From Kordia algicida OT-1 (lineage in GTDB: Bacteria > Bacteroidota > Bacteroidia > Flavobacteriales > Flavobacteriaceae): 64,000 nt of DNA. The position numbers and the translations under genes were made by a program. A model generated the notes under the pieces. It saw nothing but the letters and a program-made list of their open reading frames with translations, was not told the origin of the DNA and searched no databases. This document shows, piece by piece, positions 1 through 64,000 of the stretch (the stretch's first letter is position 1; the number at the start of each line of letters is the position of its first letter). The DNA is taken from the NCBI RefSeq assembly GCF_000154725.1, contig NZ_DS544873.1, forward strand, positions 1,900,727 to 1,964,726. Direction: 5' to 3'.

Positions 1-444
1 AGATCGCTTCGCTTTAGACTTGTCTTGAATGCTGAATGTTAAATGTTGGATGTTGAATTGTTTAGCTTGTTTGTGGAAATGTTTCAAAATTTACACTGAG
101 TTTTCTTTGAAACTTCTCAATACTAACATCTCAATTCTCAATACTTTTTTTTTAGATCGCTTTGCTTTTAGACTTATTTTTAAATGCTGAGTGTTGAATG
201 CTGAATTTTAAATTGTTTAGCTTGTTTGTGGAAATGTTTTAGAGTTTATACTGAGTTTCCTTTGAAACTTCTCAATACTAAAATCTCAATTCTCAATACT
301 TTTTTTTAGATCGCTTTGCTTTTAGACTTATTCTTGAATGCTAAATGTTAAATGTTGGATGTTGAATTGTTTTAGCTTGTTTGTGGGAAAGCTTCAAAGT
401 TTACACCGTATTTCCTTTGAAACTTCTCAATACTAATATCTCAA
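1..444. repeat. Tandem ~154-bp intergenic repeat, three copies
   Basis: Three consecutive copies begin at about 1, 154 and 308, each opening with AGATCGCTT and followed by a TTAGACTT stretch, runs of ATGTTGAATG-like words, TTTAGCTTGTTTGTGG, and finally CTTCTCAATACTAA. Copies differ by scattered substitutions and small indels. The third copy runs directly into the stop codon of the gene at 441. Shorter pieces of the same vocabulary recur at about 50221-50266 and 11870-12018, so this is a dispersed family. The first copy may extend left of the window. No coding potential was seen. Confidence 0.85.
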
Positions 445-923
445 TCATTTGTTCCGGTAATGATTTTAGCTATTTCTAAAGCATTTTCGATATTCTTTTT
501 CTTTAGAATTTGATATATTCTTTGTTGAAAATCAATTAATATTTTTCTTGCTTTCTGGAATTCTTCAACGATTATTTCTTGTGAAGCTTTGTATTGAATT
601 TTTAGTTCTTCCATTTCTTTATCATCTTCGGTATATTCTGTAAATTCTATATCAGCATTTTGTTTTTTGACATATACCCAAGGATGACCAATCCACAATT
701 GTTTCCAATTTCTGGAGTTCATTTCTCCAATAGTTTCCCATTTAGTAATATCACTAATATCACCACAACATTGCGGTTGAATAATGATTTCGGAACCTTC
801 TTTCAGTACGATTCCTCCAAAAAAAGCATTTAAACAATCTTCGTATTCAGTTAGTTTTTTGTCTTTTAAATATGTAGCTACTATAATTTCAAGTTCTTTG
901 TCCTCTATTGTATCAATTGCCAC
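441..923 (-). CDS. Hypothetical protein, C-terminal part of an interrupted gene
   Basis: This is a 160-residue open frame starting at GTG (921-923) with a purine-rich AAAAAAGGA about ten bases upstream. I recognise no family. The protein is acidic and hydrophilic, with no signal peptide or membrane segment, and its last third is a charged probable helix. The frame continues upstream through a single TAG codon (960-962) to an ATG at 1104-1106. The annotated start is therefore probably not the ancestral one, and the natural product would be about 221 residues. The 3' end abuts the tandem repeats. It is either a decaying gene, a recent nonsense allele, or a gene restarting at the GTG. Confidence 0.55.
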   Translation of the reverse strand: MAIDTIEDKELEIIVATYLKDKKLTEYEDCLNAFFGGIVLKEGSEIIIQPQCCGDISDITKWETIGEMNSRNWKQLWIGHPWVYVKKQNADIEFTEYTEDDKEMEELKIQYKASQEIIVEEFQKARKILIDFQQRIYQILKKKNIENALEIAKIITGTND

Positions 924-959
924 GAAATAAGATCCTTTTTTTATTGGTATTAAGTTTTC

Positions 960-1106
960 CTAATTACTATCAGAAATACTTTTTACCCAGAATTCGTACC
1001 ATTCCAAAGGAGCTTTAGCGAAAGTCTTTAAAGGAAATTGGTATTCCTTTTTACTAAAATCATATGGTTCTATTTCTAAAACAGGGATTAATGCTATTTT
1101 TTTCAT
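960..1106 (-). pseudogene. 5' part of the interrupted gene, 48 codons then amber
   Basis: An ATG at 1104-1106 opens a 48-codon frame (MKKIALIPVLEIEPYDF at the start) that ends at TAG 960-962. It is exactly in phase with the frame at 441-923, the distance from ATG to GTG being 61 codons. The codons right after the stop read ENLIPIKKGSYFV, which looks like normal protein continuing into the downstream frame. One change such as TTG or CAG to TAG would explain the break. A sequencing error is also possible. Confidence 0.5.
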
Positions 1107-1315
1107 TAATAATAAATAGTTGAAAAATGATCGTTATAAACTTATCAAAGTAAATTTTGCTTGCATGACAAATCACAAAAAATTAAATTCAAGAGTATGC
1201 AGAATACTTCTTGATACTATAAATCGAAAATTTATCTTTCAAAATAGTGTTTTATGGTATTTATAGTTTAAAGGCTAAAGCATCACAATTGTTCAATCAT
1301 TCAATCTTTCAATAT

Positions 1316-1357
1316 AAAACAAAAGCACCAACTTTAATGAGTTGGCGCTTTTGTTTT
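1316..1357 (-). terminator. Hairpin terminator of the sigma-54 regulator operon
   Basis: Two 18-base arms (1316-1333 and 1340-1357) pair with one mismatch around a TTAATG loop. AAAACAAAAGC on one arm matches GCTTTTGTTTT on the other. The hairpin overlaps the stop codon of the gene at 1356 and supplies a T tract on the minus strand. The rest of 1107-1315 holds nothing I recognise. Confidence 0.8.
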
Positions 1358-2519
1358 ATTTAGAAGCAAATAATTTCACATCTTCTTCGGTGACTTCTTT
1401 TCCTCCGAGAATTATTAATCGTTCTATTACATTTCGTAATTCTCTAATGTTTCCTGTCCAATCGTATTCTTGTAAGAGTTTGACAGCTTTGTCTGAAAAT
1501 TTCTTTGCTGCTGTTCCTTGCTCTGTCGCAATTTTTCCTGCAAAATATTCTATCAATAAAGGAATATCTTCTCTACGATCGTTTAATGCAGGTACTTTGA
1601 TTAAGATAACTGCCAATCTGTGATATAAATCTTCACGGAATTTTCCATCAGCAATTTCCTTTTTTAAGTCTTTATTCGTTGCCGCAATGACACGCACATT
1701 TACTTTGATGTCTTTGTCACTACCAACTCGTTGTACTCTGCTTTCTTGCAATGCACGCAATACTTTAGCTTGCGCCGAAAGACTCATATCTCCAATTTCA
1801 TCTAAGAAAATTGTACCGCCATTGGCTGCTTCAAATTTTCCTGCCCTGTCTTTGTTTGCACTTGTAAATGCTCCTTTTACATGACCAAAAAGTTCACTTT
1901 CTATCAATTCACTAGGAATTGCCGCACAGTTTACTTCAATCATCGGTCCTTTGCTTCGGTCACTTTTTTGATGCAACCAATGGGAAACTAATTCTTTTCC
2001 TGTTCCGTTTGGTCCTGTAATTAGTACACGTGCATCTGTTGGTGCTACTTTTTCAATGATATCTTTGATTTGTTGAATTTCATCAGAATCCCCAATCATT
2101 TCATAGTTCTTACTGACTTTCTTTTTTAATCGTTTGTTTTCAACAACCAATTCTTTTCTGTCAAGCGCATTTCGAACTGTATTGAGTAATCTGTTTAAAT
2201 CTGGCGGTTTTGATATGTAGTCAAACGCTCCAATTCGCATCGTATTTACAGCGGTATCTAAATCTCCGTGACCAGAAATCATCACAAAAGGTGTTTCAGG
2301 TTTAATTTTTTTGGCTGCTTCCAATACTTCCACACCATCCATTTTTGGCATTTTTATATCACACAGTACCAAATCATAATCTTCCTTTTTTACCATTTCA
2401 ATTCCAGCCAATCCATCTTCCGCTTGCGACACTTCATACGTATCATTTTCTTCTGAAAGGATTTTCACTAATACTCTACGAATCGCCGATTCGTCTTCTA
2501 TTACTAATATTTTTGGCAT
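1356..2519 (-). CDS. NtrC-type sigma-54 response regulator lacking a DNA-binding domain
   Basis: The protein has 387 residues from the ATG at 2517-2519. That start is preferred over an upstream in-frame ATG because it begins directly at the receiver domain and lies one base after the upstream stop codon. Residues 1-120 form a receiver with acid pair D9/E10, phospho-acceptor D54 and K104. Residues 140-370 form an AAA+ sigma-54 interaction domain with Walker A GPNGTGKE (169-176), GAFTSA (216-221) in place of the usual GAFTGA, Walker B GGTIFLDE (234-241) and FREDLYHRL. The chain ends just after the AAA+ lid, so the C-terminal Fis-type helix-turn-helix is absent. It is the last gene of an operon with MscS and an ABC exporter; no histidine kinase is adjacent. 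Confidence 0.9.
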   Translation of the reverse strand: MPKILVIEDESAIRRVLVKILSEENDTYEVSQAEDGLAGIEMVKKEDYDLVLCDIKMPKMDGVEVLEAAKKIKPETPFVMISGHGDLDTAVNTMRIGAFDYISKPPDLNRLLNTVRNALDRKELVVENKRLKKKVSKNYEMIGDSDEIQQIKDIIEKVAPTDARVLITGPNGTGKELVSHWLHQKSDRSKGPMIEVNCAAIPSELIESELFGHVKGAFTSANKDRAGKFEAANGGTIFLDEIGDMSLSAQAKVLRALQESRVQRVGSDKDIKVNVRVIAATNKDLKKEIADGKFREDLYHRLAVILIKVPALNDRREDIPLLIEYFAGKIATEQGTAAKKFSDKAVKLLQEYDWTGNIRELRNVIERLIILGGKEVTEEDVKLFASK

Positions 2520-2520
2520 A

Positions 2521-3354
2521 TTATTCTTTTTTTGCATTATAAACATGCACATCGCGCTGAGGAAATGGAATGCTTATGTTGTTTTCATTAAATGTGTTGT
2601 ATACTTTATATCGCAATCTGCTTTGTACTGCTGGCAAATGAAAGCTATCTCCAATATAAAAATGTAGCTTAAATTTCAAAGCACTATCTCCAAAATCTTC
2701 AAAAAAGATCGTCGGTTTTGGCTCGTTTAAAATTGCTTGATCTTGCACTGCAATTCCCAAAAGTAACGCTTTTACCAAATCAATATCCGTACCATACGCA
2801 ACTCCAACACTAATAGATTCACGCGTCATCACATCATTTTGTGTCCAGTTGTATAGTATTTCACTTAAAAACTTATGATTTGGAATGACTAAAATCTTTT
2901 CATCCTGTGTTATTGCTTTGGTGGTACGCAAACCAACTTCGGTAATTTTCCCTACTTTTTTGTCGATTTCAATAACATCATTTACTGTAACGGTTCGATC
3001 TACCAAAATAAAAATTCCAGAAATGATATCCTGAAATAGTTTTTGCATTCCGAGTCCAATACCCACAAATAATGCTGTAGAAGCTGCCAAAAGTGCTGTG
3101 ATTTGCACACCAGAAGCATCTAACGACATCACAATGACTACAGAAAATATAAAGTATTTTAAAAATGTAAAGACCGTTTTGAAACGATCTTTTCCTTCGG
3201 CATCTAATCTTCTTGTAACCGCAATTCGGGTGAATTTTAAAACCACTTGTGTTACGACAAGTACTACGATTAAAACTAGAACAGCTTTTATCGTTATATG
3301 TATCGTATCGTTTGAGTAGATAGAACGGTCTAAAAATTCCTGAAGTGCGTCCAT
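2521..3354 (-). CDS. MscS-family mechanosensitive ion channel
   Basis: A 277-residue inner-membrane protein. There are three hydrophobic segments near residues 18-42, 63-82 and 85-115. The last contains the Gly/Ala-rich pore helix of MscS (STALFVGIGLGMQKLFQDI), followed by the beta-domain motif VDRTVTVNDVIEI and a soluble C-terminal domain. The length matches short MscS/YbdG-like channels, which release small solutes on membrane tension. The gene lies 5 bp downstream of the ABC permease and 1 bp upstream of the sigma-54 regulator, so all four genes are probably co-transcribed. The family assignment is firm; the gating stimulus is inferred. Confidence 0.9.
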   Translation of the reverse strand: MDALQEFLDRSIYSNDTIHITIKAVLVLIVVLVVTQVVLKFTRIAVTRRLDAEGKDRFKTVFTFLKYFIFSVVIVMSLDASGVQITALLAASTALFVGIGLGMQKLFQDIISGIFILVDRTVTVNDVIEIDKKVGKITEVGLRTTKAITQDEKILVIPNHKFLSEILYNWTQNDVMTRESISVGVAYGTDIDLVKALLLGIAVQDQAILNEPKPTIFFEDFGDSALKFKLHFYIGDSFHLPAVQSRLRYKVYNTFNENNISIPFPQRDVHVYNAKKE

Positions 3355-3359
3355 TTACA

Positions 3360-4679
3360 TTAGTATTTCAACCATTTAAATATTTCCTTGTAACTTGGTT
3401 TTTTTCCATACATTAAAATACCTACACGGTAAATTTTTGAAGCAAACCAAACAGTTCCCGTGAAGGAAATATACAAAATTGCCACCGAAAGTAATTGTTG
3501 CCATAATGGAACTCCAAAAGGAATTCGCATCAACATTACAACTGGCGATGTAAATGGAATGAACGAAAATACCGTAGCCACCGTTCCGTGCGGATCTTCC
3601 AATACCGTAAATCCTCCAACATATACAGACAGCATGAGTGGCATAATGATAGGCATCATAAATTGTTGTGTGTCTGTTTCATTGTCTACTGCCGCACCAA
3701 TAGCAGCATATAACGAACTGTATAGTAAATATCCACCAATAAAAAATATGAAGAAAGCGGCGATTAAATTTGCAAGTGGCAAACTTTGAATGATTTCTGT
3801 GATCTGCATTTGCATGTCTACATTTTCTCCTTGCGCCATTAAAGCTTGTTGTTGTTCTGCTTGCATTCCGCTAAAATCTACTCCAAAAACTAAGGAAATA
3901 ATCGCAATCATAATTCCGCCTAAAACAATCCACATTAAAAACTGTGTAACTCCTGCTAATGAGGTTCCAATGATTTTTCCCATTAAGAGCTGTACAGGTT
4001 TTACCGAAGAAATGATAACTTCAATAATTCTGTTGGTTTTTTCTTCTATCACACTACGCATAATCATGTTTCCGTAGATGATGATAAACATGAAAAGTAA
4101 ATATCCAGCTGCCAAACCAAAACCTAATTTGGAATAATTGATAAGTTTAGAACTGCGTTCTCCCGAAAAAGTTTCTTGCCCGATAGAAATATCCATTTGA
4201 GAACTTTCTACCAATTTGACATCTACATTATTATTTATAAGCGCTTCTTCTGTGAGTTTTTCGTTTAAAATTCGTTCTAAACGAGAAATAAAGTTAGATG
4301 AAGGAGAATCTTCTGAGTAAAATTTTATTTGTTTCGCAATTTCCTCCATGGAAGCCATTTGACGAATGTGCAACAAACCGTATTCTTCTGCTTCTTGCAC
4401 CTGCTTTTTTGCTTCTTCTAAAGAAATATTTGGCAAAAAATTATATTTCGTATATACATCTTCACTCACTTTTTCGGTTTTAAAAACTTCCGAAATTGTT
4501 CCTGTTTCATCCAAAATAGAAATGGTGCGTTCTTTATTATTGTTTAATTGTGTTAAGTAGACAATTAACGTGATAAGTCCGATCATAATCAACGGACTCA
4601 AAAATGTCATAATAATAAAGGACTTGTTTTTAACTTTCGTTAAGTATTCTCTTTTGATAATTAGTGGTAAATGATTCAT
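3360..4679 (-). CDS. ABC-2 type transporter permease, NatB-like
   Basis: The 439-residue permease starts MNHLPLIIKREYLTKVKNKSF, the typical NatB-type N-terminus. One membrane helix at about 20-40 is followed by a ~140-residue extracytoplasmic domain rich in charged helices. Five or so membrane segments follow from about residue 185 (LGFGLAAGYLLFMFIIIYG, then the GKIIGTSLAGVTQFLMW region). It sits 4 bp downstream of its ATPase and would form a two-component exporter with it. NatAB exports sodium in Bacillus; for this protein the substrate is unknown. Confidence 0.9.
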   Translation of the reverse strand: MNHLPLIIKREYLTKVKNKSFIIMTFLSPLIMIGLITLIVYLTQLNNNKERTISILDETGTISEVFKTEKVSEDVYTKYNFLPNISLEEAKKQVQEAEEYGLLHIRQMASMEEIAKQIKFYSEDSPSSNFISRLERILNEKLTEEALINNNVDVKLVESSQMDISIGQETFSGERSSKLINYSKLGFGLAAGYLLFMFIIIYGNMIMRSVIEEKTNRIIEVIISSVKPVQLLMGKIIGTSLAGVTQFLMWIVLGGIMIAIISLVFGVDFSGMQAEQQQALMAQGENVDMQMQITEIIQSLPLANLIAAFFIFFIGGYLLYSSLYAAIGAAVDNETDTQQFMMPIIMPLMLSVYVGGFTVLEDPHGTVATVFSFIPFTSPVVMLMRIPFGVPLWQQLLSVAILYISFTGTVWFASKIYRVGILMYGKKPSYKEIFKWLKY

Positions 4680-4683
4680 AGTC

Positions 4684-5613
4684 CTAATTATTGTTTTCTA
4701 CGGTTTGAATAAAGATATCGTTGACACTTGGAATTACTTCTACAAAATGATTCACTTGTCCTTGCGAAGTGAGATACGATAATAAATCGTTGGAAGTATC
4801 GCCATTTTCTAGTTTGATGTTTACTTTTAAATCGTCATCAATAGATTTAAAATTGGCATCTGATAATTCAAACTTGTCGCTTAATACATTTCGTAATTGT
4901 TGATTGTTTCCTGCGGTAATTCCAACTTGGTACGTATTGCTTTTATATTGACGTTTTACGTCGGTGAGTTTTCCGTCCAATACTTTATTTGATTTGTGAA
5001 TTAATGCAATATGATCGCACATTTCTTCTACAGATTCCATTCGGTGTGTAGAAAAGATAACTGTGGCACCTTCGTCACGAAGTTGAATGATTTCGTCTTT
5101 AATTCTGTTGGCATTTATAGGATCGAATCCGCTAAACGGTTCATCAAAAATTAGAAGTTTTGGCTGATGCAACACGGTTACGACAAACTGTATTTTTTGC
5201 GCCATTCCTTTTGATAATTCTTGAATTTTCTTGTTCCACCAATCTGAAATTTCAAATTTTTCAAACCAATATTTCAAGCGCATTTTTGCTTCCGATTTGC
5301 TCAATCCTTTCAATTGCGCCAAATACAGTGCTTGTTCGCCAACTTTCATTGATTTGTACAAACCGCGTTCTTCTGGCATGTAGCCAATATCTTGAATATG
5401 GAGTTGTTTTAATGGTTCACCATCAAGCAAAACTTTTCCTGCGTCTGGTGCTGTAATTTGATTGATGATTCGGATGAGTGATGTTTTTCCTGCTCCATTT
5501 GGACCGAGAAGTCCGAAGATACTTCCTTTAGGCACATCAATAGAAACTTTATTTAATGCAGTATAATCACCATATTTTTTAACGACGTCTTTCGCCTGGA
5601 GAATTGAACTCAT
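4684..5613 (-). CDS. ABC transporter ATP-binding protein, NatA-like
   Basis: The 309-residue ATPase has Walker A GPNGAGKT (37-44), a signature LSKGMAQ (133-139), Walker B LLIFDEP (153-159) and an H-loop in IFSTHRM. A ~80-residue C-terminal extension (DUF4162-like) follows the ATPase core, as in NatA homologues. It is the first gene of the minus-strand operon ending at 1356. I see no strong promoter consensus in the 185 bp upstream, which hold the dnaJ terminators. It powers the permease encoded 4 bp downstream. Confidence 0.92.
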   Translation of the reverse strand: MSSILQAKDVVKKYGDYTALNKVSIDVPKGSIFGLLGPNGAGKTSLIRIINQITAPDAGKVLLDGEPLKQLHIQDIGYMPEERGLYKSMKVGEQALYLAQLKGLSKSEAKMRLKYWFEKFEISDWWNKKIQELSKGMAQKIQFVVTVLHQPKLLIFDEPFSGFDPINANRIKDEIIQLRDEGATVIFSTHRMESVEEMCDHIALIHKSNKVLDGKLTDVKRQYKSNTYQVGITAGNNQQLRNVLSDKFELSDANFKSIDDDLKVNIKLENGDTSNDLLSYLTSQGQVNHFVEVIPSVNDIFIQTVENNN

Positions 5614-5681
5614 TTAGATTTTTTTATATACGTAATTATATTGGGTATTTTGTTACAACTGGGTGTAAATATAAAGCAAAA

Positions 5682-5709
5682 CCCACCCTTAAAAATAATC
5701 AAGGATGGG
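5682..5709 (-). terminator. Second terminator hairpin after dnaJ
   Basis: CCCACCCTT (5682-5690) and AAGGATGGG (5701-5709) pair with one G-T wobble. Reading the minus strand, the hairpin is followed by TTTTG. It probably backs up the hairpin at 5733 and isolates the ABC operon from grpE-dnaJ read-through. Confidence 0.65.
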
Positions 5710-5732
5710 AAAAAATTGCTATGAAAAAGAAA

Positions 5733-5759
5733 AAATTACTAGCTGGTTTCAGCCAGTAA
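5733..5759 (-). terminator. Terminator of grpE-dnaJ
   Basis: On the minus strand, TTACTGGCT pairs with AGCTAGTAA around a short loop, and a run of T follows. The hairpin lies 40 bp after the dnaJ stop. Confidence 0.75.
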
Positions 5760-5798
5760 CTTATCAAAGATAGTTTTTTTTTCGTAATACCAAAAGAA

Positions 5799-6938
5799 TT
5801 ACGAAAACATGTCTTTGACTTTTTCAAAAAATGACTTATCGCTTTTCTCTGGATTTGGAATGAAATTTTCTTCTTCTGCCATTTTTTCAAAGAAACTTCG
5901 TTGTTCTTTTGTCAATGTTTTTGGCGTCCAAACGTTGATGTGCACTAGCAAATCGCCTTTTCCATATCCGTTGATACTCGGAATTCCCTTTCCGCGTAAG
6001 CGCAATATTTTTCCAGATTGTACTCCTGAATCTATTTTGATTCTAACTTTTCCTGTTACGGTATCAATTTCTTTTGAACTTCCTAGCGCAGCTTCAGAAA
6101 AACTAATGTATAAGTCGTAATGAAGATTGTCGCCTTCACGCTTTAAGAAATCGTGTTCTTTTTCTTCAATGGCAACTAATAAGTCTCCTGCGATTCCGTT
6201 TCCTGGCGCTTCGTTTCCTTTTCCTGATACTTTTAATTGCATGCCTTCTACTACTCCCGCAGGAATTTTGATGGCTACTGTTTCTTCTGCAACTTTTAAT
6301 CCTTGCCCGTCTGCTCCTGCTGGTCTTTTGTCAATTACTTGACCAGCACCACCACAAGTACTACAGGTTGTTGAGGTTTGCATTCTACCAAGAATTGTAT
6401 TGGTAATTCGCGTCATTTGCCCAGAACCATTACAGGTTTCACAGGTTTTATAGCTTACACCAGCCGCTTGCACTTTACGACGAACTTTTACTTTTTTCTC
6501 TACTCCGTTTGCGATTTCTTCTAACGTAAGTTTTACACGAATTCTTAGGTTGCTTCCTTTTACGCGTCGTTGTCTTCCGCCGCCACCGCCGCCAAATCCA
6601 CTGAATCCGCCACCGCCGCCGCCAAATGCGCCACCGAAGATATCACCAAATTGACTAAAGATGTCGTCCATGTTCATGCCGCCACCAAAACCACCGCCGC
6701 CGAAGCCGCCGCCGTTTTCAAATGCCGCATGTCCATATTGATCGTAGCGTGCTTTTTTGTTGTCGTCGCTTAATACTTCATACGCTTCTGCTGCTTTTTT
6801 AAACATTTCTTCCGCTTCTTTATCATCTGGATTTTTGTCAGGATGATATTGAATTGCTTTTTTTCGGTATGCTTTTTTTATTTCAGCTGCCGAAGCTCCT
6901 TTGCTAATGCCTAATATTTCGTAATAATCTTGTTTCAT
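5799..6938 (-). CDS. dnaJ: Chaperone DnaJ (short-zinc-finger form)
   Basis: The 379-residue Hsp40 co-chaperone stimulates the DnaK ATPase and delivers unfolded clients. The J domain (1-70) has HPD at 32-34. A long Gly/Phe-rich linker runs from about 75 to 122 and makes the DNA locally G+C-rich. Then come a zinc-binding region, the C-terminal substrate domains and a dimerisation tail. Only two CxxCxGxG motifs are present (C166/C169 and C192/C195), against four in E. coli DnaJ. I believe this shortened zinc module is common in Flavobacteria. It is co-transcribed with grpE, 66 bp upstream; dnaK is not nearby. Confidence 0.97.
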
Positions 6939-7004
6939 TTTCCTTTAAAACTTGTTTCAAAAAGATCGTTTTGTTGTTGCAAACAACTTTAAAATGCTTT
7001 TTTA

Positions 7005-7568
7005 TTATTGTCCTACAACTACTTTAGGGTAACGAATTACCTTGTCTCCTAGCGTATATCCTTTTTCAAGTACATCGATGATTTTTCCTTTCATATCATC
7101 AGATGGCGCAGGAATTTGTGTTACCGCTTCATGATCTTCTGCATCAAACGTGTCTCCAGCTTTTACTTCAACTTCGCCCAAACCTTTTGCTTTTAGTGTT
7201 TCTCGTAGCTTGTTGCTAATGAGTTCGACACCTTTTTTTAGGTCTTCTGCATCAGTTTTGGCAATTTCTGTCAAGGCTCTGTCAAAATCATCTAAAACTG
7301 GCAACATGGCAACGACCACATCTTTGCTTGCCGTTTTGAATAACTCTACACGTTCTTTGCTTGTTCTCTTTTTATAATTTTCAAATTCAGCAAATAGACG
7401 TAAAAACTTGTCTTTTTCTTTTGCTAATTCTTCTTGTAGTTTTGCTTCCGCAGAAACTTCTTCTACTGTATTTTCAGTTGTTTCAGCCGTTTTTGTTTCT
7501 TCTTGTGTCGCTTCAGTTTGCGCCTTTGGCTGTTCCTTTTCTGTTGTATGATCGTTTTTTTTGCTCAT
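7005..7568 (-). CDS. grpE: Nucleotide exchange factor GrpE
   Basis: GrpE removes ADP from DnaK. I take the ATG at 7566-7568 (MSKKNDHTTEKEQ, 187 residues) rather than an ATG 11 codons upstream, because it fits the usual start and leaves a sensible leader after the promoter. An acidic, low-complexity N-terminus (to about residue 50) precedes a long coiled coil with FLRLFAEFENYKKRTSKER. The C-terminal beta-wing domain ends GYTLGDKVIRYPKVVV, the GrpE signature. It is the first gene of the grpE-dnaJ operon. Confidence 0.96.
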   Translation of the reverse strand: MSKKNDHTTEKEQPKAQTEATQEETKTAETTENTVEEVSAEAKLQEELAKEKDKFLRLFAEFENYKKRTSKERVELFKTASKDVVVAMLPVLDDFDRALTEIAKTDAEDLKKGVELISNKLRETLKAKGLGEVEVKAGDTFDAEDHEAVTQIPAPSDDMKGKIIDVLEKGYTLGDKVIRYPKVVVGQ

Positions 7569-7609
7569 GGTATATGTCCAAAAAATTTTATTATTTGTCA
7601 ATTAGTTTG

Positions 7610-7642
7610 CAAAAGTACTGCCATTTATGGAAAAATGTCAAA
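7610..7642 (-). promoter_or_regulatory. Bacteroidetes-type promoter of grpE-dnaJ
   Basis: On the minus strand TTTG (7639-7642) is followed after exactly 21 bases by TACTTTTG (7610-7617), a full match to TTTG-N19-21-TAnnTTTG. TGACATTTT occurs twice in direct repeat around the -33 element. No CIRCE element was seen. Confidence 0.8.
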
Positions 7643-7739
7643 ATGTCATCAAAATATTTTTGTTTGATTTTTTAAAAAGAAAGCTAAACATTTAGTAATT
7701 TTACAACTTAACTTTTAATAATTAATAAAACCTCGTTCT

Positions 7740-8396
7740 ATGAAAAGAAAATTTTTAAGTATTGTTGCATTCACAGTAGTTGCTTTGTTGACTGTTTCTT
7801 GTGGAGATAAAAAAAATGAAACAAAAGCTGATGATGCAAAGGCTGAAAAAGAAGTTACTGCCGAAGCTGTAAAGTATAAAGTTGATTCTGCAAATACTAC
7901 TGTAACTTGGAAAGGTTCGAAAGTTATTGGCGGAAGTCACAATGGAACTATGGATGTTTCTTCAGGAACTTTTGCAGTAAAAGACGGAAAGTTAGAGAGT
8001 GGAAACTTCATTATTGATATTAAATCACTGAAAGTTTTAGATATTCCTGCTGATGATGAAGGTAATGGAAAGTTGAAAGGACATTTGTTATCTAAAGACT
8101 TTTTTGATGCTGAGAATCATGGAAGCGCTGCGTTTTCTGTAACTGGCGTGAAAGAGCAAGATGGAAAAACAATGGTGGAAGGAAATTTAACGTTGAAAGG
8201 TGTAAAGAAAAATATTTCTTTCCCAGCTAAAGTAAGTGTTGAAGGTGATAAAGCGATGATTGTAAGCGAAGTGTTTACGATAAATAGAGCTGATTTTGGA
8301 ATGACGTATGGTTCTTCTTCTTTAGCAGATACTGTAAAAGATAGAGCCATTAGTGATGACGTAGAGTTGTCTGTAAACCTTACAGGAACAAAATAA
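7740..8396 (+). CDS. YceI-family lipoprotein
   Basis: The 218-residue lipoprotein has a signal peptide ending in the lipobox TVSC at residue 21, then a 25-residue charged linker. The YceI lipocalin-like beta-barrel follows from about 45 to the end: VDSANTTVTWKGSK, SGTFAVKDGKLESGNFIIDI, and LKGHLLSKDFFDAENHGSAAF. Family members bind isoprenoid-type lipids in the periplasm. The ligand here is unknown. It is a single-gene unit closed by the hairpin at 8421. Confidence 0.92.
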   Translation: MKRKFLSIVAFTVVALLTVSCGDKKNETKADDAKAEKEVTAEAVKYKVDSANTTVTWKGSKVIGGSHNGTMDVSSGTFAVKDGKLESGNFIIDIKSLKVLDIPADDEGNGKLKGHLLSKDFFDAENHGSAAFSVTGVKEQDGKTMVEGNLTLKGVKKNISFPAKVSVEGDKAMIVSEVFTINRADFGMTYGSSSLADTVKDRAISDDVELSVNLTGTK

Positions 8397-8420
8397 TTGT
8401 TACTTACATATTAAGATTTT

Positions 8421-8449
8421 AAATAAACCGACTTCGCGTCGGTTTATTT
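8421..8449. terminator. Bidirectional terminator
   Basis: A perfect 12-bp stem (AAATAAACCGAC with GTCGGTTTATTT) surrounds a TTCGC loop. It lies between the convergent YceI and epimerase genes, with T-rich flanks for both strands. Confidence 0.88.
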
Positions 8450-9355
8450 TTTGAGTATATTTTCTAACGCAGGAGTCAACATTGGATAGTTGAATTTGAA
8501 TCCTGTGTTTTCTATTTTTTCTGAGTCTACTTTTTGACTTGATAGTAGTAATGTGCTCATTTCGCCCAAAATCAATTTCATCATAAATTTTGGAATATTT
8601 GGCATAAAGAAAGGCTTGTTGAGTACCGCCGCAATTTCTTTGGTAAGCAGTTTATTTGTTGTAGGATTTGGTGCGACAGCATTGTAAACGCCAATAATGT
8701 TATTGGTAAGCACATGATAGTAAATACCTGCAATATCTTTGATATGAATCCACGATTGCCATTGTTTTCCTGAACCTATTGCAGCGCCAACTCCGTATTT
8801 TACAGGTTTTACCATTTCAACTAATGCGCCACCATTTGCAGCAAAGACCAATCCTGTACGCAAAATGGTTACAGGAATTTCTAATGATTTGAATTGATTG
8901 GCATGCAATTCCCACTGTTTTACGACACTTCCTAGAAAGTCATCTGCTAGATTTTGAATGTCTTCAGAATAGTTTTCTGTAAGCGAACTTGGATAGATTG
9001 CTGTTCCGGACGCTGAAACGTAGTGTTTGACAGTGTGATCTTTTCTATTTTGAAGTGCTTTGAATAGTACGTTGGCAGTATCTACACGACTCGCTAAGAT
9101 TTCCTGTTTGTAGGATTCTGTCCAGCGTTTGGCAATATTTGCACCTGAAAGATTTACAATGGCATCTACGCCTTCGAAACAAGCTTCATCAATTTCGCCT
9201 TTGGCAGGATTCCAAAGAAAACCTTTTCTGTTTTCAGATGCTTCTATTTTACTTTTTCGTGTTGTTAGATAATGGATTTGATGATTTTCCTTTAGACATC
9301 GTTCGCTTAATGCTGAACCGATTAATCCTGTTTCGCCACAAATAAGTATTTTCAT
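8444..9355 (-). CDS. TIGR01777-family NAD(P)-dependent epimerase
   Basis: The 303-residue SDR-fold protein opens MKILICGETGLIGSAL, a GxxGxxG-type dinucleotide-binding turn. It carries the family signature VNLSGANIAKRWTESYKQEI, with YPSSLTENYSED and VILRTGLVFAANGGAL further on. The C-terminus is the DUF1731 segment (FKFNYPMLTPALENIL). Members are putative sugar-nucleotide epimerases (YfcH/SulA type) with no firmly established reaction. It stands alone between terminators. Confidence 0.92.
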   Translation of the reverse strand: MKILICGETGLIGSALSERCLKENHQIHYLTTRKSKIEASENRKGFLWNPAKGEIDEACFEGVDAIVNLSGANIAKRWTESYKQEILASRVDTANVLFKALQNRKDHTVKHYVSASGTAIYPSSLTENYSEDIQNLADDFLGSVVKQWELHANQFKSLEIPVTILRTGLVFAANGGALVEMVKPVKYGVGAAIGSGKQWQSWIHIKDIAGIYYHVLTNNIIGVYNAVAPNPTTNKLLTKEIAAVLNKPFFMPNIPKFMMKLILGEMSTLLLSSQKVDSEKIENTGFKFNYPMLTPALENILKK

Positions 9356-9465
9356 CTGATTTTTTTTAGTTAATCTCGCTAAGAGAACAGTTTTTCTTTT
9401 TCATTGTAAAAATACGCCAAAAAGAACAGACTAAATGAATTTCGCTTGTTTTAGAATCCTAAATA

Positions 9466-10143
9466 TTAGTTAATTTTTGTAGCTCGAAGCATTTCGCGTT
9501 TTCCTGGCGGACCAGGCAATCGTTCTACTGTAAAACCAACTTCTTGCATGGCACGACGTACACTTCCTTTTGCGGCATACGTGACTAAAACTCCATTTTT
9601 TTTCAATGCCTCGTACATTTTTTGAAAGATTTCAACTGTCCACAATTCTGGTTGTACACGTGCGCCAAAAGCATCAAAGTAGATGAGATTGAATTTTGCT
9701 TGATCGTTTATTTCGTCAAAGAATTGTTGCCGTTTGGTAAGTTTGAAGTTTTCTGAAAGTGCTGTTTCTGTTTCCCAATCGCAGGCATGCATTTTTGTAA
9801 ATGTAGCACGATCATTTTCAGCTTTTAACTGATGGATGTAGTTTAACTGAGTGATTTCTGCGGAAGCGACAGGATACGCCTCTACACCATGATAGTTGAT
9901 ATCAACTTGATGTTTTTGCGCTTCCAGAAAGGTTATAAAAGCATTCAATCCTGTACCAAATCCAATTTCTAGAATGTGAATTTGTACAGGATTGAACATT
10001 TTTTGTAAGTGATGCAAACCCGTTTTTATAAAAACGTGTTGTGCTTCTTGAATGGCACCATGTGTAGAATGATATTGTTCATTCCAATCTTCTAGATGAA
10101 TCGTTGTTGATCCGTCTTTGGTGGTGATTATTTTTCGTTTCAA
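9466..10143 (-). CDS. mnmD: tRNA mnm5s2U34 methyltransferase MnmD
   Basis: The 225-residue SAM methyltransferase corresponds to the N-terminal half of bifunctional MnmC without the FAD oxidase half. Motif I is ILEIGFGTGLNAF, and the family motif YFDAFGARVQPELWT is followed by VTYAAKGSVRRAMQEVGF and GPPGKREML. It adds the final methyl group of mnm5 at the wobble uridine. It overlaps nothing, starting 2 bp after the DUF4920 lipoprotein, so the two are co-transcribed without an obvious functional link. Confidence 0.9.
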   Translation of the reverse strand: MKRKIITTKDGSTTIHLEDWNEQYHSTHGAIQEAQHVFIKTGLHHLQKMFNPVQIHILEIGFGTGLNAFITFLEAQKHQVDINYHGVEAYPVASAEITQLNYIHQLKAENDRATFTKMHACDWETETALSENFKLTKRQQFFDEINDQAKFNLIYFDAFGARVQPELWTVEIFQKMYEALKKNGVLVTYAAKGSVRRAMQEVGFTVERLPGPPGKREMLRATKIN

Positions 10144-10145
10144 GT

Positions 10146-10646
10146 TTATTTTTTCAATAAAACACCGTCTGCCACAAATGAAAGTGTTTTAGATGGTTCT
10201 GTAATTTTAGCAATTTCTTCTTCCGATTTTCCTGCGTCTTCTGCATAGTGCTTGAGTTCATCAACAGAAGTTTCTTGAACAAATGCTTTTCCATTTACAA
10301 TTACTTCTCCTTCTGCATCAAGTGGCATAAAAAATCCGTAGTCTTTAAATTTTACCATGACTTCTTTTTCTTCGCCTAAATCCAAACGCATCCAGCATCC
10401 TTTTTTGGAACATACTGAGTTGATTTTTGAGGTAAATTTTACATCTAGCGTATCTCCTACTTTTAGATTGTTATATTTTTCATTGATTTGCGCCGTAGTC
10501 AACACATTTTCTGCGTCAATTTTTTCTCCAAAAGAAGCATATGCCATTTCTTTTGTGCTTTCTTGTGCAGGTTTTTCATTATTTTTCGAGTCTTTACAAG
10601 CTACAAATGCTACTAAGAGTAGTCCTAAAAATACAATTTTCTTCAT
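10146..10646 (-). CDS. DUF4920 lipoprotein
   Basis: A 166-residue protein with signal peptide MKKIVFLGLLLVAFVAC, lipobox cysteine at residue 17. The DUF4920 core contains NSVCSKKGCWMRLDLG and VMVKFKDYGFFMPLDAEG, the two cysteines being C-x4-C and possibly metal- or disulfide-forming. The domain's function is unknown. It is predicted periplasmic, anchored to a membrane, and precedes mnmD by 2 bp. Confidence 0.85.
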   Translation of the reverse strand: MKKIVFLGLLLVAFVACKDSKNNEKPAQESTKEMAYASFGEKIDAENVLTTAQINEKYNNLKVGDTLDVKFTSKINSVCSKKGCWMRLDLGEEKEVMVKFKDYGFFMPLDAEGEVIVNGKAFVQETSVDELKHYAEDAGKSEEEIAKITEPSKTLSFVADGVLLKK

Positions 10647-10751
10647 TTTTATTAAATATTTCTTAAAATTATTGCGGTTTTTTTACGAATCTTTAATTTT
10701 ATCAACGAATTTTTGTTTAAAACTAAGATTCTTTTAAAGGTAAATTATTTG

Positions 10752-10759
10752 TACCTTTG
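10752..10759 (+). promoter_or_regulatory. -7 box upstream of ilvE
   Basis: TACCTTTG matches TAnnTTTG and lies 24 bases before the ilvE ATG. No exact TTTG lies at the expected upstream distance. Confidence 0.6.
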
Positions 10760-10782
10760 CACAAAATTAAGAATTATTTACG

Positions 10783-11847
10783 ATGAGTGACCTGTCTATT
10801 GATATAAAAATTACAAAAATTTCTGAAAGCAAGATTTCAACAGTTGATTTTGATAATTTAACTTTTGGAAAAATTTTCACCGATCATATGTTTGTGTGTG
10901 ATTATATTGATGGAACTTGGCAGACACCTGAGATTATGCCATATCAGCCACTTACGATTGATCCTTCTGCACGTGTTTTTCATTACGGACAGGCGGTTTT
11001 TGAAGGTATGAAAGCTTTTAAAGACGAGAACGATCAGATTTGGATGTTTCGTCCAGAGGATAATTTTAATCGTATTAATAAGTCTTCTCACCGTATGGCG
11101 ATTCCAGAGTTTCCTAAAGAGTTTTTCTTTGAAGGATTGACCAAGTTGTTGCATATGGAGAAAGATTGGATTCAGAAAGGAAAAGGAAATTCATTATATA
11201 TTCGTCCGTTTGTGATTGCTACGGAAGCTGCGATTTCTGCTTCACCTTCTAATAGTTATAAGTTTATGATTATTTGTTCGCCAGCGCAATCGTATTATGC
11301 AGGAGAAGTGAAAGTACTGTTTGCGGAGGAGTTTAGTCGTGCTGCCGATGGTGGCGTTGGTTATGCGAAAGCCGCAGGAAATTATGGTGCGCAGTTTTAC
11401 CCAACGAGTTTGGCACATGCTAAAGGGTATCAGCAAATTATTTGGACAGATGCCAATACACATGAGTATTTGGAAGAAGCTGGAACGATGAATATTTTCT
11501 TTAGAGTTGGTGACACGTTGTTGACAGCTCCGAATAATGACCGAATTTTGGATGGAATTACGCGTAAGAGTGTGATTCAGTTGGCAAAAGATAACGGAAT
11601 TGAGGTAGAAGTACGTCGTGTGCGTGTGGACGAGATTAAGGAAGCTGCTAAAAACGGAACGTTGAAAGAGATTTTTGGTGCAGGAACTGCCGCAGTAATC
11701 AATCCGATTGCAGGTTTTGAACATGCAGGAGACGAGTTTGATTTACCAAAAATGGAAGATTCGTATGCTTCGTTTTTTAAGCAAAAGTTGATGGATATTC
11801 AGTACAATGTTTCAGAAGATCCACATGGTTGGAGATTTAAGGTATAG
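10783..11847 (+). CDS. ilvE: Branched-chain amino acid aminotransferase
   Basis: The 354-residue fold-type IV PLP enzyme interconverts Leu, Ile and Val with their 2-oxo acids. The eukaryotic-like (BCAT1/2) form is recognised by HYGQAVFEGMKAF (67-79), the catalytic lysine K196 in AKAAGNYG, EEAGTMNIFF and GTAAVINPIAGF. The length fits this subgroup. It stands alone and has its own promoter. No other ilv or leu genes are in the window. Confidence 0.95.
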   Translation: MSDLSIDIKITKISESKISTVDFDNLTFGKIFTDHMFVCDYIDGTWQTPEIMPYQPLTIDPSARVFHYGQAVFEGMKAFKDENDQIWMFRPEDNFNRINKSSHRMAIPEFPKEFFFEGLTKLLHMEKDWIQKGKGNSLYIRPFVIATEAAISASPSNSYKFMIICSPAQSYYAGEVKVLFAEEFSRAADGGVGYAKAAGNYGAQFYPTSLAHAKGYQQIIWTDANTHEYLEEAGTMNIFFRVGDTLLTAPNNDRILDGITRKSVIQLAKDNGIEVEVRRVRVDEIKEAAKNGTLKEIFGAGTAAVINPIAGFEHAGDEFDLPKMEDSYASFFKQKLMDIQYNVSEDPHGWRFKV

Positions 11848-12021
11848 TTTTTTTTTGTTGTTTGTTGTTCGTGGATTTGTTAATTTGTTTTTAGCTTGTT
11901 TGCGGGAATAATATTAGAGAACACTTTTCTTTGAAAACTCTCACAACTCACAAACTTATCAACTCATAAGCTCATAATTCACAACTCACAAACTCACAAA
12001 CTCACAAACTCATAACTTTTT
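11848..12021. repeat. Intergenic simple repeats between convergent genes
   Basis: A TTTTTAGCTTGTTTGCGGG segment (about 11889-11908) echoes the window-start repeats. It is followed at about 11937-12017 by a tandem run of ACTCACAA-like octamers. No protein or RNA gene was seen, and no clear hairpin terminator. Confidence 0.7.
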
Positions 12022-13173
12022 TCAACGAATTCTCCGTTTTCTATTTTTTTCGTAGTCTTCAAAAATCATTTGTCCCAAGCCAGATAGTCCTGTGAGAAAG
12101 GCTTTTCCTCTGTTTTGTTCGGTAAATATTTCTACAAATCTTCGCAGATGTGGATCTTGTGCAATCATAAAGGTTGTGATTGGAATTTTGAGTTTACGTG
12201 CTTGTGCCGCTTTGGTTAGACATTTGGCAACAATACGTTCGTCGAGTCCGAAACTATTTTTGTAGAATTCGCCATTGGGTAATGTTAAGCAACTTGGCTT
12301 TCCATCTGTAATCATAAAGATTTGTTTGTTGGTGTTTCGCTTTCTGCGGAGAATATCCATTGCTAATTCCAATCCTGCCACTGTATTTGTATGATACGGA
12401 CCTACTTTTAGGTATGGCAAGTCTTTGATTTTTATAGGCCAAGCTTCATTTCCAAACACAATGATGTCAATAGAGTCTTTTGGATATTTGCGATGAATTA
12501 ATTCCACCAACGCCATAGCTACTTTTTTGGCTGGTGTAATACGATCTTCGCCGTAAAGAATCATGGAGTGACTGATATCAATCATTAATACCGTACTCAT
12601 TTGTGCTTTGTGTTTGGTTTCTTCTACGATGAGATCATTTTCTGTAATTTTTAAATCACCAATTCCATGATTGACTTGTGCATTTTTGATGCTTTCTGTC
12701 ATGTTTATCATTGCGAGATCGTCTCCGAATTGATACGCACGATGTTCACCATTTCGATCGTCTCCTTTTCCTAGTTTTGATGTATTGTGATTTCCTAGTC
12801 CGCTTTTTTTGAGTTTTCCGAATATTTGATCGAGTGCATACGAACGCAAGGCAGCTTCGAGTTTTGCTGTGAGTACATTTTTACCTTTTCCGCTTCCGTT
12901 GCCTGTGTTTCCTTTTTCAGGATCAATTTCTTCTTTGATGTAGCCTCGCTTTTTTAGATCGTTTTCAAAGTCTTCTAGCGTGTAATCTTCTGTGAAAATG
13001 TTATATTCTTTATCGAGTGTATCAAGCCAATCGAATGCTTCTTCAATGTCGCCCGATGTATGTGTGAGAATGTCCTTGAAGATGTCAAACACACGTTCAA
13101 AATGTGAGACTTCTTCTGGAATGTGCTTACTAAAGGTAAAACCTTTTCCGTAATTAAAGTTCATGCTTGCCAT
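12022..13173 (-). CDS. VWA domain-containing protein
   Basis: The 383-residue cytosolic protein has an N-terminal helical region with a Gly/Lys linker at about 90-110, then a von Willebrand A domain from about 195. The metal site is intact: DISHS (D199, S201, S203) and later a threonine/aspartate in MITDGKPS. No signal peptide is visible. Such proteins normally work with MoxR- or ChlI-type AAA+ ATPases, but none is adjacent; the nearest MoxR is in the cluster at 31153. It resembles CoxE/YeaL-type VWA proteins. Function is not assignable. Confidence 0.85.
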   Translation of the reverse strand: MASMNFNYGKGFTFSKHIPEEVSHFERVFDIFKDILTHTSGDIEEAFDWLDTLDKEYNIFTEDYTLEDFENDLKKRGYIKEEIDPEKGNTGNGSGKGKNVLTAKLEAALRSYALDQIFGKLKKSGLGNHNTSKLGKGDDRNGEHRAYQFGDDLAMINMTESIKNAQVNHGIGDLKITENDLIVEETKHKAQMSTVLMIDISHSMILYGEDRITPAKKVAMALVELIHRKYPKDSIDIIVFGNEAWPIKIKDLPYLKVGPYHTNTVAGLELAMDILRRKRNTNKQIFMITDGKPSCLTLPNGEFYKNSFGLDERIVAKCLTKAAQARKLKIPITTFMIAQDPHLRRFVEIFTEQNRGKAFLTGLSGLGQMIFEDYEKNRKRRIR

Positions 13174-13378
13174 TAATCGTTTCTTTCTTTTTCAGGTTTT
13201 CTAGGAGAAACAGCAGTGTTTCTTTAGATTTTTCTTTTTTATAAAAATACGGAAAAGATTTAGGAATTGTTTATTGAACTCGTCGCGATTTTTTATCGTG
13301 TATTTTATTTTATAGAAATTGATACTAAAATTCAGTTTGTGCTTAGTATTGACGTATGATTCGTGATTTTCGCTTATT

Positions 13379-15580
13379 TTAATAACAGTCCATGAGAATT
13401 TGTTCATTGTTTTCAAAATCACTTAGTGACATGCATAATTTTGATTTTATAATGGTTTCCAAAATATGCAATACCTGATTTTGCATGGCAACAGAACCAC
13501 ATATTAAAATTACACCATCATTTTGTAATACTTGTGCTATAAAATTTTGTTGTGTCGCAATCGCATCTTGTACATATTCTTTCTGAGTAGTTTCTTGCGA
13601 ATATGAAATGTGCAGATTGGTAAGTCGATCAGAAGCAATACTTTCATCAAGAATTTCTTTGTAAATAGCTGTTGAAGCTTTGGTACGCGTTCCCCAAAAA
13701 AGATATAAATTTCTAGCATCGGTATTTTCATTTATCATTCCCAAAAATGGCGCAATCCCAGTACCATTAGCAATCATAATTATATCATTGGCGTATTTTG
13801 GAAAATGAAATTCAGGATTGCGCTTTATCTTGGCTTTTACAATGTCGTTTTCTGAAAGTTGACTAAGGTATGATGAGCATATGCCAAATTCATGTTTTTT
13901 GACACTTAGTATGATTTCATTCCCAATTTTTCCAATTGAATATTGTCGCTCAATTAAATCTTTTTCAGGATAAATAGACAGTAAATCGCCCGATTGAAAT
14001 TTTTGTTTTTTTACAGGTTGAAGATGAATTGTAAAAGTATCATCAATATTAAGGCGTGAACGTTTGATAACTTTGAATTCGCGTAATTTTTTAAGGTTGA
14101 TGTTTGCTGTTGGTTTTTTTATTGAGATTGGAATTTTGGTATAATCTGCCCAAGCGTTTGCCCAATTTTCAAAAGCTGTAAACGATTGATTGTTTATTTT
14201 ATAGATTGGTATTGTAGCTTCAAAATTTTTATGACCTTGTAAAGATTGATCTATGTCTATTGCATATTTACAGTAGTCAGGATACATTAATGAACCGAAA
14301 CCTACTACAGAGTATTTTATTTTTTGATCAAATGATGTTTTTTTTAGTAGAGATAGAAAGTTTTTTGCATTGCTTGGTGCTTCTCCTTCGCCATACGTAG
14401 CTGTCATAATGATAAGATGTTCAGCATTTTCGTAGGTTTCAAACGTATTTAATTGTGTTATGAATGCCTTTTGTCCATTCGCGATAAGCGCATCAAAGAA
14501 CATACTGGCAAAACGATATGTATTTCCTGTTTCAGAGCCTACTAAGATGATAAATTTGGCTGTGCTTTTTTTATAGATATTTTTAGGAATGTGTTGCTTT
14601 TTGGTACGTTTGAGCGTCATGGCAAAACCTGAATACATAAAGTAAAGAATGGAAAAACTTGTCAGTAATAATACTATTGCCCATATGATACTTCCTTGTC
14701 CTGTATGCAATAGTAAACTCCAATAGGAAGCAAGCGCCACGATTGGATATTCGTACACACTTAAAATTTCGCCTGTATATTGATGTATTACTAATTCTTT
14801 ATTTTTTAATTCCAACAAAAAGTAATCTTCAGGTGCCTCCGAGAAAGGAAATTCAATGGTTTTAATTTCTGCCAACATCGTATTTTGAAAGATTGAAAAA
14901 TTGGCTGTTTCAATATGTTTTTTTGCTGTTTCTGATGCTTCAACAGCTTGGTGTGTCACTTTATAATTCGGTAGTAATGAAAATTTTTCTAGTGATAAAT
15001 ACACACCTGTTAGGGTAATGATGACAAGCGGAATCCAACATAATTTCCCTAATTGTATATGATAATATTGTTTTGCATCTTCTTTGACCACTTTTGAGAA
15101 GAAACGTTTGAAGCCACCTTGTCGTTTTGCAATTAGAATTGTGCCTGTGATGATAATAAGTAATAGTAGAAAAGAGACAAAACCGACTATGAATCTTCCT
15201 GTACTTTTTAGAAATAAAGAACGATGTAGATTGGTGGCAAATTTGTAAATCCCTTCTTTTTCAATAAGATTCCCTACTTTTTTACCCGAACTTGGATGGA
15301 TGTAAAATGTTTCACTGTTCCCTTCTTGGGTAATGACAGAAGCAATTACAAAATCGTCGTTGGTTACGCTTACATCAATGATTTCCTCATATTCCGATTG
15401 TAAAGCTGTCACCATTTCTGTAATTGAAATTTCGTCTAAATTGTGAATGGCAAATGGTTGTAGCTGATTTGAGATTGGTTCAAAAGCTAAAATACTTCCT
15501 GTAATAGAAGCAATCACTATAAAAAGGGAAGAAGATATAGCCAACAGCAAATGGCTATATCTCCAAATTGAAATTATCAT
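13379..15580 (-). CDS. PepSY-TM / flavodoxin / ferredoxin-reductase fusion (membrane flavoreductase)
   Basis: The 733-residue fusion has an N-terminal PepSY-associated membrane region with helices near 10-32, 130-150, 190-210 and 300-325. A flavodoxin domain follows from about 345 (VGSETGNTYRFASMF, TATYGEGEAPSNA). The C-terminal half is a CysJ-like FAD/NAD(P) module: RQYSIG near 543, IANGTGIAPF near 600, YLFWGTR, and ILICGSVAMQNQV. It should pass electrons from NAD(P)H through FAD and FMN across the inner membrane, plausibly to iron or haem. It is the last gene of the TonB-receptor operon, 12 bp after DUF2271. Confidence 0.88.
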   Translation of the reverse strand: MIISIWRYSHLLLAISSSLFIVIASITGSILAFEPISNQLQPFAIHNLDEISITEMVTALQSEYEEIIDVSVTNDDFVIASVITQEGNSETFYIHPSSGKKVGNLIEKEGIYKFATNLHRSLFLKSTGRFIVGFVSFLLLLIIITGTILIAKRQGGFKRFFSKVVKEDAKQYYHIQLGKLCWIPLVIITLTGVYLSLEKFSLLPNYKVTHQAVEASETAKKHIETANFSIFQNTMLAEIKTIEFPFSEAPEDYFLLELKNKELVIHQYTGEILSVYEYPIVALASYWSLLLHTGQGSIIWAIVLLLTSFSILYFMYSGFAMTLKRTKKQHIPKNIYKKSTAKFIILVGSETGNTYRFASMFFDALIANGQKAFITQLNTFETYENAEHLIIMTATYGEGEAPSNAKNFLSLLKKTSFDQKIKYSVVGFGSLMYPDYCKYAIDIDQSLQGHKNFEATIPIYKINNQSFTAFENWANAWADYTKIPISIKKPTANINLKKLREFKVIKRSRLNIDDTFTIHLQPVKKQKFQSGDLLSIYPEKDLIERQYSIGKIGNEIILSVKKHEFGICSSYLSQLSENDIVKAKIKRNPEFHFPKYANDIIMIANGTGIAPFLGMINENTDARNLYLFWGTRTKASTAIYKEILDESIASDRLTNLHISYSQETTQKEYVQDAIATQQNFIAQVLQNDGVILICGSVAMQNQVLHILETIIKSKLCMSLSDFENNEQILMDCY

Positions 15581-15592
15581 TGAAATGTTGTC

Positions 15593-16087
15593 TTATTTTT
15601 GCGGAATCATTCTTATGTATCGTATAAAGCCTTTACCTTCTACTTTACTTTTTACACTTTGAGAAGTTAGTTCAAATTCTACATCATCTGTGTAATATTC
15701 CTGATCTTCAACGGCAGTTTCGAAACGAATTTTGTAGCCTGCGTCAATTTTATCATTTGGAATTTCGATAATGCTTATTTTACGCTCGCCTCCACTGATA
15801 GTTTCTCCAGTAATGGCATCAATATCTGGTCGTCTTTTTCCGTGAAATTTCCACCATTCGGTGATATCAGAATACCATTCATCATCATTTCCTTGTACGT
15901 ACAATGTTTGTTGATATTCTCCTTGATTGTTTATTAATGAAATAACTACGTATGCACCTTCACCTGTGTAGTTTTTCATCTGAATCATGCATTTATATTT
16001 AGAATTTTCAACTGCTGTAAAGCTTGTCAACATTCCAATAAAAAGAATACTAAAAATACTTGCGAGTATAAATTTTGTGTTTTTCAT
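15593..16087 (-). CDS. DUF2271 family exported protein
   Basis: A 164-residue protein with an N-terminal signal sequence (hydrophobic 7-24). The mature part is a small beta-rich domain with WWKFHGKRRPDIDAITG, which I recognise as DUF2271. Members occur next to PepSY-type reductases and may be periplasmic partners; the biochemical role is unknown. It lies 1 bp after the ankyrin gene and 12 bp before the flavoreductase. Confidence 0.8.
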   Translation of the reverse strand: MKNTKFILASIFSILFIGMLTSFTAVENSKYKCMIQMKNYTGEGAYVVISLINNQGEYQQTLYVQGNDDEWYSDITEWWKFHGKRRPDIDAITGETISGGERKISIIEIPNDKIDAGYKIRFETAVEDQEYYTDDVEFELTSQSVKSKVEGKGFIRYIRMIPQK

Positions 16088-16088
16088 T

Positions 16089-17591
16089 TTAAGATTTTAA
16101 AAAGTTGATGTCTATGTTTTCCTTTTGCAATATTTCATTTTCTTTAGCCAAATCGTATGCGGTTTCTTCAAAATCTGTTTTTTGAGATTTGTCTGCACCA
16201 ATAGAAAGCAAATACTTGATAATTTTGGTGTTTTTTGCTTTCATAACAGCTAAATGTAATGGCGTGATTCCTTCCTTATTTTTTTGATTTACATTGACAT
16301 TTAATGATTTGATATACTTTATAAGATCAAGATTTTCATTGTCTATTGCTAAGTGATATAGCGTATTTCCGTTAGCTTGAGGTTTTGTGAGATTAAAACC
16401 TTTTGCTTGAAGCATTGCGAGCTTTTTATCAAAATTGTCTTGTTTTTGACTCTCGAAATTTTTCAATAGGTAATATCCAAGATTATGTCCTTCTTTATCA
16501 ACTACAGTGACATCCGCATTATTTTTTAATAGCAAAGCAACAATTTCAGGGGAGTTTCTGTATACAGCATTTGCCAATGCACTTCGTCCTTCCTTGTTTT
16601 GATGATTGCTATTTTTTGTGTTTGATATTAAATATTGAACTATTGTTTCTTCGTTTCTATAAGCCGCAATAAGTAAAGCCGTGTTGCCATCTTTATTTAC
16701 TTGGTTTGCATCAACACCTTCACCAATAAAAAATTTAAAAGTTGCAATATCTTTCGATTTTGATGCTAATGAGTGTAAAGGTGTTTCTCCTTCATTCGTT
16801 GTAATATTTGCTGAGATTCCTAGAGAAACTAAATATTTAAAGGTTGACAGAGAATTGGTTTTTCTTCGCAATCCACGACTTGCAAAAATGATCGCATTTT
16901 CATTGTTTTTGCTAATTTTACGGTAATCAATTCCCTTGTCGACTAAGCTTTTTAGGAAAGTGATATTTCCTCCTTTAGCTGCGTAATTAAAAATACCATT
17001 TCCGTGAGCATCTGTACTTTTTATTGAAAGTCCATTAGAGGTAAAGTACTCAATGATTTCGAAGTTTTTAGCAAAAGGTGCTACTAACAGCAAGGCGTTT
17101 GCTCCTTGTTTGTTTGTATCTGTAGAAAAATTTGCACCGTAAGTGAGACAAAGATTGTACAACTCAGTATTTAACTGACCTGTAACGGCTGCAAAATTAA
17201 CTAAAGAATATCCATGGCTATCGATGATATCTGTTTTCGCACCTTTTTCAACTAAAAATCGCATCATTTCGAGATTGTTTCTGTAGGCTGCCCAAAATAT
17301 ATATGTTCGTCCATCATGTGTTAATTTGTTAACATCATTTCCTTTTTTAGAAAGAATATATTTTATGGTTTCATTATCTACTTTTTCAATCAATGCCATA
17401 GAAACTGCGTCAAACATATTGCCATCAAGCTCAGCAATATCGTTTCCTTCGGCTATCTTTTTTTCAATATCTATAATGGTTGGATTTGTTTTCCAATAAG
17501 CTCTACTCAAAAATGCATTGGATTTTTGAGCAAAACTTACGGAGCTTAGAAATAATAAAACACAACTTAAAAATAGGCTACTATACTTCAT
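16089..17591 (-). CDS. Exported ankyrin-repeat protein
   Basis: The 500-residue protein has a signal peptide (MKYSSLFLSCVLLFLSSVSFAQ). About a dozen ankyrin repeats follow, with cores such as DGRTYIFWAAYRNNLEMMRFL, DKDGNTALLIAAYRNEE, NKEGRSALANAVYRNSP and NKEGITPLHLAVMKAKN. No catalytic domain is visible. Ankyrin stacks bind proteins, so this is probably a periplasmic scaffold or partner of the uptake operon in which it lies (3 bp after DUF6607, 1 bp before DUF2271). Confidence 0.88.
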   Translation of the reverse strand: MKYSSLFLSCVLLFLSSVSFAQKSNAFLSRAYWKTNPTIIDIEKKIAEGNDIAELDGNMFDAVSMALIEKVDNETIKYILSKKGNDVNKLTHDGRTYIFWAAYRNNLEMMRFLVEKGAKTDIIDSHGYSLVNFAAVTGQLNTELYNLCLTYGANFSTDTNKQGANALLLVAPFAKNFEIIEYFTSNGLSIKSTDAHGNGIFNYAAKGGNITFLKSLVDKGIDYRKISKNNENAIIFASRGLRRKTNSLSTFKYLVSLGISANITTNEGETPLHSLASKSKDIATFKFFIGEGVDANQVNKDGNTALLIAAYRNEETIVQYLISNTKNSNHQNKEGRSALANAVYRNSPEIVALLLKNNADVTVVDKEGHNLGYYLLKNFESQKQDNFDKKLAMLQAKGFNLTKPQANGNTLYHLAIDNENLDLIKYIKSLNVNVNQKNKEGITPLHLAVMKAKNTKIIKYLLSIGADKSQKTDFEETAYDLAKENEILQKENIDINFLKS

Positions 17592-17594
17592 AGG

Positions 17595-18500
17595 TTACTT
17601 TTTTACAAACGATTCAATCACTTGGTCAATGTCTTCTTTTTTAGTGATCTCATCATTAAATAAATGCTTGTACAATACTTTATTATCTACTTTAGTTTCT
17701 AGAGATAAGTCAGAGTTTCTATTGTATACTTCAGTCCATTTGTCACGCACTGTAGCCCATTTTTTTTGATGTTCTTTCCACCAATCTGCGGCAGCTTTAC
17801 AACGACTGTCTGCTACTTTTTTGTAGACATTATATCCTTTTTCACTTGCTAGAATGATATCATCTTTTCCAGCTTCACGAATTACTTTTAGATTGTCTTG
17901 GTCGTGTATCCAACCTTCATCTGTGATTTGGTGTCGGTTTCCTCTAACGGTAACATTATAATCACTTCGTTTGGTATATTCACGTCTTGGTAATGGTGCA
18001 TCGGTAGTATTTTCCCAATAACTTTTTCCATCGATATGTACCCAAGTAGCTGAACCTTCGTAGCGTGGACTGTCGTCTACTTGATATACTTTTTGTGTCC
18101 ATTGCCTTTTCACATCAGATCTTGGTTTTTCTTCATACAACCAATTGTTGTCTCCGTTGTATCTATAAAAATCTGTGTTTTCATATAGCCAATCTTGTCT
18201 CCAATGTTTTACAATATGTGGCTTTGCTGGGTTTCCTACTTGTAATAGATGTTGAATAGAGATTTTATTATTTTCATCTACAACTAACTGTGCCCATTCC
18301 AACCCTTTTGCCGTTTTGTTTTCAGAAGGTTTGTATAAGGAATCTTGACTGTATTGAAAAGTTTCTGCAAAATTGAAGGTTACTTCAAAACAGCCACACA
18401 TTTCTTTAATGGCATTTCTGTCCTTCTTTTTCTTACTTTGTGCGAATGTAATGCTAGTTGTGAGCAAACTCAGCATGAAAATGGTTGCGATTTTTTTCAT
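17595..18500 (-). CDS. DUF6607 family exported protein
   Basis: A 301-residue protein with signal peptide MKKIATIFMLSLLTTSITFAQ. The mature region has MCGCFEVTFNFAETF, then a tryptophan-rich stretch (HWRQDWLYENTDFYRY, NNWLYEEKPR, WVHIDGKSYWENTTD). I recognise it as DUF6607, found beside TonB receptors and HmuY proteins. The double cysteine CGC near the N-terminus could bind a ligand. No reaction is known. It lies 66 bp after HmuY. Confidence 0.75.
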   Translation of the reverse strand: MKKIATIFMLSLLTTSITFAQSKKKKDRNAIKEMCGCFEVTFNFAETFQYSQDSLYKPSENKTAKGLEWAQLVVDENNKISIQHLLQVGNPAKPHIVKHWRQDWLYENTDFYRYNGDNNWLYEEKPRSDVKRQWTQKVYQVDDSPRYEGSATWVHIDGKSYWENTTDAPLPRREYTKRSDYNVTVRGNRHQITDEGWIHDQDNLKVIREAGKDDIILASEKGYNVYKKVADSRCKAAADWWKEHQKKWATVRDKWTEVYNRNSDLSLETKVDNKVLYKHLFNDEITKKEDIDQVIESFVKK

Positions 18501-18566
18501 TGTATGCGGTTTTTAATGTTTTCTAAATGTAGCTTGTGTATGCTTTTTAATTATTATGATGTAGTA

Positions 18567-19199
18567 TTAGAAAGTAGTCACATTATCATTTGGTTGATAT
18601 ACATAGTTGAATGTAAAGTAGCGACTTTCATCAACGAAAGCATCAGGATTTGCGGGAGCATCTTTGTAGTAGCTTAAGATTTCTACTTTTGCATATTTTC
18701 CGTCGTGTGTTCTAATCACTATTATTTTTCCTGGAGTTGGATTGATTAAGTGAGATGGTGGTCCTGCATAGGTATACCAACCATTTCCGCTTCCTGTGGC
18801 AATTGCATAGCTTGAGCTGCTGTCTTGCACTAAATTTTCTGTAATAACTTCCGTTACTGTACTCATGCTTCCATCTGTAATATAAACTGCGCCATTTCCT
18901 GTACGATCTGGCTCATCAGTTGTTCCTAAAGAAGTTCCGCCATTAATAATGATAGTTGTTCCTCTAAAAGCGATGTCCCATTCTGTATCACTTGTAGTTT
19001 CTTGTCCTGTAGCAAAGTTGAATTTAGTAAATGTACCAGATACTGGTTGTCCTTGCCCTCCATTTTGCGGCGCGTGTAAGTTACTCACAGCTTCTGAGTT
19101 AACAGGTAAAAGTACTGGAGTTACATCGTTATCATCATTGCTACATGCAATAAATCCGATACTTAGTAAGACAAAGGTTAAAAGTTTGATAGTTTTCAT
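18567..19199 (-). CDS. HmuY-like haem-binding lipoprotein
   Basis: A 210-residue lipoprotein with lipobox cysteine near residue 19 (IGFIACSND). The body carries the HmuY pattern: FTKFNFATGQ, then SDTEWDIAFRGTTIIINGG, then TDGSMSTVTEV. HmuY proteins capture haem at the cell surface and pass it to a TonB-dependent receptor. Haem ligation here is untested, and only a few histidines are present. It lies 25 bp downstream of the receptor gene. Confidence 0.85.
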   Translation of the reverse strand: MKTIKLLTFVLLSIGFIACSNDDNDVTPVLLPVNSEAVSNLHAPQNGGQGQPVSGTFTKFNFATGQETTSDTEWDIAFRGTTIIINGGTSLGTTDEPDRTGNGAVYITDGSMSTVTEVITENLVQDSSSSYAIATGSGNGWYTYAGPPSHLINPTPGKIIVIRTHDGKYAKVEILSYYKDAPANPDAFVDESRYFTFNYVYQPNDNVTTF

Positions 19200-19224
19200 T
19201 GTAATTAGTGTTTAAAAAAATATG

Positions 19225-21309
19225 TTAGAATTGAATTGTTAAGTTTCCGTATATAATTCGTCCAGCGATGTTGCTGATATTTTGTGGATCAGTAAAGTTG
19301 AACAGATTGTCTACTCCAAGTCCGAATGTGTACTTATCATATATAGTTTTATTGAAAGCGATGTCCCAAATAGAATAACCATTTACAAAATCATCATACT
19401 TATCCAGATAGCCATTACCGTTCGAATCTGCAATACCGTATTTACTTCGATATACAGTTCTTATGTTTGCATTGGAATTCCATTTGGGTATTTTATAGAA
19501 AAGTTTTCCGTTTGCCATGTGTCGTGAACGATTGAACAATCCGAAATAATCGGAAGATTCTAGTTGAAAAGATGGAGAACTTGGATTTTCACGCGCAAAT
19601 ACTTCTCCATTTTCAAAAGCTTCTTCTGCGGTTTTATCTTTTGCAAATAATAGTTGATAACCAGCAGAAAATTTGATGTTTTTTGTGATTTTCCATGTGG
19701 AAGAAAATTCCAAACCTTGTGTGTATACTTCGTTAATATTAGTATAGCTAAACACATTTTGTCCGTTGGTTTTATTGGCAATGATTCTCGTATCGATCAA
19801 ATCATCAATTAAATTTTTAAATACATTTATTCCAATAGAGATTTTTTGAGTTGGTTTGTAATCAAACCCAGCATTTATCGCAAGAGAACTTTCTGGTTTT
19901 AGTTCTTCAGAAAATACACTTACAGGTACAATCTGATTGGCAATTTGTCCTTCTGCTTCTAATTGCGCAATAGCTTCTGGAACAGCGTCATATCCTAACA
20001 CAGTATAGCCAACTGTAGCATTGGTAAAGTTGAAATATAGTTGTCTAAAATCTGGCGCTTTAAATCCATAGCCTGCTGAACCTTTTACAGCTAGTTTGGG
20101 AGTAATTTCATAACGAAGTGCTAGTTTTGGACTGAATTGTGATTGATATACATTGTGATTGTCAAAACGCGCACCAATGATAACATTTAGCTTTTTTAAC
20201 GGATTACCATCATACTGAGCGTATACGTAAGGTGCTTTAAATTCGGGTGATTCACTAAAAAATGTACGATCTAAGGTTTCATACGTATATCCAATTCCGC
20301 CAATAAATGAAGCTTTCTCAGAAGCTTTATACACAGTTCGTAATTCTGGACGAATCATAATTTGATCGAAAAACGCATCGCTAAAACGTGTATTGTTAGA
20401 ATTGTCATTCAAAAACTCTGTAGCCTTATAATTTGTTGCGTAAAATTCCATAGAACTTTCCCACTTCTCATTAAAAGTGTGATCTAATTTGGTGTGAAGA
20501 TTCCATTCGTCAATTGTACTTTCTCCTTGTAAAATTTCTGAAGCAATATTGTCTTGCGACTGAGTAAAAAATCTTCCGGAAAGCACTATGTTGGTTTTCT
20601 CTGAAAAGTCATATGTAGCCTTTGCAGATAGTGTATAATTTTCAAAAGGTTCAACGGTATTGGTTATTGTATTTTCGTTTAAATCAAAACCGCCACTACT
20701 ATATCGATTGATGAAACCTGAAATACTAAATTTGTCATTTTTATAACCAATATCTGCACGTGTGTCGTAGGTTTCAAAAGAAGCTGTACGCTGTTGAATG
20801 CTTCCGTTAATTCCATATTTTGGTGTGTCTGTTATAATATTAATTACGCCTCCAAGCGCTTCATTTCCGTAGAGTGAAGACGATGCTCCTTTGATGATTT
20901 CAATTTGTTTGATGTTTCCAACAGTAATTCGATCTAAGTCTAGAGTTCCTGCTGAGCGACCTATAAGTGGAACACCATCTACTAAAATTAGCGTGTATGC
21001 TGCATCCAATCCTTGCATTTGTATTCCTTCGCCACCACCAAAATCGGGAACAGTAATCAATCCACTTTGCTCATTAAGAATATCGCTCAACCTTACGGCA
21101 TTGATTGTTTTTAAATCTTTTTTAGATACAATAGTTGCTGGAAGTGGTAGTGAAGAAAGTTGGCGTTTGGTACGTGTAGCAGTAATTAAAACATCTTCTA
21201 ACATTTCAACTTGAACAGAATCTTGCTTCATTTCTTGCTTTTGCGCAAGGGAAATTCCTGTGACAAATAGTAATAAAAAGAAGTAGCTTTTATCTTTAAT
21301 TAGACTCAT
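19225..21309 (-). CDS. TonB-dependent outer-membrane receptor (haem/iron type)
   Basis: The 694-residue receptor starts with a signal peptide ending SLAQ near residue 22. The plug domain (about 35-160) contains TRTKRQLSSLPLPATIVSKK, LILVDGVPLIGR and EIIKGASSSLYGNEALGGVI. A 22-strand barrel follows, with GYGFKAPDFRQLYFNF in the position of the FRAP/NPNL haem-receptor motif. The chain ends in an aromatic terminal strand (YGNLTIQF). Together with HmuY next door this suggests haem uptake (HmuR-like), but iron chelates are possible. It heads a six-gene operon. Confidence 0.9.
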   Translation of the reverse strand: MSLIKDKSYFFLLLFVTGISLAQKQEMKQDSVQVEMLEDVLITATRTKRQLSSLPLPATIVSKKDLKTINAVRLSDILNEQSGLITVPDFGGGEGIQMQGLDAAYTLILVDGVPLIGRSAGTLDLDRITVGNIKQIEIIKGASSSLYGNEALGGVINIITDTPKYGINGSIQQRTASFETYDTRADIGYKNDKFSISGFINRYSSGGFDLNENTITNTVEPFENYTLSAKATYDFSEKTNIVLSGRFFTQSQDNIASEILQGESTIDEWNLHTKLDHTFNEKWESSMEFYATNYKATEFLNDNSNNTRFSDAFFDQIMIRPELRTVYKASEKASFIGGIGYTYETLDRTFFSESPEFKAPYVYAQYDGNPLKKLNVIIGARFDNHNVYQSQFSPKLALRYEITPKLAVKGSAGYGFKAPDFRQLYFNFTNATVGYTVLGYDAVPEAIAQLEAEGQIANQIVPVSVFSEELKPESSLAINAGFDYKPTQKISIGINVFKNLIDDLIDTRIIANKTNGQNVFSYTNINEVYTQGLEFSSTWKITKNIKFSAGYQLLFAKDKTAEEAFENGEVFARENPSSPSFQLESSDYFGLFNRSRHMANGKLFYKIPKWNSNANIRTVYRSKYGIADSNGNGYLDKYDDFVNGYSIWDIAFNKTIYDKYTFGLGVDNLFNFTDPQNISNIAGRIIYGNLTIQF

Positions 21310-21326
21310 TCTATATAATTTGATCG

Positions 21327-21360
21327 CAAATATAGAATTTATTTTAATTCATTCTAAATA
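21327..21360 (-). promoter_or_regulatory. Promoter with overlapping palindrome upstream of the TonB receptor
   Basis: On the minus strand TTTA is followed after 20 bases by TATATTTG (21327-21334), a near-consensus promoter 18 bases before the ATG. An inverted repeat TAGAAT-N12-ATTCTA (21333-21356) fills the space between the two elements, with a nested GAATT/AATTC. A repressor bound there would block the promoter. The iron or haem link is inferred from the genes downstream. The rest of 21361-21550 shows nothing recognisable. Confidence 0.6.
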
Positions 21361-21550
21361 AAAATAGTTATTTTTTTAGTTAATTGATTGCTAGTCGTTC
21401 CAAATTGATTTTTATAAAAATAATCTTATAAAAGATCAAAATTTCTTTTGAAATTGCTGAAATCTCAATAACCTACTACTTCTGTTTTAGCACTAATTCA
21501 CGTATGGTTCTGTAATGAGCAACTGAATAGAGTTCGCATGATGCAAACCA

Positions 21551-21595
21551 AAAAAACGCTCCCAAAAACCAAATGGCTTTCTGAGAGCGTTTTTA
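21551..21595 (-). terminator. Terminator of carB
   Basis: AAAAAACGCTC pairs with GAGCGTTTTT, with further pairing of CCA and TGG near a short loop. The minus strand ends the hairpin in a T tract. A GAGCGGAGTCGA fragment at about 21648-21659, next to the carB stop, resembles the dispersed palindromic element found inside mtaB. Confidence 0.8.
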
Positions 21596-21661
21596 TATTT
21601 TATGATTTGATAAATTCAAACTACGCACAATAAATAAAGAATATTGAGCGGAGTCGAAATA

Positions 21662-24517
21662 TTATTTACTTAAATACATTTTTCTACGTGAATATAAGTT
21701 ATAGAAATCGTCATCTTTTAGACTGTCAATAAATAAGATACTTTCTCCAGTACTTTTCATTTCTGGTCCTAGACGCTTGTTTACGTTCGGGAATTTATTG
21801 AATGAGAATACAGGTTGCTTGATTGCGTATCCTTCTAACTGTGGATTGAAATCAAAGTCCGTTATTTTCTTTTCACCCAACATCACTTTTGTTGCATAGT
21901 TTACATACGGTTCTTTGTATGCTTTCGCGATGAATGGCACCGTACGAGAAGCACGTGGATTGGCTTCAATGATGTACACCATGTCATCTTTAATCGCAAA
22001 CTGAATGTTGATTAAACCAACAGTATTTAACGCCAAAGCGATCTTTTTGGTGTGATCTTTTATTTGTTGCATCACAAATTCACCTAAGTTAAATGGTGGC
22101 AACGTGGCATTTGAATCTCCAGAGTGAATTCCGCAAGGTTCAATATGTTCCATAATTCCGATGATGTATACATTTTCACCATCACAAATTGCATCTGCCT
22201 CTGCTTCTATCGCTCCATCCAAGTAATGATCTAGTAGAAGTTTGTTGTTTGGAATTTTACGTAGTAAATCAACAACAGTTTCTTCTAATTCTTGCTTGTT
22301 AATCACAATTTTCATTCCTTGTCCTCCAAGAACATATGAAGGTCTTACCAAGATTGGGAAGTCTAATTCATCAGCTAACGCCAACGCTTCATCCGCATTT
22401 TCGGCTACTCCAAATTCTGGATATGGAATGTTATTTTCTTTTAATAAGGTAGAGAAACTTCCTCTGTCTTCTGCTAAATCAAGCGATTGATAGGTTGTAC
22501 CAATGATTTTGATTCCATGACGATCTAATTTTTCAGCTAATTTCAACGCTGTTTGTCCACCAAGTTGCACAATGACACCTTCTGGTTTTTCATGGCGAAT
22601 GATATCGTAAATGTGTTCCCAGAAAACTGGTTCAAAATATAATTTATCAGCCGTATCAAAATCTGTAGAAACTGTTTCAGGATTACAGTTAATCATGATG
22701 GTTTCATATCCACATTCTGCGGAAGCTAACACACCATGCACACAACAGTAATCAAATTCAATTCCTTGTCCAATTCGGTTTGGACCAGAACCTAATACAA
22801 CAATTTTCTTTTTGTCCGTTACAATACTTTCATTGTGTACGTAACGGTTTCCATCAGCTGTTTCAATTTCAGCTTCAAACGTAGAATAGTAATATGGTGT
22901 TTTTGCTGTAAATTCCGCAGCACACGTATCTACTAATTTATATACACGTTTAATTCCGAGTTCTTCACGCTTTTTGTAAACTTCACTTTCCCAACAGCCT
23001 AACATGTGCGCAATTTGTCGGTCGGCAAATCCTTTTTGTTTGGCTTCTAAAAGTAAATCTCTCGAAATACTATCAATTTTATTGTGTGAAGATATCTCTT
23101 TTTCAAGATTGTATAGTTCTTCATATTGCTTTAAGAACCACATATCAATTTTTGTGATTTCGTAGATTCTACTCAATGGAATTCCCATCTGAATTGCATC
23201 ATAAATCACAAATACACGATCCCAAGAAGCATGTCGTAGTTTGTTTAATATTTGATCGTAGTTTTTATATCCTTTTCCATCAGCACCAAGTCCGTTACGT
23301 TTTATTTCGAGTGATTGTGTAGCTTTGTGTAAAGCTTCTTGGAACGAACGTCCAATTCCCATTACTTCACCAACGGCTTTCATTTGAAGTCCAAGTTCAC
23401 GATCTGAACCTTCAAATTTGTCAAAGTTCCAACGTGGTATTTTTACGATTACATAATCAAGTGTTGGTTCAAATAATGCTGAGGTCGATTTTGTAATTTG
23501 GTTGTCTAATTCATCTAATGAATATCCGATAGCTAATTTTGCAGCAATTTTTGCAATTGGATATCCAGTAGCTTTACTTGCCAATGCCGAAGAACGCGAT
23601 ACACGTGGATTGATTTCAATAGCGATGATTTCTTCTTTTTCATCTGGACTTACTGCAAACTGCACATTACATCCACCTTCAAAATCACCAATACTACGCA
23701 TCATTTTGATCGCCATATCACGCATTTTTTGATAGGTACGATCTGATAATGTCATTGCTGGTGCAACTGTGATAGAATCTCCTGTGTGGATTCCCATCGG
23801 ATCCATGTTTTCGATAGAACAGATAATAACTACGTTGTCGTTTTTATCACGAAGTAATTCTAGTTCGTATTCTTTCCAACCCATCATCGCTTTATCGATC
23901 ATCACTTCATGAATTGGTGATGCTTCAAGTCCGCGACGTAACAATTCGTCAAAATCTTCTGGATCGTATACAATAGAAGCTCCTGCTCCACCAAGTGTGT
24001 AGGAAGCTCTAATTACTAATGGAAAACCAAATTCTTGTGCAATTTCTTTTCCTTTTAAGAAAGAAGTTGCTGTTGCTTGCGGCGCCATTCCGACACCAAT
24101 TTGTCCCATCAACTCTCTGAACTTTTCACGATCTTCCGTAATGTTGATCGCCTCAATATCAACACCGATTAATTTTACGCCAAAATCTTCCCAAATTCCT
24201 TTTTCATCTGCTTCAATACAGAGGTTTAATGCAGTTTGTCCTCCCATAGTTGGTAAAACAGCATCAATATTTGGATGTTTTTTTAGGACTTCAATAATTG
24301 ATTTTGTGGTTAATGGTTTCAGATATACATGATCCGCCATAGATGGATCGGTCATGATGGTTGCGGGATTTGAGTTGATAAGAATCGTTTCGATTCCGTC
24401 TTCTCTTAATGAACGTAGCGCCTGTGATCCTGAATAATCAAATTCACAAGCTTGACCAATTACAATTGGTCCTGATCCGATAATTAAAATTGATTTTAAG
24501 TCTTCTCTTTTTGGCAT
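21662..24517 (-). CDS. carB: Carbamoyl-phosphate synthase large subunit
   Basis: The 951-residue subunit makes carbamoyl phosphate from bicarbonate, ammonia and 2 ATP, feeding pyrimidine and arginine synthesis. Two homologous ATP-grasp halves are seen: IIGSGPIVIGQACEFDYSG near the start and VLGSGPNRIGQGIEFDYCC near 575, with EINPRVSRSSALASKATG and EANPRASRTVPFIAKAYK. The protein ends at SRRKMYLSK, so the C-terminal allosteric (MGS-like) domain of the 1073-residue E. coli enzyme is missing. carA is not adjacent. A (TATTG)n stretch at 24525-24549 precedes the start. Confidence 0.97.
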   Translation of the reverse strand: MPKREDLKSILIIGSGPIVIGQACEFDYSGSQALRSLREDGIETILINSNPATIMTDPSMADHVYLKPLTTKSIIEVLKKHPNIDAVLPTMGGQTALNLCIEADEKGIWEDFGVKLIGVDIEAINITEDREKFRELMGQIGVGMAPQATATSFLKGKEIAQEFGFPLVIRASYTLGGAGASIVYDPEDFDELLRRGLEASPIHEVMIDKAMMGWKEYELELLRDKNDNVVIICSIENMDPMGIHTGDSITVAPAMTLSDRTYQKMRDMAIKMMRSIGDFEGGCNVQFAVSPDEKEEIIAIEINPRVSRSSALASKATGYPIAKIAAKLAIGYSLDELDNQITKSTSALFEPTLDYVIVKIPRWNFDKFEGSDRELGLQMKAVGEVMGIGRSFQEALHKATQSLEIKRNGLGADGKGYKNYDQILNKLRHASWDRVFVIYDAIQMGIPLSRIYEITKIDMWFLKQYEELYNLEKEISSHNKIDSISRDLLLEAKQKGFADRQIAHMLGCWESEVYKKREELGIKRVYKLVDTCAAEFTAKTPYYYSTFEAEIETADGNRYVHNESIVTDKKKIVVLGSGPNRIGQGIEFDYCCVHGVLASAECGYETIMINCNPETVSTDFDTADKLYFEPVFWEHIYDIIRHEKPEGVIVQLGGQTALKLAEKLDRHGIKIIGTTYQSLDLAEDRGSFSTLLKENNIPYPEFGVAENADEALALADELDFPILVRPSYVLGGQGMKIVINKQELEETVVDLLRKIPNNKLLLDHYLDGAIEAEADAICDGENVYIIGIMEHIEPCGIHSGDSNATLPPFNLGEFVMQQIKDHTKKIALALNTVGLINIQFAIKDDMVYIIEANPRASRTVPFIAKAYKEPYVNYATKVMLGEKKITDFDFNPQLEGYAIKQPVFSFNKFPNVNKRLGPEMKSTGESILFIDSLKDDDFYNLYSRRKMYLSK

Positions 24518-24524
24518 TAGTTTG

Positions 24525-24549
24525 TGTTGTATTGTATTGTATTGTGTTG
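24525..24549. repeat. Pentanucleotide repeat upstream of carB
   Basis: About four copies of a TATTG-type pentamer lie 8-32 bases upstream of the carB start codon, in the likely 5' leader. The tract is short. Confidence 0.55.
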
Positions 24550-24580
24550 CGTAAAAATAAAAAAACGTTTGGGTACAAAA

Positions 24581-24609
24581 AAGGTGTTGCTTAAAAAAAA
24601 CAACACCTT
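24581..24609 (-). terminator. Terminator of rpmH
   Basis: AAGGTGTTG and CAACACCTT form a perfect 9-bp stem. On the minus strand it continues into TTTTTTG. Confidence 0.85.
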
Positions 24610-24630
24610 ATCTGTATGATATCTATAACA

Positions 24631-24789
24631 TTACTTCTTATGTCTTAATTCAGATGACACAGAAATTTTCTTTCTTCCTTTTGCTCTCCTACGAGCTAGC
24701 ACCTTTCTCCCGTTCACAGAAGCCATTCTTTCTCTGAAACCGTGCTTGTTTCTTCTTTTTCTTTTCGATGGTTGAAATGTTCTTTTCAT
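24631..24789 (-). CDS. rpmH: 50S ribosomal protein L34
   Basis: The protein is the canonical 52-residue L34, starting [20 protein letters not shown] and highly basic. The ATG at 24787-24789 is the right start; an in-frame upstream ATG at 24871-24873 would add 28 non-conserved residues and lies over the promoter. It is monocistronic between its promoter and terminator. rnpA is not present downstream at the usual position. Confidence 0.97.
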
Positions 24790-24862
24790 TACTTTATATA
24801 TCTTTAATTTCTCTTGAAAATATTTGTAAGTGCACGCGAGATTCCTTTCTAAAAGTGCGGCG

Positions 24863-24893
24863 CAAATATACAAAGAGTTTTTACTTTAACAAA
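24863..24893 (-). promoter_or_regulatory. Promoter of rpmH
   Basis: On the minus strand TTTG (24890-24893), a 19-base spacer, then TATATTTG (24863-24870). This is a perfect match to the Bacteroidetes consensus and shows that the extended L34 start is wrong. Confidence 0.85.
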
Positions 24894-24926
24894 TACATTT
24901 TAAAAAATATTTCCGATTGTTTTTTA

Positions 24927-24934
24927 TACATTTG
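24927..24934 (+). promoter_or_regulatory. -7 box upstream of the DUF2892-like gene
   Basis: TACATTTG matches TAnnTTTG and lies 28 bases before the ATG at 24962. It is divergent from the rpmH promoter, 34 bp away. Confidence 0.55.
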
Positions 24935-24961
24935 CAACCTCGATAATTATATACCGTTTTT

Positions 24962-25528
24962 ATGTTCAACAAAAATATCAAATTAATTATAGCCGCAGCT
25001 ATTTTTGCGTTTGCAATTTACCAAATTTATGAAAGTTATATTGGTAATGGAATTTTCTTAATTCTGTTAGCCGCCATTTTTATTTTATTGTATTTTAAGA
25101 ATGAATTTATTCTTCTGTCATTCTTAAAGTTACGTAAGCAAGATTTTGATGGTGCAAAACGTCTTTTGGCAAAGATTAAAAATCCTGAAACAGCGTTAAC
25201 AACAAAGCAACAAGGCTATTATTATTATTTACACGGAATTATGGCTTCTCAGAATAATTTGACACAAGCTGAGAAACACCTGCGCAAAGCTGAAAAGTTA
25301 GGTTTGAGCATGGACCATGATATGGCAATGGTAAAAATGACGCTAGCAGGAATTGCAGCACAGAAAAATAGAAAGAATGAAGCCAAGAATTTAATGAAAG
25401 AAGCCAAGGCTCTTGATAAACGCGGAATGCTTTCTGAACAGATGAAGATGATGGAACAACAAATGAAACGCGCTGCAAGTGCTCCTAAACAGCATTACGG
25501 CAATCGTCAGCATATGCGAAGAAGATAA
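24962..25528 (+). CDS. Small membrane protein with TPR-like C-terminus (DUF2892-like)
   Basis: The 188-residue protein has two close hydrophobic segments (about 8-24 and 28-45), then a soluble helical part of TPR character: KQDFDGAKRLLAKI, GYYYYLHGIMASQNNL, and AEKHLRKAEKLGL. The last 40 residues are rich in Met, Lys and Arg and end HMRRR. The membrane part resembles DUF2892. The function is unknown. It is monocistronic, with its own terminator. Confidence 0.8.
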   Translation: MFNKNIKLIIAAAIFAFAIYQIYESYIGNGIFLILLAAIFILLYFKNEFILLSFLKLRKQDFDGAKRLLAKIKNPETALTTKQQGYYYYLHGIMASQNNLTQAEKHLRKAEKLGLSMDHDMAMVKMTLAGIAAQKNRKNEAKNLMKEAKALDKRGMLSEQMKMMEQQMKRAASAPKQHYGNRQHMRRR

Positions 25529-25538
25529 TATTTTTAAT

Positions 25539-25560
25539 AAGCGACTTGTGTAAGTCGCTT
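25539..25560 (+). terminator. Terminator hairpin
   Basis: AAGCGACTT pairs with AAGTCGCTT around GTGT and is followed by a run of T, 10 bp after the stop of the preceding gene. Confidence 0.88.
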
Positions 25561-25627
25561 TTTTTATTTTGAAAAGTGTTTAAGTCAACTACTTTAGGGC
25601 AAGCCCACGAAGCATTTTAAATATCGA

Positions 25628-26641
25628 TTATCGAGTAAATTTTTTAACAATACTCCTACGGTGACGAATCATGTCGGTTTGAAGTTGCGAATCGTCATTG
25701 ACAAAGTGTTTTAGTAAGCTGAGTACTTCACTGTTATTATTGTTTTTTGAAATTAATTCATACGCCATTTCCTGAATGTCTTCCTTAGGAGCAATGTCTC
25801 TGTTGTATTCTAACTTTAAAACTTTTAAGAAGTTATACTCATTACGATTGTTTACCATTTCTTTTTTGAAATTGGCTAATACCGTTTGCAAACTTGCCTG
25901 ATTGTTGTAGTTTGCAAAGAAATTATTGGCACAATTGACAGGATCTTTTTGATCTTTCCAACCTTTGATTAGCAATTCGTTAGCCGTATTTGTATCGTTC
26001 ATTTTCTTACGACAGATCAACGCAGCTTTTACGTATTGATAGTTGAGTTTGTAATCATCAACCACAATTTGATAGTGATGTTGTGCTTTTTTGGTATCTT
26101 TTAGTTTGGTATAAATGTCACCAACTTTTTCGTTCATTTCCAATTCGCTATACAATTTGATTGACTTTGTATACGAGCGCGCCATTTCATAGCATTCTGC
26201 GGCATCTTCTTTGCTATGACATCGTTTTAGATATACACGCGCCGCTTCGTTGTATAAATGTCCTTCTTTTAAGATATTGGCTGCTCGATACGGATTGCGC
26301 AATAGTTTCATTTGAATATATGCGGCTTTTTTGTATTGTTTCTTTTCGATGAAATCGTCACAGAGTTTTTCATAACGATTCATAAGTGTTTGAAATTGAC
26401 TTTCGCCTACCGTAGAACTTCCACCGCCAAAACTACCTTTCGAACTGTTGTCAAAAAGTGCATTTATCAAAACTGACGTCACAAAAAATACCACTACCAA
26501 AATGATAAATGCCCAGATGAAATCCATCAAACTTCCATAAATGATGGATGTGATAATTACATATACTAATTTAAAAAACAGGACGAAGACGATAAAGTAA
26601 ATCAGCTTCGCATGAAACTTGCTTTCTTTCTGATTACTCAT
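25628..26641 (-). CDS. Membrane-anchored TPR-like protein of the MoxR-vWA cluster
   Basis: The 337-residue protein has two N-terminal membrane helices (about 11-31 and 37-61), a short GGGSS linker, then helical repeats of TPR type: KKAAYIQMKLLRNPYRAANIL, EAARVYLKRCHSKEDAAECY, and KVGDIYTKLKDTKKAQHHY. It has no catalytic motif. Its start overlaps the end of the preceding gene by 8 bp, so it is the last member of the six-gene operon. It probably anchors or scaffolds the cluster at the inner membrane; that role is inferred. Confidence 0.82.
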   Translation of the reverse strand: MSNQKESKFHAKLIYFIVFVLFFKLVYVIITSIIYGSLMDFIWAFIILVVVFFVTSVLINALFDNSSKGSFGGGSSTVGESQFQTLMNRYEKLCDDFIEKKQYKKAAYIQMKLLRNPYRAANILKEGHLYNEAARVYLKRCHSKEDAAECYEMARSYTKSIKLYSELEMNEKVGDIYTKLKDTKKAQHHYQIVVDDYKLNYQYVKAALICRKKMNDTNTANELLIKGWKDQKDPVNCANNFFANYNNQASLQTVLANFKKEMVNNRNEYNFLKVLKLEYNRDIAPKEDIQEMAYELISKNNNNSEVLSLLKHFVNDDSQLQTDMIRHRRSIVKKFTR

Positions 26642-28055
26642 CGATGATTGATTTGTTTTTTCTGATTAATAAATATAAGAGTCGAACAACTATAGAACCC
26701 ATGATTAATATAAATAATATCCCTGCACCATCCATTGCCAACATTGGGTAAAATAGATAGATTAATAATCCTACAATGGTTCCAAAAGCCAATAGTTTTC
26801 CTTTGGTTGATAGCTCGTCACCACCAAAATAAAAGCCACTTTCTTTTTCTTCTTCTTCCGTAAAAGAAAATATTTCACTTTCTTCTGGTAAATCTAACCA
26901 TGAAGGTGATGACGATTTGTTTTTTACTGCTTTTTGTGATTTTCCTTTTTGATATTGCGCCAAATACAGAATTAAAAGTACTAATACTACAATGGCAAAT
27001 ACCAACAGAATATTTTCAACAATATTACTGTCTGGCGTTACTGTAATAGGTTTGTAATTGTTTTGTGAACGATTCCAATTTTGGCTGTTAACATCATCCA
27101 TATCTGTACTTTCAACCACCATTTCTTCTGTAGCTGGTGTTTCTGTGATGGTTTCGTCATCAATTTCCGAACTGAATGTCGTTTCGCCCGCAACAACTTC
27201 AATCTGCTTTTTATTTACTTGTTGAATCACTTCATATCCTATCCAAAATACGGCGATAATCGCGATGATACCGATAAGCGTTTTTAGTGTACTACTGCCC
27301 TTCTCAGACAGTTCACCAAAACCAAGAGATTCAAAAAAGTTACTTTTAAATTTGTATTTCGCAAAAGCTTTTCCGCGTGAAGTTCCCATCATATCTAACG
27401 GAACTGCCATTTTTAGCGCAGCATCTGGATTTCTTTCTAAGTATTTTAAATATTTTTCTACTTCTTTGTTGTTTCCCTGCAAGACCTTTTTCATATCAAA
27501 AGGCACATCTTTTGGATCTACAGGTTCATCTCCAAACGGATTTTCTAAGGCTTTTTCTTCTTCTTTTTCCTCAATTTCTACACTAAACGCCGTGACCTTC
27601 GAAGGAATGTTGACACCTTTTGCAGGAGTTTCAATCGTAGGAAAATGTGCTTCTGGAGCTTGCAAAATGGTTTCCCATCTCAATTGTTCTTTGAGTTCTA
27701 TCAATCCTAATTCGTGATGAAAAAAGTGTGGTTTCCCCTGAAACATTTTTGCAAATTCTTCATCTGTCAACGCCATATTTAAGCGTGTATTATCTGGAAT
27801 GTAAAAACCTGTATTTGCTTTTTGAACACAAGCATTGTTTGCAATATCGAGATTTTTGTGTGTGCTTTTAAAAATAATCAAAATTCCTGAAATACTGTTG
27901 GCATCCAATCCCGGACACGGATAAATGATACAATCTGAAAGTTTGAGTTGCATACGTGTAATTTCTGCCAACCATGCTTTTGGAGAAGCGTGCTTGATAA
28001 AAATTCCACATCTTGGATGCGGATTTACGTCTGTATGTACCAATCCTAACTTCAT
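26634..28055 (-). CDS. bpX-type companion protein with membrane segments
   Basis: The 473-residue protein has a soluble N-terminal domain (about 1-140, CPGLDANSISGILIIFKS and FHHELGLIELKEQLRWE), an acidic linker, and a KYLKYLERNPDAALKMAVPLD helix. Membrane helices follow near 258-276 and 350-370, and a hydrophobic pair at the C-terminus. I recognise no enzyme family. Position and layout fit the bpX accessory proteins of MoxR-vWA-beta-propeller systems; the exact bpX number is not assigned. It overlaps its upstream neighbour by 4 bp and its downstream neighbour by 8 bp. Confidence 0.8.
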   Translation of the reverse strand: MKLGLVHTDVNPHPRCGIFIKHASPKAWLAEITRMQLKLSDCIIYPCPGLDANSISGILIIFKSTHKNLDIANNACVQKANTGFYIPDNTRLNMALTDEEFAKMFQGKPHFFHHELGLIELKEQLRWETILQAPEAHFPTIETPAKGVNIPSKVTAFSVEIEEKEEEKALENPFGDEPVDPKDVPFDMKKVLQGNNKEVEKYLKYLERNPDAALKMAVPLDMMGTSRGKAFAKYKFKSNFFESLGFGELSEKGSSTLKTLIGIIAIIAVFWIGYEVIQQVNKKQIEVVAGETTFSSEIDDETITETPATEEMVVESTDMDDVNSQNWNRSQNNYKPITVTPDSNIVENILLVFAIVVLVLLILYLAQYQKGKSQKAVKNKSSSPSWLDLPEESEIFSFTEEEEKESGFYFGGDELSTKGKLLAFGTIVGLLIYLFYPMLAMDGAGILFILIMGSIVVRLLYLLIRKNKSIIDE

Positions 28056-30451
28056 GAATCAAGGATATTTTGTAAAAATGGATTTAGATATTTTAGTCTG
28101 AATGATGCCACTCGTATTCTTTCTTGATGAAACTCTCCTGCATAGAAATAATTATTTCCTGCAAATTCATCTTCGGTTGCAAGCGCTATTTTTATTCCAA
28201 TATACGAAGCCAAATAGAATGTAGGTATTTCATCGTTCGCACTTTCAAATTTAATGATTCCGTTTTTATCAATCGTAATTTTACTTCCGTTTGAAAATTC
28301 GCCAAGCATTTTACGCTTGTTCACATATGTTGTATACTTATAATCTAGCTTTTCTTCTTCTTCCGAAGAAATCATTCTATATTCGATATAATCTGCTCTT
28401 GTTTCCAACTTGTGCTTGCCGTTAAAAATCAACTCTAAGTCTGTAGTGATCGTAATTGACGTGATTTTTGACAGTACAGAGCCTTCAAAATACGATAGCT
28501 GGTTTTCTACATAATTTTTGTATTGCTTTTGCAATCCCGCACTTGGTGTTACTACTGATTGATATGTTTTTTCATATAAGTCAAATTTTGCATACGACGG
28601 AACATCACTGTAATATTTCTTTGTAACTAAATAGATTTCGTCATCATAACAAACCAAATTTTTCAATGATACGCTATTATACGCGCTAAAATCTCCTGTG
28701 AAGACATAAGTTTTAGTTTCTGTTTTAAAAACCAATTCTTTATTTGCGTTTAAGTATGATATCATCAATTCATCTTGATATAATACTGCGTTTTTTTGTT
28801 GTTTGATTCCTGTGATAAACCGAATTTCTTTACGAATCATTTCAAAACCTTTACTACGCATATCTGTCTTGAATAAGTCTCCGTTTTTTCGCAAAACATA
28901 GGTGCAATTTTCATCTGAAAAATACGCAACTCCTCGTGTAGGAAAACCATATAAGATAGGATAATTTATTGTATTTTGACCTTCTGCTTTTTGCATTGAT
29001 TTCTTTCGATTTTTTCTTCGACATGTTGGATTTGCCCAAAGTTCTGCCAATGGCAATTGAATGTGTTTTGATAAGCGTTTGGAACCACTTTTCATTTTAT
29101 ACACATCAATATTTCCTTGATTATCTGCCGTAATTACACCACCAAATTTGTCATGATATTTGTTGAATATTTTACGAATATTGGCATGATGTAATGTTTT
29201 TGGTGCTGTAAAAAAGGTAATTTCAATATTTTCTTCTTCACACTGATTGATGAATTCTTCAATTGCATCAGAGGCATCCAATGCTGGCGATGTGATTTGC
29301 AAACCTTCCAAGATATTTACTTTCGTATCAAACTTTAAATCCTGAAAAGTATCTGCCAAAGCGTACAACTGAAAACTCATTTCATTTTTTGGATGATGAA
29401 CAAGCGCAAAAGCCGTTGCATACAGTAATATTTTGGGCGTTCCCCAACTTTTTATGGTGGTATCGATTAAGAATATACGTGTGCGTAAATCTTCTTCTGG
29501 AGTCGTTTCGCGACGAATGAATAGTGCTTCTTTGTTGGCGATTCTGTGTAAAAAGACCAAATCGTCATTGGCGAATTCTGAGATTAATATATTATCGAAT
29601 TTTCCTTTGTTTGTGATATCTGAAATTCCACCAAGCGGCATTTCTCCAGGATGTACGTAATGCATTGGCAACTGAATTCCAGACCATAATCGCTTGATTA
29701 AGCTTCCCATGAAAAACGTTTTTGGTTCTTCAATAAGTTCCTGAACCAAATCTGGATCTTCGCTAAAGTATTCCACTTCCGTATCTTCAGGTTCAATTGG
29801 AATATCTTCAATTTTCAACCACGCTTTTAGCAATGCATTTACCGTTGGATATCGTTTGTGCAATAACGCTAACGCATTAATATCTTTACTCAACGCCGAA
29901 ACTGTAATGTCCATTTTTTCACTACACGCATTCAGCTCAAAGTTTTTATTTTTGATTGTGGTTAAGATTTCATCCGTATATTTTGAACTCAAACTGTGAT
30001 TTGCCGTTTGAAATAGGAAGACAAATAAATCTACTCTGTTGTTTCCCTTTTTGTATTGTGCTGGCAACGTAATGAGGTTTTGCAAAAAGGCTTGTGCAGC
30101 AGCAAAATCAATATGATCTACATTTGGAAAGTTGGTGTGCTGTGTTAATATTTCACTGAAAATTTCATCAATAGCAACACGAACCTCACCTGTATTTGTT
30201 GCTAAAAACGTGAGTATTATTGCACCAAATGGCGGAAAACCTACAGGAGCAATGGATTGCAATACTTCTTCAATTTGCTCTTTGTAAGCAATCGTCATTC
30301 CATCAGGAATAGAAATACAATTGATGCCGCCCGAAAAGTCATGAATATCTTCAATGACAGTACCACTAAACATATAATCAATCTCCCATTGCCAGAAATA
30401 ATCTGTATAGGATTGAAAGTAATATGCTGCTTTTGTCTGCGTTTCGCTCAT
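28052..30451 (-). CDS. vWA / putative beta-propeller protein of the MoxR cluster
   Basis: The 799-residue protein falls into three parts. Residues 1-230 are mostly helical. Around 320-480 there is a Rossmann-like vWA domain: RIFLIDTTIKSWGTPK with D330, then KILLYATAFALVHH and ENIEITFFTAP. Its metal site reads DTTIK, not DxSxS, so it is probably metal-free. From about 490 to the end come short beta-repeats (YPILYGFPTRGVAYFSDE, NAVLYQDELMISYLN) typical of a propeller. It is the likely effector or adaptor moved by the MoxR ATPase. It overlaps the next gene by 4 bp. Confidence 0.82.
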   Translation of the reverse strand: MSETQTKAAYYFQSYTDYFWQWEIDYMFSGTVIEDIHDFSGGINCISIPDGMTIAYKEQIEEVLQSIAPVGFPPFGAIILTFLATNTGEVRVAIDEIFSEILTQHTNFPNVDHIDFAAAQAFLQNLITLPAQYKKGNNRVDLFVFLFQTANHSLSSKYTDEILTTIKNKNFELNACSEKMDITVSALSKDINALALLHKRYPTVNALLKAWLKIEDIPIEPEDTEVEYFSEDPDLVQELIEEPKTFFMGSLIKRLWSGIQLPMHYVHPGEMPLGGISDITNKGKFDNILISEFANDDLVFLHRIANKEALFIRRETTPEEDLRTRIFLIDTTIKSWGTPKILLYATAFALVHHPKNEMSFQLYALADTFQDLKFDTKVNILEGLQITSPALDASDAIEEFINQCEEENIEITFFTAPKTLHHANIRKIFNKYHDKFGGVITADNQGNIDVYKMKSGSKRLSKHIQLPLAELWANPTCRRKNRKKSMQKAEGQNTINYPILYGFPTRGVAYFSDENCTYVLRKNGDLFKTDMRSKGFEMIRKEIRFITGIKQQKNAVLYQDELMISYLNANKELVFKTETKTYVFTGDFSAYNSVSLKNLVCYDDEIYLVTKKYYSDVPSYAKFDLYEKTYQSVVTPSAGLQKQYKNYVENQLSYFEGSVLSKITSITITTDLELIFNGKHKLETRADYIEYRMISSEEEEKLDYKYTTYVNKRKMLGEFSNGSKITIDKNGIIKFESANDEIPTFYLASYIGIKIALATEDEFAGNNYFYAGEFHQERIRVASFRLKYLNPFLQNILDS

Positions 30452-30454
30452 AAG

Positions 30455-31180
30455 TTATCGTGACAATCGGTAGCCGCTGATTGTAAGTTTTTTAATGTTT
30501 TCTTGTGATAGTCTAAAATACGTACTATCTGGATTTACAATGATGTAATCGTTAGTATTTTGATTGATAATATTGTTGAAATAACTACTTAATTCTGGAT
30601 ATTCTAAATCGTAACCTGTTGGAAGTAGAAAGTTTTGTACTTGCCAATAGGTTTTCCCTGGAATGGATAATAATGGCGCTCCAAATAACAATGCTTTTTT
30701 GTTGATGATGGTCCACTGAATGTGTTGCAAACGAATGGCTGGCATTTTCGGAATGACCATATCTAGCGTTTCTAAAGTAACCAATTGTGCTTTTGGCGTT
30801 CGTTCTACCGTTGAAGGTATAATGTTGAATTGAATCTTTTCGTGAACACCAAAATAGTTAAAGTTATATTCGGGCGTTTCTACAGGCAATGCTTTGTCTA
30901 TTGGCGACCACAGCATGGAAGTTTTTAAACGTTCTTCGGGCAAGTTTCCTCCTAAGAGAAATAATGCATTGTCACGCTGAAAGTATATTTTTTTGAATGG
31001 AATGCTACGTATTTCTGGACTGTGCAATTGATGTGGCGCAATACCTCGCACCCAAATATCGTCCATATCCGTTGCCATTCGCAAGGATTTCCAAACACGA
31101 ATTTGCGCTAGTTTTTCTTTGTATTTTGAAGGCAATCGCAACCAATATTCGGTTACGCCTTGTGTAAGATCTGTTTCCAC
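30455..31180 (-). CDS. bpX-type protein following MoxR
   Basis: A soluble, mostly beta protein of about 241 residues with no signal or catalytic motif that I recognise; TEYWLRLPSKYKEKL near the start and GKTYWQVQNFLLPTGYDLE near the end. I favour the GTG at 31178-31180, giving a 28-bp overlap with the MoxR gene. An ATG at 31232-31234 in the same frame would force an 82-bp overlap. The gene ends 3 bp before the vWA gene. It fits the small bpX accessory proteins of these clusters; the function is unknown. Confidence 0.75.
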   Translation of the reverse strand: METDLTQGVTEYWLRLPSKYKEKLAQIRVWKSLRMATDMDDIWVRGIAPHQLHSPEIRSIPFKKIYFQRDNALFLLGGNLPEERLKTSMLWSPIDKALPVETPEYNFNYFGVHEKIQFNIIPSTVERTPKAQLVTLETLDMVIPKMPAIRLQHIQWTIINKKALLFGAPLLSIPGKTYWQVQNFLLPTGYDLEYPELSSYFNNIINQNTNDYIIVNPDSTYFRLSQENIKKLTISGYRLSR

Positions 31181-32286
31181 AATTGATCTATTTCCGTGTT
31201 TATGTATTGTTTTTTCTGCTGATCTTTTACCCAATCGGTACGATTTTGCAGGTAGCGCAATTTGTCTTTAATGACGTTTAATTCTTGCAGAGACAATTCT
31301 GCGGAAGCGAACTTATTTTTTAAGTTTTCCACTTCATTCATCAACTCTTTTGGGTTTGGTGCTTTGTTGAAAAACGCTTGCGGATGTGCTTTTTCGTCAG
31401 TTTCTTCCTTTTCTATCAATGCATTTACTGTTGCTTGAAGCGTTTCTATTTGTTCTTCCGTGCTCCATATATATTTTAAAACCCAAAGATCGGAAAGAAT
31501 GGCTTCTGTTCGATCGCAGAGCATTGCACTTGCCGCCACCAAGTTTTGCATTTTTACCGCACGTCTGTCCGACACTTCTATTCCTGTGTTTCGCAAACTG
31601 TGAATCAACGCAATGTACGAACTTCGAATTGATGCCAAATCAACCTCTTTTACTTTGCTTTGTAAACCTTTGATTTCCTCTGGAGAGATTAACGTTTGTG
31701 CTGATTTTTCGTTTCGTTCTAGCTTCCAACCTGCTTGCAATACTTCTTCTAAGCGATCTGGTTTTACATTGTCTACTTTTAATCGAATTAGAAAACGATC
31801 AAGTAAAGCTGCCAACGCTTCGTCTTCTGGTAATTGATTACTCGCGCTGATGAACATTAGCGCAGGCAATTTTTTTGTTTCTTTTCCTCGACGGAATATT
31901 TTTTCGTTCAACGCCATGAGTAAACTGTTTAGAATCGCTGAATTTGCATTGAATATTTCGTCTAAAAACACCAAGGAAGCTTCTGGAAGCATTCCGTCTG
32001 TGTTGGTGACCAATTCTCCTTCTTTTAGCAATCGGATGTCTAGCGGACCAAAGATTTCGTTTGGTTCGGTAAATCGTGTCAATAGATAATCAAAGTTAAT
32101 TCCGCCAATAACATGACTTGATAATTGTTTTACAATCGCACTTTTTGCGGTTCCTGGAGGTCCTAAAAGGAATACGTTTTCTCTCGCCAAGAGACCAATT
32201 CCTAATAGATCGATGACTTCATCTTTACCTACGAAGATGTTTTTGATTTCATCGAGTATTGCGCGTAATTTTATTGTTTCGTTCAT
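31153..32286 (-). CDS. MoxR/RavA-family AAA+ ATPase
   Basis: The 377-residue ATPase has Walker A GPPGTAKS (42-49), the MoxR insert RFTEPNEIFGPLDI (71-84), Walker B LVFLDE (105-110), sensor-1 asparagine N150 in FISASNQLPED, and an arginine-finger region LLDRFLIRL (161-169). A RavA-like lid with DRRAVKMQNLVAASAML follows, then a coiled C-terminus. MoxR ATPases remodel vWA partners, as RavA does with ViaA. Its ATG overlaps the stop of the upstream gene by 4 bp. Confidence 0.93.
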   Translation of the reverse strand: MNETIKLRAILDEIKNIFVGKDEVIDLLGIGLLARENVFLLGPPGTAKSAIVKQLSSHVIGGINFDYLLTRFTEPNEIFGPLDIRLLKEGELVTNTDGMLPEASLVFLDEIFNANSAILNSLLMALNEKIFRRGKETKKLPALMFISASNQLPEDEALAALLDRFLIRLKVDNVKPDRLEEVLQAGWKLERNEKSAQTLISPEEIKGLQSKVKEVDLASIRSSYIALIHSLRNTGIEVSDRRAVKMQNLVAASAMLCDRTEAILSDLWVLKYIWSTEEQIETLQATVNALIEKEETDEKAHPQAFFNKAPNPKELMNEVENLKNKFASAELSLQELNVIKDKLRYLQNRTDWVKDQQKKQYINTEIDQLWKQILHKA

Positions 32287-32978
32287 AGTGTTTTTGCTTC
32301 AGAAATAAACGCTCTCCAAAAGTGATTTGTGTGTTCTCCTAAGTGAATAGCGACGTTTTCGTGAATGATTTTGTGTGCCGTTAAGCCAATATCTTTTTTT
32401 TCAATAACTCTGTCTATAAATAATGTTCGGAAACAATTATTTTGAAAGAGTGTTGCCAATTGTTCTTCATTGATTTCAAGTTCTAGGTCGTGACCAATTG
32501 CCGAATATTGAAATCCTTGCATGTTTTTTTTGAGTATTTTGATGAGCCAATCGTCAAAGTCAATGCTTTCTAATTCTTTGATAATGAAGGGTAAAAATCG
32601 CAGTGATATGTCGGCTGAAAGTTGTACTTCTGGCGACAATTTACCTTTGAACGCTTCGAAAAACTTCCCGAGATTTTTTGGTTCTTCCAATCGATGTGCC
32701 AAAAACTGTGCTGCATAATAGATTGTTTTTGCTCCCCAAACGGCAGCTTCTCTGTGAAATTTTGGTGCTTCAAACGGGTAATTAAGTGATTCATTTTCAT
32801 ATTCTTGTGCTAAAAAATCAGCTACATCATTGAGTTCACTTGCGCTTATTTTTGGTTGGTTTGTGTATAGCACAAATTGTCCCGAAGTTCGTAAATGATG
32901 AATGGTTTGTAGTATGTTATTTTGTATGCTCAAGAAGGTAAAAAAGTGATGACTTGTGTGTACATCGGTTGGTAACAC
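32283..32978 (-). CDS. First gene of the MoxR-vWA cluster, bpX-type helical protein
   Basis: The 231-residue protein is largely alpha-helical, soluble and without signal sequence (VADFLAQEYENESLNYPFEAP, AVWGAKTIYYAAQFLAHRLEE). I assign no family beyond its constant position ahead of the MoxR gene, with which it overlaps by 4 bp. It probably belongs to the bpX accessory set. Upstream, 32979-33084 holds only A+T-rich sequence, with no full promoter consensus. Confidence 0.75.
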   Translation of the reverse strand: MLPTDVHTSHHFFTFLSIQNNILQTIHHLRTSGQFVLYTNQPKISASELNDVADFLAQEYENESLNYPFEAPKFHREAAVWGAKTIYYAAQFLAHRLEEPKNLGKFFEAFKGKLSPEVQLSADISLRFLPFIIKELESIDFDDWLIKILKKNMQGFQYSAIGHDLELEINEEQLATLFQNNCFRTLFIDRVIEKKDIGLTAHKIIHENVAIHLGEHTNHFWRAFISEAKTL

Positions 32979-33084
32979 TCAAAAGAACGAAAATTTTAGG
33001 TAAGAAGCAATTTTTGTTTTTTGTTTTTCGTTGGTTTGTTTTTTGTGAATTTGTTTTAAAGTATAGATGTTACTTTTTAATAAA

Positions 33085-33126
33085 AAAATCTCCCAAAAAG
33101 TCTAACACAACTTATTGGGAGATTTT
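33085..33126 (-). terminator. Terminator of the lytic transglycosylase
   Basis: AAAATCTCCCAA and TTGGGAGATTTT form a perfect 12-bp stem. Just beside it, 33129-33157 is a run of GAATTC-centred words (AATTCAGAATTCTGAATTC), a small palindromic repeat. Confidence 0.85.
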
Positions 33127-33158
33127 CTAATTCAGAATTCTGAATTCAGAATTTTAAA

Positions 33159-34127
33159 TTATTTCGTATAATACCCTTTTTCAGGAATTGCGATTTTATA
33201 TAGTTTTCGCGATTTGTTATTCAATTTGTTTTCGCGCAACCACGGATTGTGGATTTTTAAGATTTTATAGTTGATTCCGAAGTCTTTCGCAAAGCTTGCA
33301 AAGTTTGTTACGGCTGTATCTACTTCTACTTCATACGTTGGAATGTGATTGTACAAGTGTTTGTCTTCAAAGTTGAAACCATATTTTTTTGCATTGGTAA
33401 AGATTTCTTTTAAAGCCACAACTCTAAAGATGTAACGACCTGTTTCTTGTCCGAGTAATAAATCGTAGTATGAATTTACTTGTTGATCTTCCATACGATT
33501 CCCAATTCCAGCATTTCCTGCATTATAGGCAGCAGCTGCCGCTGTCCAATTTCCAAATTTCTCTTTGGAAGCTAATAAGTATTTACAAGCTACGCGTGTT
33601 GCTTTTTCTAAGTGATAACGTTCATCTACGTTTGAGTTAATTTCCAAGCCATTTTCGCGTCCAGTGGTTTTCATAATTTGCCAAAAACCTCTGGCTCCTG
33701 CTGGCGATGTTACGTTTTGCAATCCGCTTTCAATGACAGCTAAATATTTGAAATCGTCAGGAACTCCGTATTCTTTTAAAATTGGTTCAATAACTGGAAA
33801 ATATTTGTTTGCACGTTTAAATAAGAGTAATCCGTTTGATTGCCAGTATGTATTTACCAACAATTCACGATCCATGCGTTCTCTGATGTCTGGCAAGTGT
33901 AGCGGCACTTCTTCTCCCGCAAAATTAAGCGTTTCTGGAAGGTCTAACGCGTATACATTGTAATCGTTTCCGTTGTTTCGTGCTGCTTTTTCTGCAACAT
34001 TTGTTGTTTTTTGAGTTTCAGAAGTTGTTGCTGCTGTAATTCCTTTTTCTTGCTGTACGGCATTCATTAATAATATTCCGAGAAATAGTAGTCCTAAAAA
34101 GGCAAATCCATTCTTAATTTTACGCAT
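33159..34127 (-). CDS. Lytic transglycosylase (SLT domain, MltD-like)
   Basis: The 322-residue exported enzyme cleaves the glycan strands of peptidoglycan, forming anhydromuramic ends. It has an N-terminal signal/anchor (residues 7-24). The SLT fold follows with catalytic E133 in LAVIESGLQNVTSPAGARG, FWQIMKTTGRENGLEI and AAAAAYNAGNAGIGNRM. The C-terminal part (ATNFASFAKDFGINYKILKI) resembles the region before LysM modules, but no LysM is complete. It is monocistronic. Confidence 0.92.
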   Translation of the reverse strand: MRKIKNGFAFLGLLFLGILLMNAVQQEKGITAATTSETQKTTNVAEKAARNNGNDYNVYALDLPETLNFAGEEVPLHLPDIRERMDRELLVNTYWQSNGLLLFKRANKYFPVIEPILKEYGVPDDFKYLAVIESGLQNVTSPAGARGFWQIMKTTGRENGLEINSNVDERYHLEKATRVACKYLLASKEKFGNWTAAAAAYNAGNAGIGNRMEDQQVNSYYDLLLGQETGRYIFRVVALKEIFTNAKKYGFNFEDKHLYNHIPTYEVEVDTAVTNFASFAKDFGINYKILKIHNPWLRENKLNNKSRKLYKIAIPEKGYYTK

Positions 34128-34297
34128 GTGTACTTTTTTTTTAAATATTTTCTTAATCGACTTTAAGTTAGCTATTTTTGGTGAATTGTAAAAAAGATTG
34201 GGTAGTAATTACAAAAATAACAAACTGATTTACAATCACGCTAGTATCTTGGTAATTTGTTGTTAAAATTGAAGAAAAATTACAAGGAGAAGGATTT

Positions 34298-34960
34298 TTA
34301 CTCTTGAATCAACCTTGGAAGGTTTTCATTAAACCATTTAAATTTATTGATAACCATGATATGCGTTCCGTTTTTGACAGCAATACAATTGGAAATATGA
34401 CGCATAGGAAACACGAGGTCTTTTTCACCGTGAATGTGAATTGTATTTGGCAACGGTTTTTCTTGATCCCAATTGATGATTTGTTCAATAGACCAATCGA
34501 TGTAGCTTTTGTCGCGCACAGAAAGATATTCTTCGTAAAGCTCCAAACGTTTTGTTGCCAAATTTCCAAACGCAAATTTGCTCAACACTTCTATGTTATT
34601 AACTAAACTTGTTGGGAGTAATTTGTAGATTTTAGTCCTTTTTGCGAATTTCATTCGGCGAGGTAATTCGTGTTTTGTTTTTACACTTGAAATCACAAAA
34701 AGTTTTCTAACTTTTATATGTTTTGCCATTTCCTGCACCAAAATTCCACCAAAAGAAACACCTATTAAGATGATGTTTTTATGTTTTATTTTTTGCGTCA
34801 TTCGCAGTGCGTAATCCGCTAATGTTTCTTGTTTTTCGGGAAGAAACCATTCTAAAAAGTAGGTGTCGAATTCATCCTCAGATAGTTTAATATGTTTAAA
34901 TATAGAAGGATTTGCCGCCATCCCTGGCATAAAATATACAGGTGTTTTTTCTTGTTTCAT
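34298..34960 (-). CDS. Alpha/beta hydrolase
   Basis: The 220-residue protein has the nucleophile elbow GVSFGG (67-72, S69) after the strand NIILI. An N-terminal VYFMPGMAANPSIF could form the oxyanion hole, and the late motif HIHGEKDLVFP with a following GTHIMV supplies Asp and His. No signal peptide is present. The substrate cannot be predicted. It is a single gene, divergent from the GNAT-like gene at 35079. Confidence 0.85.
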   Translation of the reverse strand: MKQEKTPVYFMPGMAANPSIFKHIKLSEDEFDTYFLEWFLPEKQETLADYALRMTQKIKHKNIILIGVSFGGILVQEMAKHIKVRKLFVISSVKTKHELPRRMKFAKRTKIYKLLPTSLVNNIEVLSKFAFGNLATKRLELYEEYLSVRDKSYIDWSIEQIINWDQEKPLPNTIHIHGEKDLVFPMRHISNCIAVKNGTHIMVINKFKWFNENLPRLIQE

Positions 34961-35004
34961 ACAGATAGTCGTACTAAAAACTCGGAAATCTACTGTAAAT
35001 TTCT

Positions 35005-35012
35005 TATCTTTG
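35005..35012 (+). promoter_or_regulatory. -7 box upstream of the GNAT-like gene
   Basis: TATCTTTG matches TAnnTTTG and is 66 bases before the ATG. No exact -33 TTTG was found. Confidence 0.5.
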
Positions 35013-35078
35013 CAAAAGTTAACCCAACATTTTTCTTTCTAATCACACCATTTTAAGATTAATTTAAATTAAACTGCT

Positions 35079-35375
35079 ATGGATAATGAAATAGTTATCA
35101 ACGATAACGAATTTTTACGTCAATTTGAGTACAAAACAGATCACGGTATTGCAAAAATCGAGTATTCACTTCAAGAGCGTAAAATCTTTTTGACAAAATT
35201 AATTGTTCCTGAAGAACTTGATGATATTGAATTTAAAAATTCATTCATCAAAACTGTTTTAGACAGTATTCAAGAACGAAACTTGAGAGTCGTACCGACT
35301 AGTCCAAGAATTGCTAGTTTTTTACGTAAGCACAAAGAATATAAAGATTTACTGCCTGTTGGTGTACGAATCTAA
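35079..35375 (+). CDS. Small GNAT-like N-acetyltransferase (YjdJ type)
   Basis: The 98-residue protein aligns by eye with the YjdJ group of mini-GNAT domains: GIAKIEYSLQERKIFLTKLIV, a helix KTVLDSIQERNLRVVPTSPR, and IASFLRKHKEYKDLL at the end. It is a single domain lacking the N-terminal strands of full GNATs. It probably transfers an acetyl group from acetyl-CoA; the target is unknown. It is followed by a perfect 25-bp hairpin. Confidence 0.88.
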   Translation: MDNEIVINDNEFLRQFEYKTDHGIAKIEYSLQERKIFLTKLIVPEELDDIEFKNSFIKTVLDSIQERNLRVVPTSPRIASFLRKHKEYKDLLPVGVRI

Positions 35376-35380
35376 TTCTG

Positions 35381-35435
35381 AACAAAGAACAAAGAAAAGG
35401 GAACTTAGACAGTTCCCTTTTCTTTGTTCTTTGTT
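35381..35435. terminator. Bidirectional terminator with a 25-bp perfect stem
   Basis: The arms 35381-35405 and 35411-35435 are exact reverse complements around TAGAC. AACAAAGAACAAAG is itself a short repeat. The hairpin separates two convergent genes, and its right arm includes part of the stop codon of the gene at 35434. Confidence 0.88.
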
Positions 35436-36336
35436 ATTTTTTCTTTAGCTTTTGCAATACTTCATTTGCCTGATTTTCTACTTTTTCAAGCAATGCCTGT
35501 AATTTTTTAGGCGCAGCATTTTTATATCGTATGTGAATTTTTTTGCCCTTGTACGTCAAATATGTATTCTGCAAATCCATGATGCGCTCGTTGTCATATT
35601 TCGCTTTAAAATTATTGAAATTTGCTTGTTCAAATTCTTGGAATAACGATTTTGACTTGCTTTCCGCTAGTTTTGTCATATGTTTTCCCTGAACTTCCGC
35701 ATTGAACTTTCCTGTGTAAATCACAGTTCCATCTTCATACATCAACATGGTAAATTCTTCACAAGTTCCTTTGCATGGAGATTTGTATAAGGTTATGAAG
35801 TTGCCTTTTGGAGTTCCATTTACAGAAGCATCATCTTTTGCAGGCTTTTCAAATTTTCCAACATCAGTTGTTTCTGGGGTTGGTATTTTTTCCTCTCTTG
35901 TGAATTTCCCCGTTTCTTTCGTTATTGACTTTCTTCCTTGTAGAGAAGCATCGTATTTTACGAATTTAATAGTTGTATTTTCTCCCGACAAAGTCACTTT
36001 ATCTTTGTTTAAATTTATGGTAGAAACATCATATAAAGCGCTACTAACTGCCATTGAAAAATCAGAGTCACAACACATTTCCGTACAACCTAAACCACTT
36101 AATTTAATAGTATTTTTCCCTGTGATTGCGTACGTTCCGAAGCAATTATTTTTATCTAGTTTTAGTGTAAATTCTGTATCACTTTTAATGGTTAAAATTA
36201 CATCATTCGTAACTGCAACCGATTTCCCTTGATTATTTAAGCTAGTAACTTTCCATGAAGTTCCAATGAATTCCTTTGAAGAAGCATTACAACTAATTAA
36301 TGTAAAGACTAATATAGAGAGTAGTGTTGTTTTCAT
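35434..36336 (-). CDS. Lipoprotein with META-like and DUF6438 domains
   Basis: The 300-residue lipoprotein has lipobox cysteine C16 (LISCNAS). Residues 20-130 resemble a META/heat-shock HslJ-type domain (FIGTSWKVTSLNNQGK, NCFGTYAITGKNTIKL, CTEMCCDSDFS). A Lys/Thr-rich linker follows, and from about 175 a DUF6438 domain (ITLYKSPCKGTCEEFTMLMY, DGTVIYTGKFNAEVQGKH). The cysteine pairs in both halves may form disulfides. It is predicted periplasmic, of unknown function, and monocistronic. Confidence 0.85.
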   Translation of the reverse strand: MKTTLLSILVFTLISCNASSKEFIGTSWKVTSLNNQGKSVAVTNDVILTIKSDTEFTLKLDKNNCFGTYAITGKNTIKLSGLGCTEMCCDSDFSMAVSSALYDVSTINLNKDKVTLSGENTTIKFVKYDASLQGRKSITKETGKFTREEKIPTPETTDVGKFEKPAKDDASVNGTPKGNFITLYKSPCKGTCEEFTMLMYEDGTVIYTGKFNAEVQGKHMTKLAESKSKSLFQEFEQANFNNFKAKYDNERIMDLQNTYLTYKGKKIHIRYKNAAPKKLQALLEKVENQANEVLQKLKKK

Positions 36337-36466
36337 AAAATGCCAATTTAGAAGTTAAATATAGTAATAACTTGTGTTATGATATGATAATTACATGAAT
36401 CATACCATTCTTTCGATGAAGATTGGTTTCTAATCGATTTAATGATAAGAAATAAAGCATTTGCAA

Positions 36467-37819
36467 CTAGCTTGAAGCTACCATTTCATTGACAAAATCA
36501 AAACGAACCATTCCATCATCGTCAATTTTAGTCAAACTTACTTTATGAAGCGTATTGACCAATGCTGGATTCCAAGGCGCTTTTACTTTTACATAGTTTT
36601 CGGTAAAACCGTGAATGTAACCTTCTTTGTTTTCGCCTTCAAATAAAACCGTTTTCGTTTTGCCTAGTTGACTTTCGTAGAATGCTCTACGTTTTTTGAC
36701 AGACAAACCACGTAACATTTTACTACGTTTTTTACGCACATTTTGCGGTACAACGCCTTCCATTTCGGCAGCAACCGTATTTTCACGTTCAGAATACGTA
36801 AATACATGTAGATATGAAATATCTAATTCCGTTAAGAAATTGTAGGTTTCTAGGAAAATTTCGTCAGTTTCTCCTGGAAAACCAACAATAACATCAACAC
36901 CAATACAAGCATCTGGCATGACTTCCTTTATTTTTCTGACACGATCTACATACAATTCACGCATGTAACGACGACGCATTAAACGCAAAAGTGTGTTGCT
37001 TCCGCTTTGCAGTGGAATGTGAAAATGTGGCACAAACGTGTTGCTTTTTGAAACAAAGTCAATCGTTTCGTTTTTTAACAAGTTTGGTTCTATTGAGGAA
37101 ATTCGTAAACGTTCAATTCCTTCAACAGTATCTAATGCTTGTACCAATTCTAAAAAAGTATGTTCGTGTTTTTTGTTTCCAAATTCACCTTTCCCATAAT
37201 CGCCAATATTTACGCCTGTTAAAACGATTTCTTTGATATTTTTTTCTGAGATTTCTTTGGCATTTTTCAGTACATTTTCGAGTGTATCACTTCTAGAAAT
37301 TCCTCTTGCCAACGGAATGGTACAATACGTACATTTGTAATCACAACCATCTTGCACTTTTAGAAATGCACGCGTGCGATCTCCAAAAGAATAGCTTCCA
37401 ACATAGAAATCGGCTTCTTCAATTTCGCAGGAATGCACTTCTCCGATCCCTCGACTTCGCTCAGGACGGCTCAACAAATCGTTTATATACGATGTGAGTT
37501 TAAATTTTTCTGTCGCGCCAAGTACCAAATCTACACCATCAACTGCTGCCAATTCTTCTGGTTTTAGTTGTGCATAACAACCAACAGCTGCGACAAACGC
37601 ATCGGGATTTACTTTTTGCGCTTGTTTTACGATCGTTTTAAAGCGTTTATCCGCGTTTTCCGTTACACTACATGTGTTAATTACATACATATCAGCGTGT
37701 TCAGAGAAATCTACCTTTTCAAATCCTTCTTCTTGAAAGTTTCTGGCAATGGTAGAGGTTTCTGAAAAATTCAGTTTGCAACCTAGCGTATAAAAAGCGA
37801 CTTTTTTTCTATCGTTCAT
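36467..37819 (-). CDS. mtaB: tRNA t6A37 methylthiotransferase MtaB
   Basis: The 450-residue radical-SAM enzyme inserts the 2-methylthio group into t6A at position 37 of tRNA(Lys). The N-terminal cluster uses C14, C50 and C81; the radical-SAM cluster uses C159, C163 and C166 in GCDYKCTYCTIPLARG. A C-terminal TRAM-like region (TKTVLFEGENKEGYIHGFTENY) follows. Residues about 117-125 (SRPERSRGI) are encoded by a dispersed palindromic element inserted in frame between the two cluster regions. It is monocistronic. Confidence 0.95.
   Translation of the reverse strand: MNDRKKVAFYTLGCKLNFSETSTIARNFQEEGFEKVDFSEHADMYVINTCSVTENADKRFKTIVKQAQKVNPDAFVAAVGCYAQLKPEELAAVDGVDLVLGATEKFKLTSYINDLLSRPERSRGIGEVHSCEIEEADFYVGSYSFGDRTRAFLKVQDGCDYKCTYCTIPLARGISRSDTLENVLKNAKEISEKNIKEIVLTGVNIGDYGKGEFGNKKHEHTFLELVQALDTVEGIERLRISSIEPNLLKNETIDFVSKSNTFVPHFHIPLQSGSNTLLRLMRRRYMRELYVDRVRKIKEVMPDACIGVDVIVGFPGETDEIFLETYNFLTELDISYLHVFTYSERENTVAAEMEGVVPQNVRKKRSKMLRGLSVKKRRAFYESQLGKTKTVLFEGENKEGYIHGFTENYVKVKAPWNPALVNTLHKVSLTKIDDDGMVRFDFVNEMVASS
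37445..37471. repeat. Dispersed palindromic element inside mtaB
   Basis: CCTCGACTTCGCTCAGGA and its flanks form the family of short G+C-rich palindromic repeats seen between genes in flavobacteria (compare GAGCGGAGTCGA near 21650). It is translated as SRPERSRGI, keeping the frame of mtaB. It is clearly more G+C-rich than the surroundings. Confidence 0.75.
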
Positions 37820-37947
37820 TCCTGTACTTTTCTACCAAAACGGTAGCGATTTGTGTTTTTTATTATGTATTTTTAAACCTTCTAATGAACACGTTATCGT
37901 GTAATTATTAAAGGCAAAAGCCTGCAAATTTACAATTATTTCAGCAT

Positions 37948-39579
37948 ATGATAAAATTAACAATGCAACATTTTAAATTGGTAATTAGTTCTATATCAAT
38001 CTTTTGTTTATTGTTGATTTCTTTTTCATGTCAACAAAACAGCACAGAGAATCGGGATCATTTGGTTTTTCGTTATAACGAGCATGCAAATATTACGTCG
38101 TTAGATCCTGCTTTTGCGAAAGATCAGCGGAATATTTGGGCAGTTCATCAACTGTTTAATGGCTTGGTGGAAATGGATACCGATTTGAACGTGATTCCTG
38201 CTATTGCAAAGTCTTGGGAAGTTTCAGAAGATGCATTAACGTATGTTTTTACTTTGCGTGATGATGTACTGTTTCACGAACACGAATTGTTTGGAAATAA
38301 ACGTACACGAACCGTTAATGCGTATGATTTTGAATATAGTTTTGGACGAATTTTAGATGATAAAATTGCTTCTAGTGGACGCTGGATTTTTAAGAGTGTT
38401 GAAAGCTTTAAAGCGATTGATGCTACAACGTTTCAAATCACCCTAAAACAACCTTTCCCTGCTTTTTTAAGTTTGCTTACAATGAAATATTGTTCGGTAG
38501 TTCCGAAAGAAATTGTGGAACATTACGGCAATGATTTTAGAGCAAATCCAATTGGAACTGGACCTTTTCAGTTTAAGATTTGGGAAGAAAATACGAAGTT
38601 GGTTTTGCGCAAGAATCCGAAGTATTTTGAGAAAGATGCTTCTGGGGAAAATTTACCATATTTGGAAGCTGTTGCCATTACGTTTTTACCTGATAAACAG
38701 AGTGAATTTTTACAGTTTGTTCAAGGAAATATTGATTTTTTAAACTCGCTTGATCCGTCGTATCAAGATGAAATTTTAGATGCTTCTGGAAAATTACGTA
38801 AAACGTACGCAGAAAATGTGAATATGATTTCTGGACCATATTTAAACACCGAATATTTAGGAATTTATATTGGCGATAGTACAAACATATCAAGTCATCA
38901 TTTGTTACGAAAAGCGATGAATTATAGTTTTGATCGTCAAAAGATGATTACGTATTTACGAAGTGGCATTGGAACGCCAGCCATTCATGGTTTTATCCCA
39001 AAAGGTTTGCCAGGTTTTGCAAATATCAAAGGATTTGATTATCAACCTGAAACCGCGAAGAATCTGGTGAAGCAATATGTTGAAGAAACAGGAAATACGT
39101 CTCCAGAAGTTGCTATTACTACCAACGGACAGTATTTGAATTTCTGCGAGTATATTCAGCGAGAGCTAGAAAAAATTGGTATTAAAGCGAGTGTAAATGT
39201 CATTCCTGCTTCTACTTTACGCGAATTACGATCAAAAGGGGAATTGCCCATTTTTAGAGCAAGTTGGATTGCCGATTATCCAGATGCAGAAAACTATTTG
39301 TCTTTATTTTACAGTAAAAACTTTACACCAAACGGTCCAAATTATACACATTTTAAGAACGCACAGTTTGATGAATGGTACGAAACCGCTTTGCGCGAAA
39401 CGGACGCAACTACACGTGCCAACTTGTATACAAAAATGGATTCTTTGCTGATTTCCGAAGCGCCATTGGTTCCTCTGTATTACGATCAAGTAGTACGATT
39501 TACACAGGAAAATGTAGAAGGTTTAGGCATTAATGCGTTGAATTTGTTGGAGTTAAAACGTGTTCAAAAAGCGAAATAA
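37948..39579 (+). CDS. Peptide/oligopeptide ABC transporter substrate-binding lipoprotein
   Basis: The 543-residue SBP family 5 protein has an N-terminal signal and lipobox cysteine (LISFSCQQ), then NITSLDPAFAKDQRNIWAVH, QLFNGLVEMDTDLNVIPAIAKSW and HFKNAQFDEWYETAL, typical of DppA/OppA-like proteins. An alternative ATG five codons in (37963) is equally plausible. No permease or ATPase genes are adjacent, so it is an orphan binding protein or works with a transporter elsewhere. Confidence 0.92.
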   Translation: MIKLTMQHFKLVISSISIFCLLLISFSCQQNSTENRDHLVFRYNEHANITSLDPAFAKDQRNIWAVHQLFNGLVEMDTDLNVIPAIAKSWEVSEDALTYVFTLRDDVLFHEHELFGNKRTRTVNAYDFEYSFGRILDDKIASSGRWIFKSVESFKAIDATTFQITLKQPFPAFLSLLTMKYCSVVPKEIVEHYGNDFRANPIGTGPFQFKIWEENTKLVLRKNPKYFEKDASGENLPYLEAVAITFLPDKQSEFLQFVQGNIDFLNSLDPSYQDEILDASGKLRKTYAENVNMISGPYLNTEYLGIYIGDSTNISSHHLLRKAMNYSFDRQKMITYLRSGIGTPAIHGFIPKGLPGFANIKGFDYQPETAKNLVKQYVEETGNTSPEVAITTNGQYLNFCEYIQRELEKIGIKASVNVIPASTLRELRSKGELPIFRASWIADYPDAENYLSLFYSKNFTPNGPNYTHFKNAQFDEWYETALRETDATTRANLYTKMDSLLISEAPLVPLYYDQVVRFTQENVEGLGINALNLLELKRVQKAK

Positions 39580-39651
39580 CTTTCAAAAATTGTAACATTT
39601 CGCTTCTTTTATATACCAATAGTGTATGTTGAATTATTAAAGAAGAAGATT

Positions 39652-39933
39652 ATGTTAGGATCAGGATTTGGACTTTATGCTGTAGAAGCATTCAAAAGAG
39701 ATAAGAAACGAAGGAAGCAACACACGCCATTCAGCACACATTTATTGAGATTTGAAGGAAAAAAGATTATAAAGGAATTTCCAAAAGCTACCAAAAAACA
39801 ATTGATGGTAATTCAGGAAAAAATAAAAAAACAAGAACGCAAAGAAAGAAATAAATTGATATTAGCTTTTGCATTGGCAATTCCTGTAACAATCGTAATA
39901 ATTATGACGATTGTAAATTCAGTTACACATTAA
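39652..39933 (+). CDS. Small membrane protein, hypothetical
   Basis: I choose the ATG at 39652 (MLGSGFGLYAVEAFKRDKK, 93 residues) over an upstream in-frame start at 39622. A basic N-terminal half leads to a strongly charged helix (KKQLMVIQEKIKKQERKE) and one C-terminal membrane helix (LILAFALAIPVTIVIIMTIV). No family is recognised. It shares plan (basic coiled region, then C-terminal membrane anchor) with the next gene. Confidence 0.7.
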   Translation: MLGSGFGLYAVEAFKRDKKRRKQHTPFSTHLLRFEGKKIIKEFPKATKKQLMVIQEKIKKQERKERNKLILAFALAIPVTIVIIMTIVNSVTH

Positions 39934-39968
39934 CGCTTAAAATTTGTGTTTAACCAAAAACTAAAGTT

Positions 39969-40268
39969 ATGTCAGGATTTTTATCACATGCAAATAATGT
40001 TATTCGAAATAACAAACGCAAACGCATCAACAAGCTTGAACGCGTTGAGCGCTATATTGGTACAGAATCGTCTGAAGCAGTTTACAAAGAAGCTTCACAG
40101 TATACGTTGAACAAAGTGAGAGATGAAGTGCAAGAGCAGCAACGAAAAGCACGAAGAAAAACGATTTTAGTATTTACGATTACAGGTATAATTTTAATCG
40201 CTGTGATGTATTACTTTTTGTTTGTACACAAGTTTTCAAAAGAAGTTCCACTAATCTTTCAATTCTAG
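39969..40268 (+). CDS. Small membrane protein, hypothetical
   Basis: This is a 99-residue protein: MSGFLSHANNVIRNNKRKR, a charged helical middle (LNKVRDEVQEQQRKARRK) and a C-terminal membrane helix (TILVFTITGIILIAVMYYFLF). It lies 35 bp after a gene of the same plan, probably as a co-transcribed and possibly duplicated pair. No family is recognised. The terminator at 40295 follows. Confidence 0.72.
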   Translation: MSGFLSHANNVIRNNKRKRINKLERVERYIGTESSEAVYKEASQYTLNKVRDEVQEQQRKARRKTILVFTITGIILIAVMYYFLFVHKFSKEVPLIFQF

Positions 40269-40294
40269 CAATTTAAAACCTGAAATTTATATAA

Positions 40295-40323
40295 AAAGCC
40301 GTTACTTTTTGAGTAACGGCTTT
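40295..40323. terminator. Bidirectional terminator
   Basis: AAAGCCGTTACT and AGTAACGGCTTT pair perfectly around TTTTG between convergent genes. Confidence 0.88.
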
Positions 40324-40330
40324 GTTATTT

Positions 40331-40750
40331 TTAGAAACGAAATCCATCGTCTTTCTTTTTTCCTAGATCGTCTAAATTTCTATTTCCAATTAAAAAATCT
40401 TCTGTAGGCTTTTCTTCTTCTGATTTTCCGATGTCTTCAATTTTTGGCTTGTTGCGTTCTTTTTCTTCAAAATCTTTTGTCCATTTTCTTTTGAGTAATT
40501 GATAAAATCCCCAGCATGCTAATATTCCAATAGGAATGGTCATCAATCCTAATACGGTTTCTGAAGTTGTATCTAGAAATTCAGGGAAAAATAATCCTAT
40601 GATTACTCCCAAAATTACTCCTCCAGCAATGATACCTCCATAATAAGATACTACACCAAGTATGGCATACAACCAAGCTGATTGATCGTATTTTTTTGCC
40701 ATGTCATAAAATTGTTTTCCAACAAAATATATCAGTACTAATCCTAACAT
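40331..40750 (-). CDS. Hypothetical membrane protein
   Basis: The 139-residue protein has three hydrophobic segments (about 1-9, 27-53 and 66-85, the middle one Gly-rich: GGIIAGGVILGVIIGLFF). A hydrophilic, lysine/glutamate-rich C-terminal tail ends in KKKDDGFRF. No family is recognised. It lies 27 bp downstream of the GlmU-like gene, probably in the same transcript. Confidence 0.7.
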   Translation of the reverse strand: MLGLVLIYFVGKQFYDMAKKYDQSAWLYAILGVVSYYGGIIAGGVILGVIIGLFFPEFLDTTSETVLGLMTIPIGILACWGFYQLLKRKWTKDFEEKERNKPKIEDIGKSEEEKPTEDFLIGNRNLDDLGKKKDDGFRF

Positions 40751-40777
40751 TTCTCTTTATTTTTTTATTGTTATTAT

Positions 40778-41953
40778 TTAATCCTTACGCCACTTTTTAG
40801 TTTCTTCAAAAACATGTGTCAGTATGGCTTCGTCTTGTGCTGTAAATTCGACTTTTCTACGTGCCATGACTACTTTTGCAACTTCAAAAGCTTTTTTAGT
40901 TAAGTACGTTGTGAATCCGCTTGCGCCGCCCCAACTGTAACTTGGCACAAAGTTTCTAGGGAAACCTGAACCAAATATGTTTGCATTTACACCAACTACC
41001 GTTCCTGTATTGAACATCGTGTTGATTCCGCACTTGCTGTGATCGCCCATCATGAGCCCGCAAAACTGTAATCCTGTTTTGGCAAAGTTTTCCGTTTCAT
41101 AACTCCACAAACGCACTGGCGCGTAGTTATTTTTGAGATTTGAATTGTTGCTGTCTGCTCCGATATTACACCATTCTCCCAAGACTGAGTTTCCTAAAAA
41201 GCCATCATGTCCTTTGTTGGAATAGCCCATTAATACGGAGTTATTCACTTCTCCTCCAACTTTGCAATATGGTCCAAGTGTAGTAGCTCCGTAAATTTTA
41301 GCAGAAAGTTTTAATACTGAGTTTTCACACATTGCCAACGCACCACGAACCACACAACCTTCCATGATTTCTGCGTTTTTTCCTATGTAAATTGGTCCTG
41401 AACTCGCATTGAGTGTACAGAAATTAAGCATTGCTCCTTCTTCAATGAAAATATTTTCTGGCGCAATGACGTTTACCGTTGCTGGAATTGGCTGTGATGT
41501 TCTGTCTCGTGTAATTAAGTTGAAATCCGCCTGAATGGCTTCTGCATTTTTAGAGAAAATATCCCACGTATTTTCAATTCGCAAACATGCTGCTTCATAC
41601 GAAATAATGTCATACGTATCAAAATCAACCTCATCTTGTTGATCTGTAGTGTGAAAAGCGATGATTTCATCTCCTGCAAAGATTGCTTGGTTTGCGGTTA
41701 ATCCTTGTATCAGTGCAACTAATTCAGCATTTGGCAGAAAAGAAGCATTAATCATTACGTTTTCTTCTAGTTCTACCATTGGATATTTTTCAGATAGGTA
41801 TTCTTCTGTAATTGTTGTGGTTGTTCCACCTAAGAATGCTTCCCATTTTTCTCTAATTGTCAGTATTCCAACTCTAATATCGGCTACAGGTCTTGTGTAA
41901 GTAAATGGCAACAATGCATTTCGTACCGTTCCATCAAAGAGAATATAATTCAT
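40778..41953 (-). CDS. GlmU-like protein with hexapeptide repeats
   Basis: The 391-residue protein has an N-terminal NTP_transf_4-type domain (about 1-150), which lacks the GxGTRM loop of true nucleotidyltransferases. A left-handed beta-helix follows from about 160 (VIAPENIFIEEGAMLNFCTLN, IGKNAEIMEGCVVRGALA, CKVGGEVNNSVLMG). NCBI-style naming would be GlmU family protein. It may be a sugar-nucleotide transferase/acyltransferase, but catalysis by the N-terminal domain is doubtful. It has its own promoter upstream. Confidence 0.88.
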   Translation of the reverse strand: MNYILFDGTVRNALLPFTYTRPVADIRVGILTIREKWEAFLGGTTTTITEEYLSEKYPMVELEENVMINASFLPNAELVALIQGLTANQAIFAGDEIIAFHTTDQQDEVDFDTYDIISYEAACLRIENTWDIFSKNAEAIQADFNLITRDRTSQPIPATVNVIAPENIFIEEGAMLNFCTLNASSGPIYIGKNAEIMEGCVVRGALAMCENSVLKLSAKIYGATTLGPYCKVGGEVNNSVLMGYSNKGHDGFLGNSVLGEWCNIGADSNNSNLKNNYAPVRLWSYETENFAKTGLQFCGLMMGDHSKCGINTMFNTGTVVGVNANIFGSGFPRNFVPSYSWGGASGFTTYLTKKAFEVAKVVMARRKVEFTAQDEAILTHVFEETKKWRKD

Positions 41954-41969
41954 GTTTGCTGAGTTTTTG

Positions 41970-42002
41970 TAAATATAGCACTATATGTAGTTATTTTTCA
42001 AA
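41970..42002 (-). promoter_or_regulatory. Promoter of the GlmU-like gene
   Basis: On the minus strand TTTG (41999-42002), 21 bases, then TATATTTA (41970-41977). This is one mismatch from the consensus and 16 bases before the ATG. Confidence 0.65.
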
Positions 42003-42004
42003 AA

Positions 42005-42036
42005 AAAATGTCTCTCAGTTTCCTGAAAGACATTTT
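42005..42036 (-). terminator. Terminator of rpmE2
   Basis: AAAATGTCT and AGACATTTT pair, with additional TCAG/CTGA pairing around a TTTC loop. Confidence 0.75.
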
Positions 42037-42056
42037 GTGTGATATTATCAAAATTC

Positions 42057-42308
42057 TTACTTCTTGAATTTCGCGTATTTGTTTTTGAACTTGTCAATAC
42101 GTCCTGCTGTATCTACTAATTTAGACTTACCAGTGTAATAAGGATGTGAAGTTCTTGAAATTTCTAATTTGTATAACGGATACTCAGTACCATCAACTTC
42201 GATAGTTTCTTTTGTATCTACCGTAGACTTTGTAAGAAATACATCATTGTTAGACATATCTTTAAAAGCTACTACTCTATAATTTTCTGGATGTATACCT
42301 TGTTTCAT
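42057..42308 (-). CDS. rpmE2: 50S ribosomal protein L31 type B
   Basis: The 83-residue protein starts [20 protein letters not shown] and contains the L31 signature [16 protein letters not shown]. It lacks the zinc-binding cysteines of type A L31, so it is the zinc-independent form. It is monocistronic with a consensus promoter and a hairpin terminator. The type B form is standard in this phylum. Confidence 0.97.
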
Positions 42309-42346
42309 CTTTGTATTCTTTTATAACTTTCTCAATTTTCGAGGTG

Positions 42347-42376
42347 CAAATTTAATTATTATTTCTGAATGTGCAA
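42347..42376 (-). promoter_or_regulatory. Promoter of rpmE2
   Basis: On the minus strand TTG (42374-42376) is followed after 19 bases by TAAATTTG (42347-42354), a consensus -7 box. Confidence 0.7.
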
Positions 42377-42393
42377 CATTTAAATAAAAATAT

Positions 42394-42427
42394 TTTGACA
42401 TTTTCTAAGCTTGAATTTCTATATTTG
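42394..42427 (+). promoter_or_regulatory. Promoter of the DUF4199-glycosyltransferase pair
   Basis: TTTG (42394-42397), 22 bases, then TATATTTG (42420-42427). It places the start of transcription just before the ATG at 42452 and rules out the longer reading frame from 42371. Confidence 0.65.
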
Positions 42428-42451
42428 TCTCCTGCATATAAAAACACCTTC

Positions 42452-42955
42452 ATGTTTTCAAAAACATCACATTTCGGAATTGCCTTAGGAATTTTGAATA
42501 TTCTAGCTTTTCTGCTGCAATATCAGCAAAATATTCACACAGATGCTACAAATATTTTTGCCATTTTAATGCTGCCAATTTCGGTAATTTTTATCGTTGT
42601 TGCAATTTTGAGAGTCAATAAAGATTTTAAAGGTGAATTGTTTAGCATTCGCAAAGGATTACAGACAGGAATTGGCGTTATTCTATTAGGTGGAATTATT
42701 TTTTGGTTGTATCAAATTTTGCATGCCAATTTTATAGAACCTGATTATGTAGAAAAATTAGCAACGGTTGCCAAAAAGGATTTACAACTCGATTCTCAGT
42801 TTTCACCAGAAGAAGTTACTGAAAAGATTACCTTTTATAAGGAGAATTATAAATTCAATTGGTTTATTGATATTGTTTTAAAGAGTCTGTTTACAGGATT
42901 TTTTGTTTCTTTGATTACGTCATTGGTCATCAATGCCTTTTACAAACAACGATAA
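42452..42955 (+). CDS. DUF4199 membrane protein
   Basis: The 167-residue protein starts at the ATG 42452 (MFSKTSHFGIALGILNILAF), because the promoter lies just upstream and the 27 residues before it are not conserved-looking. There are four hydrophobic segments (about 5-22, 33-50, 70-90 and 145-163) with a soluble helical loop between the last two. It fits DUF4199, a Bacteroidetes family of unknown function often beside glycosyltransferases. It ends 9 bp before the GT2 gene. Confidence 0.85.
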   Translation: MFSKTSHFGIALGILNILAFLLQYQQNIHTDATNIFAILMLPISVIFIVVAILRVNKDFKGELFSIRKGLQTGIGVILLGGIIFWLYQILHANFIEPDYVEKLATVAKKDLQLDSQFSPEEVTEKITFYKENYKFNWFIDIVLKSLFTGFFVSLITSLVINAFYKQR

Positions 42956-42964
42956 GATCAATTT

Positions 42965-43921
42965 ATGAATATATCTGTAGTGATCCCATTACTTAATGAA
43001 GATGAGTCTTTGCAAGAACTGTATGCGTGGATTTCACGTGTGATGGAAGCCAATAAATACTCGTATGAAATCCTTTTTATCGATGATGGAAGTACCGATC
43101 GTTCTTGGAAGATTATTCATGAATTGTCTCAAAAGCACACAGAAGTTAAAGGAATTCGTTTTTTAAAGAATTATGGAAAATCGCAAGCATTGCATGCAGG
43201 TTTTAAAAGAGCTTCTGGCGATGTTGTCATTACGATGGATGCCGATTTGCAAGATAGTCCTGATGAAATTCCAGAATTATTCAATCTGATTACAACAGAA
43301 AATTATGATTTGGTTTCTGGTTGGAAAAAGAAACGCTACGATTCGGTCATTGCGAAAAATATTCCTTCAAAATTATTCAATTGGGCTGCGAGAAGAACCT
43401 CAGGATTGAAACTACACGATTTTAACTGCGGTTTAAAAGCTTATAAGAATATTGTGATAAAGAATGTTGATGTGTATGGAGAAATGCACAGATACATTCC
43501 TGTATTGGCTAAAAATGCTGGTTTTAACAATATTGGGGAAAAAGTAGTCATTCACCAAGCGCGTAAATACGGAAAAACCAAGTTTGGCTATGACCGCTTT
43601 ATCAATGGTTTTTTAGATTTGATTACGATTTGGTTTTTGTCTAAATTCGGAAAACGTCCGATGCACTTGTTTGGCGCTTTGGGCGTGTTGATGTTTATGA
43701 TCGGATTTGCTGCGGCTGGATATATCGGAATTACCAAATTATACAAACTTGCGTATGATTTGCCAGCCATTCTTGTCACAAATAATCCGTGGTTTTATAT
43801 TTCCCTAACGACTATGATTATCGGAACACAGTTTTTCTTAGCTGGTTTTCTTGGTGAAATTGTGTTGCGAAGCAAACGTGATAAGGAACGCTACAAGATT
43901 AGTGAAACTGAAAATTTTTAA
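42965..43921 (+). CDS. Family 2 glycosyltransferase, DPM1/ArnC-like
   Basis: The 318-residue enzyme has an N-terminal GT-A domain with IDDGSTDRSW (UDP/GDP-sugar binding), DADLQDSPDEIPEL (DxD-type metal site) and QARKYGKTKFGYDRF. Two C-terminal membrane helices follow (about 235-258 and 275-300). This plan is typical of transferases that load a sugar onto polyprenyl phosphate. The substrate is not evident. Its stop codon overlaps the stop codon of the convergent T9SS gene. Confidence 0.92.
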   Translation: MNISVVIPLLNEDESLQELYAWISRVMEANKYSYEILFIDDGSTDRSWKIIHELSQKHTEVKGIRFLKNYGKSQALHAGFKRASGDVVITMDADLQDSPDEIPELFNLITTENYDLVSGWKKKRYDSVIAKNIPSKLFNWAARRTSGLKLHDFNCGLKAYKNIVIKNVDVYGEMHRYIPVLAKNAGFNNIGEKVVIHQARKYGKTKFGYDRFINGFLDLITIWFLSKFGKRPMHLFGALGVLMFMIGFAAAGYIGITKLYKLAYDLPAILVTNNPWFYISLTTMIIGTQFFLAGFLGEIVLRSKRDKERYKISETENF

Positions 43922-46566
43922 CGCTTCAACGTTACATTTCCTTTGATGATTCTTCCGTTTTCTAGCGTGAGTTTGTACCAATAATCTCCTGAAGGTAATG
44001 GCACTCCTTTATACGTTCCGTCCCATTCACTATCTGCTTTGATGTAGTTTAAATTTTTCCCGTAACGATCATACAATTCTATGGTAGCATTCGGATAATA
44101 TTCTTTTTGCAATAATTGCCATGTATCATTGATATTATCGCCATTTGGTGTGAAGAACTTTGGAAATCCTCCAACTAAAATCGTTTCCGCAGCAGCGTTA
44201 CATTCGCCACGACGAACAACAACATCATACACGCCAGGATAAATATTTACAAATTCGTTACTTTCTATAAAAGAGTTTCCTCCGTTTAGAGAATAACTGA
44301 TGTTTTCCTGATCGTTTTCTGCGGCAACAATAATTTTAATCGTATTTACATCTTGAAAATCATTAACTTCAATGCGCTCAATTTCCAGTGGCGGTTCTTC
44401 ACTAACCACATACAAAACTTCCTTTTCGCATCCTGCACTATTGGTCACTGTAACTGTATAGGTTCCTATTTCTGTAACCATAATGGAAGGTGTTGTTTCA
44501 TTGGTAGACCACAAATAGCTTGAAAAACTTTCCTCAAAAGCCAATTCAACAGCCGCGCCTTCTGCTCCACATAAAAATGCTTGCTGATCGCCTACTTCTG
44601 GCTGACCAACCACAGTGATGAGCACACTTCCAATAAATCCGCAGTTGCTTCCGTAGGAAACTCTAAAGTACAATTCGTCATTAGAACTTGCGTTTATAGG
44701 CGTAAAATCAGTCAATTGATTTTCTTGTAATAGCGCGTCATTTCTAGTATTGTACATGCTTATAGTTGCGCCAGAAAAGTCATTTTCTAGAGTTTCTTCT
44801 ATTTGTGAAACCGAAATGCTTGTACCATTTAATTCGCACACTTCAATAGTATCATATTCGCCCAAATTGGTTCCTGAATTTACTTGCAATCGCACTTGCG
44901 TAATCGTAAAACAATCTACATACGAAAACACACGCGCATACAATATTTGATTGTTTGTGGTATTTGCATAGAAATAATCGCTAATCATGTTTTCATTGAG
45001 TTGTGCGTCGTTTATATTTTCAAAAAACATCACATCAATATTGTCACTTCCATTATCTTCTTCAATTACTGTAATAGCTTCTTCTAAGTTAAAGATTGAT
45101 AAACCATCGCTATCATTTTCATCTACATCGCACTGTTCGAGTGTAAATACAGGCGCGATATTTGGTGTATCTTGAATGACTACGATTTCTGTAAATAGTT
45201 GATCGGGTGCGTTTGAAAATGTCACATTTGCGGTTACGGTGTACGACCCGACACTAGAAAAAGTATGTGTTGCATTGATTGCATTTGACGTATTTGCACT
45301 TCCTGAAGCTGGATCATCAAAATTCCAAGTGATTCCAGTGATATCATTTTCAGAAGCAACTGTGAATGTCGTTTGATCGCCTAAGCAAAAATTTTCAATG
45401 GTAGCAATACTTTCAAAATACGATTGTACCATAGCTGGCAATCCGAAACGAGAAAAATTAAATCCTAAATCAACACTTTGAAAGTCAAAATCGCAAGATG
45501 CTCCCAATAGGTTTGGCGAATTGATAGTTGATAAGTTTGAACCTGGTAAAGCGTGATAAATACGCTTATCCAATCCAAGTTGTAAACTTCCCGCCAAAGA
45601 AGGAATTACCTGAGCTTGTGCATAATCGTGAACAACGTATTTAGTATTTGCAACATCTGCGGCAGCAACATTGTATTGTTGAATTTGCATGTTTGCCAAA
45701 GAATTTTCTCCAAATAATTTACCAGAAGCATACAGACGTTGTGAGCTCGAAGAAAATTCTACACCATAAAACATAAGATCATCTGCTAAAAACTCTCCAT
45801 TTGTCACAAAACCTGTAGTCGAATCAAAATCATACAAGTACAAAGAACCTGCTTGCTCAGGCTCAAATAAGGTATGCGCAATGGCAAGCTTGTTGCCGTT
45901 AGGTGAAATTTTCATATTTCCTCTAATGTTTCTATAATCAGGAATTGATTGTGCTGTATTTGAAACTACAGGAATCGTGTTGACACCTGCCGCAGTTACT
46001 TTAAACGAAAAAAACTGATTGTTTCGGTGTGTAACTACCCAAAAATTTCCATCTGAACTTAAGGTAGAACTTACCTTCTCGGAAGTATTCGGTAATAAAT
46101 TTACATTCTTTAACGTTACTGCGCCCAATCCTGTGCCAAGCGACATATCAACAATAGAATAATTAAAACCATTACTTGGTCCGGCATTATTTCCATTGTA
46201 CGCATCCACCACATCTGTGGTAAAAATGTAAAAAATGTTATCGTTTCCAGGATTTGGAACAATGACACACGATTGTGTACTTGATAAACTTCCTATCAAA
46301 TCTGTTCCATTGGTCATTACATCATGCATACTGTTCCAAACGGTAACTCCATCTGTATAAAACAACAGTGAACCATTGGCATCAGAAATCGTTGAGCATC
46401 CTTCTAGTGTATCTACTTGTCCCGTATCTAAAATAATCGGTGTTCCCGTATTAAAATTTAGACCAGCATTGACTCCGAAAAACCAATTGGCAGTTTCCCG
46501 TTGTGCGCTTACCGAGATTGAAAAAAATAGGAGTATGCAAAAAAAATTTAGAGGATTTTTTTTCAT
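43918..46566 (-). CDS. T9SS type B sorting-domain protein with PKD domain
   Basis: The 882-residue secreted protein starts at the ATG 46564-46566, directly before the signal peptide MKKNPLNFFCILLFFSISVSA. The N-terminal ~380 residues form beta-propeller-like repeats (LEGCSTISDANGSLLFYTDG, GNMKISPNGNKLAIAH). A PKD-like domain lies at about 405-470 (ITWNFDDPASGS). Further beta modules lead to the type B C-terminal domain (FFTPNGDNINDTWQL, WDGTYKGVPLPSGDYWYKL). It is exported by the gliding-linked type IX system to the surface or medium. Confidence 0.92.
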   Translation of the reverse strand: MKKNPLNFFCILLFFSISVSAQRETANWFFGVNAGLNFNTGTPIILDTGQVDTLEGCSTISDANGSLLFYTDGVTVWNSMHDVMTNGTDLIGSLSSTQSCVIVPNPGNDNIFYIFTTDVVDAYNGNNAGPSNGFNYSIVDMSLGTGLGAVTLKNVNLLPNTSEKVSSTLSSDGNFWVVTHRNNQFFSFKVTAAGVNTIPVVSNTAQSIPDYRNIRGNMKISPNGNKLAIAHTLFEPEQAGSLYLYDFDSTTGFVTNGEFLADDLMFYGVEFSSSSQRLYASGKLFGENSLANMQIQQYNVAAADVANTKYVVHDYAQAQVIPSLAGSLQLGLDKRIYHALPGSNLSTINSPNLLGASCDFDFQSVDLGFNFSRFGLPAMVQSYFESIATIENFCLGDQTTFTVASENDITGITWNFDDPASGSANTSNAINATHTFSSVGSYTVTANVTFSNAPDQLFTEIVVIQDTPNIAPVFTLEQCDVDENDSDGLSIFNLEEAITVIEEDNGSDNIDVMFFENINDAQLNENMISDYFYANTTNNQILYARVFSYVDCFTITQVRLQVNSGTNLGEYDTIEVCELNGTSISVSQIEETLENDFSGATISMYNTRNDALLQENQLTDFTPINASSNDELYFRVSYGSNCGFIGSVLITVVGQPEVGDQQAFLCGAEGAAVELAFEESFSSYLWSTNETTPSIMVTEIGTYTVTVTNSAGCEKEVLYVVSEEPPLEIERIEVNDFQDVNTIKIIVAAENDQENISYSLNGGNSFIESNEFVNIYPGVYDVVVRRGECNAAAETILVGGFPKFFTPNGDNINDTWQLLQKEYYPNATIELYDRYGKNLNYIKADSEWDGTYKGVPLPSGDYWYKLTLENGRIIKGNVTLKR

Positions 46567-46636
46567 AGCGGTATAATCGGACAATAAAGTTATCCAAAAT
46601 ATTTACCGTATCAAAATAGAAACCAAATGAATTCAT

Positions 46637-46644
46637 TATTTTTG
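46637..46644 (+). promoter_or_regulatory. -7 box upstream of the phosphohexomutase
   Basis: TATTTTTG matches TAnnTTTG, 18 bases before the ATG at 46663. Confidence 0.5.
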
Positions 46645-46662
46645 TAGCTTAAATTTCTATAC

Positions 46663-48387
46663 ATGGCAAAGATTGATACTCAAATTTTGGACAAAGCAAC
46701 TGCATGGCTTTCTTCAAGTTTCGATTCAGATACACAGGCAAAAGTTCAACAACTTATCGATTCAGATCCAAAAGAACTCACGGAAAGTTTTTATAAAGAT
46801 TTGGCTTTCGGAACTGGTGGAATGCGCGGTGTTATGGGACCTGGCACGAATAGAATCAATAAATATACTTTAGGTAAAAATACACAAGGATTGAGTAATT
46901 ACCTAAAAAAAACATATCCAAATGAACAGCTTAAAGTTGCCATTGCGTACGATTGTAGACATAACAGTAAATCACTTGCACAAGTGGTTGCTAATGTGTT
47001 TTCGGCAAATGGAATTGAAGTGTATTTATTTTCAGATTTGCGTCCAACGCCCGAATTATCGTTTGCCGTAAAGTATTTAGATTGTCATTGTGGAATTGTG
47101 TTGACAGCTTCTCACAATCCGCCAGAATACAACGGTTATAAAGTATATTGGACTGATGGCGGACAAATTGTTCCTCCACAAGATGGTGAAATTATTGAGG
47201 AGATTAATGCCTTAGATTTTGCTCAAGTTCAGTTTGATGCAAATGCAGATTTAATTCACTTAATCGATACTGATGTTGATGAAGCCTTTATCAAGGCAAG
47301 CGTTGCCAATGCAGATTTTAAAGCACCAAATAAAGATGATGTAACTATTGTTTTTACCTCTTTACATGGGACTTCTATTACGATGATTCCCGAAGTTTTG
47401 AAACGTGCTGGTTACAACAATGTTCATATTGTAGAAGAACAAGCGAAACCCGATGGAGATTTTCCTACGGTAGTTTCACCAAATCCTGAAGAACCTGAAG
47501 CCTTAGAAATGGCGTTGCAATTAGCCGAAAAAACAAATGCAGATATTGTGATTGGAACGGATCCTGATAGTGATCGTTTGGGAATTGCCGTGCGCGATTT
47601 GGAAGGAAACATGATTCTACTCAACGGAAATCAAACGATGGTTGTGATGACCGATTTCTTGTTGCAACAATGGAAAAATAATAACAAAATTAACGGAAAG
47701 CAGTTTATAGGTTCGACAATTGTATCAACACCAATGATGACAACCTTAGGAAATGCATATGATGTTGAATGTAAAATTGGATTGACAGGTTTTAAATGGA
47801 TTGCCAAAATGATTAAAGATTTTCCTGAAATGGAATTTATTGGCGGAGGCGAAGAAAGCTTCGGTTTTATGACAGGCGATTTTGTACGTGACAAAGATGC
47901 AGTAACGGCTGCATTATTGGCATGCGAAATTGCAACGACAGCAAAAGCCAATGGAAGTTCATTTTATGCATCGTTAATTGACATGTATGTAGCACATGGT
48001 TTTTACAAAGAAAAATTGATCTCTTTGGTTAAAAAAGGAATTGATGGAGCCGCTGAGATAAAGCAGACTATGATTGACTTGAGAGAAAATTCATTAACAA
48101 CGCTTGACGGTTCAAAAGTAGTGCGAATTGAAGACTATCAAACATCTATGACAACTGACATTGAAGCTGGCACAAGCACGCCAATTTCGATTCCTAAATC
48201 AAATGTTTTGATTTATTACACGGCTGATGGCACTAAAATTGCAGCACGTCCGAGCGGTACAGAACCGAAAATTAAATTCTACTTTAGTGTAAATCTGCCA
48301 TTAGCAAATAAGGAAGATTTTGCAAACGTAGAAAAACAACTCGATGCAAAAATAGCTCGCATCGTACAAGAAATGAAACTCGACTAA
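46663..48387 (+). CDS. Phosphoglucomutase/phosphomannomutase family protein
   Basis: The 574-residue phosphohexomutase has the catalytic serine S150 in TASHNPPEYNG, metal loop GTDPDSDRLGI (D300, D302, D304), sugar-binding GGGEESFG near 395, and phosphate-binding RPSGTEPK near the C-terminus. It moves the phosphate of hexose phosphates between C1 and C6. The length fits the long PgcA/Pgm2-like type. It abuts the ABC exporter gene without a gap. Confidence 0.95.
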   Translation: MAKIDTQILDKATAWLSSSFDSDTQAKVQQLIDSDPKELTESFYKDLAFGTGGMRGVMGPGTNRINKYTLGKNTQGLSNYLKKTYPNEQLKVAIAYDCRHNSKSLAQVVANVFSANGIEVYLFSDLRPTPELSFAVKYLDCHCGIVLTASHNPPEYNGYKVYWTDGGQIVPPQDGEIIEEINALDFAQVQFDANADLIHLIDTDVDEAFIKASVANADFKAPNKDDVTIVFTSLHGTSITMIPEVLKRAGYNNVHIVEEQAKPDGDFPTVVSPNPEEPEALEMALQLAEKTNADIVIGTDPDSDRLGIAVRDLEGNMILLNGNQTMVVMTDFLLQQWKNNNKINGKQFIGSTIVSTPMMTTLGNAYDVECKIGLTGFKWIAKMIKDFPEMEFIGGGEESFGFMTGDFVRDKDAVTAALLACEIATTAKANGSSFYASLIDMYVAHGFYKEKLISLVKKGIDGAAEIKQTMIDLRENSLTTLDGSKVVRIEDYQTSMTTDIEAGTSTPISIPKSNVLIYYTADGTKIAARPSGTEPKIKFYFSVNLPLANKEDFANVEKQLDAKIARIVQEMKLD

Positions 48388-50220
48388 ATGGATTACATAA
48401 AAAAATTATCTCATTATATAATTCCCTATAAAAAGTATGCATATTTAAATATTTTCTTCAACATTTTGTATGCCTTATTCGGAACGCTTTCTTTTGTATC
48501 GCTCATGCCGATGTTGAAAGTATTGTTGAAAACGGCGGAGCCAATTACCGTAGAACCGATCAGAGAAACTTATAAAGGAATTAGAGGTTATGGAGATTAT
48601 TTAAATGATTATTTAAACTTTTTTATCACTCAAAAGGTAGAAGAAGATGGACAATATGCAGTCTTAATTTTGATGATTTGTATTGTTATTTCTACATTTT
48701 TACTTAAAAATGCCGCAGGTTACTTTTCAAATTTCTTTTTAGCGTACCTTAGAAATGGAATTTTAAAAGATATTCGAAATAAGTTATATCATAAAGTAAC
48801 CACATTGCCTGTCTCCTATTTTTCAGAAAAAAGAAAAGGTGACATTATTGCAAGAATTTCAGGAGATGTTAATGAAATTCAAAATTCGCTTTTGGCAATT
48901 TTAGAATTGTTAGTTCGAGAACCTTTAACCATCATTTTTACCATTATTGTGATGTTTTCTATCAGCGCTAAACTAACATTATTTGTATTTATTTTTATTC
49001 CAATTTCAGGATTTATCATTTCAAAAGTTGGTAAAAGTCTCAAAAAACATTCTGATAGAGTTCAAAAAGAAAATGGTGTTTTTCTTTCTATTTTAGATGA
49101 AACGCTTAACGGATTGAAAGTCATCAAAGGATTCAACGCCGAAAAACATTTCAATAATGCATTTAACAGCTCTACTTCCAAATTATATAAATATTCAAAT
49201 AACTTAGCACACAGACAAAATTTAGCTTCTCCAACAAGTGAATTTTTAGGAATCGTTGTAATTGCTGTTATTTTACTCTATGGTGGAAAATTAGTTTTGA
49301 TTGATAAAGTATTGACACCTGACCAATTCATTACATACATGGCATTAGCTTACAACATTTTGACTCCCGCGAAAGCGATTAGTAAAGCGAGTTACAAAGT
49401 AAAAGCAGGAAATGCTTCGGCTGATCGTGTATTGGAAATACTCAATACTGAATCTCCAATTACAGATGCTTTAGATGCTAAAGTAAAAGGCGAATTTACT
49501 TCTGAAATTCAATTGAATGATATTTCATTTAAATACGAAGACGAACTCGTACTCAAAAACTTCTCGCTAAAAATACCAAAAGGAAAAACGGTAGCGTTGG
49601 TTGGACAATCTGGAAGTGGAAAGAGCACGATTGCAAACCTTGTTACGCGTTTTTACGATGTAAATGAAGGAAGTATTGAAATTGATGGAGAAAATATCAA
49701 ATCGCTCACCAAAGCTTCGTTACGTGGTTTGATGGGATTGGTTACACAAGATTCTATTTTGTTTAATGACACCATTCGCAACAATGTAAAACTTGGAAAA
49801 CAAGATGCAACCGACGAAGAAGTGATTGAAGCTTTAAAGATTGCCAATGCTTGGGAATTTGTCAAAGACATTCCCGAACTGCTCGATCATAACGTTGGAG
49901 ATTCTGGTGTAAAACTTTCTGGTGGACAAAAACAACGTCTGAGCATTGCTAGAGCCGTTTTGAAAAATCCACCGATCATGATTTTGGATGAAGCTACTTC
50001 TGCCCTAGACACGGAAAGTGAACGTTTGGTGCAAGTTGCTTTGGAAAACATGATGAAAAACAGAACGTCGATTGTCATTGCACACAGATTGTCTACAATT
50101 CAAAATGCAGACATGATTGTCGTAATGCAAAAAGGTGAAATTGTGGAGCAAGGAACGCATGAAGAATTGATTCGAAACAATATGGTGTATACGAAATTGG
50201 TTCAGATGCAGTCGATTTGA
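48388..50220 (+). CDS. ABC transporter, MsbA-like (fused permease and ATPase)
   Basis: The 610-residue half-transporter has six membrane helices in the first 340 residues. The nucleotide-binding domain has Walker A GQSGSGKST, signature LSGGQKQRLS, Walker B IMILDEATSALD and the H-loop IAHRLST. MsbA-type proteins flip lipid A or other amphiphiles across the inner membrane. The ATG directly follows the stop of the mutase gene, so they are translationally coupled. Confidence 0.92.
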   Translation: MDYIKKLSHYIIPYKKYAYLNIFFNILYALFGTLSFVSLMPMLKVLLKTAEPITVEPIRETYKGIRGYGDYLNDYLNFFITQKVEEDGQYAVLILMICIVISTFLLKNAAGYFSNFFLAYLRNGILKDIRNKLYHKVTTLPVSYFSEKRKGDIIARISGDVNEIQNSLLAILELLVREPLTIIFTIIVMFSISAKLTLFVFIFIPISGFIISKVGKSLKKHSDRVQKENGVFLSILDETLNGLKVIKGFNAEKHFNNAFNSSTSKLYKYSNNLAHRQNLASPTSEFLGIVVIAVILLYGGKLVLIDKVLTPDQFITYMALAYNILTPAKAISKASYKVKAGNASADRVLEILNTESPITDALDAKVKGEFTSEIQLNDISFKYEDELVLKNFSLKIPKGKTVALVGQSGSGKSTIANLVTRFYDVNEGSIEIDGENIKSLTKASLRGLMGLVTQDSILFNDTIRNNVKLGKQDATDEEVIEALKIANAWEFVKDIPELLDHNVGDSGVKLSGGQKQRLSIARAVLKNPPIMILDEATSALDTESERLVQVALENMMKNRTSIVIAHRLSTIQNADMIVVMQKGEIVEQGTHEELIRNNMVYTKLVQMQSI

Positions 50221-50533
50221 AATGTTGAATGCTAAATTTTAAATGTTGAATGTTGAATGTTGAATTGCCGTGTGCTAAAAAACTACACTTCTTCAAATTA
50301 CAAAGCGTCACTTCGAACGTTTTTTCGCAATAAAATGCAGAAAAAATGTATTTCGATTACGCTCAATAGGACTATAGAAGTACTTTAAAAATACTATTTA
50401 TTAGTAGATCTCGATACGAAATTTTAATCTAAAACTCCACTCGATCTGACGTTGGTGGGATTCAAAAAATTTATAATCGTAAATCCCAATTCAAGATACA
50501 CTATTTTTTATTTCATACCTTTAAATTAAACCT
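50221..50533. other. Intergenic stretch with dispersed repeats
   Basis: This 313-bp stretch has no gene. It opens with ATGTTGAATG-type words (about 50221-50266) similar to the repeats at the window start. A CTCGATACGAAATTTTA segment (50409) and an ACTCGATCTGACG segment (50445) look like further dispersed elements. Near its 3' end a TACCTTTA (50516-50523) could be a weak -7 box for the sigma factor gene. Confidence 0.6.
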
Positions 50534-50572
50534 TTGCCACTTTACAAAGTCAAAGAGTCAAATAGAAAACAC

Positions 50573-51115
50573 TTGAATATCGTAGAAACAAGCCTTATTG
50601 AAGATTTAAAGAATCCGAAAACGCAGCAAAAAGCGTTTCGTCAGCTTGTGTCTACCTATAAAGAACGCTTGTATTGGCACATCCGTAGAATGGTAACAAG
50701 TCACGATGATGCCGATGATGTGCTTCAAAATACGTTTATTAAAGTATTTCGAAGTATTGATAAGTTTAAAGGAGATAGCAAGTTATATTCTTGGATGTAT
50801 CGTATTGCAACAAACGAATCGATTACATTTATCAATCAACGTGCAAAGAAATCTGGAATTTCCTCAGAAGAATTGCAAGATCATTTGGTAAATAATTTAC
50901 AGGCAGATGTTTATTTTGAAGGCGAGGAAATTCAGTTGAAACTGCAAAAAGCCATTGCTTCCTTGCCACAAAAACAGCAAATTGTGTTTAATATGAAGTA
51001 TTTTGATGACATTACCTATAATGAAATGAGCGAGATTTTAGATACTTCTGTGGGCGCTTTAAAAGCATCGTATCATCATGCCGTAAAAAAAATAGAAAAC
51101 TTTTTAACAGATTAA
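50573..51115 (+). CDS. ECF-type RNA polymerase sigma factor
   Basis: An ECF sigma factor of about 180 residues. Region 2 is at 20-85 (WHIRRMVTSHDDADDVLQNTFIKVFRSI and YSWMYRIATNESITFI). Region 4 is at 125-175 (LPQKQQIVFNMKYFDDITYNEM, TSVGALKASYHHAVKKI). I take the TTG at 50573 (NIVETSLIEDL) as start; another TTG at 50534 in the same frame would add 13 residues, and no ATG is available. It heads a three-gene unit with a membrane protein and a periplasmic sensor-like protein. Confidence 0.93.
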   Translation: MNIVETSLIEDLKNPKTQQKAFRQLVSTYKERLYWHIRRMVTSHDDADDVLQNTFIKVFRSIDKFKGDSKLYSWMYRIATNESITFINQRAKKSGISSEELQDHLVNNLQADVYFEGEEIQLKLQKAIASLPQKQQIVFNMKYFDDITYNEMSEILDTSVGALKASYHHAVKKIENFLTD

Positions 51116-51145
51116 ACCTTTTACTATATTTAGAGTCAAACTATT

Positions 51146-51676
51146 GTGAAAAAGAACGAATTACATAACGACAAATCAGCAGGATTTACAACTCCTAAAG
51201 ACTATTTCAATACTTTTGAAGACCGTCTTTTTGATACATTACATTCTGAAAGTATGCTTCCTGAAAAAGAAGGATTTAAAGTGCCTGATGCGTATTTTGA
51301 TGGTTTGGAAGATTCACTTTCTACTAAGTTATTCGCTAAAGAAGAAACCACAAAGGTAATTCCGCTACAGCGAAAGAAAAACTATTTTACATATATTGGA
51401 TATGCAGCCGCAGCTTGTATTTTATTTTTAGGAGTGATTACTTTTATTGGAAATTCAGATAGCAGTGAACTTTCTAACATTGATAACGTTGTAAATACAG
51501 AAATTAATTCATTTATAGAAAACGATTTGATCGCTTTGAATAATTATGAATTGATGAATGTGTATGAAGAAGAAAATATTGATGTTAGTACTATTTTTGA
51601 AGTAGATTTAAACGAAACAGAAACAATAGATTATTTGGAAAACAGCGCAGATCCTTACGATTTATTAATTGAATAA
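51146..51676 (+). CDS. Putative membrane-bound anti-sigma-like protein
   Basis: The 176-residue protein starts at a GTG (51146) and has one membrane helix (about 74-92, YIGYAAAACILFLGVITFIG). The N-terminal cytosolic part has two similar DYFNTFEDRLF/DAYFDGLEDSL motifs, and the C-terminal periplasmic part is acidic. I do not recognise a classic zinc anti-sigma fold. Its position right after an ECF sigma gene and its topology suggest sigma control. It overlaps no neighbour. Confidence 0.78.
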   Translation: MKKNELHNDKSAGFTTPKDYFNTFEDRLFDTLHSESMLPEKEGFKVPDAYFDGLEDSLSTKLFAKEETTKVIPLQRKKNYFTYIGYAAAACILFLGVITFIGNSDSSELSNIDNVVNTEINSFIENDLIALNNYELMNVYEEENIDVSTIFEVDLNETETIDYLENSADPYDLLIE

Positions 51677-51683
51677 TATACAT

Positions 51684-52136
51684 ATGAAATTATATACAAC
51701 ACTACTATTTTTGTGCTTTGGGCTTTTCATCGGAACAGCGCAAAGAGGAGAAAGTAAAGAGAAGATTAAAAAACTGAAGATTGCTTACTTTACGGAAAAT
51801 CTTAATTTATCTGCTGATGAAGCGCAAAAGTTTTGGCCAATTTATAACGCATTTGATGAAAAAAATCACGATTTGCGTGTAAAAGGTTTTTTGAAGATAA
51901 AAAGAGAAGTAAAAAACATGGATAACATGTCGGAAGCAGAAGCTTCTGAAATCTTGGTACGTTTGGAAGCTCTTGAAAAAGAAATGTACGAGAATAAAAG
52001 AGATTTAATGCAGAAACTTCGAAAAGTACTTCCTGCAAAAAAGATCATTCTATTGAAAAAAGTAGAACGTGATTTTAATAAAAAACTGATGAAACAATTC
52101 CGTGACAGACGAGGTAAACGAAAATCAATGCCCTAA
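51684..52136 (+). CDS. CpxP/Spy-like periplasmic protein, sensor of ECF sigma factor
   Basis: The 150-residue protein has a signal peptide (MKLYTTLLFLCFGLFIGTAQ). The long amphipathic helices that follow resemble Spy/CpxP-type proteins: ENLNLSADEAQKFWPIYNAF, MSEAEASEILVRLEALEKE, and LRKVLPAKKIILLKKVERDF. I choose the ATG at 51684 rather than a TTG 5 codons upstream. Homologues in this phylum are named sensor of ECF-type sigma factor. It forms a unit with the two genes upstream, and probably reports envelope stress. Confidence 0.85.
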   Translation: MKLYTTLLFLCFGLFIGTAQRGESKEKIKKLKIAYFTENLNLSADEAQKFWPIYNAFDEKNHDLRVKGFLKIKREVKNMDNMSEAEASEILVRLEALEKEMYENKRDLMQKLRKVLPAKKIILLKKVERDFNKKLMKQFRDRRGKRKSMP

Positions 52137-52180
52137 AAAACCTAGAATATTTTTATATTCTTAACCTATGCATTGATTAG

Positions 52181-52216
52181 AAAAGAGCATTTTTTTGTAA
52201 AGAAAATGCTCTTTTT
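52181..52216 (+). terminator. Terminator of the ECF sigma operon
   Basis: AAAAGAGCATTTT pairs with AAAATGCTCTTTT and is followed by T residues. Confidence 0.82.
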
Positions 52217-52345
52217 GTATTTAGTAATAATTTTTAATTTAAAAAAACACTACACTTTTAAACCTTTTGTCACAAACAAAGTCTAAAGTATAGAATAGTA
52301 AAAAGGTGATAATTTATCACTGTTTATATTTTTTGGTGATTGGTT

Positions 52346-52375
52346 AAAAGGAATGCTGTGCAAAGCATTCCTTTT
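52346..52375 (+). terminator. Second hairpin before the patatin-like gene
   Basis: AAAAGGAATGCT and AGCATTCCTTTT pair perfectly around GTGCAA. An in-frame ATG at 52353 lies inside this hairpin, which argues against using it as the start of the next gene. Confidence 0.7.
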
Positions 52376-52460
52376 ACATTTTAGGCTATTTTTTAAAATA
52401 CCTATACATAAGTATTTTTATTTTCAAAATTCATTTGTAGTTTTAAGAAAATTAGCACAG

Positions 52461-55400
52461 ATGAATTCCAAAATACAAGATCCATTCAGTCCGTTTAAAT
52501 ATTTTGAACGCAATCATATTTCTAAAAATTACATTATCAGCTTTGTCGTATTGGCTGGTTTAATGATGATTTGTGGCAACATCTTCAATATTTACGATTG
52601 GGTACAACATCCACAGTTTACAGAACCACAAGTTACAGGAGATTGGTTTAAAGCAAATACTACAGGATTTCAAAAAGCTGTTTTTTACGCTTTTTTTGTG
52701 TTCGATTTTGTTTGGGCATATATATTATGGCTTATACTACGTAAATATGTCGCTTCAAAAGTGAGCAAATCGTCATGGATTTATAAACTTTTCATTGTAT
52801 TTACAGTTATTGCGCTCGGTTTTGATTACATCGAAAATTCCTATTATATACTATGCAATGAATATCCTGAAACGATTGTAAACATTAAAAAAGTTGGATA
52901 CGCACTTGGTATTTTAGTCGTACTGCTTATTTGGTTACGCTATTCTCTAAAAGATCGCTTTGTGATCTTTAAAGAATTTATCACTTCTTCATGGATTAGT
53001 CTGATATTCTTAATCATCATAGGATTTACCTTGCCAAAAGCACCACAACTCAACTCCATTATTGTCGATTTGTATTATCATCCTGTTTGGTTTGTGATCG
53101 TATTACTGCTTATTTTTGCACCAATGTATTGCATTGTTCTTTCACACTATCCTAATTATTTTTTATTCTCAAAATCCAACAGAAAGTTTAAAGATAAGGT
53201 TTGGAAAATCTCAAAAAGGGTTAGTCTTTTTGGAATTATCTGGTATCGCAACGCAGATAATAAAGGCAATAACGATTATGAAAATTACATTAGTTTTTTA
53301 CGTAGAACTATCGGTGTTTTCTTCTATGGCGCTATTTTTTATATGTTGGCGTATACGGCAGATGCTAATTTTAATATCGATTCAAAACTCAACGGACTTG
53401 CAAGTGTATTAGTTTTCGGATTAATTTGGTGGTTGTATGTGCTAAAAAAACGTAAAGACAAATGGTATCACGATCATAAAAGTGCAATCAGTAAAATTGG
53501 TGATAACGTCTTTGAACTGATGTCGTATGATACAAATCAAGGAAATACAGTAATTGCAAAACAACAAACAGCTACACTTGAAGGAAAAGAAAAATTATCG
53601 ACTCCAATCAATACGTATTTGATCTTCTTAGTACTTACTATATTTTCACATATTGCATTACTGTTTTTGTTATTATTTTTTGAACATCCTTACAGATATT
53701 CTACAGTGGTTTTGAGTTTGCTATGTGTTACATTACAAGCCATTACCTATACATATTATCGAACCTATAGAACACTTTTTAGATATGCCTTTTTTAATGA
53801 AAAAATAAAAGCAGTTATCAAATCATTTTCAGTAATGCATAACGAAAATGATACACGAAGCTATGAAGAAAAAAAGGAGAAAATTGTAGAAGCTTTTGAA
53901 AAATATGAGTATTTCGGGCAAACTTCTTTTTTTAAAAAACTAGCTAAACTAAGAATCGGAAACTTGTCACTAGGCGCTATGAGCAACAATATCATCTTTT
54001 TACAAATTGTTTCTTATTTTGGATTTTTCAACGCATTACTATTATTCGGATTGAACATTTTTCCCACTTGGGCGATGAAGGTAAACTCAATCATCATTAT
54101 TATTTCCTATTTCTTTTTGTTGTACGGAATGATCGTTATCATCCTGAAACATTTTATTTATTATAATTTATCAAGAGAAAATTTTGCATTAGCTAACAAA
54201 GCAAAATACTTTTTCTTAATTGCTACCAGCGTTTTAGTACTTATCATTGTGAACCGCTTGGCAAGTGCTAATAATTTATTTGAACTTGAACAGATTCCTG
54301 AAACTGTAAATAAAGAAGATGTAAACCTGAATAATTATGTAGCCAATTTACCTGACACACGTTATTATATTGGTTGTTATGGTGGCGGAATGAAGGCAAA
54401 TGCGTGGACCATGACCGTGTTGAATGCTTTAGATAAAAACAATACACTATATGACAAAACCGTGTGCCTGTCTGGCGCTTCTGGCGGAACGATTGGTTTG
54501 ATTAATTATTCAGCGATTAAACATGTTAATAAAACACGAGAAAAACGAGAAGCCATCATTCGAAATATTGGTACAGAAAATATTTTATCTATGGATGTAA
54601 TACACTTGCTTGGTAGAGATTGGGTTTTACATATGTTGGTTCCTTGCGATTTAAAAGGAAAAGACCGATCAACCAGTGCCATGCGTACGTATGCAGAACA
54701 TACAGATGAGGAAGGTTTCTCGGAAGATGAATTTAATAAAAAATCATACAGACAATATTGGGCAGAAATGTATAAAGATAAAGACCACTTTCCAATTTTA
54801 ATAAGCAATACTACCAATATTAAAGGACGACAAGGAATGGCAGTTTCAATTTCTGCTAGTGGTAAAGCTGAAAAACGCTTGTATTTTGGAGCAGATGATA
54901 TTTTAGAACTTCCCAATAATAAAACATTGAGTTTTTACAACGCAGTTTCTACTACAAATCGATTTCCGTTGATTAGTCCTGCAGCAACTATTGAAGGTGT
55001 CGGACAGTATAATGATGGTGGATTGTATGAAAACTCAGGTTTATTATCTGCTTTTAAATTGTATGAAGCTATCAATACGATAGACACATCTACTACAGTA
55101 AAAAAAACAGTTTTCATCAACATTATCAATGATAAATCGGCATATGTAAAATATCGCATGCAGGAAATTATGGAAGATTGTCACGGCGGAGCTATTAATA
55201 AATCGAGTGAAATTTCTGCAATTTTAAACTCGGTGGCGGCAACAGAGATGTTTCCAGGTTATATAAAAGATAAGTTGCACTATATGGATTCGAAAAACGC
55301 AAACATAAGCTTTGAAAGCATCTATTTACCACATAAATTTAGTTTGGAAGATGTAAAGGCAATTTACGGGCAACAAATTAAAGATACTGTTTGCGTGCGA

Positions 55401-55586
55401 AGAATTACAGAAATTATTGAAGAAAACAATACTGAAATTAAAGATTTGATGAAAGGTGCTTCCAAAGAAACCAATACGATTATTGAACCTGCCATGAGTC
55501 GCGTAATGGCGAAACCAGCTTTTGATTTTATGCAGTATATGCTAAATCATAGTTGCGTAAAACCTATTGTAGAGAAGTTTCAGTAA
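52461..55586 (+). CDS. Large multi-spanning membrane protein with patatin-like phospholipase domain
   Basis: The 1041-residue protein starts at the ATG 52461 (MNSKIQDPFSPFKYFERN); an upstream in-frame ATG lies in a hairpin. The first ~600 residues hold about ten membrane helices in clusters. The C-terminal cytosolic or periplasmic domain is patatin-like: oxyanion glycine run GGGMKA (641-646), nucleophile S674 in GASGG (672-676), and DGG with D852. It should hydrolyse acyl esters or phospholipids. The N-terminal domain is unrecognised, and such a fusion is unusual. It is monocistronic. Confidence 0.8.
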   Translation: MNSKIQDPFSPFKYFERNHISKNYIISFVVLAGLMMICGNIFNIYDWVQHPQFTEPQVTGDWFKANTTGFQKAVFYAFFVFDFVWAYILWLILRKYVASKVSKSSWIYKLFIVFTVIALGFDYIENSYYILCNEYPETIVNIKKVGYALGILVVLLIWLRYSLKDRFVIFKEFITSSWISLIFLIIIGFTLPKAPQLNSIIVDLYYHPVWFVIVLLLIFAPMYCIVLSHYPNYFLFSKSNRKFKDKVWKISKRVSLFGIIWYRNADNKGNNDYENYISFLRRTIGVFFYGAIFYMLAYTADANFNIDSKLNGLASVLVFGLIWWLYVLKKRKDKWYHDHKSAISKIGDNVFELMSYDTNQGNTVIAKQQTATLEGKEKLSTPINTYLIFLVLTIFSHIALLFLLLFFEHPYRYSTVVLSLLCVTLQAITYTYYRTYRTLFRYAFFNEKIKAVIKSFSVMHNENDTRSYEEKKEKIVEAFEKYEYFGQTSFFKKLAKLRIGNLSLGAMSNNIIFLQIVSYFGFFNALLLFGLNIFPTWAMKVNSIIIIISYFFLLYGMIVIILKHFIYYNLSRENFALANKAKYFFLIATSVLVLIIVNRLASANNLFELEQIPETVNKEDVNLNNYVANLPDTRYYIGCYGGGMKANAWTMTVLNALDKNNTLYDKTVCLSGASGGTIGLINYSAIKHVNKTREKREAIIRNIGTENILSMDVIHLLGRDWVLHMLVPCDLKGKDRSTSAMRTYAEHTDEEGFSEDEFNKKSYRQYWAEMYKDKDHFPILISNTTNIKGRQGMAVSISASGKAEKRLYFGADDILELPNNKTLSFYNAVSTTNRFPLISPAATIEGVGQYNDGGLYENSGLLSAFKLYEAINTIDTSTTVKKTVFINIINDKSAYVKYRMQEIMEDCHGGAINKSSEISAILNSVAATEMFPGYIKDKLHYMDSKNANISFESIYLPHKFSLEDVKAIYGQQIKDTVCVRRITEIIEENNTEIKDLMKGASKETNTIIEPAMSRVMAKPAFDFMQYMLNHSCVKPIVEKFQ

Positions 55587-56044
55587 GTTTGGTTTTTAAT
55601 GTGTTTTTTAACTTTTTTAAAGAGTCTTTTCTCCTGAAATCTGTACACGAACCAAAACCATATAGTAACAATTGGAAACATGAAAAGAAGCCAAAAAGGT
55701 AGATTTTCATTACTAAAAAAAAAGAAAATAGGAAATACGAAAGACAAAATTCCTGTGAAGAATAGTTCAATACGTAGTTTTGTAGTAAGTACTATTTCTG
55801 TTTTACCTTTTTCCAAAGCAATTAACTTGGCATATCCTTTTATTCCATCAAAATATGCAGCGTTATCATCAAGTATAATAGTACCTACAGAAAAATTTGC
55901 AAGAAATTTGAATTCATTATCTGAAATCCATTTGACGCTAAATTCGCAATCGTTTTCTTGTTGCAGTTTTTCTTTTAACTCTGCAATTGAACCTTTACAT
56001 GTAATTGATTCTTTTAAAAAAATGCGTCCAATTAAACTTTTCAT
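55580..56044 (-). CDS. Hypothetical protein with two membrane segments
   Basis: The 154-residue protein starts at the ATG 56042-56044, which overlaps the preceding stop codon by one base (TAATG). The longer ATG at 56155 would lie inside that gene. The soluble N-terminal half has MKSLIGRIFLKESITCKG and a beta-rich middle. Two hydrophobic helices (about 95-113 and 116-135) lead to a basic tail. No family is recognised. It is the last gene of a three-gene unit; its 3' end overlaps the end of the convergent patatin-like gene by 7 bp. Confidence 0.72.
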   Translation of the reverse strand: MKSLIGRIFLKESITCKGSIAELKEKLQQENDCEFSVKWISDNEFKFLANFSVGTIILDDNAAYFDGIKGYAKLIALEKGKTEIVLTTKLRIELFFTGILSFVFPIFFFFSNENLPFWLLFMFPIVTIWFWFVYRFQEKRLFKKVKKHIKNQTY

Positions 56045-57111
56045 TAATTCCTCAAAAAGTTCAACTTCGCAATACGATTTTTCCCCGCAGCATACGCGGT
56101 GGAATCGTTGATAAATTTGATTGTGTAAAATCCTTCGTCCGAAAGATGTTTCCAAGTGTTTCCGGCATCATTTGAATAATCGATTCCTTTGAAACCAACT
56201 GCGACCAATGCTTTTGCATCACTATTGGGCACATATTGCACACAACTTCGATATGCTGGATTTGTGTTTTTTGCGACAATTTGCCATGTTTTTCCGCCAT
56301 CAGAAGTCCTAATTTTGTTGGCTTCGTTGCTATCAGGTTTTGTATAATCGCCACCAATCGCAAATCCGTTTTTCGCATCATAAAAATCTAGCGAATACAT
56401 TCCTGTCGTTTCAATTCCTTGTACAATTGGCGTTTCAAATACATTCCAAGTTTTGCCTTTATCTGCTGAATGCAGAATTCTACTCGCCTTTCCTCCTGTG
56501 GCAATCCAAACATTGTCATCAACAATTGAAATATTCGTATTGCTTGCCGCAAAAGCAGCTTCTCCTTCTTTCGCTTTTGGCAGTTGATCGCAGGAAACTT
56601 TCTGCCAAGTATTTCCGCCATCACGTGTGATAATGATACTGATACAATCGGCAGTCGGATCGCCCATGGCAATGCCTTCTTGTTCATTCCAAAAAGCAAT
56701 TGCATCGTAAAATACTTTTTCGTGTGCTTCTTTGTAAACTAACTTTACTTCGCCATTCTGAGTGATTTTAAACAGCAATGCTGGATTTACAATACTGACT
56801 CCAAACGTTGTATTATTTACATGCGCAACTGCTCTAAAACTTACATTTAAGGTGTCTGATACTTTTTCTGAAAGTAAATTTGTATGTGTGTTTGCTGTTG
56901 CGTTGTAATGTCCGATAGTTGTTTTATTTCCGCCATAAATCAAATCGTTTGTTGGCGTTACTGCAATGGCTCTGATGCTGATGGAATCGTTAAAAATAGG
57001 CGTAATTTTAACAGATGAAATTGTTTTTTTGACAATAGGCGTTGCTTCTTTTTTTGTTGCTTCACAAGAGAATAATAAGGTCGCAATGAGCAATGAAATT
57101 AAAATACGCAT
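56044..57111 (-). CDS. YCF48/BNR-repeat lipoprotein
   Basis: The 355-residue protein starts at the ATG 57109-57111 and has signal peptide MRILISLLIATLLFSC with lipobox cysteine C16. The body is a beta-propeller with Asp-box/YCF48-like repeats DGGNTWQKV, DKGKTWNVF, DGGKTWQIV and DAGNTWKHL. Such proteins bind partners or glycans, or help assembly (as Ycf48 does for photosystem II). The role here is unknown. The gene lies one base downstream of the membrane protein gene. Confidence 0.88.
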   Translation of the reverse strand: MRILISLLIATLLFSCEATKKEATPIVKKTISSVKITPIFNDSISIRAIAVTPTNDLIYGGNKTTIGHYNATANTHTNLLSEKVSDTLNVSFRAVAHVNNTTFGVSIVNPALLFKITQNGEVKLVYKEAHEKVFYDAIAFWNEQEGIAMGDPTADCISIIITRDGGNTWQKVSCDQLPKAKEGEAAFAASNTNISIVDDNVWIATGGKASRILHSADKGKTWNVFETPIVQGIETTGMYSLDFYDAKNGFAIGGDYTKPDSNEANKIRTSDGGKTWQIVAKNTNPAYRSCVQYVPNSDAKALVAVGFKGIDYSNDAGNTWKHLSDEGFYTIKFINDSTAYAAGKNRIAKLNFLRN

Positions 57112-57112
57112 G

Positions 57113-58126
57113 TTAGGTTTTGTTTGAGTTAAAAATTGATTGCCCAATGCCTTTTATTGAAAGTATATTTAGAGGAAACTCCATAAATACATGAACAAAG
57201 CTTAAAAATAAGAGTAACGTAAAGCCTATTTTATAATTGTAGAAATACAAGGCTACAGAAGCAATCCACATAGTAACTATGATAACCGAACGTTTTTGTG
57301 TGAGTCGTTTGTGCCAGCCAATTACGGAAGTTTTTGAGAACCAATTTAGGTAATGATACGTGTAAGCAAAAGCAATGAATATTTGAATTTTGATGAATAA
57401 CTTTCCTTCAAAGGAAAATCTGGTACCATCCGTGAGTCCAATAGCTTGTGAAATTTTGGCATTTAAGATGAACAACATATTGTCCTGATAAATGTTTTTG
57501 GTATCAAAACCTAAGATGTAATCAAAAGGTCGTACGGTTAGAAAAATGATAAAAACTGGCGCTAAGAACATTAAAATAACGTTGAAACTACCAATTCTAC
57601 TTTTTGATTTTAAATTTCCATACCACATAAATAAGATTGTGAATATGTATACGTGAATGACCGTTGGAAGAAAGATACCAACTAGCAAATGATATATTGA
57701 TAAGTTGTGAAATACCACTGCTAATACACAACCTAAAGCAAAGGTAATGTATTGATAGGTGGTGTTTTTAAATACGGTAAAACCAATTGCTCCAACTATT
57801 GATATGAATAAACAGGCGTTAAAATATGCAGGAAGAACATTGGTTATAAAAAGTATTGTTTCTGAATTTATGTGTTCTTCTGGTGTGATTAAACGAACTA
57901 ACGGCGGAAATGATATTAGTATTGCAGAGATAACAACAATATAAATCCAAAATTTACTCGCTACAAAATAGTTTTTATCTCGAATCCAATTGATTTCTGT
58001 CAGATAATGCAAAGGTCCTAAAACTGCATAGGAAAATAGAAAAAGTTCAAAGGGCAACCAATATGCCAAAAAGAAAGATAATACAATCAATCCTGTGTTT
58101 AGAAGATCTAAGTTAGCCGTTTTCAT
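57113..58126 (-). CDS. Polytopic membrane protein, hypothetical
   Basis: The 337-residue protein has about nine membrane helices. Histidines and polar residues sit inside or at the edges of the helices (YAVLGPLHYLTEINW, AVVFHNLSIYHLLVG, AYTYHYLNWF, and LSFVHVFMEFPLN), faintly recalling Brp/Blh beta-carotene cleavage proteins and other histidine-rich membrane oxygenases. I cannot assign a family. It heads a unit with the YCF48-like lipoprotein (1 bp) and the small membrane protein. Confidence 0.75.
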   Translation of the reverse strand: MKTANLDLLNTGLIVLSFFLAYWLPFELFLFSYAVLGPLHYLTEINWIRDKNYFVASKFWIYIVVISAILISFPPLVRLITPEEHINSETILFITNVLPAYFNACLFISIVGAIGFTVFKNTTYQYITFALGCVLAVVFHNLSIYHLLVGIFLPTVIHVYIFTILFMWYGNLKSKSRIGSFNVILMFLAPVFIIFLTVRPFDYILGFDTKNIYQDNMLFILNAKISQAIGLTDGTRFSFEGKLFIKIQIFIAFAYTYHYLNWFSKTSVIGWHKRLTQKRSVIIVTMWIASVALYFYNYKIGFTLLLFLSFVHVFMEFPLNILSIKGIGQSIFNSNKT

Positions 58127-58140
58127 ATGGTTTAAAAATA

Positions 58141-58171
58141 GAAAAAGCTTCGTAAACCACGAAGCTTTTTC
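58141..58171 (-). terminator. Terminator of the T9SS adhesin gene
   Basis: GAAAAAGCTTCGT and ACGAAGCTTTTTC pair perfectly around AAACC. The minus strand continues into a T-rich stretch. Confidence 0.86.
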
Positions 58172-58203
58172 TGTTATTTTAAAGATTGAATCTTAAGAAT
58201 ATA

Positions 58204-60972
58204 TTATTCAACAATCATTTTTCTAGTGGCAACTTTCTTAGTTCCTACATACAATGTGTAGTAGTACATACCAGAAGATAATGTTCTTGTATTAATGTCT
58301 AATTCCTGATCTCCTTTTTGAGCTAAATCTACAATTGAGATTACTTGTCCTGCTGTATTTACAAATACCATTTTTGCGTCTCCACTCATGTCTTGTGGTA
58401 CAAAGTAACGGATTGAAGAAGTATCATTGAAAGGGTTTGGAATGTTTTGATATAAAACCGCGCCACTTCTTGATGCTGGCGATCCACCTGGCAATGATAA
58501 TGTTCCATCACATGCACATGCTTCAATTGCTTCAATTCTTGTTGTTAAATCATCAATTTGAGCTTGTTGTGCTGTATTTTCTGCTTCTAATGTGGATAAG
58601 ATTGGAGATAAATCAACGTTTACAGAAGTTCCTCCTTCAATAGCAACTGTTAAGGTACTTCCTGATAAAGTTGCTGAAGTTAAGTTTTGATCGTCAGTTC
58701 CTGTTCCATCTTGAATCACAGCTAAATCAACTCCAGTTCCACCTGAAATATTTAAAGTTGTTCCTGATAAAGATAAATTTTGACTATCTGTATTGTCTAA
58801 GTATGGAGATAAATCTACCGTAGAAGCATTTCCTGTGATACTTAAAATATCAGAAGCTACTGAGATTGCTTGCGCATCTGTTCCTGTTCCATCTTGAATT
58901 ACTGATAAATCAACTCCTGTTCCTCCAGAAATATTTAAGGTTGTTCCTGATAAAGATAGATCTTGCTCATCAGTATTATCTAAATATCCTGATAAATCTA
59001 CTGTTGTAGCGCCACCAGAAATGCTTAATACATTCGCAGCAATTGCTAAATCTTGATTATCGGTGTTGTCCAAGTATGGAGATAAATCTACCGTTCCAGC
59101 ATCACCTGTAATGCTAAGTACATCACCCGAAACTGAAATTGCTTGACTATCCGTATTGTCTAAATATCCTGATAAATCTACCGTTGTAGCACCACCAGAA
59201 ATACTTAATACATTCGCTGCAATTGCTAAATCTTGATTATCTGTGTTGTCTAAGTATGGAGATAAATCTACCGTTCCTGCATCACCTGTAATGCTCAACA
59301 CATCACCTGAAACTGAAATTGCTTGTGCATCTGTATTATCTAAGTATGGAGAAAGATCAACGGTACCTGCACTTCCAGTAATACTTAATACGTCACCAGC
59401 AACCGAAATTGCTTGTTCGTCTGTATTCATATTTGTTTCCCAAGAATCTCCATCCCAGTAATAAATACTATCAGTTTCGGTATCATACACTGTCATACCT
59501 TCATCGGTTGCTCCTAATGAACTTCCAAAAGTTGTTCGCTCTGCAGTAGTCATTCTATTTAAGTGTAAACCTTTGGTTGCTCCTGTTAAGTCTAAAGAAG
59601 CATTTGCATTTGGTGTATCTGTTCCGATACCTACGCTTAATGGATTTGTAGCTCCACCAAGAACCATAGTATTATCATTTATAGCAGTAGCTGCATTACC
59701 AATAGCAACTGAGTTTGTACCTTGCACATTTGCAGCAACTCCAATAGCAATATTATTTGTAGGATCTAAAGCACTTGGATCTGTTGAAGTAGCTTGGTAA
59801 CCAATGACAATGGCTCCATCATTTTGTGCTACAGTTGTAGAACCTATTGCTACAGCAAATTGATTATCTACATCTACAGAACGTCCAATACCTACTACAT
59901 CATTTTCTTCAATATCTACACGATCACCAATACCAACAGAATAGTCTGCTAGATTTGTCATATTTCCTAAATACCCCATCATAATAGAATAATCTCCACG
60001 AATATCATGATCGATACCCATAGAAATAGAGTATTGTCCATCTAGGAACGATTCATTACCGAATCCCATTACGTTGTTGTTACTTGCTGTAATATTATAC
60101 CCGAAGAACATTGTATTAGAACGGTTTGTGTTGTCAAAATCTGCTTGCGATCCCATACCTACATTGTATTGTCCTTCACGGTTTGTAAAACCAGCAGAAA
60201 AACCTACATATGTATTGTGGTTTGCGTTAGCTGTATTATTTGTACGGTTGTTATCCCAACCTGCTTGTGCTCCAATGAACGTGTTGTAATCTGCCCATTC
60301 TGTTGCTACACCTGCAGCAGCACCTACCATTGTATTATAAATACCATCTCCAATATCAATTGCAGCAGAATCTCCAACTCCCGTGTTGTGGTGACCATCG
60401 TCAACATCACTCATCGCTTCACTACCAATACCAGTGTTACGATATCCTACATCAGAAGAAATACCTACTTCATTACCAACAAATGTTTGTTTGTAACCTG
60501 TAGTATTGCTAAAACCTGCATCTTCTCCTATGAATGTGTTCTCGTAACCAGTAGTGTTGTTTGCTCCAGATTCTTCTCCGACGAATGTGTTATCATAACC
60601 AGTCGTGTTATTCTCTCCTGATTCAGCACCGATAAAGGTGTTATCTCCACCATTGATATTTAATCGTCCAGCTTCATATCCAATAAACGTGTTATCGAAA
60701 CCAGTTGTATTTGAATATCCTGCCAGATATCCAATGGCAACAAGCTCACTTGTGGTGACGCTTCGCCCTGCACTATACCCAAATAAGGTATTTCTTGAAC
60801 CAGAAGTAACAAAGCTACCTGTACTATCTCCATAAAATGTGTTGAAGTCTCCAGAAGAAATCGATACTCCTGAACCAGTACCCATAGTTTCGTTTAACGT
60901 TTGTGCCTGTAAGCCCGTAATTCCGAGGAAGCTTAATACAAACACAACTACGAGGGGTAATTGTTTTTTCAT
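58204..60972 (-). CDS. T9SS-exported surface protein with YadA-like head repeats
   Basis: The 922-residue protein has a signal peptide (to about residue 23). A head follows of about 25 short NTFIGYEAG/GNNTTGYDNTFVG-like repeats (about 35-430), which resemble the Hep_Hag/YadA trimeric-adhesin head. Nine ~28-residue beta-repeats built on LSITG/TVDLSPYLDNTD fill about 515-785. A short coiled coil (AENTAQQAQIDDLTTRIEAI) precedes a type A T9SS C-terminal domain (about 834-922, YQNIPNPFNDTSSI). It is probably a trimeric surface adhesin anchored or secreted by T9SS. It is monocistronic. Confidence 0.88.
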   Translation of the reverse strand: MKKQLPLVVVFVLSFLGITGLQAQTLNETMGTGSGVSISSGDFNTFYGDSTGSFVTSGSRNTLFGYSAGRSVTTSELVAIGYLAGYSNTTGFDNTFIGYEAGRLNINGGDNTFIGAESGENNTTGYDNTFVGEESGANNTTGYENTFIGEDAGFSNTTGYKQTFVGNEVGISSDVGYRNTGIGSEAMSDVDDGHHNTGVGDSAAIDIGDGIYNTMVGAAAGVATEWADYNTFIGAQAGWDNNRTNNTANANHNTYVGFSAGFTNREGQYNVGMGSQADFDNTNRSNTMFFGYNITASNNNVMGFGNESFLDGQYSISMGIDHDIRGDYSIMMGYLGNMTNLADYSVGIGDRVDIEENDVVGIGRSVDVDNQFAVAIGSTTVAQNDGAIVIGYQATSTDPSALDPTNNIAIGVAANVQGTNSVAIGNAATAINDNTMVLGGATNPLSVGIGTDTPNANASLDLTGATKGLHLNRMTTAERTTFGSSLGATDEGMTVYDTETDSIYYWDGDSWETNMNTDEQAISVAGDVLSITGSAGTVDLSPYLDNTDAQAISVSGDVLSITGDAGTVDLSPYLDNTDNQDLAIAANVLSISGGATTVDLSGYLDNTDSQAISVSGDVLSITGDAGTVDLSPYLDNTDNQDLAIAANVLSISGGATTVDLSGYLDNTDEQDLSLSGTTLNISGGTGVDLSVIQDGTGTDAQAISVASDILSITGNASTVDLSPYLDNTDSQNLSLSGTTLNISGGTGVDLAVIQDGTGTDDQNLTSATLSGSTLTVAIEGGTSVNVDLSPILSTLEAENTAQQAQIDDLTTRIEAIEACACDGTLSLPGGSPASRSGAVLYQNIPNPFNDTSSIRYFVPQDMSGDAKMVFVNTAGQVISIVDLAQKGDQELDINTRTLSSGMYYYTLYVGTKKVATRKMIVE
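58979..59338. repeat. Two near-identical 180-bp units within the adhesin gene
   Basis: Units starting at 58979 and 59159 share nearly all bases, with substitutions mostly at synonymous positions. The adjacent stretches back to about 58700 and on to about 59430 are more diverged versions. They can recombine to change the repeat number. Confidence 0.8.
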
Positions 60973-61196
60973 AATAGAATTGTTGTTAGTTTTTTGTAAA
61001 AATAAAATGGTTAATCAAATATAAAAAATATTAATTTAACATATCTTTCAAATATAATTAACTAATCATTAAGAAAGCTGCGTAATTATACCTGTTTTTA
61101 CCAAATCTGTGTATTTGACACCTTTTTATTTATAATTGGTTGTTTTTAGATTGAATAATTCTTTTATATTGCAGGGTAAAATTAACCTAACTGTAC

Positions 61197-64000
61197 ATGC
61201 CAAAAGCTGAAAACTTAAGTAGTTGGATACTGTTTGTATTCGTGTTTTTTGTCTACGCTATTTCCGCTTCAAACACCATTACATTCTGGGATAGTCCTGA
61301 ATTTATCACGAGTAATTATACACTTCAAGCATCACATCCACCAGGCGCACCTTTTTATACAATCCTTTGTAAAGTTGTCTTATCATTTTTCCCTGCAACT
61401 AAAGCTGCACTAATCACTAATTTGATTTCTTCATTTTTTGGAGCATTGACAATTACTTTATTATTTAGAATCACTATAAATATAGCCAAGCGTATACTTT
61501 CTGAAACCAAAAGTAAGCACTCACCTACAATTGTGCTCATTTCAGGAATTACTGCCGCATTGACACTTGCCTTTTCAGATAGTTTTTGGACAGCTTCCAC
61601 CGAAGCAGAAGTCTACACTTTATCATTTGCCTTAATGACAGGAATGATTCACATAATGTTATTGTGGGAACAAACTTTAGACAAAAGAAAAGAAGTGATT
61701 TTTATACTCCTATTTACATTTCTATTAGGCATTGCTACTGGCGTTCATTTAATTTTAATCGCAATCGTAATTCCACTTTCAATCCTCATTACACATAAAA
61801 AGTTTGGACTTACCATTAAGAATTTTATCCTTGCCATTTTAACAGGTTGCATCACTTTTTTTATCATTTACGGATGTATTGTTCAGGGAATTATCAAACT
61901 AACGAACAACACCGATATTTGGCTTGTAAATTCGTTTAAAATGCCTGTAAACACAGGAATTCTTATTGTATTACTTCTTGTAACACTTGTATTCAGTTTC
62001 CTGTTGTTATTCTCGCGAAAGCGTCAAAAAACTACACTTCATCATCTTACTTTAGGAACGATTTTTTTCTTAGTCGGAATGAGCGCTTTCCTAATGCCTT
62101 TACAACGATCAGGAGCAACTACTTTAATTGCAGAAAGTGTTGATAATAGCAATAAAATGTTACAATATGTGCGTGCAGAACAATTTGGAGTTGCTTCTAT
62201 TCCACTGCTAAAAGGTCCGGTGTACAACGCTCCTTTAGATAAAGATATCGGGTTTGTAGATGGAAAACCCGAATATACCTTCGATGCAGCTCAAAATAAA
62301 TATGTAAAAGTACATGACGGAAAATTTAAACAAGTGAATTATGCCAACGAATTCAAGATGTTTTTTCCTAGAATGTTTGACAAAGGTGACGCGGAAAAGT
62401 ACAAAGCATGGACACCCATTTTTGGAGAACCTATCAAATATCCTGTACGTGATGAGGTGGTTACCATCAACAAACCAACTTTTGGTGAAAATTTAAGTTT
62501 TTTCATCAACTATCAAGTAATTTGGTTAAACGCTCGTTATTTGTTTTGGAATTTTATTGGTAGACAAAACGATCATCACGGTTTGGGCTATATCAAAGAT
62601 GGAAATTGGATTAGTGGCATCAATGCTTTGGATAAAAGTAGAGTTGGCGATCAAGCTGTGGTTCCGCCACATTATAAAAACCATAAAGGAAACGACGCGT
62701 ATTACTTTTTGCCGTTTATTCTTGGTATTTTGGGAATCATCGCGTTGCGCAAACACCAACAGTATTTTTGGACAACCGTATTGCTCTTTCTTACTTTCGG
62801 AATCGGAATTACCATTTATGTAAATCCCGTGCCTTCCAGTATTTTAATTCGCGAGCGCGATTATATTTTTATCGGTTCTTTTGTAATTTTTGCCTTGTGG
62901 ATTGGACTCTCAGTGATATTTCTGGCGAAAGCCTTACAAAAAATTAAAAACCAAAAAATACGTATTGGAATTGTCGCTACAATCGTTCTTCTCGCCGCGC
63001 CAATTCAACTGCTAGCAAAAGGTTGGGACAATCACCAACGCGGACATGACGAGTTTGCCTATTACTTTGGAAAAGCATATTTAGATGCCTGTCCGCCTCA
63101 AGCAATTCTCATCACAAATGGTGACAATATGACGTTTCCACTTTGGTATTTGCAACAAGTTGAAGGCTATCGAAAGGATGTTCGCGTCATTAATTTTGAC
63201 CAATTAAACATACAAACACATATTGAAAATTTAAAAAATACCGTTTACGACTCAAAACCTATAAAAATTGATCTTGACAAAGCGTTGTATGTCAGCGGTG
63301 TTGAAAAATTATTTCCTTTGCAGGAAGAAACTCAGGAAGCTGCAAAATTACCCATACTGTTTAAATTTCTAAAACAAGAGAACACCCGTATTAACTGGAA
63401 CGGACGCATGCGACATTACATTCCTTCCACTTCTTTTTCTATTCCTATTGATACGACACGGATGAAAAAGCTTTTTGATCCAGCAAAATTAAATGCTTCG
63501 TACACTGCTTCAATCACTTGGAAACATGCCAAAAAGTTTTATGGTATGAATGAAGTTGTATTGATGAATCTCTTGATGAATAATATTCACGAACGACCTA
63601 TTTGTTTTGCAATCAACGGAAAGAAAGATCATTTAATGAATTTAGAACCATATTTTATTCAACATGGAATGGTAAATATACTAGCACCAATTCAGCGTAC
63701 TGACCCGAAAGTAAATCCGAAGATTGTTGCCACTAAAATGATGCTTCCATACTTAATGGACACGGTAAATTTTGAAGGTTTTTCAAACAATGATAAATTT
63801 ATAAAAAGTGATAATATTACCTACGCACGAGAAATATTACGTCAAAATTATTACTTTTTAGCACAAGCTTTATTGGAAGAAGGAAACACCAAAAAAGCAA
63901 TTGCCGTTTTAGATAAATGCAACGCATTGTTTCCAAACGAAACTGTTCCGTATAAACAATATGCATATGCAATTGGAAAACTATATGTTCGCGCAGGAAA
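61197..64000 (+). CDS. DUF2723 membrane protein, 3'-truncated by the window
   Basis: The frame is open from the ATG at 61197 (MPKAENLSSWILFVFVFF) to the window end, 934 codons, and continues beyond. The first ~500 residues hold about ten membrane helices with the DUF2723 signature NTITFWDSPEFITSNYTLQA, PPGAPFYTIL and TASTEAEVYTLSF. The soluble part follows (QAILITNGDNMTFPLWYLQQ, EGYRKDVRVINFDQLN). Members are large GT-C-like transferases, proposed to glycosylate exported proteins. No clear promoter was found in 60973-61196. Confidence 0.9.
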   Translation, partial: MPKAENLSSWILFVFVFFVYAISASNTITFWDSPEFITSNYTLQASHPPGAPFYTILCKVVLSFFPATKAALITNLISSFFGALTITLLFRITINIAKRILSETKSKHSPTIVLISGITAALTLAFSDSFWTASTEAEVYTLSFALMTGMIHIMLLWEQTLDKRKEVIFILLFTFLLGIATGVHLILIAIVIPLSILITHKKFGLTIKNFILAILTGCITFFIIYGCIVQGIIKLTNNTDIWLVNSFKMPVNTGILIVLLLVTLVFSFLLLFSRKRQKTTLHHLTLGTIFFLVGMSAFLMPLQRSGATTLIAESVDNSNKMLQYVRAEQFGVASIPLLKGPVYNAPLDKDIGFVDGKPEYTFDAAQNKYVKVHDGKFKQVNYANEFKMFFPRMFDKGDAEKYKAWTPIFGEPIKYPVRDEVVTINKPTFGENLSFFINYQVIWLNARYLFWNFIGRQNDHHGLGYIKDGNWISGINALDKSRVGDQAVVPPHYKNHKGNDAYYFLPFILGILGIIALRKHQQYFWTTVLLFLTFGIGITIYVNPVPSSILIRERDYIFIGSFVIFALWIGLSVIFLAKALQKIKNQKIRIGIVATIVLLAAPIQLLAKGWDNHQRGHDEFAYYFGKAYLDACPPQAILITNGDNMTFPLWYLQQVEGYRKDVRVINFDQLNIQTHIENLKNTVYDSKPIKIDLDKALYVSGVEKLFPLQEETQEAAKLPILFKFLKQENTRINWNGRMRHYIPSTSFSIPIDTTRMKKLFDPAKLNASYTASITWKHAKKFYGMNEVVLMNLLMNNIHERPICFAINGKKDHLMNLEPYFIQHGMVNILAPIQRTDPKVNPKIVATKMMLPYLMDTVNFEGFSNNDKFIKSDNITYAREILRQNYYFLAQALLEEGNTKKAIAVLDKCNALFPNETVPYKQYAYAIGKLYVRAG

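Follow-up and report, generated by a model that had tools for sequence, protein, structure and literature searches.

Organization of the gene cluster

Six open reading frames are found on the minus strand at positions 25628-32978 of the window, the 64,000-nt stretch of Kordia algicida OT-1 DNA analysed here, and an ORF check returned the coordinates of the initial annotation (Table 1). The six genes belong to the group of beta-propeller MoxR-vWA ternary systems that a 2020 study set out (PMC7159879). In Pfam searches, five of the six proteins match the families bpX4, bpMoxR, bpX2, bpX0 plus bpX1, and bpX3, with scores of 122-336 bits against cut-offs of 24-27; bpX1 additionally scores 63 bits. 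The gene order is identical in all 98 complete loci that were compared. With curated families matched in five of the six proteins and this order kept throughout, the cluster is not a product of chance. The Pfam matches and an AlphaFold2 model of the fourth protein (see below) bear out the MoxR-vWA-propeller (bpX) family call of the initial annotation.

Four of the five gene junctions overlap, by 4 bp (bpX4/MoxR), 28 bp (MoxR/bpX2), 4 bp (799-residue protein/bpX3) and 8 bp (bpX3/TPR). The value of 28 bp applies if bpX2 starts at the GTG at 31180; the longest bpX2 reading frame reaches 31234, starting at a TTG further upstream, and the 28-bp overlap recurs in the Kordia relatives. A 3-bp gap separates bpX2 from the gene for the 799-residue protein, and the earlier description of six genes overlapping by 4-28 bp holds for the other junctions. 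The fixed stoichiometry that had been read from the overlaps does not follow; they suggest translational coupling. Intergenic promoters and terminators were discarded as a lead, their counts being close to those of shuffles. The bpX4 protein, which the initial annotation described as helical, and the bpX2 protein are most likely constant core subunits of the proposed complex.

Table 1. Genes and domains of the cluster, with positions in the window.
Feature	Position	Strand	Evidence
Gene 1, bpX4, 231 aa from GTG at 32978	32283..32978	-	PF19920 237 bits, residues 22-224; first gene in 98/98 complete loci
Gene 2, bpMoxR AAA+ ATPase, 377 aa	31153..32286	-	PF20030 336 bits, AAA_5, AAA_lid_8; Walker A GPPGTAKS
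Gene 3, bpX2, GTG start 31180 preferred	30455..31180	-	PF19918 263 bits; start codon read; 28-bp overlap in Kordia relatives
Gene 4, 799 aa: bpX0, proposed docking linker, vWA, propeller, bpX1	28052..30451	-	PF19915, PF19917; AlphaFold2; Foldseek
bpX0 domain, gene 4 residues 51-209	29825..30301	-	PF19915 122 bits
Proposed MoxR-docking linker, gene 4 residues 251-323	29483..29701	-	Conservation and low pLDDT
vWA-like domain, gene 4 residues 324-442, MIDAS incomplete	29126..29482	-	Model topology
Beta-propeller, gene 4 residues ~500-715, ~4 blades	28307..28954	-	AlphaFold2 strands; Foldseek propeller matches
bpX1 domain, gene 4 residues 718-796	28064..28300	-	PF19917 63 bits
Gene 5, bpX3 (residues 2-172) and 4 predicted membrane segments, 473 aa	26634..28055	-	PF19919 127 bits; hydropathy
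Disordered-looking loop between gene 5 membrane segments 1 and 2	27033..27215	-	Kordia identity; composition
Gene 6, 2 predicted membrane segments and TPR superhelix, 337 aa	25628..26641	-	Hydropathy; fused relatives

The nearest solved structure to the MoxR protein in a search of the PDB is RavA (155 bits). The protein misses the RavA equivalog cut-off, with 190 bits compared to 681. Its mean identity among 10 Kordia is 91%, with a dN/dS of 0.05.

The 799-residue protein

The AlphaFold2 model of the 799-residue protein has a mean pLDDT of 85.5 and a pTM of 0.46, and the latter value leaves the relative placement of the domains uncertain. Both a vWA-like domain and a beta-propeller are visible in the model, as the initial annotation had anticipated, and the Foldseek matches of the model include propellers, integrin heads and vWA proteins. 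No Pfam family lies above its cut-off in residues 210-717. About four propeller blades can be read from the strand list of the model. The N-terminal part of the protein is α-helical and the C-terminal end is β, based on the secondary structure of the model and the bpX0 and bpX1 matches. Two weak Ro-like Foldseek matches (Deinococcus Ro, rank 35; a Gordonia phage Ro-like protein, rank 26) are perhaps driven by the vWA domain, and a profile search of the PDB for a Ro/TROVE-like N-terminal half gave nothing convincing (best E 0.18). In Kordia ALOHA, gene 4 is split into two open reading frames.

The best-conserved stretch of the protein is formed by residues 251-323, with a mean consensus of 0.75 among 74 relatives, compared to 0.53 for the vWA domain and 0.33 for the propeller; identity in this stretch is 89-99% among Kordia. 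Much of it (residues 266-268, 270-285, 287-291, 293-296 and 312-318) has pLDDT values below 50. A conserved linker of low model confidence directly beside the vWA domain counts for docking of MoxR, and this stretch is probably where MoxR would dock. At the metal site of the vWA-like domain, Asp330 and Ser/Thr332 are present in all 74 relatives and position 334 is Lys or Arg in 72 of them. No second Asp is conserved at the metal site across the 74, and the MIDAS is incomplete.

The third component

Genes 5 and 6 are the halves of one 'third component', with gene 6 as the carboxy half; the bpX3 and TPR genes are fused into one protein in 55 of the 98 loci. Hydropathy predicts membrane segments at 259, 345, 421 and 446 of the gene 5 protein and at 16 and 41 of the gene 6 protein. 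The 'two-part membrane protein' of the initial annotation thus corresponds to bpX3 followed by four such segments, and its 'membrane-anchored TPR protein' to gene 6. For gene 6, no Pfam family is above its cut-off and the SNAP/TPR matches are weak, and a TPR fold is present in the model of a fused relative. Among the 50 Foldseek matches listed for this model are LapB, SNAPs and TPR-type proteins, the rest being further chains with helical repeats or from large complexes; no listed match is attributable to bpX3 itself. A C-terminal propeller is seen neither in gene 6 (Pfam) nor in the fused model. We also considered whether bpX3 or gene 6 conceals an enzyme or a toxin; the searches gave only bpX3, weak TPR/SNAP and generic membrane matches, and this candidate was rejected.

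Predicted membrane segments occur mainly in one clade, that of Kordia, Flavobacterium and Chryseobacterium, and 29 of the 98 loci have no predicted segment at all. Among the 10 Kordia, no part of the system changes faster than the third component (gene 5 mean identity 53%, dN/dS 0.29). The change is greatest in the gene 5 loop, where the mean pairwise identity in the 25-residue windows of residues 276-350 is 15-26%; this loop would lie on the periplasmic side. It is short and of low complexity in Kordia and has about 190-205 residues in Chryseobacterium. We considered a hypervariable recognition loop here. The rapid change is real, yet the loop is short and of low complexity, and relaxed constraint is the simpler explanation.

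Distribution and selection

The bpX2 family occurs in 10 of 11 Kordia genomes, in 108 of 118 from Chryseobacterium and in 17 of 200 from Flavobacterium, and bpX in 10 of 395 genomes of a phylum-level sample; every positive genome holds one bpX2 match. Among the 17 Flavobacterium genomes, 14 are of at least 5.0 Mb. The patchy distribution expected earlier therefore holds in the phylum and in Flavobacterium, but the cluster is near-core and single-copy in Kordia and Chryseobacterium. The site between LT and TPR188 holds other gene sets in some Kordia species. The cluster is absent in the Kordia genome G297, where a tblastn search for a relic gave no convincing match (best E 0.057).

The dN/dS values of the components in Kordia are 0.05-0.29, indicating purifying selection on average, though they are rough estimates given the high dS (means 0.89-1.61) and the saturation of some pairs. 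The value for gene 4 is from nine of the 10 Kordia species, with the broken Kordia ALOHA copy left out. The bpX2 family was found in none of 50,697 phage records, and plasmid records gave one remote match (25% identity). With the PADLOC models, five of the six proteins have no match up to E 1, and MoxR has weak AAA-type matches only (best 8e-5). Family searches found no effector domain of known kind in the six proteins.

Genomic neighborhoods in relatives

In Chryseobacterium and in many Flavobacterium, the neighbors of the bpX cluster are tRNA genes and genes for RNA ligases, nucleases and Band-7 proteins. In one MAG as well, the cluster lies beside tRNA-array/RNA-repair genes; flanks vary across genera. 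At least three tRNA genes are located near the cluster in 24 of 26 Chryseobacterium-type loci and 14 of 26 Flavobacterium loci, compared to one of 35 other loci (the array is absent from 34 of the 35 scanned) and none of nine Kordia loci (from seven genomes). The island genes near the clusters of relatives include RNA ligases, a DEDD exonuclease, a YkuK RNase-H-like protein, cREC, Band-7 and a phosphoesterase, and in Flavobacterium there are neighbors of the WGR, SWIM and RNA-repair types, with one further gene matching RING weakly. Of 41 loci of other relatives, only five carry any of the island-family genes for which models were made.

An ATP-grasp-like island gene is found at E <1e-100 in 14 of the 17 bpX Flavobacterium and six of the 183 others (Fisher 2e-14, uncorrected for kinship), a limit chosen after the list was seen; at a limit of 1e-20 the counts are 15 of 17 and eight of 183 (Fisher 4e-15, likewise uncorrected). 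The linkage of bpX to the island may be one inherited arrangement within each genus. Islands also occur in the absence of bpX: tRNA genes are present in all 12 bpX-less loci examined, which had been chosen for an island gene.

The Kordia loci, including that in the window, have no tRNA or RNA-repair neighbors. The island exists in three Kordia (YkuK in three of 11 genomes, compared to 10 of 11 for bpX2), is more than 1 Mb from bpX in the genome of the window, and cREC is also found in the one Kordia that lacks bpX. An obligatory tie of bpX to the RNA-repair island is ruled out by Kordia, where the two are not co-distributed.

Comparison with known systems

Kaur et al. (2020; PMC7159879) describe these systems as their subsystem 4. 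There, bpMoxR often has a GXXXTAKS P-loop, a divergent vWA is followed by a ~4-bladed propeller in one protein, and about 62% of members have helical N-terminal and β C-terminal regions on the vWA component. The third component typically contains a variable globular part, a membrane segment, TPR and a C-terminal propeller, and a role in biological conflict is predicted. The Kordia cluster, also from the Bacteroidetes, shares the P-loop type (GPPGTAKS), the vWA and propeller in one protein with helical N-terminal and β C-terminal parts, the extra helical and mixed-fold genes, and a third component with a membrane segment and TPR. Unlike in the published description, its third component is split in two genes, with bpX3 as the globular part, and lacks a visible C-terminal propeller, the predicted membrane segments belong mainly to one clade, and the cluster is near-core and single-copy in two genera.

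According to the excerpt of PMC9489729, RavA works at the inner membrane with ViaA, its vWA partner, and the pair changes how sensitive cells are to aminoglycosides. The present system resembles E. coli RavA-ViaA in its MoxR, whose closest PDB chain is RavA, its vWA partner and its predicted membrane site. It differs in the propeller and incomplete MIDAS of the vWA protein, in the extra bpX2, bpX3, bpX4 and TPR subunits, and in a membrane link through a separate, predicted integral protein. TrcR represses the Anabaena trn operon, a translational-stress tRNA array, and likewise rtcB and a gene for a slipin (excerpt of PMC10272220, which names neither MoxR nor vWA). The islands beside bpX in relatives also combine an extra-tRNA array, an RNA ligase and Band-7/slipin, although this likeness concerns neighbors in other genera, outside the Kordia window.

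Proposed function of the system

We propose that a RavA-like MoxR ring would hydrolyze ATP and pull on residues 251-323, the conserved and partly disordered linker in the 799-residue protein. The pull would shift the vWA domain, with its incomplete metal site, together with the propeller and bpX1 parts, which would hold a client, and the outcome would be remodelling and release of this client or complex. The bpX3 domain and TPR superhelix would be the platform to which a client or partner is recruited. Six predicted segments would hold this platform at the inner membrane, with both soluble parts in the cytoplasm. The job would be a stress response at the membrane, with damaged translation or RNA machinery as the probable trigger, and not that of a cell-killing weapon. 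The lead toward RNA and translation comes from the tRNA-array neighborhoods of relatives and the ATP-grasp-like gene in Flavobacterium, and the window itself does not show this link. We give about an even chance to this reading as a whole, in which a complete ternary system of the beta-propeller type, with the membrane anchor seen in the clade of Kordia, Flavobacterium and Chryseobacterium, works and functions as described.

The conflict or defense role put forward in the initial annotation follows the published prediction (PMC7159879, section 22): MoxR-vWA would restrain the third component as long as no infection is detected, and the variable membrane component would then act against the invader or the membrane. 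The third component does change fastest, far ahead of MoxR, the cluster is patchy among Flavobacterium and mostly in their large genomes, its neighbors there include the WGR, SWIM, RNA-repair and RING-like genes, and the LT-TPR188 site varies in Kordia. However, the cluster is near-core and single-copy in two genera and under purifying selection on average in all components, its variable loop resembles a disordered linker rather than a domain, and over a quarter of the loci are free of predicted membrane segments. The negative results for effector domains, PADLOC and phage records, and the single remote plasmid match, weaken this role further. We regard it as possible but rather unlikely, and the evidence somewhat favors a stress chaperone over a phage weapon. 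Assembly of one particular membrane or envelope complex by a dedicated chaperone, in the manner of NorQ/NorD and CoxD/CoxE for their enzymes, is quite unlikely. Among MoxR-vWA pairs of known job, assembly or activation of complexes is a frequent task (PMC7159879, section 8; excerpt of PMC9976466), and the near-core status and purifying selection would suit it, but no constant enzyme or envelope gene was seen alongside the cluster across genera, with flanks varying among Kordia, Chryseobacterium, Flavobacterium and others, and the cluster is missing from 183 of 200 Flavobacterium and 385 of 395 phylum-sample genomes.

A bolder, and unlikely, extension of the stress-chaperone reading makes bpX the membrane-tethered chaperone module of a translation-rescue program, used in Flavobacteriales with the islands of spare tRNA genes, RNA ligases, DEDD and RNase-H-like nucleases, cyclic-phosphate receivers and Band-7 scaffolds. 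Its substrates at the inner membrane would be ribonucleoprotein complexes that are stalled or damaged, which it would remodel. The Kordia of the window would keep both parts, separated in the genome.

The bpX families carry the names of predicted domains only, and the published suspicion about them is conflict. The present data provide testable statements on the candidate MoxR-binding stretch, on which parts form one subunit and on the forms free of predicted membrane segments, and place the usual context of bpX in two genera in a tRNA-array/RNA-repair island. In view of this context, drugs that target translation and toxins that cleave tRNA are sensible to try first, alongside phages. A tRNA link, if true, would join the MoxR-vWA chaperones to translational stress, a connection new to the literature that we searched.

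Organization of the cluster

The region 25628-32978 is filled by six minus-strand ORFs, and the assignment of the cluster to a known kind, the MoxR-vWA-beta-propeller ternary (bpX) system, is well supported. The genes had been described as overlapping in the initial annotation. This holds for four of the five junctions (4, 28, 4 and 8 bp), but the third is a 3-bp gap. The MoxR is 90-93% identical to those of the nearest named loci, all from Kordia. In the 64-kb window, ARAGORN finds no tRNA and no Rfam family reaches its gathering score. A terminator-like inverted repeat followed by a T run is located at about 33080-33140, between the lytic transglycosylase (LT) gene and bpX4, and is absent from the consensus-scan list.

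Genes of the cluster (25628-32978) in transcription order, and neighbouring genes. Identity and dN/dS are mean pairwise values among 9-10 Kordia (4-9 species for neighbours).
Gene	Order	Strand	Pfam match (bits)	Identity (%)	dN/dS
bpX4	1	minus	237	74.0	0.17
bpMoxR	2	minus	336	91.1	0.05
bpX2	3	minus	263	69.7	0.19
799-residue protein	4	minus	bpX0 122, bpX1 63	61.2	0.20
bpX3 protein, membrane-rich carboxy half	5	minus	127	53.1	0.29
TPR protein	6	minus	no family above cut-off	61.7	0.19
carB (neighbour)				96.6	
TPR188 (neighbour)				90.5	
LT (neighbour)				84.3	
300-residue neighbour				61.7	0.21

The 799-residue protein

The AlphaFold2 model of this protein, built on 74 sequences, has a mean pLDDT of 85.5 and a pTM of 0.46, and its domains are therefore more trustworthy than their arrangement. 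The vWA and propeller domains proposed earlier both appear in the model: residues 324-442 are predicted to form a vWA-like alternating fold, and the propeller, which has about four blades as read from the strand list, spans residues about 500-715. A Foldseek search of the PDB gives nine matches with E ≤ 0.001; the structures found include propellers (Kelch, WD40, TolB) and integrin heads, with the Ro protein at rank 35. Kelch/WD40 proteins, vWA proteins and a Ro-like phage protein are found in the viral library.

The MIDAS motif has the form DxSxS. Its first Asp and the Ser/Thr are conserved in all 74 sequences, and position 334 is Lys or Arg in 72 of the 74; no second Asp is conserved among them at its assumed place. 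The two Asp residues of the MIDAS are described in PMC7159879. The most conserved stretch of the protein is residues 251-323 (0.75, versus 0.53 for the vWA), much of which is modelled by AlphaFold2 at pLDDT below 50. We infer that this stretch becomes ordered on MoxR.

The third component

The bpX3 and TPR parts are a single ORF in 55 of 98 complete loci and two ORFs in the other 43, including Kordia. By hydropathy, a crude method, the split form has 4+2 membrane segments in 41 loci, 3+2 in one and none in one, and the fused form has two in 19, one in eight and none in 28. In the branching order of a midpoint-rooted concatenated tree of 79 loci, Kordia, Flavobacterium, Chryseobacterium and Emticicia lie apart from the other relatives. 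Every complete locus of the former clade has at least one segment, and in the latter (34 complete loci) 29 have none and five have one.

In the model of a fused relative (L043; 73 sequences, mean pLDDT 84.5), a mixed bpX3 domain is predicted with confidence and two membrane helices with less; the TPR superhelix has matches to consensus TPRs, LapB and alpha-SNAPs. The component probably crosses the membrane an even number of times, which would place both soluble parts in the cytoplasm.

Distribution and evolution

A strong MoxR is found in 107 distinct loci. All six parts are present in 98 of them, with order and strand kept in every one; the remaining nine are incomplete from short stretches or contig ends. 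In family f7 of the order sample the MoxR is more distant (171-192 bits) and its frames span 517-559 residues; single-sequence searches of two such loci (L061 and L063) find no other cluster part. The bpX2 gene is found in 10/11 Kordia, 108/118 Chryseobacterium, 17/200 Flavobacterium and 10/395 genomes of the phylum sample, with exactly one match per positive genome. Genome size is 3.0-4.3 Mb in the ten Chryseobacterium that lack the gene. With bpX2 as query, the plasmid search gives one remote match (Hymenobacter, 25% identity) and the phage search none.

Glaciecola is a gammaproteobacterial genus. Records titled Glaciecola amylolytica (L086) and Thalassovita (L137, a MAG) carry the cluster. 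All others in their clade are from Bacteroidota; lateral transfer, contamination or mislabelling are the alternatives.

The Kordia cluster is located between the LT gene and the TPR188-carB pair in most stretches reaching both, and several species have extra genes on one flank or the other. In five loci (L158, L159, L160, L164 and L166) one to several large genes (about 800-974 residues) lie between LT and bpX4, with lipoprotein-like and small secreted-like partners; the two scanned are hybrid two-component regulators (HisKA-HATPase-receiver-AraC). In genome G297, LT and TPR188 are present and the cluster between them is absent, with no convincing relic at the site and only two ORFs, of 64 and 67 residues. 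These ORFs (L157 8471-9602, in this one-contig genome) have similar lysine-rich starts and Gly-Gly; they look like peptide precursors and have no Pfam match.

Comparison of identity and dN/dS indicates that the outer cluster parts are fast-changing, yet, except for gene 5, no more so than an ordinary neighbour. On average, the dN/dS values of 9-10 Kordia give no indication of positive selection. In a Kordia ALOHA metagenome record (L077/L166) an interruption splits the 799-residue gene into two ORFs, through either a pseudogene or an assembly error.

tRNA arrays and RNA-repair genes beside bpX

Flanks were clustered, and representatives annotated, for 26 Flavobacterium loci and 25 of Chryseobacterium type, among the latter one from another genus (L058).

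Gene families in bpX flanks. Flavobacterium counts are on the bpX strand; Chryseobacterium-type counts are perhaps lower bounds because the stretches end soon after.
Family	Flavobacterium	Chryseobacterium-type
DEDD exonuclease	22/26	8/25
ATP-grasp-like (label given here; no Pfam match)	17/26	
Band-7	15/26	
RLIG1-like RNA ligase	13/26	
Phosphoesterase	9/26	
YkuK RNase-H-like		22/25
cREC		16/25
DUF434/DUF5616		16/25
Rnl2-type ligase		6/25

In 15 Flavobacterium loci an exonuclease gene stops 123-511 bp ahead of the bpX4 ORF. ARAGORN predicts at least three tRNA genes in 24 of the 26 Chryseobacterium-type loci, the exceptions being L068 with none and L072 with one. Of the 26 Flavobacterium loci, 14 reach this number and 19 have at least one; it is also reached in one of 35 other loci (Flavobacteriales MAG L131; L145 has two) and in none of nine Kordia bpX loci from seven genomes. 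Of six loci scanned with Rfam, four carry bpX and two do not; together they give 52 tRNAs (31.6-75.6 bits). Among other relatives, many with short loci, 5/41 (L086, L121, L127, L131, L134) have any of the 22 modelled flank families.

Across 200 Flavobacterium genomes, the ATP-grasp-like gene is found at E <1e-100 in 14/17 with bpX versus 6/183 others (15 versus 8 genomes at E ≤1e-20). It lies at most about 22 kb from bpX2 in these 14 bpX genomes and far away in G884.

Twelve bpX-less loci, picked for carrying an island gene, all hold tRNAs (1-19 each) and repair genes, and the island therefore does not require bpX. Six bpX-less Chryseobacterium loci (L170-L175) have such islands; L173 (2-17652) carries Band-7, two DEDD exonucleases, phosphoesterase, Rnl2, cREC, ATP-grasp-like and YkuK genes with 19 tRNAs. 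YkuK is found in 114/118 Chryseobacterium, six of these without bpX2.

The Kordia bpX cluster has no tRNA or RNA-repair neighbours. The K. algicida genome has an island with 18 tRNA genes, Rnl2, YkuK and Band-7 outside the window (G000:C1:3063000-3082900, locus L186), more than 1.1 Mb from bpX. Its tRNA genes are at 1708-7036 of the locus, 13 of the 18 within 5517-7036, and the Rnl2-type RNA ligase, YkuK RNase-H-like and Band-7 genes follow from 7429 on. The order is the same in L187 (21 tRNAs) and L188 (25 tRNAs). Genomes G300 and G302 also have such an island. YkuK is found in 3/11 Kordia, with no match at E ≤1e-10 in the other eight, versus bpX2 in 10/11. No full-length relative of the ATP-grasp-like gene is found in Kordia, where 6/11 genomes give weak partial matches. 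The Kordia cREC is found away from bpX, and also in the bpX-less G297; no tRNA is found in four stretches with cREC away from bpX.

Discussion

The MoxR-vWA-beta-propeller subsystem was described by Kaur et al. (2020; PMC7159879, section 22), with a predicted role in conflict, by which the bpX cluster would be a biological-conflict system. Our best reading is a membrane-anchored MoxR-vWA chaperone, with a predicted role in stress. Results of open-access literature searches include no experiments on a bpX system. An RNA-repair or tRNA link is not mentioned among the linked systems of that paper (PMC7159879, section 23), and the same search results include no report of a link between bpX and tRNA arrays. 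The link may already be in print, the likeliest place being Burroughs and Aravind (2016) on RNA repair. Of the leads on bpX systems, the tRNA-array context is the most interesting.
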